Part shown: positions 1-44,662 of the stretch, in pieces
Layout of the letters: each line of letters begins with the position of its first letter
Numbering within the stretch: the first letter of the stretch is position 1
Source: Candidatus Magasanikiibacteriota bacterium
Lineage (GTDB): Bacteria; Patescibacteriota; Patescibacteriia; Magasanikbacterales; GWA2-37-8
Length of the DNA stretch: 44,662 nucleotides
Direction: 5' to 3'
Assembly (NCBI GenBank): GCA_016234265.1
Contig: JACRFW010000006.1
Location: 1-44,662 of the forward strand
The notes under the pieces: model-generated
Seen by the model: only the letters and a program-made list of their open reading frames with translations
What the model was told of the DNA's origin: nothing
Databases searched by the model: none
Translations under genes and position numbers: made by a program

Positions 1-143
1 ATTTCACCGCAGGCTAATCGCCGACTGATTTCTTCTCGTTCCTTTCCGCTTAATCGTTTAAATTGTTTAATCATACTGAATCTAACGTTATCTTAGATAC
101 CAATGGTATCACAGATGTTGCGTTAGATTCTGGAATCTAAGTA
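1..143 (-). mobile_element. End of an IS30-family-like insertion sequence: 5' end of transposase plus terminal inverted-repeat region
   Basis: Minus strand from ~75 reads MIKQFKRLSGKEREEISRRLACGE, like IS30-type transposase N-termini. Outside it the minus strand reads TTAGATTCCAGAATCTAACGCAACATCTGTGATACC, resembling the IS30 TIR as I recall it (TAGATTC...CAACGCAACA). The element runs off the window. Confidence 0.6.
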
Positions 144-169
144 AGCATACATTTCTAATTATTTTTTAT

Positions 170-1921
170 ATGGAACCACAAAAATTGGACGCACTGCGTC
201 ACTCGGCCGCGCACATGCTGGCCGCGGCGGTATTGGAGCTATATCCGGGCACGAAGCTCGCCATTGGGCCGACCATTGAGAACGGTTTTTATTACGACTT
301 CAAATTTCCGGAGGGGGTGAGTTTGTCAGAAAATGATTTACCGAAAATTGAAGAAGAAATGAAGGCCATTGCCAAAGGCGGGCATGCTTTTGTGCGTAAA
401 GAGGTAACTGTCGCCGAAGCGAAGAAGTTTGAGAAAGACCAGCCGTTCAAGCTGGAGCTGATTGATGAGTTTGCTAAAGAGAGCAAGATATTAACTTTGT
501 ATGAGTCCGGGCCATTTACAGATTTGTGTCGGGGTGGTCACGCGGCCAATACGAAAGAAATTCCGCTGGATGGTCTAAAATTGCAAAAACTGGCTGGGGC
601 GTACTGGCGCGGAAGTGAAAAGAAACCGATGCTGACGCGTATTTACGGTTTGCTTTTCGCGAATCGCAAAGAATTGGCTGTGCATCTGAACATGTTGGAG
701 GAAGCCAAGAAACGTGACCACCGCAAGATCGGGCAGGATCAGCAACTATTCTTTTTTGACGACCTCATTGGCAAGGGGCTGGTGCTTTGGCAGCCGAAGG
801 GCACTATTATCCGTGACGAAATTGAAAAACTCGCTAAAGAGATGGAGCATAAAGGCGGCTACGTGCGCGTGGCGACCCCGCATTTGGCCAAAGAGGAGAC
901 ATACATCACGTCGGGCCACCTGCCGTACTATAAAGACAGCATGTACCCGGCGATGGCGATGGATGATGGCACCTATTATCTCAAAGCCATGAATTGCCCT
1001 CACCACCACGTTATTTATCGCCACGAGCCGCACAGTTATCGCGACTTGCCAATACGCATCGCCGAATATGGCACGTGCTATCGCAATGAGCTCTCGGGCA
1101 CCTTGGCCGGGCTACTCCGCGTGCGCGCGCTCACCATGAACGATGCGCATATTTATTGTCGCCAAGACCAGATCAAGCAGGAGTTTCAAAGCGTGTTGGA
1201 GTTGATGATGAAGTATTTTGCTATTTTTGGTTTGGAGGATTATTGGTTCCGGTTATCAAAATGGGACCCGCAGCACACCGAGAAATATATTAATGAGCCG
1301 GCTAATTGGGAGATTGCCGAGAGCGCGATTCGCGAAGTATTACAGGAAATGAAGGTACAATTTGTGGAAGCTGATGATGAGGCTGCTTTCTATGGCCCGA
1401 AAGTTGATGTCATGTTTAAGTCAGTCGTGGGTCGGGAAGAGACGATGTCTACGGTCCAGCTTGATTTTGCCGCCAAGAAACGTTTTGAATTGAGCTATAC
1501 CGATGAAACCGGCCAAGCGAACAATGGCGTCTTTGTTATTCATCGCGCGCCGCTTTCCACCCACGAGCGTTTTATGGCATTTCTCATTGAACACTACGCG
1601 GGAATTTGGCCGGTGTGGCTCTCCCCGATACAAGTATTGTTGGCTCCGGTGTCGGTTAAGCATGCTGACGGTGCCGATGTTTTGAGCAAAGAACTTGATG
1701 CCGATGGTATTCGTGTTAGTGTTGACGCGGCTGATGAAACAGTTGGGAAAAAAGTGCGCAACGCGGCGGGTAAGAAAATTCCGTACATTGTCGTGGTGGG
1801 TGATAAAGAATTGGCTGGGGAAGAGTGGATGATCCGCGTACGGGGACAAGAGGACCAAGTAAAAATGTCTAAAGCGGATTTTGTGGCAAAGGTTTTGCGA
1901 GAGATTAAAGAGAGATTGTAG
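170..1921 (+). CDS. thrS: Threonyl-tRNA synthetase (no N-terminal TGS domain)
   Basis: RHSAAHMLAAAVLELYPGTKLAIGPTIENGFYYDF editing domain, MNCPHHHVIYRHEPHSYRDLPIRIAEYGTCYRNE class II core, C-terminal anticodon-binding domain. Confidence 0.97.
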   Translation: MEPQKLDALRHSAAHMLAAAVLELYPGTKLAIGPTIENGFYYDFKFPEGVSLSENDLPKIEEEMKAIAKGGHAFVRKEVTVAEAKKFEKDQPFKLELIDEFAKESKILTLYESGPFTDLCRGGHAANTKEIPLDGLKLQKLAGAYWRGSEKKPMLTRIYGLLFANRKELAVHLNMLEEAKKRDHRKIGQDQQLFFFDDLIGKGLVLWQPKGTIIRDEIEKLAKEMEHKGGYVRVATPHLAKEETYITSGHLPYYKDSMYPAMAMDDGTYYLKAMNCPHHHVIYRHEPHSYRDLPIRIAEYGTCYRNELSGTLAGLLRVRALTMNDAHIYCRQDQIKQEFQSVLELMMKYFAIFGLEDYWFRLSKWDPQHTEKYINEPANWEIAESAIREVLQEMKVQFVEADDEAAFYGPKVDVMFKSVVGREETMSTVQLDFAAKKRFELSYTDETGQANNGVFVIHRAPLSTHERFMAFLIEHYAGIWPVWLSPIQVLLAPVSVKHADGADVLSKELDADGIRVSVDAADETVGKKVRNAAGKKIPYIVVVGDKELAGEEWMIRVRGQEDQVKMSKADFVAKVLREIKERL

Positions 1922-1937
1922 TTTCTTCTGAAGGTAT

Positions 1938-2858
1938 ATGGAAAAGCTGCCAAAGCTTGTGGTGATTGTCGGGCCGACGGCGAGCGCTAAGACCGACTTG
2001 GCGATTGCGCTGGCGAAGAAATATAACGGGGAGATTGTTTCGGCGGATTCGCGACAGATTTATCGTGAACTTTCTATCGGTACGGCCAAACCAGCCGGGG
2101 AATGGGTTGAGGACAAGTATCTGGTTGCGGGGGTGCCGTATCATTTGGTGGATTGTGTTGACCCGACCACGAGCTATACACTGGCGGATTTTAAGCGCGA
2201 CGCTCTCGCCGCCATTCAAGACATTATTTGTCGCGGCAAAGTGCCTTTTCTGGTTGGCGGGACGGGATTGTACATAGCTGCCATCGTTGATAATCTGGAT
2301 ATTCCTGATGTCCCGCCTGATGCAGATCTGCGGCAGAGTTTTGAGAAATTGTCGTTGACGGAGCTGCAAAAATTAATAAAAGAACGCGACCCAGTGACGG
2401 CCGCGGTTATTGATAGGCAAAACCCCCGGCGGCTGATTCGGGCGCTGGAGGTGGCCACTCTCTCGGGCGAGTCATTTAGAGCGCAACAGACCAAGTCGCC
2501 AGCGCTATTTCAAACCTTGCAGATCGGTCTGGCGTGGCCAAAAGACATACTAGAGGCCCGAATTGAGAAACGTCTCAAGATCCAAATTGAGCAGGGTTTT
2601 GTTGAGGAAGTTCAGGCTTTGTGGAAAAAATACGGCTCGGCAGTTGTGCCGAGCCTAACGAGTATTGGGTATCAGCCGTTTGTTTCCTATTTGTCCGGAG
2701 AAATGAACCTGCCCGAAACGCTCCGGCTCGTCTGGTATCAGACTCGCCAGTACGCCAAACGGCAGATGACCTGGTTCAAACGAGATAGCCGGATTCACTG
2801 GATAGCTGGCGCCGATCAATCCACGGCTGATGATCTGGTCAAGTTTTTCTTGGCCTAA
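1938..2858 (+). CDS. miaA: tRNA dimethylallyltransferase
   Basis: VVIVGPTASAKTDLAIALAKKYNGEIVSADSRQIYRELSIGTAKP; LVGGTGLYI. Confidence 0.96.
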   Translation: MEKLPKLVVIVGPTASAKTDLAIALAKKYNGEIVSADSRQIYRELSIGTAKPAGEWVEDKYLVAGVPYHLVDCVDPTTSYTLADFKRDALAAIQDIICRGKVPFLVGGTGLYIAAIVDNLDIPDVPPDADLRQSFEKLSLTELQKLIKERDPVTAAVIDRQNPRRLIRALEVATLSGESFRAQQTKSPALFQTLQIGLAWPKDILEARIEKRLKIQIEQGFVEEVQALWKKYGSAVVPSLTSIGYQPFVSYLSGEMNLPETLRLVWYQTRQYAKRQMTWFKRDSRIHWIAGADQSTADDLVKFFLA

Positions 2859-4768
2859 GGAGCCGGCGCTTCCCGGTTGAGAGAGATCTCGTCGCCGGCG
2901 AGATCAATTTTTTGTCCGGTCACCACATCATCGGCGAGAATGTGCACTTTTGACAGTAAGGTATTTTGAGTGGGGTCGTTTTTGTGGAGCGTAATAGTGA
3001 AGCTGCTATTCAGGACATCAACACTCTCGGGCATTTCGGGAATAGCCCAAAGGAGCTGTTTTGTCCCGGGGTCAAACGAAAACGTGCCGGCGGAGGGAGA
3101 AGAGGTGGCGATGGTAATATCTCCATAGGCAGTGGCAGTCAGGAAAATGTTTTTGAGCGGATGGAAGCTGTTCCCGAGCACCCAGGCGACCGTATGGACA
3201 TCTTGCCCTGCGGCATCTTTCTCCACCGTATCACGACCTTCAAATTTCAAATCGGAGTTCAGGGTAATGGTAATCGGTTTGGCGCTGACAGTTTCCGTAG
3301 CGCCGTTTTGGTTTATGAAGGTGAGATTGCCGGCAACGGTGATGGCGGGGGTTTTAATGGCGGCTGTGTCAAAAGCTTTGGCATCTTTAATCGGCAGGCG
3401 CAGATCAATGGTTATTTCATCGTTCGGTTTTACTTGGGCGAGCGCCGGGATTTTTTTATTATTCCAGGTAATGGCGCCCCGTCGGGTGGTGGCGTTCAAT
3501 TGCTGGCCTTGAATGTCGCCATTAGCCTGATCGGCGATATCGGACCACTTCAGGATGCTTTGTCGTTTTTCCGCTGGGCCATCAAGAACCAAGTTTACCA
3601 CGGCATTTTTGAGCGTGGCCGCGCTGGTGTTTTTCAGGTGGAGCGTAATGGTGAGCAGATCGCCTAAAGTGCTGGCAAAATCGGTGAGCGAACCATTGAT
3701 GGCCACGTTAAAGTCCAGATCGTTTTTGATCACCTCTGGCGCCAGCTCCGCGCGGGCAATTTCCAACCGGTCGTTTCCAACCGGGAGCGTGAGTACACCC
3801 TTAAGCGGCGTCGGCGTGTCTTGGCGTTCGGTAAATTTGCCGCGCACTATAAATTGCCGGAGTGACGGAGCGCCATCCGGCGTGGTGGTGGCCGCTTTGT
3901 TTGGCAGTATATTCCAGAGGTTATTTTTGCTGAGGGCCGGCGTGGAAGAAGTAATAATAAAGTTTGACGGGGTAATTGGCGCAAGTTCGGAGGGCAAAGT
4001 AAAATCACTGTCGTAGTTCACTGTGAAAGAGTACGCCACTTCAGTACCCACTACCGCTTTGTCCGGGCCGCCCAGAGCCAGCGTTACCCCCGAGGCAGTG
4101 AGCGCTGTGGTCAGGGTGGCGGCTTTTTGCAGTTCCGAGTTAAAATTGGCCGGTGTATAGTTCATGAATACTCGCCAGGATTTTCGTTCATTGAGCGCGC
4201 CGTAGTTTTTACCCGAAACGACAATGGTGCCTGACTCACCCGGGGCGATGGTCGCGCGGGTGAATTCATTGTGCAGAGTATTTTTTAAAGCCGGTGAGCT
4301 GGTGGCAAAGACAAATCCTTTGGGGTAGTACAATGAAAAGGTAACATTCCGGAGCGGGGCTGTTCCGTTATTTTGGAAGGTAATGGTGTAGGTGCTGGTG
4401 GCGTTGAGCGTGAGCTCGGTTGGTCCGGTGAGAACAAGCTTTACCAATTCGTCATTTCCGGAATTTCCCGGCGAGAGCCAAAAGAACCCGGCCCAGGCCA
4501 GGGCCGCGCCAAAGAGAGCGATACCGAAAAGCCAGGTGATCGCCGTGATGAGAGGACTCGTTTTTTTAATATTTATTTTTTTCATATCGGGGATGGCGCC
4601 GGATTCATCTTGGTAAATTGCTGAGAGAGAGGAATTGAGCTCTGCCGCGCTGACGGCTCCCGGGTCGGTCTCAGCCGGTTTGGTCACAAATGTCCGGTGG
4701 CGAAGAGCGCGTTTTTTTTTCGGTTTGATTTCTTCTGAGGGAGTTTCCCGGGGGGTATTCTCAGGCAT
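2855..4768 (-). CDS. Membrane-anchored protein with repeated beta-sandwich (DUF11/CARDB-like) ectodomain
   Basis: Basic cytoplasmic N-terminus, one TM (PLITAITWLFGIALFGAALAWAGFFWL), then repeated 'YTITFQNNGTAPLRNVTF / LLTITLHLKNTSAATLKNAVVNL' modules. Confidence 0.7.
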   Translation of the reverse strand: MPENTPRETPSEEIKPKKKRALRHRTFVTKPAETDPGAVSAAELNSSLSAIYQDESGAIPDMKKINIKKTSPLITAITWLFGIALFGAALAWAGFFWLSPGNSGNDELVKLVLTGPTELTLNATSTYTITFQNNGTAPLRNVTFSLYYPKGFVFATSSPALKNTLHNEFTRATIAPGESGTIVVSGKNYGALNERKSWRVFMNYTPANFNSELQKAATLTTALTASGVTLALGGPDKAVVGTEVAYSFTVNYDSDFTLPSELAPITPSNFIITSSTPALSKNNLWNILPNKAATTTPDGAPSLRQFIVRGKFTERQDTPTPLKGVLTLPVGNDRLEIARAELAPEVIKNDLDFNVAINGSLTDFASTLGDLLTITLHLKNTSAATLKNAVVNLVLDGPAEKRQSILKWSDIADQANGDIQGQQLNATTRRGAITWNNKKIPALAQVKPNDEITIDLRLPIKDAKAFDTAAIKTPAITVAGNLTFINQNGATETVSAKPITITLNSDLKFEGRDTVEKDAAGQDVHTVAWVLGNSFHPLKNIFLTATAYGDITIATSSPSAGTFSFDPGTKQLLWAIPEMPESVDVLNSSFTITLHKNDPTQNTLLSKVHILADDVVTGQKIDLAGDEISLNREAPAP

Positions 4769-4785
4769 AGTGAAAATATCAAATT

Positions 4786-7218
4786 TTAATTAGATTGTTT
4801 TTTCATGAGGAGGCTCCAGACCGAATCGGCAGTCAGCGGTTTTTTTTCAATGGTAGCGCCATTTTTTGCCGTTTTGAGAGCGGCGCCATCTTTCCACTCC
4901 GGTCGCCAATTGGCCGGAAAGACGATTTGACTTTCAAAGTCGGCCGTGAGGCCAGATTGCTTTTGTACCACGAGCTGGTAGCGGGCGAGCGGGGCGGATA
5001 ACGGGCTGAGCATTTTTTGCCAGCCAGAGAGCGTCGCGTCGGAGGTGGCGGAGAAAAGGGTGAACGGAAGGCGGTATGTGAACTGCACCTGGCTCACCTG
5101 ACCCGGCTCGGTGATAACCCAGTTGCCAAAGACGGTTTTGCCAGACTCTTCGGTGATGGCCGTGCCGGACGTTTGGTCTACTCCTATTTCAGTCTGGTGG
5201 GCATTCAGGAAGGGGTCGTCGGTTGTCCACGCATCTGGAACTTGGAAGTTTTTTTCTTCTGGCCAGGTGAACCCGCCGGCGGAGAGGAGCGTGCTCCCCT
5301 TAGGAACGTACAGCCGCAGGAAATCGGTGTTAGTCTGGCCGTAGAGCATGTCGCCCCGATTGCCAGAGTGTTCGCGTGTAATGACGACGTTGTCAATGAT
5401 GGAACCGTCAGACGCCGCGACGGCCTGGTGAGAAATGGTTTGATGTATTTTGGCGTCGCTTTTTTGTCCCTGGATGTTGGTATTCACAACGAACAGATAG
5501 TCTATATTTGCCGGAGTATCAAGTATCTGTCCGGTCCAGCCGAAAGAACGTAAAGTACCCTCCGTCTGACTGTCCGTAAAGTAGGCCTGGATCTCTTTTT
5601 GCTTGAGAGCCTCGGACGCGTTGGTGAGGAGCGCGAGTATTTTATCTGTCGGCACATGGTGAAGCGCGCCGAGTAGCTCCGGCGCCAAGTCGGTGAGAAT
5701 TTGTTTTGGCCGGTTGAGCTTTTTCTCCGGTCCTTCCTCCACGATCTGTTGAATGGTGGGCAAGGCATTATCCGCGTTGAGGGTGAGTTGTCTTTTTTCG
5801 TCGGTCAGGGGGCCGAGTATAGTCAGGATTCTTCGCAAGACGGAAGAATTTATCGCGATGACGCCATCGGTGGAAACACCGCGGCTGTGGGCATAGAACC
5901 ACATAATTTTTTCCGCGCTGGTCGGAAAATCGGGGAACCAGTTGGCGTCCTGGAACTCCCAGCGTTTATTGCTGAGGAGGAGCGGCGCCGGGGGTTTGAT
6001 AAACTCGCGGAGTTGTCCCTGCACGTCATAGGTGCCGCCGGGCGGGACTTCAAGGTTCACTATGGCCCCATCTTTTACATCAATAATAGCAAAACTACCC
6101 ATAAAGCCGCCGGTGGGCCTGAGTTCGCTCTCATTTTGGAATACCAACAGATAGCGGCGCAAACCTTTGCCGCCAAAAATTTCATGAATTGCTCCGCCCA
6201 GGTCGGCTAGACTTTCAAAATCATTTACTAAATGGCCGAATAGGTCTCTGTACCCAAGAAATTGGCTTTGGTATTCCAAGGGCAGATTGTTTACTTTGAC
6301 TAACTGTAAATGTTTTAGAGCTTTTTGGTAGTTGGGAAGAGCGCTATTAACATAGGCGAGCGTCGTGTCTATTTGTTGCAATAGTGTGCTGGACGGGCTC
6401 TTCGGTATTATCGAGAGGCCGTACAGGAGATAACTGTTGCCAACGGCTATTTCCTGGCCGGCGAGTAAAATGTTTTCTCGGCTCTCCACTTCGCCCCCAA
6501 CCAGCGGCATCGCGCGGGCGAGCGTAGTAAGAATGCTGTGTTGCCCGACGATATTTAAAGATTGGTCAAAAGTAGCGAGTGCCCGGCGGGTGGCGCTGCT
6601 GGCTTTGTTCAGATCGGCCTCACGGAGGGCGGCGGCGGAATCTTGAAGAGCTGAAAATCCAGCCAGACCTTCGTTTGCGACCGTATTTTTGATTGATTCC
6701 AGCTGGTTGTAATAACTTCTGGCCGGCCCGGGGATGATGATAAGGAAAACAAGCAACACCGCCACAGCAGCCAGCCCTTTGGTGGGAATGAGCTGACGGG
6801 GAAAGCTGGTTATTTTATGGAACCAAGGTCGGAGTTCTTTAATGGCGTTATGAAGGTGTTTTATTTTCTGGAACAGCCGGCTCGGGGCGGGGGTTGCCTT
6901 TGGCGGCGAGACCAATGGCGATGGCCGAGTTTCATGATAGTGTTGGTAGAGGGCATTATCTGGTTCGGGGGAAACTGTTTCCACTTGGTTCCATAATGAG
7001 TCCTGTTCTCTTTTGAGGTTGATAACGTGGGGAGAGGCGGTTGGTTCGTGGGTAACGTGGTGTATAAAAAATTTCAACGGCGGTGGAGGCGTTTTGGGAG
7101 AAACAGTCTGGGTTGCCGTCGGCGTGGTGCAGGTAGATTTGTTGTGGCCGACTTTTTGGCAGTTGGCGCACCGCCGGATTTGTTTTTTAGGCACAATAGT
7201 GAGAAGAAAATCCAACAA
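4786..7218 (-). CDS. DUF4012 domain-containing membrane protein with N-terminal CCHC zinc knuckle
   Basis: RYLLVFQNESELRPTGGFMGSFAIIDVKDGAI is DUF4012-like; TM at GLAAVAVLLVFLIIIPG; N-terminus CANCQKVGHNKSTC. The called start is a TTG; a GTG 24 nt downstream (7194) is also possible. Confidence 0.8.
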   Translation of the reverse strand: MLDFLLTIVPKKQIRRCANCQKVGHNKSTCTTPTATQTVSPKTPPPPLKFFIHHVTHEPTASPHVINLKREQDSLWNQVETVSPEPDNALYQHYHETRPSPLVSPPKATPAPSRLFQKIKHLHNAIKELRPWFHKITSFPRQLIPTKGLAAVAVLLVFLIIIPGPARSYYNQLESIKNTVANEGLAGFSALQDSAAALREADLNKASSATRRALATFDQSLNIVGQHSILTTLARAMPLVGGEVESRENILLAGQEIAVGNSYLLYGLSIIPKSPSSTLLQQIDTTLAYVNSALPNYQKALKHLQLVKVNNLPLEYQSQFLGYRDLFGHLVNDFESLADLGGAIHEIFGGKGLRRYLLVFQNESELRPTGGFMGSFAIIDVKDGAIVNLEVPPGGTYDVQGQLREFIKPPAPLLLSNKRWEFQDANWFPDFPTSAEKIMWFYAHSRGVSTDGVIAINSSVLRRILTILGPLTDEKRQLTLNADNALPTIQQIVEEGPEKKLNRPKQILTDLAPELLGALHHVPTDKILALLTNASEALKQKEIQAYFTDSQTEGTLRSFGWTGQILDTPANIDYLFVVNTNIQGQKSDAKIHQTISHQAVAASDGSIIDNVVITREHSGNRGDMLYGQTNTDFLRLYVPKGSTLLSAGGFTWPEEKNFQVPDAWTTDDPFLNAHQTEIGVDQTSGTAITEESGKTVFGNWVITEPGQVSQVQFTYRLPFTLFSATSDATLSGWQKMLSPLSAPLARYQLVVQKQSGLTADFESQIVFPANWRPEWKDGAALKTAKNGATIEKKPLTADSVWSLLMKKQSN

Positions 7219-7230
7219 ATGATGGGTCTT

Positions 7231-7304
7231 ATAGATATTGATTTTCTTGTGCCAAAACCCCGCTGCGGCGAGTCGTAATTGGCACCGCGAAGATCAATAT
7301 CTAT
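7231..7304 (-). promoter_or_regulatory. Two-tier hairpin in the predicted 5' leader of the DUF4012 gene
   Basis: Outer arms 7231-7246 / 7289-7304 (ATAGATATTGATTTTC / GAAGATCAATATCTAT, one G:T); inner arms 7249-7255 / 7279-7285 (GTGCCAA / TTGGCAC). Confidence 0.6.
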
Positions 7305-7333
7305 TTCGGCTGAAAAGTAGTTCGTTAGGAAGT

Positions 7334-7362
7334 ATTATACACTATTTCGGTAGACTTCCCAA
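7334..7362 (-). promoter_or_regulatory. Sigma70-like promoter upstream of the DUF4012 gene
   Basis: Minus strand TTGGGA-17 nt-TATAAT, overlapping the stop region of the upstream GT4 gene. Confidence 0.5.
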
Positions 7363-8492
7363 GTTTTTTGAGCCAGTTTTTCCCCTTGATAGAGGGAGAG
7401 CACGGCAGGGGCGGCGGCGAGAAGTTTTTGGCGGGCCGAAGTATCGGTTAAGCCGGTAAAAATAGCATTGGCCATTCCCTCGGCGTCAGCCGGGTCAAAG
7501 TAGAGAGCGGAGTTCTGCAAAATTTCCGGCAGGCAGGTGCGGTTGGAAGATGCTACCGGAACGCCCGCGGCCATAGCTTCCAGCGCGGGCAGGGCAAAGC
7601 CCTCATAAAAACTGGGCATAATGTATAGAGAAGCGCCTTGGTAGAGGGCGGGGAGATCGGCGTCGGGGACAAAGCCGGTTACGATGACATTGTTAAATTG
7701 TTTCATTGTTAAATTGTTAGTGAGACGATTGTAAAAGTAATTTTTCTTTCCAGCAAGTACCAGCTGATAGCCGGTTCCATATTTTTCCTCAAATAGCTTC
7801 CACGCCTTCAAGAGACCATCCAGATTTTTGTGTGGGTAGGCAACGCCGACATAGAGCACATAGGGTTTGGTGATGCCGAATGTATCATGTAGCAGGTAGT
7901 TGGTATCAGGTATCGTGTCGTTGTGGTAGTTTATATTTTCTACTTTATACTTTTTATTTTCAAACGGGGTTGGATAGGTGACGGCAATTTTTTTCTCTGC
8001 CACCCCGAGTGTTCTAACGATATCCTGCTTGCTAAATTCACTGACGGTAAAAATATGTTTGGCTTTTTTTACGGCGTGATTGAGTATAATGCGGAAAGCG
8101 CAATTTTTAAACCAATATAATAGGGGGCCGAGCGTGCTGGCGCGGCGGGTTGGGTAGTGAAGCAGGAGCAGATCGTGAATGGTGACGACAAATGGTTTTG
8201 AATAAAAAAACGGTACGTTCCAGTGGGGAAAGTGCATGAGGTCTACTTTTTCTTTTTTTATAATTACCGGCAATCGTATTTGTTCGGTGAGACCATACCA
8301 AGGAATGTCGGCCAGCACTTTGCGGAAGTTTGGCCTGCTCGGTTGGTACTCGTTCCAATTGTCGCGACGCAAAAAAATGACAAATTCAACGTTGGTGTGG
8401 AGCTTTTCTAAGTGTAGTATAAGTTGTTCAATGTAGCGGCCCAATCCGCCTTGTTTGGGGCCGTACATGCGGGCGTCAATGCCGATTTTCAT
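7335..8492 (-). CDS. Glycosyltransferase family 1/4
   Basis: MKIGIDARMYGPKQGGLGRYIEQL; YVLYVGVAYPHKNLDGLLKAW; PSFYEGFALPALEAMAAGVPVASSNRTCLPEI. Confidence 0.93.
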   Translation of the reverse strand: MKIGIDARMYGPKQGGLGRYIEQLILHLEKLHTNVEFVIFLRRDNWNEYQPSRPNFRKVLADIPWYGLTEQIRLPVIIKKEKVDLMHFPHWNVPFFYSKPFVVTIHDLLLLHYPTRRASTLGPLLYWFKNCAFRIILNHAVKKAKHIFTVSEFSKQDIVRTLGVAEKKIAVTYPTPFENKKYKVENINYHNDTIPDTNYLLHDTFGITKPYVLYVGVAYPHKNLDGLLKAWKLFEEKYGTGYQLVLAGKKNYFYNRLTNNLTMKQFNNVIVTGFVPDADLPALYQGASLYIMPSFYEGFALPALEAMAAGVPVASSNRTCLPEILQNSALYFDPADAEGMANAIFTGLTDTSARQKLLAAAPAVLSLYQGEKLAQKTWEVYRNSV

Positions 8493-8529
8493 AGGTTTAC
8501 TGGCACTAGTATAGCAGGGTATACTGTAC

Positions 8530-8558
8530 TTGACAAAAGGCCCGTTTTGTGCTATACT
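8530..8558 (+). promoter_or_regulatory. Strong sigma70-like promoter
   Basis: TTGACA-17 nt-TATACT. Confidence 0.6.
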
Positions 8559-8616
8559 GCTTTGTTAGTTCTATAAATCCGCCAGCTGGAAGAATCTCGG
8601 CCTTCTTTAGCATAAT

Positions 8617-8750
8617 CACCCCCTCCCCTACAAGGGGAGGGACAGAGGGTGGGGTTTTCACCGACGTTAACCCCCACCTCTGTCCTCCCCCTCATAGGGG
8701 AGGGAGGAGTGGCCACCCTCTCCCCGTGGGAGAGGGGCAAGAGGTGAGGG
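8617..8750. repeat. G/C-rich nested palindromic repeat cluster
   Basis: CCCCTCCCCTACAAGGGGAGGG; CAGAGGGTGGGGTT...AACCCCCACCTCTG; CCCTCTCCCCGTGGGAGAGGGG. Confidence 0.7.
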
Positions 8751-8754
8751 GCCG

Positions 8755-8950
8755 CATCGGCCTGCCGCTCGGCAACCTCACTTCACAGTTATTTTCAAAT
8801 ATCTATCTAAATTGTTTTGATCAGTGGGTCAAACATAAACTCAAAACGAAACACTATATTCGCTATGCCGATGATTTTGTATTTTTGTCGCCAGACAAAG
8901 ATTGGCTCACGAGCATTGTACCTTTAGTACAGAAATTTTTACAAACAAAT
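8755..8950 (+). pseudogene. Truncated reverse transcriptase fragment, DGR-type
   Basis: IGLPLGNLTSQLFSNIYLNCFDQWVKHKLKTKHYIRYADDFVFLSPDKDWL: RT motifs 4 (LGNLTSQ) and 5 (YADD) only, with no upstream palm or downstream thumb. Confidence 0.75.
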
Positions 8951-8954
8951 AGGG

Positions 8955-8983
8955 TTGCTTTTAGGCTTAGAATAGAGTATAGT
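8955..8983 (+). promoter_or_regulatory. Promoter of the PRC/MgtE-N/CBS gene
   Basis: TTGCTT-17 nt-TATAGT, 18 nt before the ATG at 9002. Confidence 0.5.
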
Positions 8984-9001
8984 AGACGCGTTATTTGGTT
9001 T

Positions 9002-10213
9002 ATGCTTTACCTTAGTCAACTCCTCAAAACGAAAGTCCGAGACAGCTCCGATCAGGTGGTGGGGGTGCTCGCGGATATTGTCATCAAACCGCAAGAGGGG
9101 CAGTATGCCCCGCTTTTATTTTTAGGCGTGCGCAAGCGATTCTCCAAGCAGATTTTATACGTTCCTCTTTCTGCCGTGGCCGCTTTGGCAGCTTCCGAAA
9201 TTACTTTGCGTATACGGGCGGCTAACATCTTGGCTAATACCCCGAACGAGGACTCGGTTTGGTTGGTGAAAGATATTTTTGACGAGCAGATTGTGGACGT
9301 TGAAGGGGCGCGGGTGGTGCGCGTGAATGATTTGAAGCTTGGTTTAGTGGATGAAATCTGGTGTGTGATTGGCATTGATATCAGTTTGAGCGGGCTCATG
9401 AGGCGTTTGAAGATCGGGTGGCTGGATGTATTTCAAATGTTCCAGCCTAGTTTTATAGATTGGCGCAAAGCGCAACGAGTGAAGGGGGCGTTGCGCGTGG
9501 ACAGCCTTTCCGACGATCTTATCCGTCTTCACCCCGCGGATCTCGCCAATATTATTGAAGACTTAAGCACTAAGCACGGCGCTCGCCTGGTACGATCGCT
9601 TGATGACACTATTGCCGCGAAGGTGCTGGAGGAGCTGGAGCCGCGGCTGCAGAAAATTTTAGTGGATCGCCTAGGGCCGGAGAAGACCTCTCATATTTTA
9701 GAAAAGATGTCTACCGATGAGGTGGCGGACCTTATTCAAATGCTCCCGCCAAAGGAAGCGGAAGAGGTGCTGGCCAAACTGCCCGGCCGCAAATTGACCA
9801 GTGTGGAACAGTTACTCCGCTACAAAGATGACACGGCCGGTGGGCTCATGACTACTGACCTTATACAGGTGAAGCCGTTTTGGACGGTACAGCAGGCGCT
9901 CAAAGAAATTGAGAAACACTCCGATTCTATGCGGTCAGTTTTGTACGCCTATGTTGTTGATGACGCTGAAGTTTTTCAGGGCGCGGTGTCTTTGCGCCGC
10001 CTGATGTTTGCCGAACCGAACGCTAAGATTGACGACTTGCTCATCAAAGATCACCCCTACGCGACTTTGCGCGTTCAACACTCCATTAAGGATGTGGTGC
10101 GAATTATGACAAAATATGATTTGTATACGGCGGCAGTGCTGGATAGAGATAACAAGCTTTTAGGGATGGTGACTATTGATGATGTGATGCGTCACTTACA
10201 TCCTCAAGCGTGA
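9002..10213 (+). CDS. PRC-barrel / MgtE N-terminal / tandem CBS domain protein
   Basis: PRC-like DSSDQVVGVLADIVI...LLFLGVRKR; MgtE-N 'LHPADLANIIEDL...EVADLIQMLPPKEAEEVLAKL'; CBS 'DTAGGLMTTDLIQVKPFWTVQQAL' and 'LYTAAVLDRDNKLLGMVTIDDVMRHL'. No MgtE TM domain. The called ORF start (8549) includes unrelated RT remnant. Confidence 0.88.
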   Translation: MLYLSQLLKTKVRDSSDQVVGVLADIVIKPQEGQYAPLLFLGVRKRFSKQILYVPLSAVAALAASEITLRIRAANILANTPNEDSVWLVKDIFDEQIVDVEGARVVRVNDLKLGLVDEIWCVIGIDISLSGLMRRLKIGWLDVFQMFQPSFIDWRKAQRVKGALRVDSLSDDLIRLHPADLANIIEDLSTKHGARLVRSLDDTIAAKVLEELEPRLQKILVDRLGPEKTSHILEKMSTDEVADLIQMLPPKEAEEVLAKLPGRKLTSVEQLLRYKDDTAGGLMTTDLIQVKPFWTVQQALKEIEKHSDSMRSVLYAYVVDDAEVFQGAVSLRRLMFAEPNAKIDDLLIKDHPYATLRVQHSIKDVVRIMTKYDLYTAAVLDRDNKLLGMVTIDDVMRHLHPQA

Positions 10214-10219
10214 AGATTT

Positions 10220-11503
10220 ATGTTTAAAGCGCGATGGCAAAAATTGGTGCTAGCAATGTCTGTGGTTGGCCCGGCTATAATTGCCGGCACGGCCAACAAT
10301 GATGCCGGTGGCATCAGTACCTACTCCTATGTTGGCTCTCGTTTTGGCTACGCCATGCTGTGGGTGCTCTTGGTGAACTTCATTACTTTGGCTTGTACCC
10401 AAGAAATAGGAATTAAGCTCGGTGTCTACACCGGAAAAGGCTTGGCCGCGCTCATTCGCGAGCAGTTTAAGATCGGCTGGACGCTGTTTGCTTTGCTCAC
10501 GTTGTTTGCCGCCAATGTCGCCGTCACCGCTTCGGAGTTTTCCGGGATCGCGGCGGCTTTTGAAATGTTCGGCGTCAGTAAGTGGATGGTGGTGCCGATC
10601 TTTGTGGTTTTGGTGTGGGTCTTGCTCTACAAGGGATCATTTAAGAGAATTGAACGCTTCTTTTTGTTTATCTCGCTTTTTTTGTTGGTCTATATCGTGT
10701 CAGCAGTATTGGCGCACCCCAATTGGGCGAATGTGCTCAAAGAAAGCGTCGCGGTCAGAATGCCGACGGACTTTCCTTTTCTCATCGCGCTTTTAGGGGT
10801 GATGGGCACCACCATTACTCCGTGGGGACAATTTTTTATACAGTCATATGTGGTGGATAAAGGCGCTGATCCGAAAGACTACAAGATTCAGCGACTTGAA
10901 GTATATTTTAGCGCTTTTTTTACTTGTCTCATCGCGGCGATGATCATGATTACCACCAAGGAAGTGCTATTTGATCGGGGCATCGTGGTGGATAGCGCCG
11001 CCACGGCCGCGAGCGCTTTGGCTCCGGTTTTGGGCTCACTGGCGGAGATTATTTTTGGCGTGGGATTTTTCTTTGCGTCGCTTTTGGGCGCGTTTATTTT
11101 GCCGTTGACCACGAGTTATTCCATCTGCGAAGCGTTGGGTTTTGAACACGGCATGGATACCACCTGGAAAGAGGCCAAGGCATTCTATGGCATTATGGCG
11201 GCGATCATTGTGCTTTCTGCTGTGCTCACGCTCCAGCCATGGTTCTCTCTGTTTCAGGTTATGATCTTCGCTCAAGTGATTAACGGCATTTTGTTGCCGA
11301 TCATTTTAATTTTTATTCTCATTTTGCTTATCAAGGGCAAGCAATTTGGCCTGCCGGAAAGTTCTAAGCTCGGAAAAATTTTCTATTTTGTCATCACCGG
11401 CGAAACCATCGTTCGTCTCATCATTGTGAGTGTGCTGTTGGTTCTGCTCACACTGTTTCCGTCACTGGTGGATTGGTTCAAACAGTGGGCGGTTTCGTTT
11501 TAA
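10220..11503 (+). CDS. Nramp (SLC11)-family divalent metal transporter, non-canonical metal-site motifs
   Basis: VVGPAIIAGTANNDAGGISTYSYVGSRFGYAMLW (TM1), GVMGTTITPWGQFFIQSYVVDKG (TM6), about 11 TM segments. Confidence 0.88.
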   Translation: MFKARWQKLVLAMSVVGPAIIAGTANNDAGGISTYSYVGSRFGYAMLWVLLVNFITLACTQEIGIKLGVYTGKGLAALIREQFKIGWTLFALLTLFAANVAVTASEFSGIAAAFEMFGVSKWMVVPIFVVLVWVLLYKGSFKRIERFFLFISLFLLVYIVSAVLAHPNWANVLKESVAVRMPTDFPFLIALLGVMGTTITPWGQFFIQSYVVDKGADPKDYKIQRLEVYFSAFFTCLIAAMIMITTKEVLFDRGIVVDSAATAASALAPVLGSLAEIIFGVGFFFASLLGAFILPLTTSYSICEALGFEHGMDTTWKEAKAFYGIMAAIIVLSAVLTLQPWFSLFQVMIFAQVINGILLPIILIFILILLIKGKQFGLPESSKLGKIFYFVITGETIVRLIIVSVLLVLLTLFPSLVDWFKQWAVSF

Positions 11504-12669
11504 ATTGAGTGGAATAGAGTTAGCGCATCTTTGGCAGTTCTTTCCCACGAAAAAGTTTTGGCCCGCTCCAGGCCTTTTTTTATTGCTTGTTCGCGCGCCG
11601 TTTGGTTATTAAGAAGATATTTCATGCCCTCGGCAATTTCATCTGGGCGGTGCGGATTTATGAGATAGGCCGCAGAGCTGGTTACCTCGGGAAGCGATGA
11701 GCGATTGGAGGTGATGACCGGTACGCCCGCGGCCATGGCCTCCAGCGCCGGGAAGCCAAAACCCTCGTAGAAACTGGGATAGATGAACAGGCTCGCTCCA
11801 CGGTAGAGAGCCGGTTTGTCCGCGGGGTCAACGTAGCCGATGAGTTTAATTTTGTCTTTCACCGGTGACCGATGAATGCGTTTTAATATGGCGTGGTTTT
11901 TCCAGCCCGGGGCACCGGCGATGACGAGCGAATAGGTGATAGCTTGTAACTGGTAGGTGGTAGTTGTAAATTGCTCAAAAGCGGTGATGAGGCCCAGGAT
12001 ATTTTTGCGTGGTTCAATGGTGCCGAGGAATAAAATGTAGTTATCTGGTAAAGAGTATTTTATTTTCGTTTTGTTAGTTGTTAATTGTTCATTGTTCATT
12101 ATTTTGAACTGTGAATTTAAGCCCGGGGAGAGCACGGTGATTTTTTTCTGGTCAATTTGGTAGTATTCTACGATATCTCGTTTGGTGTTGGCCGATGGGA
12201 CGATGATTATTTTTGCTTTTTGACACTGGGTTTTTGGCGCGACCAGACGGTGCCACAGACGCTGGCGGGGCGTATAATAATTTTTAAAGAGATGAAAGGT
12301 CAGATCATGCACCATCAGGATGTGCGGGATATTTTTTGTCAGGGCGGTGAAGTGCAGATTGGGTGAAAAAAAACAATCCAGACGGACTCCGGTTTGGTTG
12401 GCGACGAGGCGATCAAGTTTGGGAGCGCCGGTCAGTGCGGTCAGAACATTTAACAATTTGTGCGGCCAGCGGGTGGGAACATAGTGGACATTTGTTTGTG
12501 TCCACTGTGGCAATGCCATCGCGAGATGGGCCGGTCGGTGGTGATAAAAAAGATAGTAGTGATTATTTGAGTCACTACTGAACAGGGCGTTCATAAATTC
12601 AAACGTGTATTCGCCGACGCCGGTACGATACCGCGTCGCGAGCGGGCGCAGGTCAAGGCCAATGTTGAT
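11500..12669 (-). CDS. Glycosyltransferase family 1/4 (start extended upstream of the called ATG)
   Basis: Called ORF plus 25 in-frame upstream codons reading (M)NIGLDLRPLATRYRTGVGEYTFEF, a typical GT4 N-terminus. PSFYEGFGFPALEAMAAGVPVITSNRSSLPEV. Confidence 0.88.
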   Translation of the reverse strand: MNIGLDLRPLATRYRTGVGEYTFEFMNALFSSDSNNHYYLFYHHRPAHLAMALPQWTQTNVHYVPTRWPHKLLNVLTALTGAPKLDRLVANQTGVRLDCFFSPNLHFTALTKNIPHILMVHDLTFHLFKNYYTPRQRLWHRLVAPKTQCQKAKIIIVPSANTKRDIVEYYQIDQKKITVLSPGLNSQFKIMNNEQLTTNKTKIKYSLPDNYILFLGTIEPRKNILGLITAFEQFTTTTYQLQAITYSLVIAGAPGWKNHAILKRIHRSPVKDKIKLIGYVDPADKPALYRGASLFIYPSFYEGFGFPALEAMAAGVPVITSNRSSLPEVTSSAAYLINPHRPDEIAEGMKYLLNNQTAREQAIKKGLERAKTFSWERTAKDALTLFHSI

Positions 12670-12679
12670 AGAAGTGGGG

Positions 12680-13804
12680 TTATTGAACAGGCAGAGCTAC
12701 TTGTCGGATGCCGGTCTGAAATTCTTCATAGCGTTCCGCCACGTAGTTCTTTATTTTATCTTTGAAAATGGCGCGGTCAAATGTCGCGGCATGGTCGCGA
12801 ATTTTTCTACTGTCCCAGTGTTCAGAGTCAAAGTTTAGGACTGTATCGTAGAGTGATTCCCAGTTCTGTTCGTTAAAGAATACTCCGGTTTCATTTGGTA
12901 TAACGGTTTCAGTGGCGCCGCCAACGGCATAGGCGATGACGGGCCGGCCGCTCGCCATACTTTCCAGCGGTGTAATACCGAAGTCTTCAATTTGCGGGTG
13001 GATGAAAGCCCGCGCTCCGCTCAACAATTCGGCTTTTTCTGTTTCACTTACGCGGCCCAGAAATACGATATTCGGTTTGGCGATGGAGCGCAGGTAGTTG
13101 AGCTCCGAGCCGGTGCCAAATATTTTAAGCGGTTCTTGTAGACGATTGAAAGCGCGAACAACAATATCAAGGTTTTTGTAGGGTACGAGTCGGCCGCCAG
13201 CGACAAAGTAGCCGCCAGGTTTTTCGCTGATTTTGAACACTGATAGATCAACCGGCGGGTGGATGACGTCGCTTTCCCGACGGTAGTATTTTTGAATTCT
13301 ATATTGGACGGTTCGAGAATTGGCCACAAAGTGGTCTACCCGGTCGGCGCTCATGGTGTCCCAGAGCCGCATTTTGGAGATCAGGCGCGGCAGAAACGCC
13401 TTTATGACCGGATTATATTTTAGGTTGGCAATATACTGGTGCGTGTCGCTCCAGAGGTAGCGGGCGGGGGTATGGCAGTAGGAGATATGGAGCGTATGCG
13501 GGGCCGTCAAAACCCCTTTGGCAAAGGCGCTGGTGGAGGAGAGGACAACGTCAAAGTCTTCCAGATTGTATTTCTCGGTGGCGAGCGGGATGAGCGGCAA
13601 ATACCACTGGAAGTGTCGGCGGACAAAAGGCAGTCGGGAGAGAAATGATTGGTGGATAGTGGCCGATTGGAAATCGGTAATTTTTTCCGGGTCATGGAAC
13701 AAAACAAAAATCGGCGCTTCCGGCCAGAGCTCGTGGAAAGCTTTGAGAACCCGCTCCGCCCCCCCGTCTTGTGATAAATAGTCGTGGACTAAGGCGACGC
13801 GCAT
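12680..13804 (-). CDS. Glycosyltransferase family 4
   Basis: MRVALVHDYLSQDGGAERVLKAFHELWPEAPIFVL; SYCHTPARYLWSDTHQY; IHPQIEDFGITPLESMASGRPVIAY. Confidence 0.93.
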   Translation of the reverse strand: MRVALVHDYLSQDGGAERVLKAFHELWPEAPIFVLFHDPEKITDFQSATIHQSFLSRLPFVRRHFQWYLPLIPLATEKYNLEDFDVVLSSTSAFAKGVLTAPHTLHISYCHTPARYLWSDTHQYIANLKYNPVIKAFLPRLISKMRLWDTMSADRVDHFVANSRTVQYRIQKYYRRESDVIHPPVDLSVFKISEKPGGYFVAGGRLVPYKNLDIVVRAFNRLQEPLKIFGTGSELNYLRSIAKPNIVFLGRVSETEKAELLSGARAFIHPQIEDFGITPLESMASGRPVIAYAVGGATETVIPNETGVFFNEQNWESLYDTVLNFDSEHWDSRKIRDHAATFDRAIFKDKIKNYVAERYEEFQTGIRQVALPVQ

Positions 13805-13809
13805 ACAGA

Positions 13810-15231
13810 TCAGACAACACTGCCGGTTTTTTTGAGAACGATGAAAGGAGTTTTAACGAGGATAATGAAATCAAGGTAGAGGCTCCAGTTTTCAACGTAG
13901 AAAGCGTCCAGTCTGGTTTCTTCTTCAAAGGCAAGGGAGCTCCGTCCGGAAATTTGGGCCAGACCAGTAAGGCCCGGCTTAATGGCGAAGAGAATTTTGT
14001 GCTGTTTTTCATAGCTTGCCACTTCACGCGGCTGATGCGGGCGGGGGCCCACCAGGCTCATCTCGCCTTTGAGCACGTTCCAAAATTGAGGCATTTCATC
14101 AAGGCTAAATTTTCGTAAGGTACGGCCCAGCGGCGTGATGCGGGGGTCATCTTTTATTTTATAAATAGGTCCGGTTTTGCTGTTTTGTGTTTTGATAAGG
14201 TCGGCTTCAGTTTTGAGCGCGGCCGCACCCGAGACGCCGAATTGTGGGCCGGTGCAGTATTTTTGGTACATGGTGCGGAATTTTAACGTCAAGAATTTTT
14301 TGCCATAGTGCCCGACCCGTTCGTTTTTATAAATTATCGGCCGGCCGGTTTCCAGCAACACCGCGATGGCAGTAACAAGAAGGAGGGGAGAACAGAGAAT
14401 AAGAAGTAGTATACCGCCAATAATATCAACCAGGCGTTTCATAATTTTTCCCCAGCCGGTGAGCCGAGTGCGGCGGAGCTCAATGATGGGGACCCCGGCG
14501 ACAGTAGACACTGACATATTGGTGGAGATAGTGGCAAAAAGGTCGGCTGAATATTTGAATACCAGATGATGCTGGTTGGCGAATGCGACGGTCCGCAGAA
14601 CTTCTTCCTCGTGGGCCTTGGGGTCAGTGAAGATGATTTCGTCGGGCGGGCGTGTGAACAGCGCTTTTTCGGCGGCGCTGTCAAAATGATCAAAGTGTCC
14701 GGCGATGGCGTAACCGAGGCGCGGCTCTGCCCTGAAAGTGGCCATAATCGTTTCGGCTATGGCAGTTGAGCCAATAAGCGCAGTTTGTTTGAGGCCAACG
14801 CCCCGCCGGAAAAGCATTCCCTTAAAGCTGCGCACAATGAGCCGACCCAAACTGACATAAAAGATGGAAAAGAACCAGGTCACGGCCACGAGAAAGCGAG
14901 AATCAAACCGCTGGAGGGCGAAAAATACATACATGGTGATGCCAGCGAAGCCGGTGGAGCAGGCGAGAATGATTTTCGCGAAGTCACCGGCTAGTTTGCG
15001 GTTGGGGTTGGTGCTGTAGAGTCCGGAGAGTGCGAAAATGATAATCCAGCCAGCGGCCGCTATGGCCAAAACTGGCCAGTAGCGCTCCCAGGGGATATTA
15101 AAAACCACCGGCCTAATGGCGGTGACTGTTTTGGAAAAGCGGAGAAAGTAGGCGGTACTGCCCGCGAGGACAATCATTACAAAATCAATCGGCAATTGCA
15201 GAAAGAGAAAGAAAAGTTCAAAGCGTTTCAT
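13810..15231 (-). CDS. Exopolysaccharide biosynthesis polyprenyl glycosylphosphotransferase
   Basis: Five N-terminal TM segments; KRLVDIIGGILLLILCSPLLLVTAIAV...KNERVGHYGKKFLTLKFRTM; LDEMPQFWNVLKGEMSLVGPRPHQPREV. Confidence 0.93.
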   Translation of the reverse strand: MKRFELFFLFLQLPIDFVMIVLAGSTAYFLRFSKTVTAIRPVVFNIPWERYWPVLAIAAAGWIIIFALSGLYSTNPNRKLAGDFAKIILACSTGFAGITMYVFFALQRFDSRFLVAVTWFFSIFYVSLGRLIVRSFKGMLFRRGVGLKQTALIGSTAIAETIMATFRAEPRLGYAIAGHFDHFDSAAEKALFTRPPDEIIFTDPKAHEEEVLRTVAFANQHHLVFKYSADLFATISTNMSVSTVAGVPIIELRRTRLTGWGKIMKRLVDIIGGILLLILCSPLLLVTAIAVLLETGRPIIYKNERVGHYGKKFLTLKFRTMYQKYCTGPQFGVSGAAALKTEADLIKTQNSKTGPIYKIKDDPRITPLGRTLRKFSLDEMPQFWNVLKGEMSLVGPRPHQPREVASYEKQHKILFAIKPGLTGLAQISGRSSLAFEEETRLDAFYVENWSLYLDFIILVKTPFIVLKKTGSVV

Positions 15232-15278
15232 AGGTTATAGTTCGAGGTAGTGTACCGGTAATTTGGCAGGTCGTCAAC

Positions 15279-15307
15279 TTGACAACAAGCCCAAAGCGTG
15301 CTATACT
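15279..15307 (+). promoter_or_regulatory. rnpB promoter
   Basis: TTGACA-17 nt-TATACT, ending 8 nt before the RNA 5' helix. Confidence 0.65.
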
Positions 15308-15315
15308 TGCCACTG

Positions 15316-15799
15316 TTTATAGCGGGTAATCGATCCCACTTTGGTGGGGTAGGAAAGTCCGAACATCCCCCAACTTCTATCGCTACCAGTTGGGAAAAGG
15401 GTAGTGGGTAATACCCATTTTCCGCAAGGAGCAAGGTGCGAACAGAGACGTCGTTGGCCCGAAAGGGCCGCGAGAGCAGGCCCCAGATTCTTGGTTAATC
15501 AAGAAAAAGCTTAGCTTCAGCCGCGGGGTAACAAGGCTGAAGGTGCAACGGCTAAATCCTTACCTGGATGCAAGAGCAGCCCTGAACCCAGCGTGGTTCA
15601 TGGGAAAAGTTCGCTCGCATCGCCTAGCCGAAGTCCGCAAGGACGGAGGCGGGCATTCTGCCAAGCTTAAAGCTTTTAGGACGGGCAGAAGATCGACATA
15701 GTAATATGTCGGCAAGAGAAATGATTATCGGTACCCGCCTTCGTTCCGAGTAATCGGAACTTCGGCGCGGTGCAACAAAATTCGGCTTATAGCTATAAA
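15316..15799 (+). ncRNA. rnpB: RNase P RNA (bacterial type)
   Basis: P1 arms TTTATAGC (15316-15323) / GCTATAAA (15792-15799); AGGAAAGTCCGAACA near the 5' end and CAACAAAATTCGGCTTATAG at the 3' end; conserved GGGTAACAAGGC, CTAAATCC...CCTGG-TGCAAGA. Confidence 0.92.
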
Positions 15800-15802
15800 C
15801 GA

Positions 15803-15836
15803 AAACCCTGTACCAGAAACGGTGCAGGGTTTTATT
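15803..15836 (+). terminator. Intrinsic terminator of rnpB
   Basis: AACCCTGTACC-agaaac-GGTGCAGGGTT followed by TTATTAT. Confidence 0.75.
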
Positions 15837-15850
15837 ATGAGTCCAAAAAA

Positions 15851-16222
15851 TTACGCTCGAGCGGCGCGTTTGCGCGTTTCGCGAGTGGATTCGGCCAGTT
15901 TTTTGGTATCTTTCAGAGCGGTGGTCATTTCCGCCAGGTCCCTCATTAGTCGAGCCTGTTCTTCTAGTAGTTGTTCAATAAATGGCTGTACTGCGTCACT
16001 TTTTTCCCTAAGTTTTTCATATATCTTAATGGTGTCTATGATGTCACGGATATTTTTTCGGTAGGATGTGGCAGCGGCATGGAGCGCTTCAAGACGTCTT
16101 ACTAATTCTTGTTCAGTGTCTAGTTCCACGACAATTGCCTTCTCGCCCTTCTTACCCTTGGCATGTTCAGGCATTGACGGTGATTCATTGTCTGGCCGTC
16201 TAAATTGTAGTATTTCACCCAT
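15851..16222 (-). CDS. Small coiled-coil protein of unknown function
   Basis: MGEILQFRRPDNESPSMPEHAKGKKGEKAIVVELDTEQELVRRLEALHAAATSYRKNIRDIIDTIKIYEKL...; start chosen to exclude the upstream repeat. Confidence 0.55.
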   Translation of the reverse strand: MGEILQFRRPDNESPSMPEHAKGKKGEKAIVVELDTEQELVRRLEALHAAATSYRKNIRDIIDTIKIYEKLREKSDAVQPFIEQLLEEQARLMRDLAEMTTALKDTKKLAESTRETRKRAARA

Positions 16223-16265
16223 ATTTTTTATGGTAATTAAACTTCTATAACTACTGGAAGTATCA

Positions 16266-16304
16266 CCCGCCTTCGTCCCGACTTTGTCAGGACTACGGAC
16301 GGGC
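16266..16304. repeat. REP-like palindromic element
   Basis: CCCGCCTTCGTCCCGACTTTGTCAGGACTACGGACGGGC, with internal GTCCC-GAC/GTC-GGAC type pairing. Confidence 0.5.
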
Positions 16305-16316
16305 AAGTAGGCCTTT

Positions 16317-18179
16317 TTACACTTCTATTACTACCGGGAGTATCATAGGTCTCTTTTCCGTCTTTGTAAAGAGGAACTGCCCGACATAGTCGCGGATTTT
16401 ATTGCGGATATAGTTGGTATCAGCCCAGGAGAGCGGGTCGGACTCAATGACCATTTTTTTCACGCGGTGGCGCATATCTTCAATCAGCTCTTTGTGGCTT
16501 TTCAGAAAGACAAAACCGCGCGAGATGATATCCGGATTTTGGACCAGCTTGCCGGTTTTGCTATCCACGGTCGCAATAATCACCACCATGCCGTCTTCGG
16601 CCAGCACTTGGCGGTCGCGCAGAACGACGTTAGTTTCATCGGATACGCCCAGGCCGTCTACGAATACATAGTCAGCCGGCAATTTGGCTTTGGTGAGCAC
16701 ACCAGCGCCATCTTTGAATTCCATTACTTGGCCATTGTCCGCGATGAAAACATTTTCTTTGGGCATGCCGAGCGCCAAGGCCACTTTAGCGTTGTAGCGC
16801 AACAGGAAATGGTTGCCGTGGATAGGCACAAAATATTTTGGGTTCAGGAGGCGGATCATGAGTTTCACGTCTTCGGCCTTGGCGTGGCCGCCGGCATGCA
16901 CGTCCATCATTTGGTAGTGAATGACCTCGGCGCCTTTCCGGAACAAGGTGTCTTTGAGGCGCTGGACGGTACGCTCGTTGCCCGGGATAACCGAAGATGA
17001 GAAAACAACAGTATCGCCTTCTTCCAGTCTCACCTCGCGGTGTTCGCCGTTGGCAATGCGCATCAGGGAGGCATTTTTTTCGCCCTGCGCCCCGGTGCAG
17101 ATGATAACAATTTTGTTCATCGGGTATTTGTGGATGAAACGGAGATCAATAAGAGTTTTGGGGCTGAATTTCATGTAGCCCAGCTCTTTGGCGATCTCTA
17201 CATTGCTTTTCATACTGAAGCCGCCAAGGGCGACTACTTTACCTAGTTTTTCGGAAACTTCTATGATTTGTTTGACACGGGAGAGGAGCGAGGCAAAAGT
17301 GCCGATAATAATGCGGCCGGGAGCTTTGGCAATAATGTCTTCCAGGTTAACGCCGATTTCCGACTCGGAAATTTGGTGTCCGGGCTGGGAGGCGTTGGTA
17401 GAGTCGCTCAAAAGCGCTAAGACGCCTTCACTCCCGATCCGGGCGATTTTTTGGAGGTCAGCTGGCGCTTCCCCGGTCGGTTGATAATCAAATTTCCAGT
17501 CGCCGGTGTGAATGATGATGCCTTCCGGCGTTTTCACGACCACCCCGATGGAGTCGGGGATGTTGTGGTTCAGGTGGAAAAAAGAAATATCAAAAGCGCC
17601 CAGGCGCAGGGTATCGTTGGCGGTGACGTTGTGGATGTTCAGTGGTTTTAGTTCCTTGTAGTCTTCTTGGCGTTTTTTGATGATGGCGCTTGTGATGGGC
17701 AGAGCGTAGATAGGCGGGTTACCCAGCTGAGGGATGACGTGAGGAATGGCGCCGATGTGGTCGTAGTGGCCATGAGTGATGATAACGCCGCGGATATTTT
17801 TTTCTTTCCCTCGGAGATAGCTCATGTTGGGGATGATATAATCAATGCCCGGCATATCTTCTTCGGGGAATTGCAGGCCCAGGTCAACGAGAATGATATC
17901 GTTGCCGTACTCAAACAAGGTGCAGTTGCGGCCAATTTCTTCTAAGCCCCCTAAGACCGCTACCCGCAGTTTTAGCGTGCCGTCGTTGGGAGTAGCGGCT
18001 GTTGCCATACGAGTAGCGAGGAGTGTTGCGGGAGCGTTTCCGATATGACTGGGGATAGCAAAGCGTGATGAGGGCGAGGTCAAAGGCCTCGTTTGAAAGT
18101 TCCGACGGTGTCGGTGAGCCTGCTTGTTGGCGTGGTCGGGTCTGCCTGTTGGCGTCGCCGACAGCGGTTTGGTCATCAT
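16317..18179 (-). CDS. rnj: Ribonuclease J
   Basis: LGGLEEIGRNCTLFEYGNDIILVDLGLQFPEEDMPGIDYIIPN; ITHGHYDHIGAIPH; IHTGDWKFDYQPT; VPIHGNHFLLR. The true start may be internal (e.g. MATAATPNDG). Confidence 0.94.
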   Translation of the reverse strand: MMTKPLSATPTGRPDHANKQAHRHRRNFQTRPLTSPSSRFAIPSHIGNAPATLLATRMATAATPNDGTLKLRVAVLGGLEEIGRNCTLFEYGNDIILVDLGLQFPEEDMPGIDYIIPNMSYLRGKEKNIRGVIITHGHYDHIGAIPHVIPQLGNPPIYALPITSAIIKKRQEDYKELKPLNIHNVTANDTLRLGAFDISFFHLNHNIPDSIGVVVKTPEGIIIHTGDWKFDYQPTGEAPADLQKIARIGSEGVLALLSDSTNASQPGHQISESEIGVNLEDIIAKAPGRIIIGTFASLLSRVKQIIEVSEKLGKVVALGGFSMKSNVEIAKELGYMKFSPKTLIDLRFIHKYPMNKIVIICTGAQGEKNASLMRIANGEHREVRLEEGDTVVFSSSVIPGNERTVQRLKDTLFRKGAEVIHYQMMDVHAGGHAKAEDVKLMIRLLNPKYFVPIHGNHFLLRYNAKVALALGMPKENVFIADNGQVMEFKDGAGVLTKAKLPADYVFVDGLGVSDETNVVLRDRQVLAEDGMVVIIATVDSKTGKLVQNPDIISRGFVFLKSHKELIEDMRHRVKKMVIESDPLSWADTNYIRNKIRDYVGQFLFTKTEKRPMILPVVIEV

Positions 18180-18226
18180 AGAGATACCTAAAATAAATGA
18201 GTGAAGAAGAAAAAATTACAATTTAG

Positions 18227-18308
18227 TGCGGACGGAGGGACTCGAACCCTCAAGGATTGCTCCATACGCTTCTGAGACGTACGCGTATACCAGTTCCGCC
18301 ACGTCCGC
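18227..18308 (-). tRNA. tRNA-Leu (anticodon CAG), 3' CCA not encoded
   Basis: GCGGACGTGGCGGAACTGGTATACGCGTACGTCTCAGAAGCGTATGGAGCAATCCTTGAGGGTTCGAGTCCCTCCGTCCGCA; acceptor pairs, long variable arm, loop CTCAGAA. Confidence 0.93.
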
Positions 18309-18317
18309 TTGTGATTA

Positions 18318-18386
18318 GTTTGAAAAGTTATCAAGTAGAAAGTTACAAGGTAATAGAATCTGAAACTTTATAACTTTTTACTTTAC
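18318..18386. repeat. A/T-rich inverted-repeat intergenic element
   Basis: AAAAGTTATCAAGTAGAAAGTTACAAGG...GAAACTTTATAACTTTTTACTTTAC. Confidence 0.5.
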
Positions 18387-18404
18387 AAACTTATGAACTT
18401 CAGG

Positions 18405-20363
18405 CTACTTCCACTGCCATTTTGTTTTGATATACCAGTGGCTCAGGTCGTTGAATCGATCCGAGGGAGTTTCCAGACGCGCGTCTTCAATACCCTGCAC
18501 ATTACTCGTCACCATAAAGGTGTGCCGGGGAGAGAATAAAAATACCGCCGGGATTTCTTTAGCTAGAATTTCTTGGAATTTTACGTAAGCATCAATGCGT
18601 TTAGTTTCGTTTTGTTCGGAGCGGACACTTTCCAACGTCTTGTCGGCATTACGATTGGTAAAGACCGCCACGTTCAGACCCGGGTACTCTGCTTGCGAGG
18701 AATGCCAAAAAGGAAACGGATCAGGGTTGATATAGCCGATGATTTCTCCATAGAGAAGAACCTGGTAGCTGCGGTTTTTCAGAATATCGCGGACGATCTG
18801 GCGGCTATCAATGGCTACCACGGTGGCGCGTATCCCGAGATCCCGCCACATGGCGACAATCAGTTCAGCCACTTTGGTGTATTCGGGAGCGTCAACGGTA
18901 GTGACGGCCAGTTCAAGTAAACGGCCATCTTTGTTCCGGCGGTAGAAGGTCTGGTCGGCGGCCATTTCTTGGCGGACAGCGCTGGTAAGTTGTTTGTTGA
19001 TTGCTTGTTCACGCGCGGTGATTTTATCGGGAGTAGAACTATTCGCTTTTTTGAATGTTTCCAGTTCAGCTTGGTAATTTTTAAAGAGCGTATCATAGCG
19101 CAGTTTAAAATAACCCTCCGGCTCAAGGCGTAGCCAGGTTTTATCAAGGAGCGCGTTCGCGGCCGCCAGATCAACTCCCAGGGGTTTCGTCGCGCTGTTA
19201 AAGCCCGTGCTGCCGGGCAAAATAGGCCCCTCAATAACTTCGCCGAGTCCATCAAGCGCTTCGGTCACAAGGCGTTTTTTATCAATCGCTTGGGCCAAGG
19301 CCAGCCGCAGAGCGTCTTCTTTAAGCAGGTTCTCGGTGGCCTGATTGAAAAAGAGGGCGGTGTACTGGGGCAGCTGGAGATGATAGGAAAGTAAACTTTT
19401 ACCAGTTAATTTATTTTGGATCGGGCGCGGGACGAAATTGAGCGCGTTTACTGTTTGGGCGCGGAGCGCTTCCGAGGCCCCCTGGTAGTCATCAAAAAAT
19501 TTGAACGTGAGGGTTTTAATATAGGGTTTGTCCCCGTGGTACCATTGGTTTCTGGTCAGGGTAAAACTATCAATTTTGCCGGCGCCGCCCTTTAGTAATT
19601 TATTGAATTGCCAGGCGCCGGCGCCGACCGGCTGGAGATTGCTCTTAGCCAGACGAATAGCGCTTGGTGCGCTGTTACTCCAGATATGCTCGGGGATGAT
19701 GCCGACGGTGAGGCTGCCCAAGAATGGCACGAACGGTTCTTTGAGAGTGAAGCGGACGGTTCTATCGTCAATTTTTTCCGCCTTTACTCCCTGGAAAGCC
19801 GCCAAGAGCGGGCTGCCGACTTCGGGATTTTGGATAAGTTCAAAGGTGTAGACAACATCTTCGGCCGTCAGCGGTTCGCCATCTGACCAGCGGAGATTTT
19901 GGCGCAACGTCATGATGTAGGTTTTTTTGTCGTCGCTTACCGTGTAGCTTTCGGCCAGATCCGGTGTGAGCGTTAGGTCCTTGGCGCGACGGAACAACCC
20001 GGCGTAGACGAGCGCGACCAGGTCGGCATCAACATCGTTTCTCCCCGCAAAGAGCGGGTTCACATATTTTGGTTGTCCCACGATGGCTTCACTGTATTCG
20101 CCTCCTTCTTTTGGCGCTGAGACGATGTGTCGGGACAACCAAATGGCGGTGGCGCCGACAACGCCGATGGCAATGAGTACGATACCGAGCAACGCCACGC
20201 GTTTCTCAGCCGAGCTTAAGAAATGCCGGATATATTTGAGCTGTGACCAGTGGGGGAGGAGGCGTCCCTGGGTATTTTTTACCAGTTGTTGATCAAGTTG
20301 ATTATATGAGGAAAGCATCTGGCGTTTCTTTTTTAGCCACGATGCCAAAGTATTCCAGATCAT
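18405..20363 (-). CDS. ABC-type peptide transporter substrate-binding protein (SBP_bac_5)
   Basis: YSEAIVGQPKYVNPLFAGRNDVDADLVALVYAGLFRRAKDLTLTPDLAESYTVSDDKKTYIMTLRQNLRWSDGEPLTAEDVVYTFELI. Confidence 0.92.
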   Translation of the reverse strand: MIWNTLASWLKKKRQMLSSYNQLDQQLVKNTQGRLLPHWSQLKYIRHFLSSAEKRVALLGIVLIAIGVVGATAIWLSRHIVSAPKEGGEYSEAIVGQPKYVNPLFAGRNDVDADLVALVYAGLFRRAKDLTLTPDLAESYTVSDDKKTYIMTLRQNLRWSDGEPLTAEDVVYTFELIQNPEVGSPLLAAFQGVKAEKIDDRTVRFTLKEPFVPFLGSLTVGIIPEHIWSNSAPSAIRLAKSNLQPVGAGAWQFNKLLKGGAGKIDSFTLTRNQWYHGDKPYIKTLTFKFFDDYQGASEALRAQTVNALNFVPRPIQNKLTGKSLLSYHLQLPQYTALFFNQATENLLKEDALRLALAQAIDKKRLVTEALDGLGEVIEGPILPGSTGFNSATKPLGVDLAAANALLDKTWLRLEPEGYFKLRYDTLFKNYQAELETFKKANSSTPDKITAREQAINKQLTSAVRQEMAADQTFYRRNKDGRLLELAVTTVDAPEYTKVAELIVAMWRDLGIRATVVAIDSRQIVRDILKNRSYQVLLYGEIIGYINPDPFPFWHSSQAEYPGLNVAVFTNRNADKTLESVRSEQNETKRIDAYVKFQEILAKEIPAVFLFSPRHTFMVTSNVQGIEDARLETPSDRFNDLSHWYIKTKWQWK

Positions 20364-20444
20364 GGGGAGATAGTTATATGGCCTTATTCGGGGTGAACAA
20401 AAGTATGCAAGGCCGTTGGCGGGGAACCCGAGGAGGAGTTCTGT

Positions 20445-20690
20445 TTAGAAGAACAGCCTCGCGAGAGACACGCCGAAAAAGACGATGGCGACGCCGATGG
20501 TGGCGTAGTGAAGTATTTTATCAATGCCGCGTTTTGTGCTGTAGATATTGCTGGTTCCGCCAAAAACACCGCTTAGGCCAGCCCCCTTCTGTTGGAGCAG
20601 AATGATCGCAACGAGCAGTACGGCGAGAACAATTTGTAAGCTATTGTAGATAGTTTCTTTCATAGCAGAGATTGGTGGGTAGGATACCAC
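20445..20690 (-). CDS. secG: Preprotein translocase subunit SecG
   Basis: LQIVLAVLLVAIILLQQKGAGLSGVFGGTSNIYSTKRGIDKILHYATIGVAIVFFGVSLA; promoter TTGACA-17-TATCCT on the minus strand at 20681-20709. Confidence 0.9.
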   Translation of the reverse strand: MVSYPPISAMKETIYNSLQIVLAVLLVAIILLQQKGAGLSGVFGGTSNIYSTKRGIDKILHYATIGVAIVFFGVSLARLFF

Positions 20691-20791
20691 AGCTCTCGTG
20701 TCTTGTCAACAGACCGGTTCTCTGGTATATTAGGCCGCTACGTCGTTCTCCCCATTATCTGGTTCGTACTTTCGTGTTATACTAGTGACGT

Positions 20792-21577
20792 ATGAACTAC
20801 GAACACACTACGAAAACACGAAATATGTTGGAAGGAGTAAACGAACAACGGCCCTGGTACGGGCATTGGTGGGGGAAAATACTGATTGGGCTGATGGTTT
20901 TTTCTCTGGTGATTCTGTTTGTGTTCATTGCCATCACACTCATGTTTTGGTGGCAAATAAAACATGGTCAGAAGCCGGATCTCGGCGTGCCGCCAGCTGG
21001 TTCATTTTCATTCATGGCGTCATTCGCCGCGTCTGGGGCGGCCCATATTGATCGCTCACGGCTAGAAACCGCCGATGACCCGAGCCTCGGTCGCACTGGG
21101 GCACCGATAACAGTCGTTGAATTTATTGATCTTAAATGTCCCAATTCTCGAGCGGCCGCGCCTATAATGGATAAGGTGATTGCCCGCTATGGAGCGAAAG
21201 TTCATTTGATTATCCGTGATTTCCCCGTTGAATCAACCCATCCCGGGGCAACGGAGCTCTCGGAGCTGGCGTATTGCGCCGATCAACAGCATCGTTTTTG
21301 GCCAATGTACCAAGTATTATTTAGTGAGCAAGACACACTTTCCGCCGCTCTTGATGATACCGCGCTCTCGCGTCTGGCTGATCGTTCAGGCACTGACTTT
21401 GCCACTTTAAAAACCTGCCTCGCCACCGCCGCCCCGCTTCAGGAAATACGGGCTGACTACCTGACCGGCATTTCCGCCGGTGTGCGCGGCACGCCAACAT
21501 TTTTCATCAACGGGCAAAAGGTGGAGGGGGTAATACCATTTGAGACATGGGAGAAGTATTTAGAGAAAGTGAAATGA
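20792..21577 (+). CDS. DsbA-like thioredoxin-fold protein with CPNS (monothiol) active site
   Basis: TM anchor, then ITVVEFIDLKCPNSRAAAPIMDKVIARYGAKVHLIIRDFPVE...GTPTFFINGQKVEG (cis-Pro TP). Confidence 0.85.
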   Translation: MNYEHTTKTRNMLEGVNEQRPWYGHWWGKILIGLMVFSLVILFVFIAITLMFWWQIKHGQKPDLGVPPAGSFSFMASFAASGAAHIDRSRLETADDPSLGRTGAPITVVEFIDLKCPNSRAAAPIMDKVIARYGAKVHLIIRDFPVESTHPGATELSELAYCADQQHRFWPMYQVLFSEQDTLSAALDDTALSRLADRSGTDFATLKTCLATAAPLQEIRADYLTGISAGVRGTPTFFINGQKVEGVIPFETWEKYLEKVK

Positions 21578-23142
21578 AATTTTATATGTTCCGCTGGTTG
21601 ATATTATTTGTCGTATTAGCTGGGGCAGTATTGCCAGCTGCCTCTGCCCTGGCTGCCGATACCACTCCGCCGGAGTTTAATCCGCTATGTTGGCAGAAGA
21701 AACAATGTGACAGCGTGCGCCAGCAGATTGCTGGTAAATCCGGACAACCACTCACCCAAGCTGATCGGGAAGCTTTAAAAGAAGGTTTTATCACCGGCCC
21801 GGAAGCTATTCCCTGCGCTGGTGGCAAAACAGGCAGCGACGAAGAATGGGGCCGATGTCTGCCGGCCAATGTGGCCAAGACGGAAATAGCTTTCGGAGGC
21901 AAGCGCTCTTTTTTGAATATTGGCGACTTCATTCAGTCAAACTATCGTTACGCGTTGAGCATTGTCGGTATTTTAGCCGCGATAATGGTCGTGGTGGCGG
22001 GCTTCCAGTGGGTGACCAGCGGCGGCAATAGCGAAGCCATCACGAGCGCCAAAAAGCGCATCGGCGGCGCATTGATTGGGTTGTTTATTGCCTACATGTC
22101 GTATTTTATTTTGAACACCATTAACCCGGCTTTGGTGAATTTGCGTTTGCCGCAAAATTGGCTGATTCGCCCCCAGAGTATTGTCCCGGCATTTTGCGCG
22201 GCCGCGCCAACATCCACTACTCGTTTAGCCAAGGCGGCCGAGAAAGATCAGCAGAGTGTGGAAGTTAAGCCGCCAGCTCAAATAGATTACAGTTTGGCTT
22301 ATGACCCAGCCACCACGACTGGCGCTTTTGCTTGTGGCTCCCGTTACTTTGTTGAGGGCGGTGGCAATACCACTTGTTTCGGTGATCTCTGCGGGCCAAA
22401 TTCTCTTTGTGTCAATTTCAATAGTTCAGACAGCAAAAACCCCTATAATTGTCAGCAAGGAATTTTGGCCGGGACAATATCTGGCAGCGGCCAGGGGTTG
22501 AGTACGGTTGTTATTGATGGCCCTGTGGAGTTATGGGCTTTTTGCAAGAGCGGTGAAAGAAAACGAGTAGATAGCGTTTCAGCCGTCAATGATCGTCAGC
22601 CGGCAACATACATTTTTGCTACTGACCAGACAAAACTTGCTCAGGCCTGTGGCTCACCGGAGAGCGCTCTTGGTTTTTATTTGGTGGCTGAGGTGAACGA
22701 TGAGACTGGTTTAACGGGAAAGTTCATTGAAGGCGCGCCATGGAGCTGGGGCCTTGATGACTGGCATGCGGTTGGCCGATTGCCCAAGTCTGGATCATGT
22801 TCGATTAATCTAGCAAAAGTCGCCAACCGGATTGCTGATGTTTTTATACCATGTAATCAAGAGGTGAGCTGGTTGGCCTGCAGCGCCACTTTTTTTAGTA
22901 ATAGCCGGCCGATGAATGATGTATATCCATCTTTAGCAAAGGATTCTGAGTTTCAAACTTATTTATTGTCATCTAGTGATTTAGCGCGCGGTTTTCAATG
23001 TGATCTTTCGATTGATCGTAGTGAGTTCCCGGCTCTTGATCTTACGCGGGACCCGAGCGGGAGGTATACATCAGGCGGCGGGGCTATTATTCAGAGCGAA
23101 GAAATTCAGAGAGCGTACAATCATGCCAAGTCCGTATACTAG
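21574..23142 (+). CDS. Cys-rich secreted/membrane protein with T4SS (VirB2-like) pilin TM pair
   Basis: Signal peptide; NIGDFIQSNYRYALSIVGILAAIMVVVAGFQWVTSGGNSEAITSAKKRIGGALIGLFIAYMSYFILNTINPALV; long Cys-rich C-terminal region. ATGA overlap with the upstream dsbA-like gene. Confidence 0.75.
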   Translation: MKFYMFRWLILFVVLAGAVLPAASALAADTTPPEFNPLCWQKKQCDSVRQQIAGKSGQPLTQADREALKEGFITGPEAIPCAGGKTGSDEEWGRCLPANVAKTEIAFGGKRSFLNIGDFIQSNYRYALSIVGILAAIMVVVAGFQWVTSGGNSEAITSAKKRIGGALIGLFIAYMSYFILNTINPALVNLRLPQNWLIRPQSIVPAFCAAAPTSTTRLAKAAEKDQQSVEVKPPAQIDYSLAYDPATTTGAFACGSRYFVEGGGNTTCFGDLCGPNSLCVNFNSSDSKNPYNCQQGILAGTISGSGQGLSTVVIDGPVELWAFCKSGERKRVDSVSAVNDRQPATYIFATDQTKLAQACGSPESALGFYLVAEVNDETGLTGKFIEGAPWSWGLDDWHAVGRLPKSGSCSINLAKVANRIADVFIPCNQEVSWLACSATFFSNSRPMNDVYPSLAKDSEFQTYLLSSSDLARGFQCDLSIDRSEFPALDLTRDPSGRYTSGGGAIIQSEEIQRAYNHAKSVY

Positions 23143-23176
23143 ATACACTGTCTCATGCCGGGCAGCATAAAAACAT

Positions 23177-23251
23177 ATGAAAGATCATATTGTTATCAAA
23201 GGGGCCAGAGCCCACAACCTGAAAAATCTTAGGTTTCACCAGATCAATTAA
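23177..23251 (+). pseudogene. Truncated uvrA 5' remnant
   Basis: ATG...TAA reads [24 protein letters not shown], matching UvrA N-termini (compare [18 protein letters not shown] of the intact downstream copy). Confidence 0.75.
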
Positions 23252-23310
23252 CCATTTTAATAGTAAAATGGAATATAAAGTTTGACATTTTAACAGTAAA
23301 ATGATACACT
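23252..23310 (+). promoter_or_regulatory. Promoter with twin operator-like palindromes
   Basis: CCATTTTAATAGTAAAATGG (23252-23271) and CATTTTAACAGTAAAATG (23286-23303); TTGACA (23282-23287)-17-TACACT (23305-23310). Confidence 0.65.
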
Positions 23311-23331
23311 ACTTCAAATAAACAGAAGAAT

Positions 23332-24498
23332 ATGGCTTATAATCGCAAAATTGAAGAACATATTGAAAAGTATCTGGCGGAAGACAGTAACAAGATTTTT
23401 TTTATGTGGGGTCCGCGCCGAGCGGGAAAAACTTTTATAATGAGGAAAATTAGCGAGAAATTGAAAGTGCCCCTTTTTAATTTTGATCTACGGTCGGATC
23501 AGGAAAAATTTCTGCCTGATCGGTCTGTTTTAAGCAAATTGGCGTCCGCCTTGCCGGTCATTTTAATTGATGAGGTACAAAATTTTCCGGAGGCTACCGT
23601 AGCCTTAAAGATTTTGTTTGATGAATTCAAAGTAAAAATAATCGCTACCGGCAGCAGCGAATTGCGACGGAAATCAACAGATTTTGATAGCCTGGCGGGT
23701 AGATTTATTGAATATAACTGTTTACCACTGTCGGCAAGTGAAATCAAAAATAATCTGTCTGTCAAACCTTATGAAGAATCGGTTTTTTCCAAATTTCTAA
23801 TGAGCGATGTATCAATATATGGTTCTTACCCGGAAATATATGGACAAAAAAAGAGTGAAGCGGAAAAAATAGATTTATTGCAAAATATTTTTGATACTTA
23901 TGTTTTGAAGGATATTGTTGACATCTATAATTTGCGCAACGCTAAACTCGCCAAGGATATTTTGGTCAAGGTAGCTTTACAGATAGGGAGCGAGATTTCA
24001 GTGAGAGAATTGGCGAACAGTTTAGGGTCTAATACAATGACTGTTTCAAATTACCTTGAAATATTCATTAAGAATTATATCTTACTTCCTTTGCCGGCTT
24101 TTAAAACCAATTTGCGCCGCGCCGTTTCCGCTCATCGCAAGCTCTATTTTTTGGATTTAGGTTTACGCAATATTTTAATTAAAGATTTCAGGCCTCTAGA
24201 TTTGCGGCCGGACAAAGGCGGCGTGTTTGAGAATTTTATCATTGCGGAATTTTTTAAAAAGGTTTTAAACGACCATCTTCATTGCTCGTTTTATTTTTAT
24301 CGTGAATACGGCGGCAAAGAAGTGGATTTGGTGGCGGAAAATTATAAGAAAGAATATTTCTGTTTTGAATCAAAATTTAATGGACATTCTGTCAGCCCAA
24401 TTTTTCCGTTACCTCATAAATTGGAAACCATCAATCAAAAAAATTACTTCAATTTGATTGAATCGCTCTGTCAGTTTTCAGATGTCTTGGCGTCATGA
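23332..24498 (+). CDS. AAA ATPase with DUF4143 (COG1373-type)
   Basis: MWGPRRAGKTFIMRKI Walker A; VILIDEVQNFPE Walker B; C-terminal 'GGVFENFIIAEFFK...YREYGGKEVDLVAEN' nuclease-like DUF4143 signature. Confidence 0.9.
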   Translation: MAYNRKIEEHIEKYLAEDSNKIFFMWGPRRAGKTFIMRKISEKLKVPLFNFDLRSDQEKFLPDRSVLSKLASALPVILIDEVQNFPEATVALKILFDEFKVKIIATGSSELRRKSTDFDSLAGRFIEYNCLPLSASEIKNNLSVKPYEESVFSKFLMSDVSIYGSYPEIYGQKKSEAEKIDLLQNIFDTYVLKDIVDIYNLRNAKLAKDILVKVALQIGSEISVRELANSLGSNTMTVSNYLEIFIKNYILLPLPAFKTNLRRAVSAHRKLYFLDLGLRNILIKDFRPLDLRPDKGGVFENFIIAEFFKKVLNDHLHCSFYFYREYGGKEVDLVAENYKKEYFCFESKFNGHSVSPIFPLPHKLETINQKNYFNLIESLCQFSDVLAS

Positions 24499-24534
24499 GT
24501 GACAAATAAATACTGCGCAATCATATTTCAATTT

Positions 24535-27351
24535 ATGCCAGATAAACTAGTTATTAAAGGCGCTCGCGCCCACAACCTGAAAAATATTTCGCTCGCCATT
24601 CCCAAAAACAAGCTGGTCGTCGTGACCGGCTTGTCTGGCTCGGGGAAGTCCAGCCTGGCCTTTGATACCATCTATGCTGAAGGTCAGCGGCGCTATGCCG
24701 AGTCCCTTTCCAGCTATGCCCGGCAGTTTATGGACGTGCAGGACAAACCGGACGTGGACGCGATTGAAGGACTGTCGCCAACGATCGCGATTGATCAGAA
24801 AGTGTCAACCCAAAATCCCCGTTCCACAGTGGGTACCGTGACCGAAATCTATGACTACCTCCGTCTTTTGTTTGCCCGCGTCGGTACCCAGTATTGCCCG
24901 GATTGCCATGTGGCGGTAGACAAACATACCACCGGAGAAATAGTGGAGCGGGTACGCGAGCGGGCACGCAAGGCGACAGCAGTGTCTATTTTTGCGCCGC
25001 TAGTTCGGGACGCGGTGGTGAACCGGGAAGAGTTGCTGGAGAAGGTAGAAAAATCTGGGTATGAATGGGTTACTGTTGACGGCGAGCTGCTCAAGATTAA
25101 TGAATTGTCTGTCTATCCTTTTGAGGCGGGCGAAACATATTCGGTTGATTTGCTCATGGGGAAAATTCTCAATATTAAAAAAGACGATCCGACCAAGGCG
25201 GTGGAAACAGCCGTGGATTTGACCAATGGGCTAGTGCGCGTGGTGACGGATGAAAAAGCCGAACTTTTTTCCACGATTGGTTTGTGCCCGAAGTGCGGGC
25301 GAACGATGCCGAGCCTCGACATGCGCAGTTTTAGTTTCAACAGCCCCTACGGTGCCTGTCAGCGTTGTACCGGGTTGGGTATTACCATGGAGGTGGACGC
25401 GAACCTGGTAATTCCCAACGGCAAGCTGACCCTAGCCGAGGGGGCGATTCAACCCTGGACGCGCATTACCGGCAACCAGAGCTGGTATCAGAAACTGCTC
25501 AGCAAGGTGGCGGAACGGCACAGTTTTTCCGTGCACACCCCGATTGCCGAACTTCCCTCCAAAACACTGGATATTATTTTGTTTGGCAGCAGTAGCGAGT
25601 CATTGGAAATTGACGGCAAGAAAGTGGCGTTTGCCGGGGTTATTCCCGATTTGATGCAGAAGCACCTGGAAACCAGCTCGGAATACGTGCGTAAAGAAAT
25701 TGAACAATATATGCGCGAGCGCATCTGCCCCATCTGCCAGGGGAAGCGCCTCCGCGCCGAATCACTCGCCGTGCGTATTGGGGAGCTTACCATTGCTGAT
25801 ATGGCGGCCATGAGCGTAGAGGAGAGCGGTAGCGCATTGAAAAAGATTTTTGTAAAAAATGGCGCTGCGCTTAAAGGCAGTCAGGTAAAAATTACTGAAC
25901 CGATTCTGAAAGAGATTTCCCCGCGCCTGGCCAATCTGGAGCGGGTCGGTTTGGGGTATCTGAATTTGAGCCGCTCCATGAACACCCTTTCGGGCGGTGA
26001 GGTAACGCGCGTGCGCTTGGCGAGCCAGCTGTCGGCGGGCCTCACGGGCGTTATCTATGTTCTTGATGAGCCGTCGGTGGGCTTACACTCGCGCGACAAC
26101 CAGCAGCTTATTGACACTTTAAAATATCTGCGTGATCTCGGTAATTCGGTGATTGTGGTGGAGCATGATCCGGCCATGATGATGGCGGCGGACTACCTTA
26201 TTGATATTGGCCCCGGCGCCGGGGTGTATGGGGGAGAAGTCATTGCCGCGGGTACTTTGGGGGAATTTAAAAAGAATCGTAAATCACTCACAGCTGATTA
26301 TTTGAGCGGCCGGATTGATATCAGTAAAGAGTTTCGTGGTTCGGCGAAGGCCAAAAAGAAGTCTGTTCCAGCGAGGTCGCTCATTATTACCGGGGCCAAG
26401 GCATATAATCTGAAAAATATTGATGTGGAGATACCGCTCGGAAAGCTCGTGTCGGTAACCGGCGTGTCCGGTTCTGGTAAATCCACTCTCATTATAGATA
26501 TTTTGAGCAAAGCCCTGTCTAAATATTTTTATCGCGCCAAAGACGAGCCTGGGGCGCACAAGAGCATCAAGGGAATTTCCAATATTGATAAGGTGATTGC
26601 CATTGATCAGTCGCCCATCGGCCGCACTCCGCGGAGCAACCCGGCCACTTATACCGGCGTCTTTACGCTTATCCGCGATCTGTTTGCTTCGCTTACCGAG
26701 GCCCGGATGCGCAATTATGACGCCGGCAAGTTTAGTTTCAATGTAAAGGGCGGGCGCTGCGAGGCCTGCGCCGGAGATGGTTACATTCGCATCCCCATGC
26801 AGTTTTTGGCCGATGTATTCGTGGAGTGCAATGAGTGCGGGGGCTTACGTTACAGCCAGGAAGCTTTGGAGATAAGATACCACAACAAGCACATTGCCGA
26901 CGTGTTGAAGATGACGGTGGAAGAATCTTACTTATTTTTCAGCGAGTTTCCGGCGATCGCGGATAAGTTGAATGTCTTGCGTGAAGTGGGCCTTGGCTAT
27001 GTGGAGCTCGGGCAGCCGGCCACTACTATCTCTGGCGGTGAGGCGCAGCGCATTAAGCTCGCGCAAGAACTCTCGCGCGCTGCCACCGGCAATACTTTGT
27101 ATATTTTAGATGAACCGACGACCGGTCTTCATTTTGAAGATGCCAAGCGTCTGCTGCAGGTGCTCAATCAACTGGTGAGCAAGGGGAATTCGGTGGTGAT
27201 TATTGAACACAATCTGGATGTTATTCGCTCCTCTGATTGGGTGATTGATCTGGGGCCGGAGGGCGGCAAGGGCGGGGGTGAAGTGATCGCGCAGGGGACG
27301 CCAGCCGAGGTGAAGAAAAACAAGAAAAGCTGGACGGGGAAGTATTTATAG
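24535..27351 (+). CDS. uvrA: Excinuclease ABC subunit A
   Basis: [66 protein letters not shown]; two ABC signatures and CxxC zinc motifs. Confidence 0.97.
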
Positions 27352-27681
27352 TTGGGTCTTCTTTTCTTTCAGTTTGCGTTTGAAGTCGCCTTTCAGGTAA
27401 TCCAGTCTGGCGCGGCGGACAGTGTACTGTTTGACTACTTCAAATTTGGCCACCGCCGGTGAGCGGAGCGGGAAAATACGCTCCACGCCGACTCCGTCGG
27501 AAATCTTGTGCACCGTCATAGTGGCTCCAGCCTCGGAGCCGTGGCGCATAGCCAAAATGGTGCCTTCAAAGATTTGGATGCGTTCTTTTTCTTCGCCTTT
27601 GGTGTTGAGTTCTTTGATTTTTTGGTGGACTTTGACGACCATGCCAGGCTTAAATTGTACGGCTGGAGTTTGTTCGGTCAT
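27346..27681 (-). CDS. rplS: 50S ribosomal protein L19
   Basis: FKPGMVVKVHQKIKE...RIQIFEGTILAMRHGSEAGATMTVHKISDGVGVERIFPLRSP. Confidence 0.95.
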   Translation of the reverse strand: MTEQTPAVQFKPGMVVKVHQKIKELNTKGEEKERIQIFEGTILAMRHGSEAGATMTVHKISDGVGVERIFPLRSPAVAKFEVVKQYTVRRARLDYLKGDFKRKLKEKKTQL

Positions 27682-27710
27682 ACAGATAATTTAAATACAG
27701 TGGGCGTATT

Positions 27711-28298
27711 TTAGCTTACCTTAGGTTTTTTGTCAAGGATGCCTTTGAGGTGCGGCCGGACGATCTTGGCGATGGCGGTAATGGTTTTGTTCAGTTGGCC
27801 TTCGCGGTTGATAATTTGGTGTTGGAAGAGGTCTTTTTTAGTCAGTTCAAACTCTGCCGATTTGAGCCGAGCCTGGAAATTGCCCTGGCTCATCTCGCCG
27901 CGGTTTTTGATGTGATCCACTATTTGCTCATGCGACTCGGGTAGGAGGAAGATGCTGATGCATTGCTCACCGTACTTGGCCATGAGCTGTTCGGCGCCCT
28001 GCACATCAATATTGAAGATAACCGGCCCGGCTTGCATGGCGGCTTCGGTTTCAGTGCGGTGCGTGCCATAGTAGTCGCCGTGGACGGTGGCCCACTCTAA
28101 AAATTCTCCGGCCTCGCGTCGTTTGGCAAACTCTTCGCGCGAGATATAGTAAATTTTTTTGTCTTCAGAGGAAAATTGCCGCGGCTTTCTGGTGGTATAA
28201 GTGACGCCTGTTTTGAGGGGGAAAGTTTTGAGAAGGGCTTTAGCCACCGTCGTTTTGCCTACGCCGGCCGGGCCGCTGATAATGATGAGAGGAAACAT
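27711..28298 (-). CDS. gmk: Guanylate kinase
   Basis: PLIIISGPAGVGKTTVAKALLKTFP...TYTTRKPRQFSSEDKKIYYISREEFAKRREAGEFLEWATVHGDYYGT. Confidence 0.95.
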   Translation of the reverse strand: MFPLIIISGPAGVGKTTVAKALLKTFPLKTGVTYTTRKPRQFSSEDKKIYYISREEFAKRREAGEFLEWATVHGDYYGTHRTETEAAMQAGPVIFNIDVQGAEQLMAKYGEQCISIFLLPESHEQIVDHIKNRGEMSQGNFQARLKSAEFELTKKDLFQHQIINREGQLNKTITAIAKIVRPHLKGILDKKPKVS

Positions 28299-28300
28299 AG

Positions 28301-29464
28301 TTAAGCCAGTAGTTTTAAAAATAACTCCAATTCTTTCGGAAGAGGCGACTCAAATGTCTGTTTTTCTCCATTTAGGTCGGTAAAACCAAGTTTGGTGGAG
28401 TGTAGAAACAAGCGGCCTAATTTTTCGTCCCAGGCGCGTTTGCGTTTTCTCTGATAGTAAAGCGGATCGCCGACGATAGGGTGGTTGTAGGCGAGCATAT
28501 GGACGCGGATCTGGTGCATGCGGCCGGTGTGGATTTTGACGCGGAGCAGGCTGAAGTTTACAAAGTGTTTTTCTACCAGGAATTCAGTGCGGGCATCCTT
28601 CTCGTCGTTGTCATCCTGAGCGCCAGCGAAGGATCCCTTAAGGTCAGAATTTAAGGGATTCTTCGTTTCCTGCCTGCCGGTAGGCATGGCACTCAGAATG
28701 ACAGATTGGTCGACTGAACGCTTGAGCGGTCTAGCCGCCATGCGGTCGTTATTTTCCCCGCGCGCGATAGGAAATGTTATCTCATCCCAATCTTTGGCCA
28801 CGCGGTCGTGCACCAGCGCGTAGTATTCTTTTTCAACAGTGCGGTTTTTGAATTGGTCTTTGAGGTGGTTGAACATCTTTTGGGTTCGGGCGATGACCAT
28901 CAGGCCGGAGGCTTCTTTATCAAGTCTATGCATAATTCCTGGTCTGATATTGCCACTTGAGGATAGCTTGCCCCGCATCCTATGTGGTGCGGGGTCGCCA
29001 ACTTTTTTTACTTCCGGATAATTTTTTACGAGCCAGGCAGCGAGGGTGTTAGTTTCTTTGGCTTGGGTGGGGTGCACGAGCAGACCTGATGGTTTTTCAA
29101 TGACAATATAGTCCGGAGTTTCCGCAATGATTTTTGGAGTGAGTACAGGGCGGGGTTTCGTTTTGTCATTCTGAGCGGAGCGGAGCGGAGTCGAAGAATC
29201 CCTTGCCTTTGAGTTTAAGGGATTCTTCCCGCCCGAACGACTGACGTCATTCAGTCGGGCGGGCGTTTCACTCAGGATGACAACCACATACCCATTTTTC
29301 ATGGTGTCGCCAGCTTTTTTAGGCAATTTGCCGTTCACCATAATCTGCCCTTGGTCAATCATTTTTTGCGCTTGCGAGCGGCTGATGCTAAGTTCTGCGG
29401 CAATGACAACGTCCAGGCGTTCGCCATGGTGTTTTTCTTTGATAGTGATTTTTTTGGTAGTCAT
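28301..29464 (-). CDS. RluA/RluD-family pseudouridine synthase carrying two in-frame repeat insertions
   Basis: S4 domain; HRLDKEASGLMVIARTQKMFNHLKDQFKNRTVEKEYYALV; GRMHQIRVHMLAYNHPIVGDPLY; insertion-derived peptides SVILSAMPTGRQETKNPLNSDLKGSFAGAQDD and NDVSRSGGKNPLNSKARDSSTPLRSAQNDK. Confidence 0.93.
   Translation of the reverse strand: MTTKKITIKEKHHGERLDVVIAAELSISRSQAQKMIDQGQIMVNGKLPKKAGDTMKNGYVVVILSETPARLNDVSRSGGKNPLNSKARDSSTPLRSAQNDKTKPRPVLTPKIIAETPDYIVIEKPSGLLVHPTQAKETNTLAAWLVKNYPEVKKVGDPAPHRMRGKLSSSGNIRPGIMHRLDKEASGLMVIARTQKMFNHLKDQFKNRTVEKEYYALVHDRVAKDWDEITFPIARGENNDRMAARPLKRSVDQSVILSAMPTGRQETKNPLNSDLKGSFAGAQDDNDEKDARTEFLVEKHFVNFSLLRVKIHTGRMHQIRVHMLAYNHPIVGDPLYYQRKRKRAWDEKLGRLFLHSTKLGFTDLNGEKQTFESPLPKELELFLKLLA
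28609..28703. repeat. Palindromic element copy A (inside the rluA-type gene)
   Basis: TGTCATCCTGAG...GAAGGATCCCTTAA...TTAAGGGATTCTTCG...CTCAGAATGACA. Confidence 0.8.
29164..29282. repeat. Palindromic element copy B (inside the rluA-type gene)
   Basis: TGTCATTCTGAG...GAAGAATCCCTT...AAGGGATTCTTC...CCCGCCCGAACGACTGACGTCATTCAGTCGGGCGGG...CTCAGGATGACA. Confidence 0.8.
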
Positions 29465-29465
29465 G

Positions 29466-29538
29466 TGCGCCTGGATGGAATCGAACCATCAACTTCCACC
29501 TTATAAGGGTGGCACTCTAACCGGTGAGTTACAGGCGC
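29466..29538 (-). tRNA. tRNA-Ile (anticodon UAU), 3' CCA not encoded
   Basis: GCGCCTGTAACTCACCGGTTAGAGTGCCACCCTTATAAGGTGGAAGTTGATGGTTCGATTCCATCCAGGCGCA; loop CTTATAA between CCACC/GGTGG. Confidence 0.92.
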
Positions 29539-29640
29539 AAGCTTTGCTCACTATACCAAAAAACCCGCTTTTTTTCAATGGGAATGGCTTCATTTATCAC
29601 GGTTGCCAGAAGTAGAAGAAGCTGATAAACTAGTCATATT

Positions 29641-30168
29641 ATGAATTGGAACGTCAAGCTTTTTTTTAAAATCAATGGTTTTGTCCATAAAAATCATTGG
29701 CTGGATGCCTTTGGCCGGGCGGGAGCCGAGTGGGCCATAGTCGCCATGACGGGTTGGTTTAGCGCCAGCGTTTTTATTGAACGTTGGCCCAGTCGCCGGG
29801 CGGCCATGCTTTTCTTGGCGTGGACACTTCTGGTGTGGTTGGTGGGGTGGCTCATTGATATTGGCATCGGCTACCTGGCGCATGAGCCCCGTCCGCACAT
29901 TACCTATCCCGAGAGCAGACTCCTGTTTACTCCAATGCAAAAATGGAAATCATTTCCGTCCGATCACGCCATGGCCGCCTGGCTCATGGTTTTTCTAGCT
30001 AACCTGGCGCGCCTCCCGGGTGCGATCGCTCTTTTCCCGCTGGCTCTGTGGGTGAGTTGGGGGCGAGTATATGCCGGAGTACACTATCCAGGCGACATTC
30101 TGGGCGGGTTGGTAATGGCAGGGCTCGCGGCCGGGGTGAGCCATTTTGCTTTGGCATCATTTTTTTAA
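29641..30168 (+). CDS. PAP2-family phosphatase (undecaprenyl-diphosphatase-like)
   Basis: RPHITYPESRLLFTPMQKWKSFPSDHAMAAWLM...VSWGRVYAGVHYPGDILGG. Confidence 0.9.
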   Translation: MNWNVKLFFKINGFVHKNHWLDAFGRAGAEWAIVAMTGWFSASVFIERWPSRRAAMLFLAWTLLVWLVGWLIDIGIGYLAHEPRPHITYPESRLLFTPMQKWKSFPSDHAMAAWLMVFLANLARLPGAIALFPLALWVSWGRVYAGVHYPGDILGGLVMAGLAAGVSHFALASFF

Positions 30169-30173
30169 GAACT

Positions 30174-30872
30174 ATGCAGGTTATTATTTTAGCGGGAGGA
30201 TTAGGAACGCGGTTACGCCCGCTCACTGACGCAACGCCGAAACCTTTGTTGCCCGTAAAAGGCAAGCCAATTATTGAGCATGCTATTTTGAATTTTGCCA
30301 AACACGGTATCAAAGATATTATTTTGTCGGTGGGGTATCACGCTCAAAAAATTCGTGATTATTTTGGTAATGGAGAAAAATGGGGAGTGAAAATAGATTA
30401 TGCCATAGAAACCGAGCCGCTCGGCACTGGTGGGGCGATCAAGCGGGCAGCGCAGGGGTTAGCCGGAACATTTTTAGCCATCAATGGCGATAATTTAGCG
30501 GATTTTGATTGGACAGAAATGCTCTCGGCCCACCGGGAGAGCGGGGCACAAATTACCCTGGCGCTGTTTCCGGTGGAAGATGTGACACAATACGGCATTG
30601 CTCGTTTAGACGGCTCCAAAATTTTAGAGTTTATTGAAAAACCAACTCGTGAGGCGGCACCGACCAATTTGAATAATGCCGGCGGCTATATTTTTGAGCA
30701 TACTGTGCTTACTATGCTGCCGGATGGCAAGTGCTCTATTGAAAAAGATTGTTTTGAAAAACTGGCGCCCAGCGGCGTGGTTTTTGCGCATCATCATACC
30801 AGCCAGTGGTATCCGACCGACACTTTGGAAAAATACAAAAAAGCGGATAGTGATTTTTTCCCACTTTTATAG
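30174..30872 (+). CDS. Sugar-phosphate nucleotidyltransferase
   Basis: MQVIILAGGLGTRLRPLTDATPKPLLPVKGKPIIEHAI; start trimmed from the called ORF, which overlaps the PAP2 gene. Confidence 0.92.
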   Translation: MQVIILAGGLGTRLRPLTDATPKPLLPVKGKPIIEHAILNFAKHGIKDIILSVGYHAQKIRDYFGNGEKWGVKIDYAIETEPLGTGGAIKRAAQGLAGTFLAINGDNLADFDWTEMLSAHRESGAQITLALFPVEDVTQYGIARLDGSKILEFIEKPTREAAPTNLNNAGGYIFEHTVLTMLPDGKCSIEKDCFEKLAPSGVVFAHHHTSQWYPTDTLEKYKKADSDFFPLL

Positions 30873-30874
30873 GT

Positions 30875-31726
30875 ATGTTTTTCAACAGGAAAGTTTTTTT
30901 AGCTGCCATTTTCTTCTTTATCGTGGTGCCATTCGGAGTCTGGAAACTGTATCGGCATAAGTACCCGGCGTATGTGCCGTTGCCGCCCCGCGCAGAGGTG
31001 ACTTTGACGATAATCCCAGGTTGGAATTTGCGGCAAGTTGCCGATTATTTGGTGAAAGTGGGGGTAGTCTCGACTACTGATGACATTTATGATGTCACCG
31101 GCCGTCCGGCTGTTGATTATAGCAATATTAAAACACGCCCTTTTAATACAGAGCTTATGGAGGGATATTTTCCCGGGAGTGTCCAGAATGGAGCAAGCTA
31201 TGAAGGTTACCTGGCCCCAGAAACTTATCGCGTTTTTAGAGGGGCCCGCGTGGAGGAAGTAGTGGACAAATTGATGGCGGAGCGGAAGAAACAAATTACG
31301 CCACAGATTCTGGAGGCCATTAAGCAAAGCGGCAAAACAGTCCACGAGATTTTAACAATGGCCAGCATTTTGGAAGAGGAAGCCAAAGCGCTCCCGGACC
31401 GACGGTTGGTGGCGGATATTTTGTGGCGGCGAAAATCCAAGAACTGGGCTCTGCAGGTGGACTCCAGCGTGCATTACGCCGCAGATAAGACCGGCACGGT
31501 ATTCACGAGCGATAAAGAGCGCGCGGTGGATTCTTTATGGAATACCTATAAATATCCCGGGTTGCCGCCGGGGCCAATATCTGCGCCCAGCGTTGAATCA
31601 ATCCAGGCGGCGCTTTACCCTGAAAAAAATAATTATTGGTATTTTTTGAGTGGCACTGATGGGAAAATGCATTATGCCAAGACACTGGAGGAACATAATT
31701 TGAATAGAGCGAAGTATTTACGTTAA
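30875..31726 (+). CDS. mltG: Endolytic transglycosylase MltG (YceG-like)
   Basis: TM anchor; SYEGYLAPETYRVFRGARVEEVVDKLMAERK; ILTMASILEEEAKALPDRRLVADILWRRKSKNWALQVDSSVHYA. Confidence 0.93.
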   Translation: MFFNRKVFLAAIFFFIVVPFGVWKLYRHKYPAYVPLPPRAEVTLTIIPGWNLRQVADYLVKVGVVSTTDDIYDVTGRPAVDYSNIKTRPFNTELMEGYFPGSVQNGASYEGYLAPETYRVFRGARVEEVVDKLMAERKKQITPQILEAIKQSGKTVHEILTMASILEEEAKALPDRRLVADILWRRKSKNWALQVDSSVHYAADKTGTVFTSDKERAVDSLWNTYKYPGLPPGPISAPSVESIQAALYPEKNNYWYFLSGTDGKMHYAKTLEEHNLNRAKYLR

Positions 31727-31735
31727 AAATTAAGT

Positions 31736-31838
31736 TGTCATCCTGAGGTCGCCGTAGGCGACCGAAGGATCTTCCTTTTATGTCAATTGGTAAACGGGCA
31801 TAAGCGGAAGATTCTTCGGCTAAAGCCTCTGAATGACA
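31736..31838. repeat. Palindromic element copy C (intergenic, mltG-queA)
   Basis: TGTCATCCTGAG-GTCGCCgtaGGCGAC-CGAAGGATCTTCC...GGAAGATTCTTCG...CTCTGAATGACA. Confidence 0.8.
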
Positions 31839-31847
31839 GTTACCAAT

Positions 31848-32954
31848 ATGCTCACTAAAGACTTTAATTACAATTTACCTCCTAGTTTGATTGCTCAAAC
31901 GCCGGCCTCACCGCGCGATAGCTCGCGTCTCATGGTCGTTGACCGAAACCAACAAACTTTTCAGGATAAGCATTTTTTTGAAATTACCGAATATTTGCAA
32001 GCGGGCGACTTGGTGGTGTGGAATAACTCTAAAGTTTTTAAGGCGCGTCTGCACGGGCAAGTGATACTCAACAATCCGGCTGATGGAATTGATGAAAAAT
32101 TTAACCCAACCGGAAAGATATTAAACACTCCGGAGGTGGAAATTTTTTTGGTCCGGCCGATGGAAAACAAAGGAGTGTGGAAGGCGTTGGCAAAACCGGG
32201 ACGAAAGTTGCGTCTTGGTATGAAAGTGCAGTTTGCTTCTGATTTTGTGGGCGAGGTGCTTTTGAAAGATGCAGACGGCACTATTCTGATGCAGTTTGGG
32301 GAAGATGATTTGGCAGTGCGCGCGAAAGCGAACAAATATGGGGAGGTGCCAACGCCGCCGTATGTGAAAAGTTCAAAGTTTAAAGTTCAAAGTTTAAAGT
32401 TGAGTGAGCGATACCAGACGGTGTATGCAAAGTATGAGGGGTCGGTGGCGGCGCCAACGGCCGGGTTTCATTTTACACCGGAATTGATCGGGAAATTGCA
32501 GAAAAAAGGTGTCCAGTTTGCCGAAGTGACACTGCATGTGGGCCTGGGGACTTTTTTGCCGGTGAAGACAGACACAATTGAGGATCATCACATGCACAGC
32601 GAGTGGGTAGAACTCACGGCCAAGAACGCTGATTTGATAAATCAAGCCCAGGCCGAGGGGCGACGGGTAGTGGCGGTTGGTACCACAACCGTGCGCACGT
32701 TGGAGGGTGTGGCGAAGCTGTCCGGCGGCAATCTCAAACCGTACAGTGGCGACATTGACATATTCATTGTGCCCGGGTTTGCTTTCCAAGTGGTGGACGT
32801 GCTTATTACCAATTTCCACTTACCGGAATCAACGCTTCTTATGCTCGTGGTCGCTTTCATTGGTGATCGCAAGTTCACCCTAGCGTGTTATGAACACGCT
32901 ATTCGTGAGCGGTATCGTTTTTACAGTTTTGGCGATGCCATGTTTATTAAATGA
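31848..32954 (+). CDS. queA: S-adenosylmethionine:tRNA ribosyltransferase-isomerase
   Basis: MLTKDFNYNLPPSLIAQTPASPRDSSRLMVVDR; ERYQTVYAKYEGSVAAPTAGFHFT; the called start (31833) lies within repeat copy C. Confidence 0.94.
   Translation: MLTKDFNYNLPPSLIAQTPASPRDSSRLMVVDRNQQTFQDKHFFEITEYLQAGDLVVWNNSKVFKARLHGQVILNNPADGIDEKFNPTGKILNTPEVEIFLVRPMENKGVWKALAKPGRKLRLGMKVQFASDFVGEVLLKDADGTILMQFGEDDLAVRAKANKYGEVPTPPYVKSSKFKVQSLKLSERYQTVYAKYEGSVAAPTAGFHFTPELIGKLQKKGVQFAEVTLHVGLGTFLPVKTDTIEDHHMHSEWVELTAKNADLINQAQAEGRRVVAVGTTTVRTLEGVAKLSGGNLKPYSGDIDIFIVPGFAFQVVDVLITNFHLPESTLLMLVVAFIGDRKFTLACYEHAIRERYRFYSFGDAMFIK
32368..32402. repeat. In-frame tandem repeat in queA
   Basis: AAAGTTCAAAGTTTAAAGTTCAAAGTTTAAAGTTG, encoding SSKFKVQSLKLS. 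Confidence 0.75.
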
Positions 32955-33001
32955 GATTGAGACAGATTTTGTGAGGATTTAAAGGAATACAATTTCCTCT
33001 T

Positions 33002-35071
33002 ATGCAGCTTTCTACTCCGATCAGTCAATTTTCCAGAGTAGGAAAAACGACAGCCAAACATTTGGAACGCGTGGGGGTGCGAATAGCAAAAGATATCCTC
33101 TATTATTTTCCGTTTCGGTACGAGGATTTTCGTAATATTGTACCGATTGTCAATTTGCATGAGGGGAGCGCGGTGACGGTGACAGGGAAGTTGGAGCTCA
33201 TAGCGAACCGGCGGAGTTTTCGTACGAGGAGAACAATAACTGAAGCGCTAATTTCCGATGCTACCGGCAGTATCCGAGTATTGTGGTTTAATCAGCCTTT
33301 TTTAACTGAAAGTCTTCGGCCCGGGGATGAGCTTTTACTGTCCGGTATTGTTAAAGCTGACATGCTGGGGCCCCAACTCGTGAGCCCGGTATATGAGAAA
33401 AAAACCCGTGGCGAGCCGACCCACACCGCCCGGATTGTTCCGATGTATCCGCTGACAGGCGGCGTGACCCAGAAGCAGATGCGGTTTCTCATCAAACAGG
33501 CACTGCCGATGGCGGAGGCATTGTCAGAGTGGTTGCCCGAATCGCTCCGGCGGGGAAATGATCTTATATCATTGTCGCGAGCTTTGACAATGGTTCATTT
33601 TCCTTCCGACATGGCAGAGGCTGAAACCGCCACCAAGCGGCTAAAGTTTGATGAGCTTTTTACCCTGCAGCTTCAAGCCGCGCTCGCGCGCCGAGAACTC
33701 TCCCTGCGGCGAGCCCCCAAGATAACTTTTCATGAGGCGGAGATTAAGTCTTTTGTTAAGTCACTTCCTTTCACGCTCACTAAATTCCAGAAAGTGGCGG
33801 CGTGGGAAATTTTGAAAGACATTGAAAAAACTTTGCCGATGAATCGGCTGCTTTCCGGGGATGTTGGTTCGGGTAAAACCGTGGTAGCGGCGATGGCGCT
33901 GTATACGGCGGTGTTGAATGACTATCAAGCAGTTTTGATGGCGCCGACCGAGGTTTTGGCCGAACAGCACTATGCTTCACTCACGATCTTGCTTCACGGT
34001 CGGGCGCGCGTTGGTCTCCTCACGCGGTCGTCCCAGCGTTTGTCCTCGGGCACTTTGCCGAGCAGGACGAAAGTGGCGCAGAAGCGCGAACTTATTAAGA
34101 TCATAAAATCCGGAGAAATTGATATTATTGTCGGTACCCAGGCGCTCCTTGAAGACGCCGTTAATTTCCGGAGATTAGCGCTCGTCATTGTGGATGAACA
34201 GCATCGTTTCGGAGTGGCGCAGAGAAGCGCTATCAAAACGAAAGGTCAGGGCGCGCATTTTTTGAGCATGACCGCCACCCCCATTCCACGTTCGCTCGCG
34301 CTTCTCTTGTATGGTGATCTGGACGTGTCCCAAATTCGGGAACTGCCGCCGGGGAGAAAGCCTATCATTACGCGGCTGGTTGACCCGGCCAATCGGGGCA
34401 AAGCGTACCAGTTTATTCGTGAACAAACTCAGCGCGGGCGCCAGGTATTTGTGGTGTGCCCGCTGATTGAAGATGCTCACCCGGAAAGCGTTGAGAAAAA
34501 ATCAGTCTTATCAGAATATACGAAGTTATCGCAGGATGTTTTTCCGGATCTGCGTGTTCGTTTTCTTCACGGCAAGCTGAAAACCGTGGAAAAAGAAGCC
34601 ACTCTCCGTGATTTCAAAAATCGCCAGGCCGATATTTTGGTTGCGACTTCCGTCATTGAAGTGGGCATTGATATTCCCAATGCGAGTATCATGATGATTG
34701 AGGGAGCGGAACGGTTTGGCCTGGCCCAGCTCCACCAGTTTCGCGGCCGGGTGGGTCGTTCCAGTCATCAGTCATATTGTTTGTTGTTTACGGAAGACGC
34801 TTCGGCTGCCGCTGAGGACAGGCTTAAGTATTTTGAGCATCACAATGACGGTTTTGCGCTCGCGGAAAAGGATTTAGAGTTGCGCGGCCCGGGTGAGGTC
34901 TATGGCACTGAGCAGAGCGGTCTGATGCAGCTACGGCTTGCTACCCTGGCTGACCGCGACCTGATCAAAGATGCGCGGGCAGCGGCGGAGAAGATCGCTC
35001 TGGAGATACAAAAATACCCGGCTGTCGCCCGGCATGTTGGTACGGAGAAGAAAGTATTACACTTGGAATAA
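33002..35071 (+). CDS. recG: ATP-dependent DNA helicase RecG
   Basis: MNRLLSGDVGSGKTVVAAMA; VDEQHRFGVAQR; ATSVIEVGIDIPNASIMMIEGAERFGLAQLHQFRGRVGRSS. Confidence 0.96.
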   Translation: MQLSTPISQFSRVGKTTAKHLERVGVRIAKDILYYFPFRYEDFRNIVPIVNLHEGSAVTVTGKLELIANRRSFRTRRTITEALISDATGSIRVLWFNQPFLTESLRPGDELLLSGIVKADMLGPQLVSPVYEKKTRGEPTHTARIVPMYPLTGGVTQKQMRFLIKQALPMAEALSEWLPESLRRGNDLISLSRALTMVHFPSDMAEAETATKRLKFDELFTLQLQAALARRELSLRRAPKITFHEAEIKSFVKSLPFTLTKFQKVAAWEILKDIEKTLPMNRLLSGDVGSGKTVVAAMALYTAVLNDYQAVLMAPTEVLAEQHYASLTILLHGRARVGLLTRSSQRLSSGTLPSRTKVAQKRELIKIIKSGEIDIIVGTQALLEDAVNFRRLALVIVDEQHRFGVAQRSAIKTKGQGAHFLSMTATPIPRSLALLLYGDLDVSQIRELPPGRKPIITRLVDPANRGKAYQFIREQTQRGRQVFVVCPLIEDAHPESVEKKSVLSEYTKLSQDVFPDLRVRFLHGKLKTVEKEATLRDFKNRQADILVATSVIEVGIDIPNASIMMIEGAERFGLAQLHQFRGRVGRSSHQSYCLLFTEDASAAAEDRLKYFEHHNDGFALAEKDLELRGPGEVYGTEQSGLMQLRLATLADRDLIKDARAAAEKIALEIQKYPAVARHVGTEKKVLHLE

Positions 35072-35080
35072 TCAATCATT

Positions 35081-36493
35081 TCAGCCGTTGCAGGCGACTG
35101 GTTTCGCGGTGTAATGGCTGCGGCTGGTACCGTTGGTACCGTATTCAAAATGCCAAATTTCAGTTTCCAGGCGATTAAACTTCGGGTCGGTAGTATAAAA
35201 GAAATTGTCCACAGTTTCAATGACTTTTGGATCGGCTTGGCACTGCGCGGTTCGCGGAGTGGCGCTATAGAGTTGTTTCCCGTCTTTTACCGGGAACAGG
35301 TCAACGGCGCGGCCATGGCCATGATTGGAGAAACCGGGCACGGCGCGGTATTTTTGGCGTTCTTTTGGTGGGAGGTTAGAATCTTTCTGGCACCAGCCTT
35401 TCACCTGGTCCTCAAAGGAGCGGAATGACCCGCCGGGAATAATGTTGAAAGTGTAGCCGTTCTGTTTGGCTAATGCCGCTACTTTGCAGAGCGGGTCGCG
35501 CATTTCTTTTATGGTGGTGATGCTGCCATTGATGCCGTCGCAGTTGTAGGTGACGAGTTCAGTTGGTGGCACTACCCCGGCCGGAGCATTGGTTTCGGAA
35601 CAGTTAAAATTTTCGGCAGTCCAGTCTGGTTGGGTAACACTTTTCGGGTATTCGCCTGGCGGAATGGAGTCATTTTCCTGGGGCAAAGGCACCGGCTCAA
35701 TGAATTTTACTTTGAGCATTTTGAAGTTGACCAGATCGGGGTTGATGGCAAAAAGCAGAGCGTACGAGCCCCACATAATGACGAGCCCGATGACGACTTC
35801 GCCGATGCGTTTATAGCCTTCCATTTTTCCTTCCCCGCCGGCCGAGACAATAATTTTTGCTCCGCTCATTACCACGATGACGGCGGCGATGATACTGCCA
35901 ACGACCATGCCGAATTTATAGATGGTGGCGATGAGTTCGCCGATGTAGGGGAGGTGAATGTAGCCTTCGCTGTCCAGGGTGTTTTTTACGTCCGTGAAAG
36001 AAAGACCCGGGATACGGAACTCAAGCAAGGGTTTATGAAATTCCAGGTTGGCCTTGATGCCGAGCATGCCTGCGTCGCCTCCCTCGTAGAGCTGTTTGGC
36101 CGTTTCGTCGAAAAAGCACTTATTTTTGTAGCAGATAAAATTTCCGGCCGGTTGTTCACAATCTCTGTCAGTAGCGCAGGTTTTAGCGCTTTTCGCGCAA
36201 ACCGTGCCGCCGCAGGCGACCGTATTGATGGCTTGGGCGACACAGCTGTTATCTATTTGATAGATACATCCAACAGTTTTGACGCCAATACTCTTCTCAA
36301 TGCGTTCGTGTGTTTTGCACTCCGCCTCGGTAGCCGCGTCATAGCAAGCATACTTGAGACTGGGGGAATCGGGGGGGGCAAAAAAATTTTCGCATTTACA
36401 AACGGCGGCTGCCTGCGCCTGGACAGAGCCAACAAGAGATAGGGAAAACCAAGCTGCCACTAATATACATTGTGCTGCGCGGTAGTAACGCAT
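35081..36493 (-). CDS. Cys-rich protein with T4SS-pilin-like TM pair fused to M15B (VanY-type) D-Ala-D-Ala carboxypeptidase domain
   Basis: PYIGELIATIYKFGMVVGSIIAAVIVVMSGAKIIVSAGGEGKMEGYKRIGEVVIGLVIMWGSYALLFAINPDLV; GGSFRSFEDQVKGW, GFSNHGHGRAVDLFP, EIWHFEYG. Confidence 0.85.
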   Translation of the reverse strand: MRYYRAAQCILVAAWFSLSLVGSVQAQAAAVCKCENFFAPPDSPSLKYACYDAATEAECKTHERIEKSIGVKTVGCIYQIDNSCVAQAINTVACGGTVCAKSAKTCATDRDCEQPAGNFICYKNKCFFDETAKQLYEGGDAGMLGIKANLEFHKPLLEFRIPGLSFTDVKNTLDSEGYIHLPYIGELIATIYKFGMVVGSIIAAVIVVMSGAKIIVSAGGEGKMEGYKRIGEVVIGLVIMWGSYALLFAINPDLVNFKMLKVKFIEPVPLPQENDSIPPGEYPKSVTQPDWTAENFNCSETNAPAGVVPPTELVTYNCDGINGSITTIKEMRDPLCKVAALAKQNGYTFNIIPGGSFRSFEDQVKGWCQKDSNLPPKERQKYRAVPGFSNHGHGRAVDLFPVKDGKQLYSATPRTAQCQADPKVIETVDNFFYTTDPKFNRLETEIWHFEYGTNGTSRSHYTAKPVACNG

Positions 36494-36499
36494 GGGGCT

Positions 36500-37156
36500 C
36501 TATTCTTGGGTAAACGTGGTGAGCATTTGTTCAATATTGACTCCGCTTTCCATATTTACTTGTTTGTTGTTGGCAAAGAATGCCGGAGAGGTAGCGATGC
36601 CGAGGTCTCTTAGGGCGGTTCCCGTATTTATTACGGCCTGTTCGGTGGCGGGGAGTTTAGCGCAAGTTAAAAGTTGCGCGCCGTTCAGGCGCAATTTGTC
36701 CGCTCGGGCCTTTAATTGATCCTCGGTCAGGTTTGGCGAATCTAAAAGATTTTTGAGCAACGCCCAAAATTGTTGGTTGGAAGAAGAAACGCACCACAGG
36801 GCCTGGTGGGCGAGGGAAGATGAACCCAAAAGGCGCTGGCTTAGGGTTGGTTTAAAAATGAGACGCACAGCGGTCAGATGATCGCCGATAAAATTGATAG
36901 TGGTTGAAAGAAGCGAGCGGGTGGAGGCATCGGCCAAATCGCCAAAAATAACTATCGTAAGCGGCGCGCCCGGGTTGCCCAAGAGCGGGTCGGCCGGGGT
37001 GATGGGGAGATCAATGGCGACCGGGCTCACGAGCGGCATATTTACCGTTTTTATGGTGATTGAGCGGGCGGTGATAATCTGGCGGGCGAGCAGCCAGGCG
37101 CTCCCGATGATGAGAATGGCGATGGCGAGGAATAGTTTTTTGTTTGCTGTGGTCAT
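36500..37156 (-). CDS. DsbA-like thioredoxin-fold protein lacking active-site cysteines
   Basis: LGNPGAPLTIVIFGDLADASTRSLL...IATSPAFFANNKQVN: DsbA-like fold with DAST at the CxxC position. Confidence 0.75.
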   Translation of the reverse strand: MTTANKKLFLAIAILIIGSAWLLARQIITARSITIKTVNMPLVSPVAIDLPITPADPLLGNPGAPLTIVIFGDLADASTRSLLSTTINFIGDHLTAVRLIFKPTLSQRLLGSSSLAHQALWCVSSSNQQFWALLKNLLDSPNLTEDQLKARADKLRLNGAQLLTCAKLPATEQAVINTGTALRDLGIATSPAFFANNKQVNMESGVNIEQMLTTFTQE

Positions 37157-37169
37157 AGGCCAGCGCAGG

Positions 37170-38396
37170 CTAGAGGTTTACCTGGAAAGCGCCATTTTTG
37201 TGGCGATCGGTGAACAGCACTTTGTTTTTTGAGGCGTCGTAGGAAATAGAATCAAAAGTGTAGTTGGTATCAAGAGTGACCGGCGTTTTCGCTCCGGTTT
37301 TTAAATCAATTTTGTAGAGGTCATCAAACTCATCAGCCGCAACGGCTGGGGACATGCCGGCGCCATCGGGTAGATTTCTGGGTACGGCGCAGAAGAGAGT
37401 ACCTTCGCCCCCGAAGGCGCACTTGTTCGCCCAGGTGTTGATTCCGAGCGCCTGGCGATTGTTGCCGATGGCATCACCATAGGAATTAGCTATCCAAAGT
37501 TCCGGTTTGAAATTGCTGCGCGCGCTGTCCACGCTGTAGAGCAGCTGCTGCCCGGTGGGCGACCAGCGCGGTTGAAAATCCAGACCCTCCACCACCAATC
37601 CTTTGAAATTTTCGTGGTTCAAACCAATAAGCAGAATTTCGCGCCGGTCCGCGCCGAGCGGGTCGCCAGTCTTGGAAAAGGCGACTGTCTGCCGGCTGGG
37701 CGACCAGTCAACAATAACTTTGTCTTCGTTATTGCCGAGCGGCTCAATGAGTTTGGCGCCGGTGCCATCATCTCGGGTCGTGACCAGCCAGCGATTTTCC
37801 GGGGCGAGTCCGATGCTTTTGGCGGCGATTTCGTTGCCGTCATTGGAAAAAGAAAAACTCTCCCAGTGTTTGGGAAGGCTCACCTGTTTTTTGGTTTCAA
37901 AATTGTAGACAATTTTTGAATTATCCGGGTATTCTATGACAGCCTTATCTTTGCTTTTTGCCCAGGTGACGTTTTTGACATTATAAAAAACCTGGTCAGC
38001 CAGCGGTGTTGCTGTCCCGTCTTTTACTTCATAAAATTTTCCATCGGCCGCATTATGATAGCGGAAATTTCCGCTGGTATTTACTGACGGATAGAGTGTT
38101 TGGTCGTTGGTTATTTTGGTAACCGGCTCCGGTTGGTAATATCCGGGAGGGGTGACGGGAGGCGCGGTTACTCCGGCAGCGGGCAGACCGCCGGTTGGAA
38201 CTGGTTGGCCCTCGTCTCCCGGCGCTTCCCGGCCGCCGGCAGCGGGCAGACGCCCTCCCGCCCCGGTAGGCGTCGGTCGCGCCGGAGCGCTCGGAATTTG
38301 GGCTTTTTTGAAAGCAAGATATAGCCCCAGACCAATGAGGATGGTGGCAATCAGTAGGCCGAGAATCAGTAAAATCCGTTTGAGCGTGGGTGACAT
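37170..38396 (-). CDS. Membrane-anchored beta-propeller (TolB/WD40-like) protein
   Basis: TM RILLILGLLIATILIGLGLYLAF, Pro/Gly-rich linker, then repeated 'WSPSRQTVAFSKTGD / DFQPRWSPTGQQLLYSVD' blades. Confidence 0.7.
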   Translation of the reverse strand: MSPTLKRILLILGLLIATILIGLGLYLAFKKAQIPSAPARPTPTGAGGRLPAAGGREAPGDEGQPVPTGGLPAAGVTAPPVTPPGYYQPEPVTKITNDQTLYPSVNTSGNFRYHNAADGKFYEVKDGTATPLADQVFYNVKNVTWAKSKDKAVIEYPDNSKIVYNFETKKQVSLPKHWESFSFSNDGNEIAAKSIGLAPENRWLVTTRDDGTGAKLIEPLGNNEDKVIVDWSPSRQTVAFSKTGDPLGADRREILLIGLNHENFKGLVVEGLDFQPRWSPTGQQLLYSVDSARSNFKPELWIANSYGDAIGNNRQALGINTWANKCAFGGEGTLFCAVPRNLPDGAGMSPAVAADEFDDLYKIDLKTGAKTPVTLDTNYTFDSISYDASKNKVLFTDRHKNGAFQVNL

Positions 38397-38428
38397 AGAA
38401 TGTATTTTAAAATAGGCTATTGGTATTT

Positions 38429-39121
38429 TCAAACGGGGGGTGCCGCGCCCGCCGCCGCTTTTTGCGCATCTCTTCGCGCCTGTAATTTTATCACATTCTG
38501 CAGGTTGTATATATTGATGTCGATCTTTTTGATCTCGTCTTGTAGCGTTTTAGCCTGTTTTTTTAGCAGTTTTACTTCTAGCGATTTTCTTCCCATTTCT
38601 TCCAACTGCAAAGCGACCATCGGTATGCCAATTCCAAAAATGGAGAGAAATAATTTGACCAGCAGTTTCAACCACTGCCACCATTTTGGTTTCAGTTTTT
38701 TTATTTTCTTGTTTTTTTTAGCCAGTTCTTCGCTTTTTTCTTTTTTTTCTTTGGCCAGCCGTTTTATTTTTTTCCGGTTTAGCAGCCCTTTTAGCGCTCC
38801 CGCCGGCCGCAGCGATTGATTGAGTTCAGCTTTGAGGGCGTTGGAGCGCTGGCGCTCCTGTTCCACATTTTCCGCCGTTCGGCGCTGATTGTCGGCCTCT
38901 TTAAGTTCTTCCGGGCTTCCCTGGCTCTGGTCGGTTTCAGGCGATCCCACCGGCCGGCCGGCCCCGGCCGGTTCACCGATATTTCCTTTCATCAAGTTTC
39001 CCGGCCCCGCTCCTTCGTTCTCGGCATACGGTTGGAATTGGTTTTTCTGCCGGTCGCTTCCCAGTTCACCGGCGGCGGCGCCTTGTTCGTTTCGGTTGAG
39101 TGCTGGTGGTTGGTCCGCCAT
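38429..39121 (-). CDS. Coiled-coil membrane protein of unknown function
   Basis: Charged N-terminus, TM LLVKLFLSIFGIGIPMVAL, flanking Lys/Glu coiled coils. Confidence 0.6.
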   Translation of the reverse strand: MADQPPALNRNEQGAAAGELGSDRQKNQFQPYAENEGAGPGNLMKGNIGEPAGAGRPVGSPETDQSQGSPEELKEADNQRRTAENVEQERQRSNALKAELNQSLRPAGALKGLLNRKKIKRLAKEKKEKSEELAKKNKKIKKLKPKWWQWLKLLVKLFLSIFGIGIPMVALQLEEMGRKSLEVKLLKKQAKTLQDEIKKIDINIYNLQNVIKLQARRDAQKAAAGAAPPV

Positions 39122-39136
39122 ACGGGCGATGCTAAA

Positions 39137-41653
39137 TTATTTAAGCGCCAGCGCTTTTTCCCCGATTGTTAAGGCGTATTTTTTCTTAATTTTTCCTCGG
39201 AGAATAATATTAGATATTAGATTTTCAATATGTCCCCGGATGTATTGGCGCACTTCGCGCGCGCCGCCATTTTTCGTGTTCAGTTGTCCCACCACCCATT
39301 CCAGGACTTTTTTGTCGGATGATACGGTGGTATGGTAGGGTTTCAGCTGATCGTTGAAACGCGCCAATTCCAGCCCGGCGATGGCAGTGAGAGAGGCCTC
39401 GGTGAGCGGTTCAAAGAAGCAAATTTGGTCAAGGCGATTTATCACTTCAACGGAAAAATAGTCTTTTAATTTTTCAATGGCGCGGGTACGGGTTTCTATT
39501 TTAGTGGTAGCGCTACCGCCAAAGCCGAGCAGGCCCTTTTTCATATCAGCCGCTCCGAGCGAGGTGGTGAGTATTAGTATAGCATGTTTTAAGGAAATTT
39601 TTTTGCCGGTGGAGTCGGTGATGACCCCGTTTTCCAGAATTTGGAGGAGCAGTTTGACGATATCACGATGAGCTTTGTCAATTTCATCAAAGAGAACAAC
39701 CGAGTAGGGGTTCATTTTTATTTTATCGGTGAAATGGTTGGTTTCTTTGTAGCCCACATAGCCGGCCGGTGACCCGAGAAGCTTGGAAACGCCAAAGCTC
39801 TCATTAAATTCACTCATATCAAGCTTGATCAATGCGTCCGGGTTGCTATAGAGGGCAAGCGCGATTGATTTAGCCAATTCGGTTTTGCCGATGCCGCTCT
39901 CGCCCACGAACAAAAATGACGCGAGCGGGCGATCGGGGTTAGAGAGGCCGAGTTTGGCCTGACGAATGTGGCGGCTTACCTGGGCGATGACTTCATCTTG
40001 ACCAACGATGTAGTGCTTGAGGCGGTTTTCTATAGTGGTTAATGATGTGGCGTCGTCTAGTAAAAGTTCTGCGGGGGAGGTGCCGGTGATTTTAGCCACT
40101 TGTTCGGCGATGTCGCGCTCGGTGACTGTGCCCAGCTTGGTAATTTTTTCTTCTCCGGAAGCAGTGGTGGCTTTTTTGATATCGGCGCGGAGCGCTTCTT
40201 CTTGCTTTTTCAATTCTACCGCTTCGTTGAAATGGTCATCGGCCGCTGCCGATTCTTTAGCCAGAATCGTTTTTTCCAGCTGTTGTTCCAAGCGAAATAG
40301 TTTTGTGGAGGCACCGTTTCGTTTTACCGAGAGCCGTTTCGCGGCGGCGGTTTCGTCCAACAGGTCAATCGCTTTATCAGGCAGGAATTTGTTCGTGATG
40401 TAGCGCTCGGAGAGCCGGACTGCCGCCACAATCGCCGGGTGAGTGATAGTGACCCGGTGGTAGAGCTCATAGTTTTCTTTGATGCCAGACAAGATTTTGA
40501 TAGTATCGTCGGCGCTCGGCTCTTTGGCGATAATCGGCTGAAAACGCCTCTCCAGCGCGGCATCATTTTCAATGTATTTTTTATATTCTTGCGGGGTGGT
40601 GGCGCCAATACAGCGGATTTGACCGCGGGAAAGAGCTGGTTTCAGCAGGTTGGCCGCGTCCATCGCCCCTTGGTTCGCGCCGGCGCCGACAATGTTGTGC
40701 AGTTCATCAATGAAGAGAATAATTGACGAATTGTGGATGACTTCGTCAACGACCTGCCGGAGGCGCGCTTCAAATTCGCCGCGATAGATAGTGCCCGCAA
40801 TGAGGAGACCGAGGTCAAGCGAATAGATTTTTTTGTTCAGAAGCAGATCCGGCACTTCGCCCGCGAGGATCTTTTTGGCGAGCCCTTCAACGATGGCAGT
40901 TTTCCCGACGCCCGGCTCACCCAGAAGCAGGGGGTTGTTTTTGGTGCGGCGGCAGAGAATTTGAATGACCCGCTCAATTTCTTTCTCCCGTCCGATAACG
41001 GGATCAATGGTTTTTTGGGTTTTCGGGTCGGTCAAGTTGGCCGCGAAAAAGTCCAGGGCGCTGTCTTTTTTTCGCCCCTTTTTTATTTCCTTGATAGGTT
41101 CAAATTGGTCAACGGGAGTGGCAGCCTCGGCGTGTTCTTCAAAATGCTCAATAATATCGCCGACATCGCTTAGGTGAGGGAAGTGGCTGGCATTGGCAAG
41201 CACGGTCGCGAGTTGCTGGTTGAGATCGTTTCGGTCGATCTTTTGGGTGGTCAAGACGTTGTCAATGCGCCGGTCGTTGAGAAATATGAGGGCGGCAAGC
41301 AAGTGTTCGGTGCCGATATAGTTATGGCGGTTTTCCTCCGCGATGGTCATGGCTTTCTCCAGCGTTAGCTTGGCATTGTTGGAGAGCGGTGTTAAAACCA
41401 GCTCGGTCGGATTCCGAGCAGTGATGTTCGGCCGCTCCGAGCGCACCGGCAAAGTTAGGATGGCATCTTCAACCAGAGAAGGAGTAATTTTAAAGCGGCG
41501 CATGATTTCCGCGGCTATTGACCCCTTTTGGTTTAAAAGAGTAAAAAAAAGATGGATCGGTTCCACCTCCAGGTGCCGAAGCTCTACGCTTAAATGGATG
41601 CTCTGGGCCAGGACATCGCGCAGATGGGTGGAGAAACGGTCAAGCAAATTCAT
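39137..41653 (-). CDS. clpC: ATP-dependent Clp protease ATP-binding subunit (ClpC-type)
   Basis: Clp-N repeat; [53 protein letters not shown] loop consistent with ClpP docking. Confidence 0.93.
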
Positions 41654-41726
41654 AGATGGTTGTTGCTATTTATACCCAGTATAGTATACTATTTTAACCT
41701 TTAAGTCAAAATAAAAAAGCCTATTT

Positions 41727-43094
41727 ATGGCCTTTCCCAGTCATATTTTTAAAGCCTATGACATTCGCGGGCTTGCTGATACCGAACTTTCGCCCGAGCT
41801 TGCCTTTCGTTTGGGGCGGGCTTTTGTTGTTTTTTTGCGCCAGGGCGCACGTCTCAAAGACGATCAGGCGGCAGTGGTGGGGCGGGATATGCGTCCGACG
41901 AGCCCAATTTTCGCGGAAGCGATTATCAGGGGTATTGAGGCGGAGGGAGTGAATGTCGTAGATGTGGGGCTGGTATCAACCCCGTTGTTTAATTTTGCGT
42001 GCGCTCATTATCCGGAATATGCCGGCGGTATAATGGTGACGGCGAGCCATAATCCGGCGGAGTATAATGGTTTCAAGTTGACACTGGGCAATGGGCTGCC
42101 GGTTGGTGGCCAGAGCGGTATGGGGGAGCTGCGCGAGCTCGTGGAGCACGGGCAATTTCCCGGTGTTTTTCGTACGGGTACCATGGAGACGCGTGATGTT
42201 TTGCCGGAGTATCTCAAAAAAGTTTTTTCAATTGTTTCGCCGCAGGCCATTCGTCCATTAAAAATAGTCATTGATGCCGGCAACGGTATGGCCAAGGCGA
42301 CGTTCCCAGAATTTCTCAAGGCTTTGCCGGTTACTGTTGAATATTTATTTTTAGAGCCGGATGGTTCTTTCCCGAATCATGAAGCCAACCCATTAAAAGT
42401 AGAAACGCTTTCTGCCCTGCAGCGCAGGGTGGTGGCGACCGGCGCTGATCTCGGTTTTGCCCTAGATGGCGACGCGGACAGAATTGGGTTGGTGGATGAA
42501 AGGGGGGCGGTGGTGGACGCTTCATTCGTTGGCGCGCTGGTCGGTTTGGAAGTGCTCCGCACCCATCCGAAGGCGCATTTGCTTTACGATTTGCGTTCCA
42601 GCCGGATTGTTCCGGAAGTGTGGCAGGCGACCGGAGGAGAGGCCGAGATGTCAATGGTCGGCCATGCTAATATCAAAAAACTAATGAAAGAGAATGGGGC
42701 GGTTTTTGGAAGCGAATTGTCCCTCCACCTGTATTATCACGATATGTACGATTTGGAGTCGTCAGATTTGTCATTGCTGTATATTTTGCAGTTTATTTCG
42801 GGTGGGAAGAAACCTTTGAGCGAGCTCATCAAACCTTTCCAAAAATATTACCATTCCGGCGAAATTAATTTTGAAATTGCCGATAAGGCGGGAGCCATGA
42901 AAGCCATAGAAGAGAAATATAAAAATGCGGCTTTGGAGATTACGCATCTTGATGGCCTGTGGATGAAGTTTGACTGGGGCTGGTTTAATGTGCGGGCGAG
43001 CAACACCGAGCCGGTGTTGCGATTGAATTTGGAGGCGGCTACAGAGAAAACTATGAAAGAAAAGTTAGCCGAAGTGAACGAGTTGATTAAATAA
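41727..43094 (+). CDS. Phosphomannomutase/phosphoglucomutase
   Basis: FKAYDIRGLADTELSPELAFRLGRAF; GIMVTASHNPAEYNGFKL; DGDADRIGLVDERG. Confidence 0.94.
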   Translation: MAFPSHIFKAYDIRGLADTELSPELAFRLGRAFVVFLRQGARLKDDQAAVVGRDMRPTSPIFAEAIIRGIEAEGVNVVDVGLVSTPLFNFACAHYPEYAGGIMVTASHNPAEYNGFKLTLGNGLPVGGQSGMGELRELVEHGQFPGVFRTGTMETRDVLPEYLKKVFSIVSPQAIRPLKIVIDAGNGMAKATFPEFLKALPVTVEYLFLEPDGSFPNHEANPLKVETLSALQRRVVATGADLGFALDGDADRIGLVDERGAVVDASFVGALVGLEVLRTHPKAHLLYDLRSSRIVPEVWQATGGEAEMSMVGHANIKKLMKENGAVFGSELSLHLYYHDMYDLESSDLSLLYILQFISGGKKPLSELIKPFQKYYHSGEINFEIADKAGAMKAIEEKYKNAALEITHLDGLWMKFDWGWFNVRASNTEPVLRLNLEAATEKTMKEKLAEVNELIK

Positions 43095-43101
43095 CATAAC
43101 A

Positions 43102-43141
43102 ATAACAAAAGAGCCCCGAGTACTCGGGGCTCTTTTGTTAT
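43102..43141. terminator. Bidirectional terminator, perfect 40-bp palindrome
   Basis: ATAACAAAAGAGCCCCGAGT|ACTCGGGGCTCTTTTGTTAT between convergent genes. Confidence 0.85.
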
Positions 43142-44043
43142 CCGGCCATTCCGGTCAGTTTTTTAATTCGCTCTTCTAGAGGTGGATGGGTGGAGAAAAG
43201 GTTGCGGAAGCCACCGGTTTTAAAAGGGTTCGTGAAATAGAGATGCGCCGTGGCGGTGGAGGCGTTAGTGGTGGCCAGATTATCATTGGCGATTTTTTTA
43301 AGCGCGCCAGCGAGGCCGGCGGGGTAGCGGGTGAGGAGCGCCCCAGAGGCATCGGCCAGATATTCGCGTTTGCGCGACACAGCCAGCTTGATGAGTTCCG
43401 CAATGAGCGGGGAGAGGATAGCCAGCACAATGCCGGCCACCACGAAGATCATGGCGATTTGGTTTGCGCCTTCATCGCGGCTGCTCCGTCGTCCGCCGAA
43501 GAAAAATCGGCTGCGCAAAAAAATATTGGCCATAATGGCGATGGCGCCGACCATGACCGCGACCAGCATTTCAAAGCGGATGTCGTAGTTGCCGATATGC
43601 GAAAGTTCGTGGGCCAGAACACCTTCTAGTTCGGTTTTTTCTAATTTTTGTATGGCGCCGGTGGTGACGGCGATAGTCGCTAGCTCTGGTTTGCGGCCGG
43701 TCGCGAAGGCGTTGATGGCTGGATCTTCAATTATATATATCTTAGGAGAGGGGAGGCCGGCGGCGATAGCCAGGTTTTCCACGAGGCGAAAGATTTCCGG
43801 GTTGTCCGCCTTCGCAATCGGTTTGGCGCCACTGCTCCAGAGAGCTATCTTGTCGCCTTGATAATAGGAAATGAGAGTGCTGAAAAGCGAAATGGCGATC
43901 GCGACCCACACGAGCGTGTACGTGTCATCTTGCATCGCCATGCTAAAAACATAGCCGAGACCAATGATGACAGCGATGGAAAATATCATCAAAATGACGG
44001 AGTTGCGTTTGTTGGAATCAATTTCGGTATAGGCGAGGGCCAT
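43138..44043 (-). CDS. htpX: M48-family zinc metalloprotease HtpX
   Basis: NPEIFRLVENLAIAAGLPSPKIYIIEDPAINAFATGRKPELATIAVTTG; LEGVLAHELSHIGNYDI. Confidence 0.95.
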   Translation of the reverse strand: MALAYTEIDSNKRNSVILMIFSIAVIIGLGYVFSMAMQDDTYTLVWVAIAISLFSTLISYYQGDKIALWSSGAKPIAKADNPEIFRLVENLAIAAGLPSPKIYIIEDPAINAFATGRKPELATIAVTTGAIQKLEKTELEGVLAHELSHIGNYDIRFEMLVAVMVGAIAIMANIFLRSRFFFGGRRSSRDEGANQIAMIFVVAGIVLAILSPLIAELIKLAVSRKREYLADASGALLTRYPAGLAGALKKIANDNLATTNASTATAHLYFTNPFKTGGFRNLFSTHPPLEERIKKLTGMAG

Positions 44044-44070
44044 AGGAAAAAATTAGATAAGTATGGGGGT

Positions 44071-44100
44071 AGTATACGGACGGAGGGGTGTAACTGTCAA
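44071..44100 (-). promoter_or_regulatory. htpX promoter
   Basis: Minus strand TTGACA-18 nt-TATACT. Confidence 0.55.
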
Positions 44101-44116
44101 TAAAAAAAGTTTCTTT

Positions 44117-44150
44117 GTCCACGGCCCCGCCAACTGGCGGGGCCGTGGAC
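44117..44150 (-). terminator. Long GC hairpin, probable terminator for the 71-aa ORF
   Basis: GTCCACGGCCCCGCCA-ac-TGGCGGGGCCGTGGAC (16-bp arms); the minus strand continues AAAGAAACTTTTTTT. Confidence 0.6.
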
Positions 44151-44173
44151 GGACTGATGAGATGAGCGCCTTG

Positions 44174-44389
44174 CTAGAACAGCAGGGCGTGGTGGTTTGC
44201 CGCCCTCCGACCGGCCTCCTTGATCGTTTCACCCGGAAGGAGGACGCCGGCGACGGTCGCCACCAGCACGGAGTATTCGCCGGTATCGCGGCGGAACATC
44301 ACGATCCGCCTGACACCTGCTACGTCGGTTACTTCAACGAACTCGAAAGGCCGCGTTACAGCAGTTTCGAAATGCGAGGCAGTCATCAT
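44174..44389 (-). CDS. Small protein of unknown function (71 aa)
   Basis: Open frame MMTASHFETAVTRPFEFVEVTDVAGVRRIVMFRRDTGEYSVLVATVAGVLLPGETIKEAGRRAANHHALLF, followed by a hairpin terminator. Confidence 0.4.
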   Translation of the reverse strand: MMTASHFETAVTRPFEFVEVTDVAGVRRIVMFRRDTGEYSVLVATVAGVLLPGETIKEAGRRAANHHALLF

Positions 44390-44662
44390 TCATCCCTGTC
44401 AAGCGCGCTCGGGCGCCTGCGTTTGTCGCATGAAAAAAGGACCTCCATGGCCCCATCCTCACAGCGAACGTCTAATTCGAATATATTATATGAAACAATG
44501 CAGACTGTCAAAATAAACCCGACCCTGCGACTAGTCAGGGAAGATAAGAAATACAAAATTCAGACAAAATCTATGTAACTTCATTCCCCTTGCCCAGCCC
44601 CACTCTTTTTGCTAAAATACAAGTAGTATTTGTATATACGTATGCCCTCTCGCGAATCTTCG

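Follow-up and report, generated by a model that had tools for sequence, protein, structure and literature searches.

The rluD-type gene and its insertions

The window, by which we mean the whole stretch of 44,662 nucleotides that was analyzed, belongs to a genome of 913 kb (98% complete, 55 contigs) and carries a gene for an RluD-type 23S rRNA pseudouridine synthase whose nearest named relatives are those of Candidatus Magasanikbacteria. Profile matches placed an S4 domain at residues 15-60 and PseudoU_synth_2 at residues 118-324 of the product, which passed the RluA-family cut-off and in which both the HRLD catalytic motif and the GRMHQIRVHM motif are intact. According to the original prediction, one palindromic element was inserted twice, in frame, into this gene, and a third copy lay between genes. 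The three copies (A, B and C; Table 1) proved to be real, with exact coordinates and sequences, and both A and B are contained in a single open ORF of 387 residues with the reading frame kept. An addition of about 30-40 residues per copy had been expected, and residues ~61-101 of the protein come from copy B and residues ~254-286 from copy A; the net lengths of ~40 and ~33 residues are approximate, with comparison genomes that are all from other genera.

Table 1. Coordinates of the gene, the repeat dimers and their units in the window
Feature	Position	Strand	Remarks
rluD-type 23S rRNA pseudouridine synthase gene	28301..29464	-	387-aa open ORF
Copy A, type I REP head-to-head dimer, 95 bp	28609..28703	.	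~33 residues (SVILSAMPTGRQETKNPLNSDLKGSFAGAQDDN) in catalytic-domain loop
Copy A, REP unit 1	28609..28635	+	TGTC-ATCCT-GA-GCGCCAGC-GA-AGGAT-C
Copy A, REP unit 2	28657..28703	-	TGTC-ATTCT-GA-(enlarged upper stem)-GA-AGAAT-C
Copy B, type I REP head-to-head dimer, 119 bp	29164..29282	.	~40 residues in S4-catalytic linker
Copy B, REP unit 1	29164..29200	+	TGTC-ATTCT-GA-GCGGAGCGGAGCGGAGTC-GA-AGAAT-C
Copy B, REP unit 2	29221..29282	-	holds nested palindrome (CGCCCGCCCGACTGAATGACGTCAGTCGTTCGGGCGGG)
Copy C, type II REP head-to-head dimer, 103 bp	31736..31838	.	GATCTTCC...GGAAGATT spacer

In the alignment to E. coli RluD (1v9f), the B site falls between residues 69 and 83 and the A site between residues 203 and 205, which matches the placement that had been deduced from the RluD architecture. 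The predicted insert peptides include NPLNSDLK and GSFAGAQDDNDEK. In an AF2 model of the protein, which was weak overall (five sequences as input, mean pLDDT 56), the two longest low-confidence stretches, residues 68-104 and 248-288, correspond to the two inserts.

A tRNA-Ile gene with the anticodon TAT (window positions 29465-29538, minus strand) ends directly before the rluD start codon. A tRNA-Ile of this kind decodes AUA directly; the usual alternative is a CAU tRNA that is modified to lysidine.

Structure of the repeat units

Each copy consists of two inverted hairpin units that are arranged head-to-head. The order within a unit is TGTC, ATYCT, GA, upper stem, GA, AGRAT, C, such that TGTC is unpaired and ATYCT and AGRAT form a 5-bp lower stem, which opens with two A-T pairs (AT...AT in the units scanned, a result that depends on the search pattern). 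The lower stem is followed by a facing GA/GA, which suggests tandem G.A pairs, and then by 2-8 variable pairs and a loop of mostly 3-4 nt. CCCTT or CTTCC comes after the unit and is paired with the opposite half of the dimer, and there is no CCA tail. The elements were originally described as TIR-bearing, but they are better read as two inverted REP hairpins without a target-site duplication.

All of the scanned units begin with TGTC, with the exception of one that begins with CGTC. The hairpin scan required both the TGTC tag and the GA/GA, so their constancy is partly a matter of construction and only the covariation of the upper stem counts as independent evidence. Among 51 distinct upper stems the sequence varies while the pairing is retained, with a sum of 137 end pairs compared to 63 +/- 6.8 (maximum 88 in 2000 trials) when the 5' and 3' halves were re-paired at random. 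In terms of the dimers, a C arm (ATCCT) is paired with a T arm (ATTCT) in 76 of 78 dimers from three genomes, and the base before TGTC is a pyrimidine at 60 of 66 dimer ends. Copies A-C fold as single-stranded DNA with z values of -5.3 to -7.3, and none of 200 shuffles folded as well. No match for copies A-C was found in Rfam, and no plasmid DNA similar to copy C was found.

The upper stem of copy A unit 2 is made larger by the nested palindrome CCATGCCTACCGGCAGGCAGG, and the lower stem of copy B unit 2 is no longer completely paired (ATCCT versus AGAAT). Further palindromes are nested in one arm of A and in one arm of B, and enlarged upper stems with nested palindromes also occur in the loci L010, L014, L021 and L032. 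Modules such as CGCCCGCCCG and ACATTCGCT..CGCTCAGTGTAAACTC recur in the nested palindromes.

Copy number and distribution

The original prediction proposed a scan of the genome for more copies. The start of the unit, TGTCATYCWGAR, has 98 occurrences in the genome, compared to none for the reversed pattern. Of 380 genomes sampled from the phylum, 84 contained the full unit, and the control matches were zero in every row of this survey. The highest full-unit count among the sampled genomes was that of the present genome (63), followed by G278, G182, G017, G007 and G328, and the exact canonical unit was also found in 49 stretches of viral contigs. About a dozen units lie within roughly 12 kb in locus L141 (G182:C3:56000-73100), a dense cluster that belongs to an unrelated Patescibacteria genome without a Y1 transposase.

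Two spacer subfamilies and the reading frame

The dimers can be divided by their spacer into type I (CCCTT; copies A and B, which have it in common) and type II (CTTCC; copy C). Copy C is therefore a third copy in the sense that it has the same REP arms and is intergenic, as was first claimed, but its different spacer places it in a subfamily that avoids genes. Thirteen of 17 type I dimers are inside ORFs compared to none of 15 type II dimers (Fisher 7e-6). The other four type I dimers sit between intact neighboring genes, which means that no gene was observed to be disrupted by a dimer of this type. In the same-family genome G007, none of 17 dimers was within a gene. Two ORFs, leuS and a ComEC-like gene, do contain type II, but as single units and not as dimers.

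None of the 13 type I dimers that lie within genes has a stop codon in the frame of the host, whereas on average only 1.4 of the 6 frames of a dimer are open. The intragenic dimers, which are open in the host frame, range from 73 to 161 bp. A single fixed insertion length is not supported, as the lengths of these dimers are 1 or 2 mod 3 and the arms vary in size. The orientation of the C and T arms relative to the host gene was 8 against 5 by inspection. Since most of this small genome is coding, the placement of type I reads as little avoidance of genes, combined with a strict filter for the reading frame. Type II, in contrast, is excluded from genes.

Copy C lies between a 283-aa ORF (30875-31726) and a 373-aa ORF whose first ATG (31833) is inside the copy. 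The ATGACA end of type II elements (window positions 31833-31838, and others) is often the first ATG of the adjoining ORF (MT...), and the automatic gene starts may therefore be wrong at such places.

Host genes

About twenty genes carry a copy in frame, with names that were assigned from profiles. The hosts are PolA, a UvrD-type helicase, RecJ, an AddA-like helicase-nuclease, RluD (twice), TruB, TrmD, an RlmI-like methyltransferase, MnmA, TsaD, IleS, LeuS, TatD, a FemAB-like protein, a P-type ATPase, a PMT-type protein, a SucD-like CoA ligase, a ComEC-like protein, WecG, an O-antigen ligase and a 345-aa protein without a family name. A UvrA fragment at a contig end also carries a unit, and one scored ORF (L019:3224) was dropped from the list because it was probably a chance match. 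A resemblance to the palindromic elements of Rickettsia had been pointed out for the rluD gene, and it holds: the palindromes are in frame and in loops, and this is the case in about twenty other genes as well.

Roles in DNA repair or replication, tRNA or rRNA modification or aminoacylation were assigned to 13 of 21 hosts compared to 5 of 30 random non-host ORFs (p=0.001). A preference for nucleic-acid enzymes as hosts is only suggestive, because this category was set from family names after the host list was seen and because the hosts are somewhat longer than the controls. Intragenic copies were also seen in the distant genome G182, where they affect two tRNA-synthetase-type proteins, GatB and MiaA.

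Two uvrA-type genes are present in the genome, one at window positions 24499-27351, which has no TGTC REP, and one at L016:1036-2559, which runs into a REP at the contig end. A palindrome from a different family (CCTCTCCCGCGGGGCGAGGGG...CCTCTCCCCACGGGAGAGG) is inserted in frame in the uvrB gene (L108:353-2542), at residues ~328-358; this DNA-repair gene is one of the 30 control ORFs.

Occupancy of the insertion sites in related genomes

In most of the 36 relatives with an RluD orthologue, the alignment has a gap at both insertion places, as the original prediction had anticipated, and the matches of TatD, TsaD and RecJ in most relatives are split at the insert. Genome G001 (71% core identity) has no insert at either RluD site, nor in TatD, TsaD or RecJ.

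A different picture was obtained with the sister genus (G008 and G018; core identity 74.5% for G008), in which all 12 comparable sites are filled, 10 of these by a TGTC REP that is usually of another arm type. Five of the sites (the two in RluD and those in TatD, TsaD and RecJ) were picked without regard to REPs in G018 or G008, and the other seven come from stretches that were fetched because they bear REPs. In TatD, TsaD and RecJ of G008, the same residue is occupied by a TGTC REP that has arms of another type (ATTCC/ATTTC) or is a hybrid. The RluD linker (site B) has an ATTTC/ATTCC dimer in G018 and none in G008, while the RluD loop (site A) has an unrelated palindrome in both. The G018 genes for UvrD, the RlmI-like protein, IleS and the 345-aa protein have REPs at the matching position, and in SucD and LeuS of G018 the arm type is the same as in the present genome; the WecG site in G018 has another insertion, known from the protein level. 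In the reverse comparison of 11 sites from G018, five were common to the present genome and six were empty in it. Still other palindromes are found in the RluD loops of G011, G003 and G004 and in the TatD loop of G004. The original prediction had set insertion against ancestral sequence; the gaps in most relatives bear out the former, but the sister genus fills many of the points, usually with a different REP, and since so many points are occupied there, the insertions need not be unique to the present genome.

The sister-genus TsaD and UvrD elements have one arm of each type, and that of RecJ has three arms, including a leftover outer CT-type arm. Such mixed-arm elements fit an insertion into, or a recombination with, an older REP. 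The unshared site WecG-91 is also a hybrid, however, so mixed arms are not proof of insertion into an older REP.

The sharing of sites is too frequent for random insertion, which leaves either old insertions in which the arms were replaced or loops that are hotspots. The sharing with the sister genus fits both inheritance and hotspots. The trees do not decide between the two: the four-gene species tree has bootstrap values of 48-53, and the RluD tree groups the present genome with G014, which is without both inserts. We tentatively raise the possibility that protein loops serve as long-lived docking sites, in which the resident hairpin is replaced by the lineage's own REP type, hybrid and triple-armed elements are the intermediates, and nucleic-acid enzymes are the preferred hosts.

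Origin of the insertions

The explanation that we favor, with good confidence, is that copies A-C are REP-class head-to-head dimers that were multiplied non-autonomously and are tolerated in frame as extra loops. Such repeats would have multiplied in an ultra-small genome of the Magasanikbacteria type without target duplication, and the mover was probably not one of the resident Y1/IS200 transposases. Copies in genes would survive only if the frame stays open, which would mostly be achieved with an entry as VIL.. and an exit as ..QND, and if the protein can accommodate a flexible loop. Both the RluD linker and the loop of the catalytic domain may be such places, and RluD would remain an intact enzyme that carries two additional segments (~40 and ~33 residues), which are probably disordered. 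The loop sites would be either long-lived, with arms swapped in place, or recurrent hotspots. The open frames and the intact downstream domains suggest that the inserts are translated. We infer their neutrality, the mode of their mobilization and the order of events.

The alternative that survives best is a REP/RAYT (REPIN) system moved by the cell's own Y1 REP-associated tyrosine transposase, in keeping with the inverted REP hairpins, the absence of target duplication and the three Y1_Tnp matches in this genome. However, the tag is TGTC instead of GTAG, and the Y1 genes look like IS200-type TnpA. No flanking unit was found among the Y1 loci examined, and the resident Y1_Tnp genes were rejected as movers because no unit is near them. 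In addition, no Y1_Tnp match was obtained in four high-copy genomes (G017, G182, G060 and G078), two of which, G017 and G182, are rated 100% complete, while G060 is a single contig. This alternative is thus considered unlikely.

It is also quite unlikely that the inserts are inherited, functionally selected loops that are palindromic by chance and whose peptide is retained for its effect. The filled sites of the sister genus would agree with such loops, but the peptides are unlike between the genera, the same DNA is present in unrelated proteins and between genes, and G001 does without the inserts in all four proteins compared.

A disfavored and improbable reading is that of a MITE, which would be derived from a DDE insertion sequence, be small and bounded by TIRs, depend on an IS transposase and leave a target-site duplication. 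The elements are short and repeated and have inverted ends, as a MITE would. However, matching flanks of 3-10 nt were found at none of 33 dimers, which is at or below the shuffle mean, and each end is a complete covarying hairpin like that of a REP instead of a plain TIR. Finally, the hairpins sit within coding sequence and, instead of being translated, might be cut out of the mRNA or bypassed in the manner of mitochondrial byps, but a bypassed element would not need an open frame, and the 13 stop-free dimers make this very improbable.

For the REP-class dimers favored here, the finding of different palindromes at the same residue of orthologues makes the re-targeting of old REP sites by REPs directly testable, and the same contrast between orthologues bears on how selfish DNA yields new protein segments. 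The several complete high-copy genomes that show no Y1 transposase bear on the question of what mobilizes CGTC/TGTC REPs.

Comparison with known systems

A literature search found no report of REPs or palindromic repeats in Patescibacteria; the arm DNA gave only chance primer-like matches and the insert peptides gave nothing. In-frame palindromes have so far been a curiosity of Rickettsia and were mentioned in passing in one REP survey. Here some twenty conserved genes carry them, in a minimal genome from a different phylum.

The elements are similar to bacterial MITEs in that they are short non-autonomous repeats with inverted ends, but they differ in the absence of a target-site duplication and in having hairpins as ends instead of simple TIRs. 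They are similar to REPINs and GTAG REPs with RAYTs in their paired inverted REP hairpins and lack of target duplication, but the tag is TGTC instead of GTAG and no unit-flanked RAYT was found.

Rickettsia palindromic elements (RPEs) are likewise short palindromes; numerous unrelated genes carry them in frame, at positions that correspond to loops of the protein. An RPE is a palindrome of roughly 100-150 bp that is in frame in ORFs, and the intragenic dimers described here agree with this in size and placement. They are set apart, by description, in that they come from another phylum and have other sequences. According to PMC3733652, RPE-1 has entered the tRNA pseudouridine synthase TruB; in the present genome both RluD and TruB are hit.

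The closest likeness is to the CGTC/TGTC-tagged REPs, for which Di Nocera et al. 2013 (PMC3733652) described four families. Those REPs have an unpaired CGTC or TGTC tag, a continuous stem of 8-9 bp in which the first two pairs are A-T, a loop of 4-5 nt and a short unpaired tail that is mostly CCA. Head-to-head dimers predominate, including heterodimers with complementary spacers, there is no dedicated transposase, and RPE-4 and RPE-6 are classed among them. In-frame intragenic copies are described from other phyla in genes for repair proteins, tRNA synthetases and pseudouridine synthases, and the hosts on that earlier list (uvr, rec/add and polA as well as the synthetases and synthases) recur in the present one. 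The elements of the present genome share with these REPs the TGTC variant of the tag, the A-T opening of the stem, the head-to-head heterodimers with complementary spacers, the lack of a dedicated transposase and the in-frame copies in the same gene classes. They differ in the 5-bp lower stem, the GA/GA step, the variable upper stem, the loop of mostly 3-4 nt, the absence of a CCA tail, the two spacer subfamilies with opposite placement and the host phylum, Patescibacteria, which is not named in the sections of that paper considered here. In summary, the tag, the A-T opening, the heterodimers and the intragenic habit are common to both, while the stem, loop and tail differ, and the elements are therefore best placed as a variant of the CGTC/TGTC REPs that lies outside the four published families.
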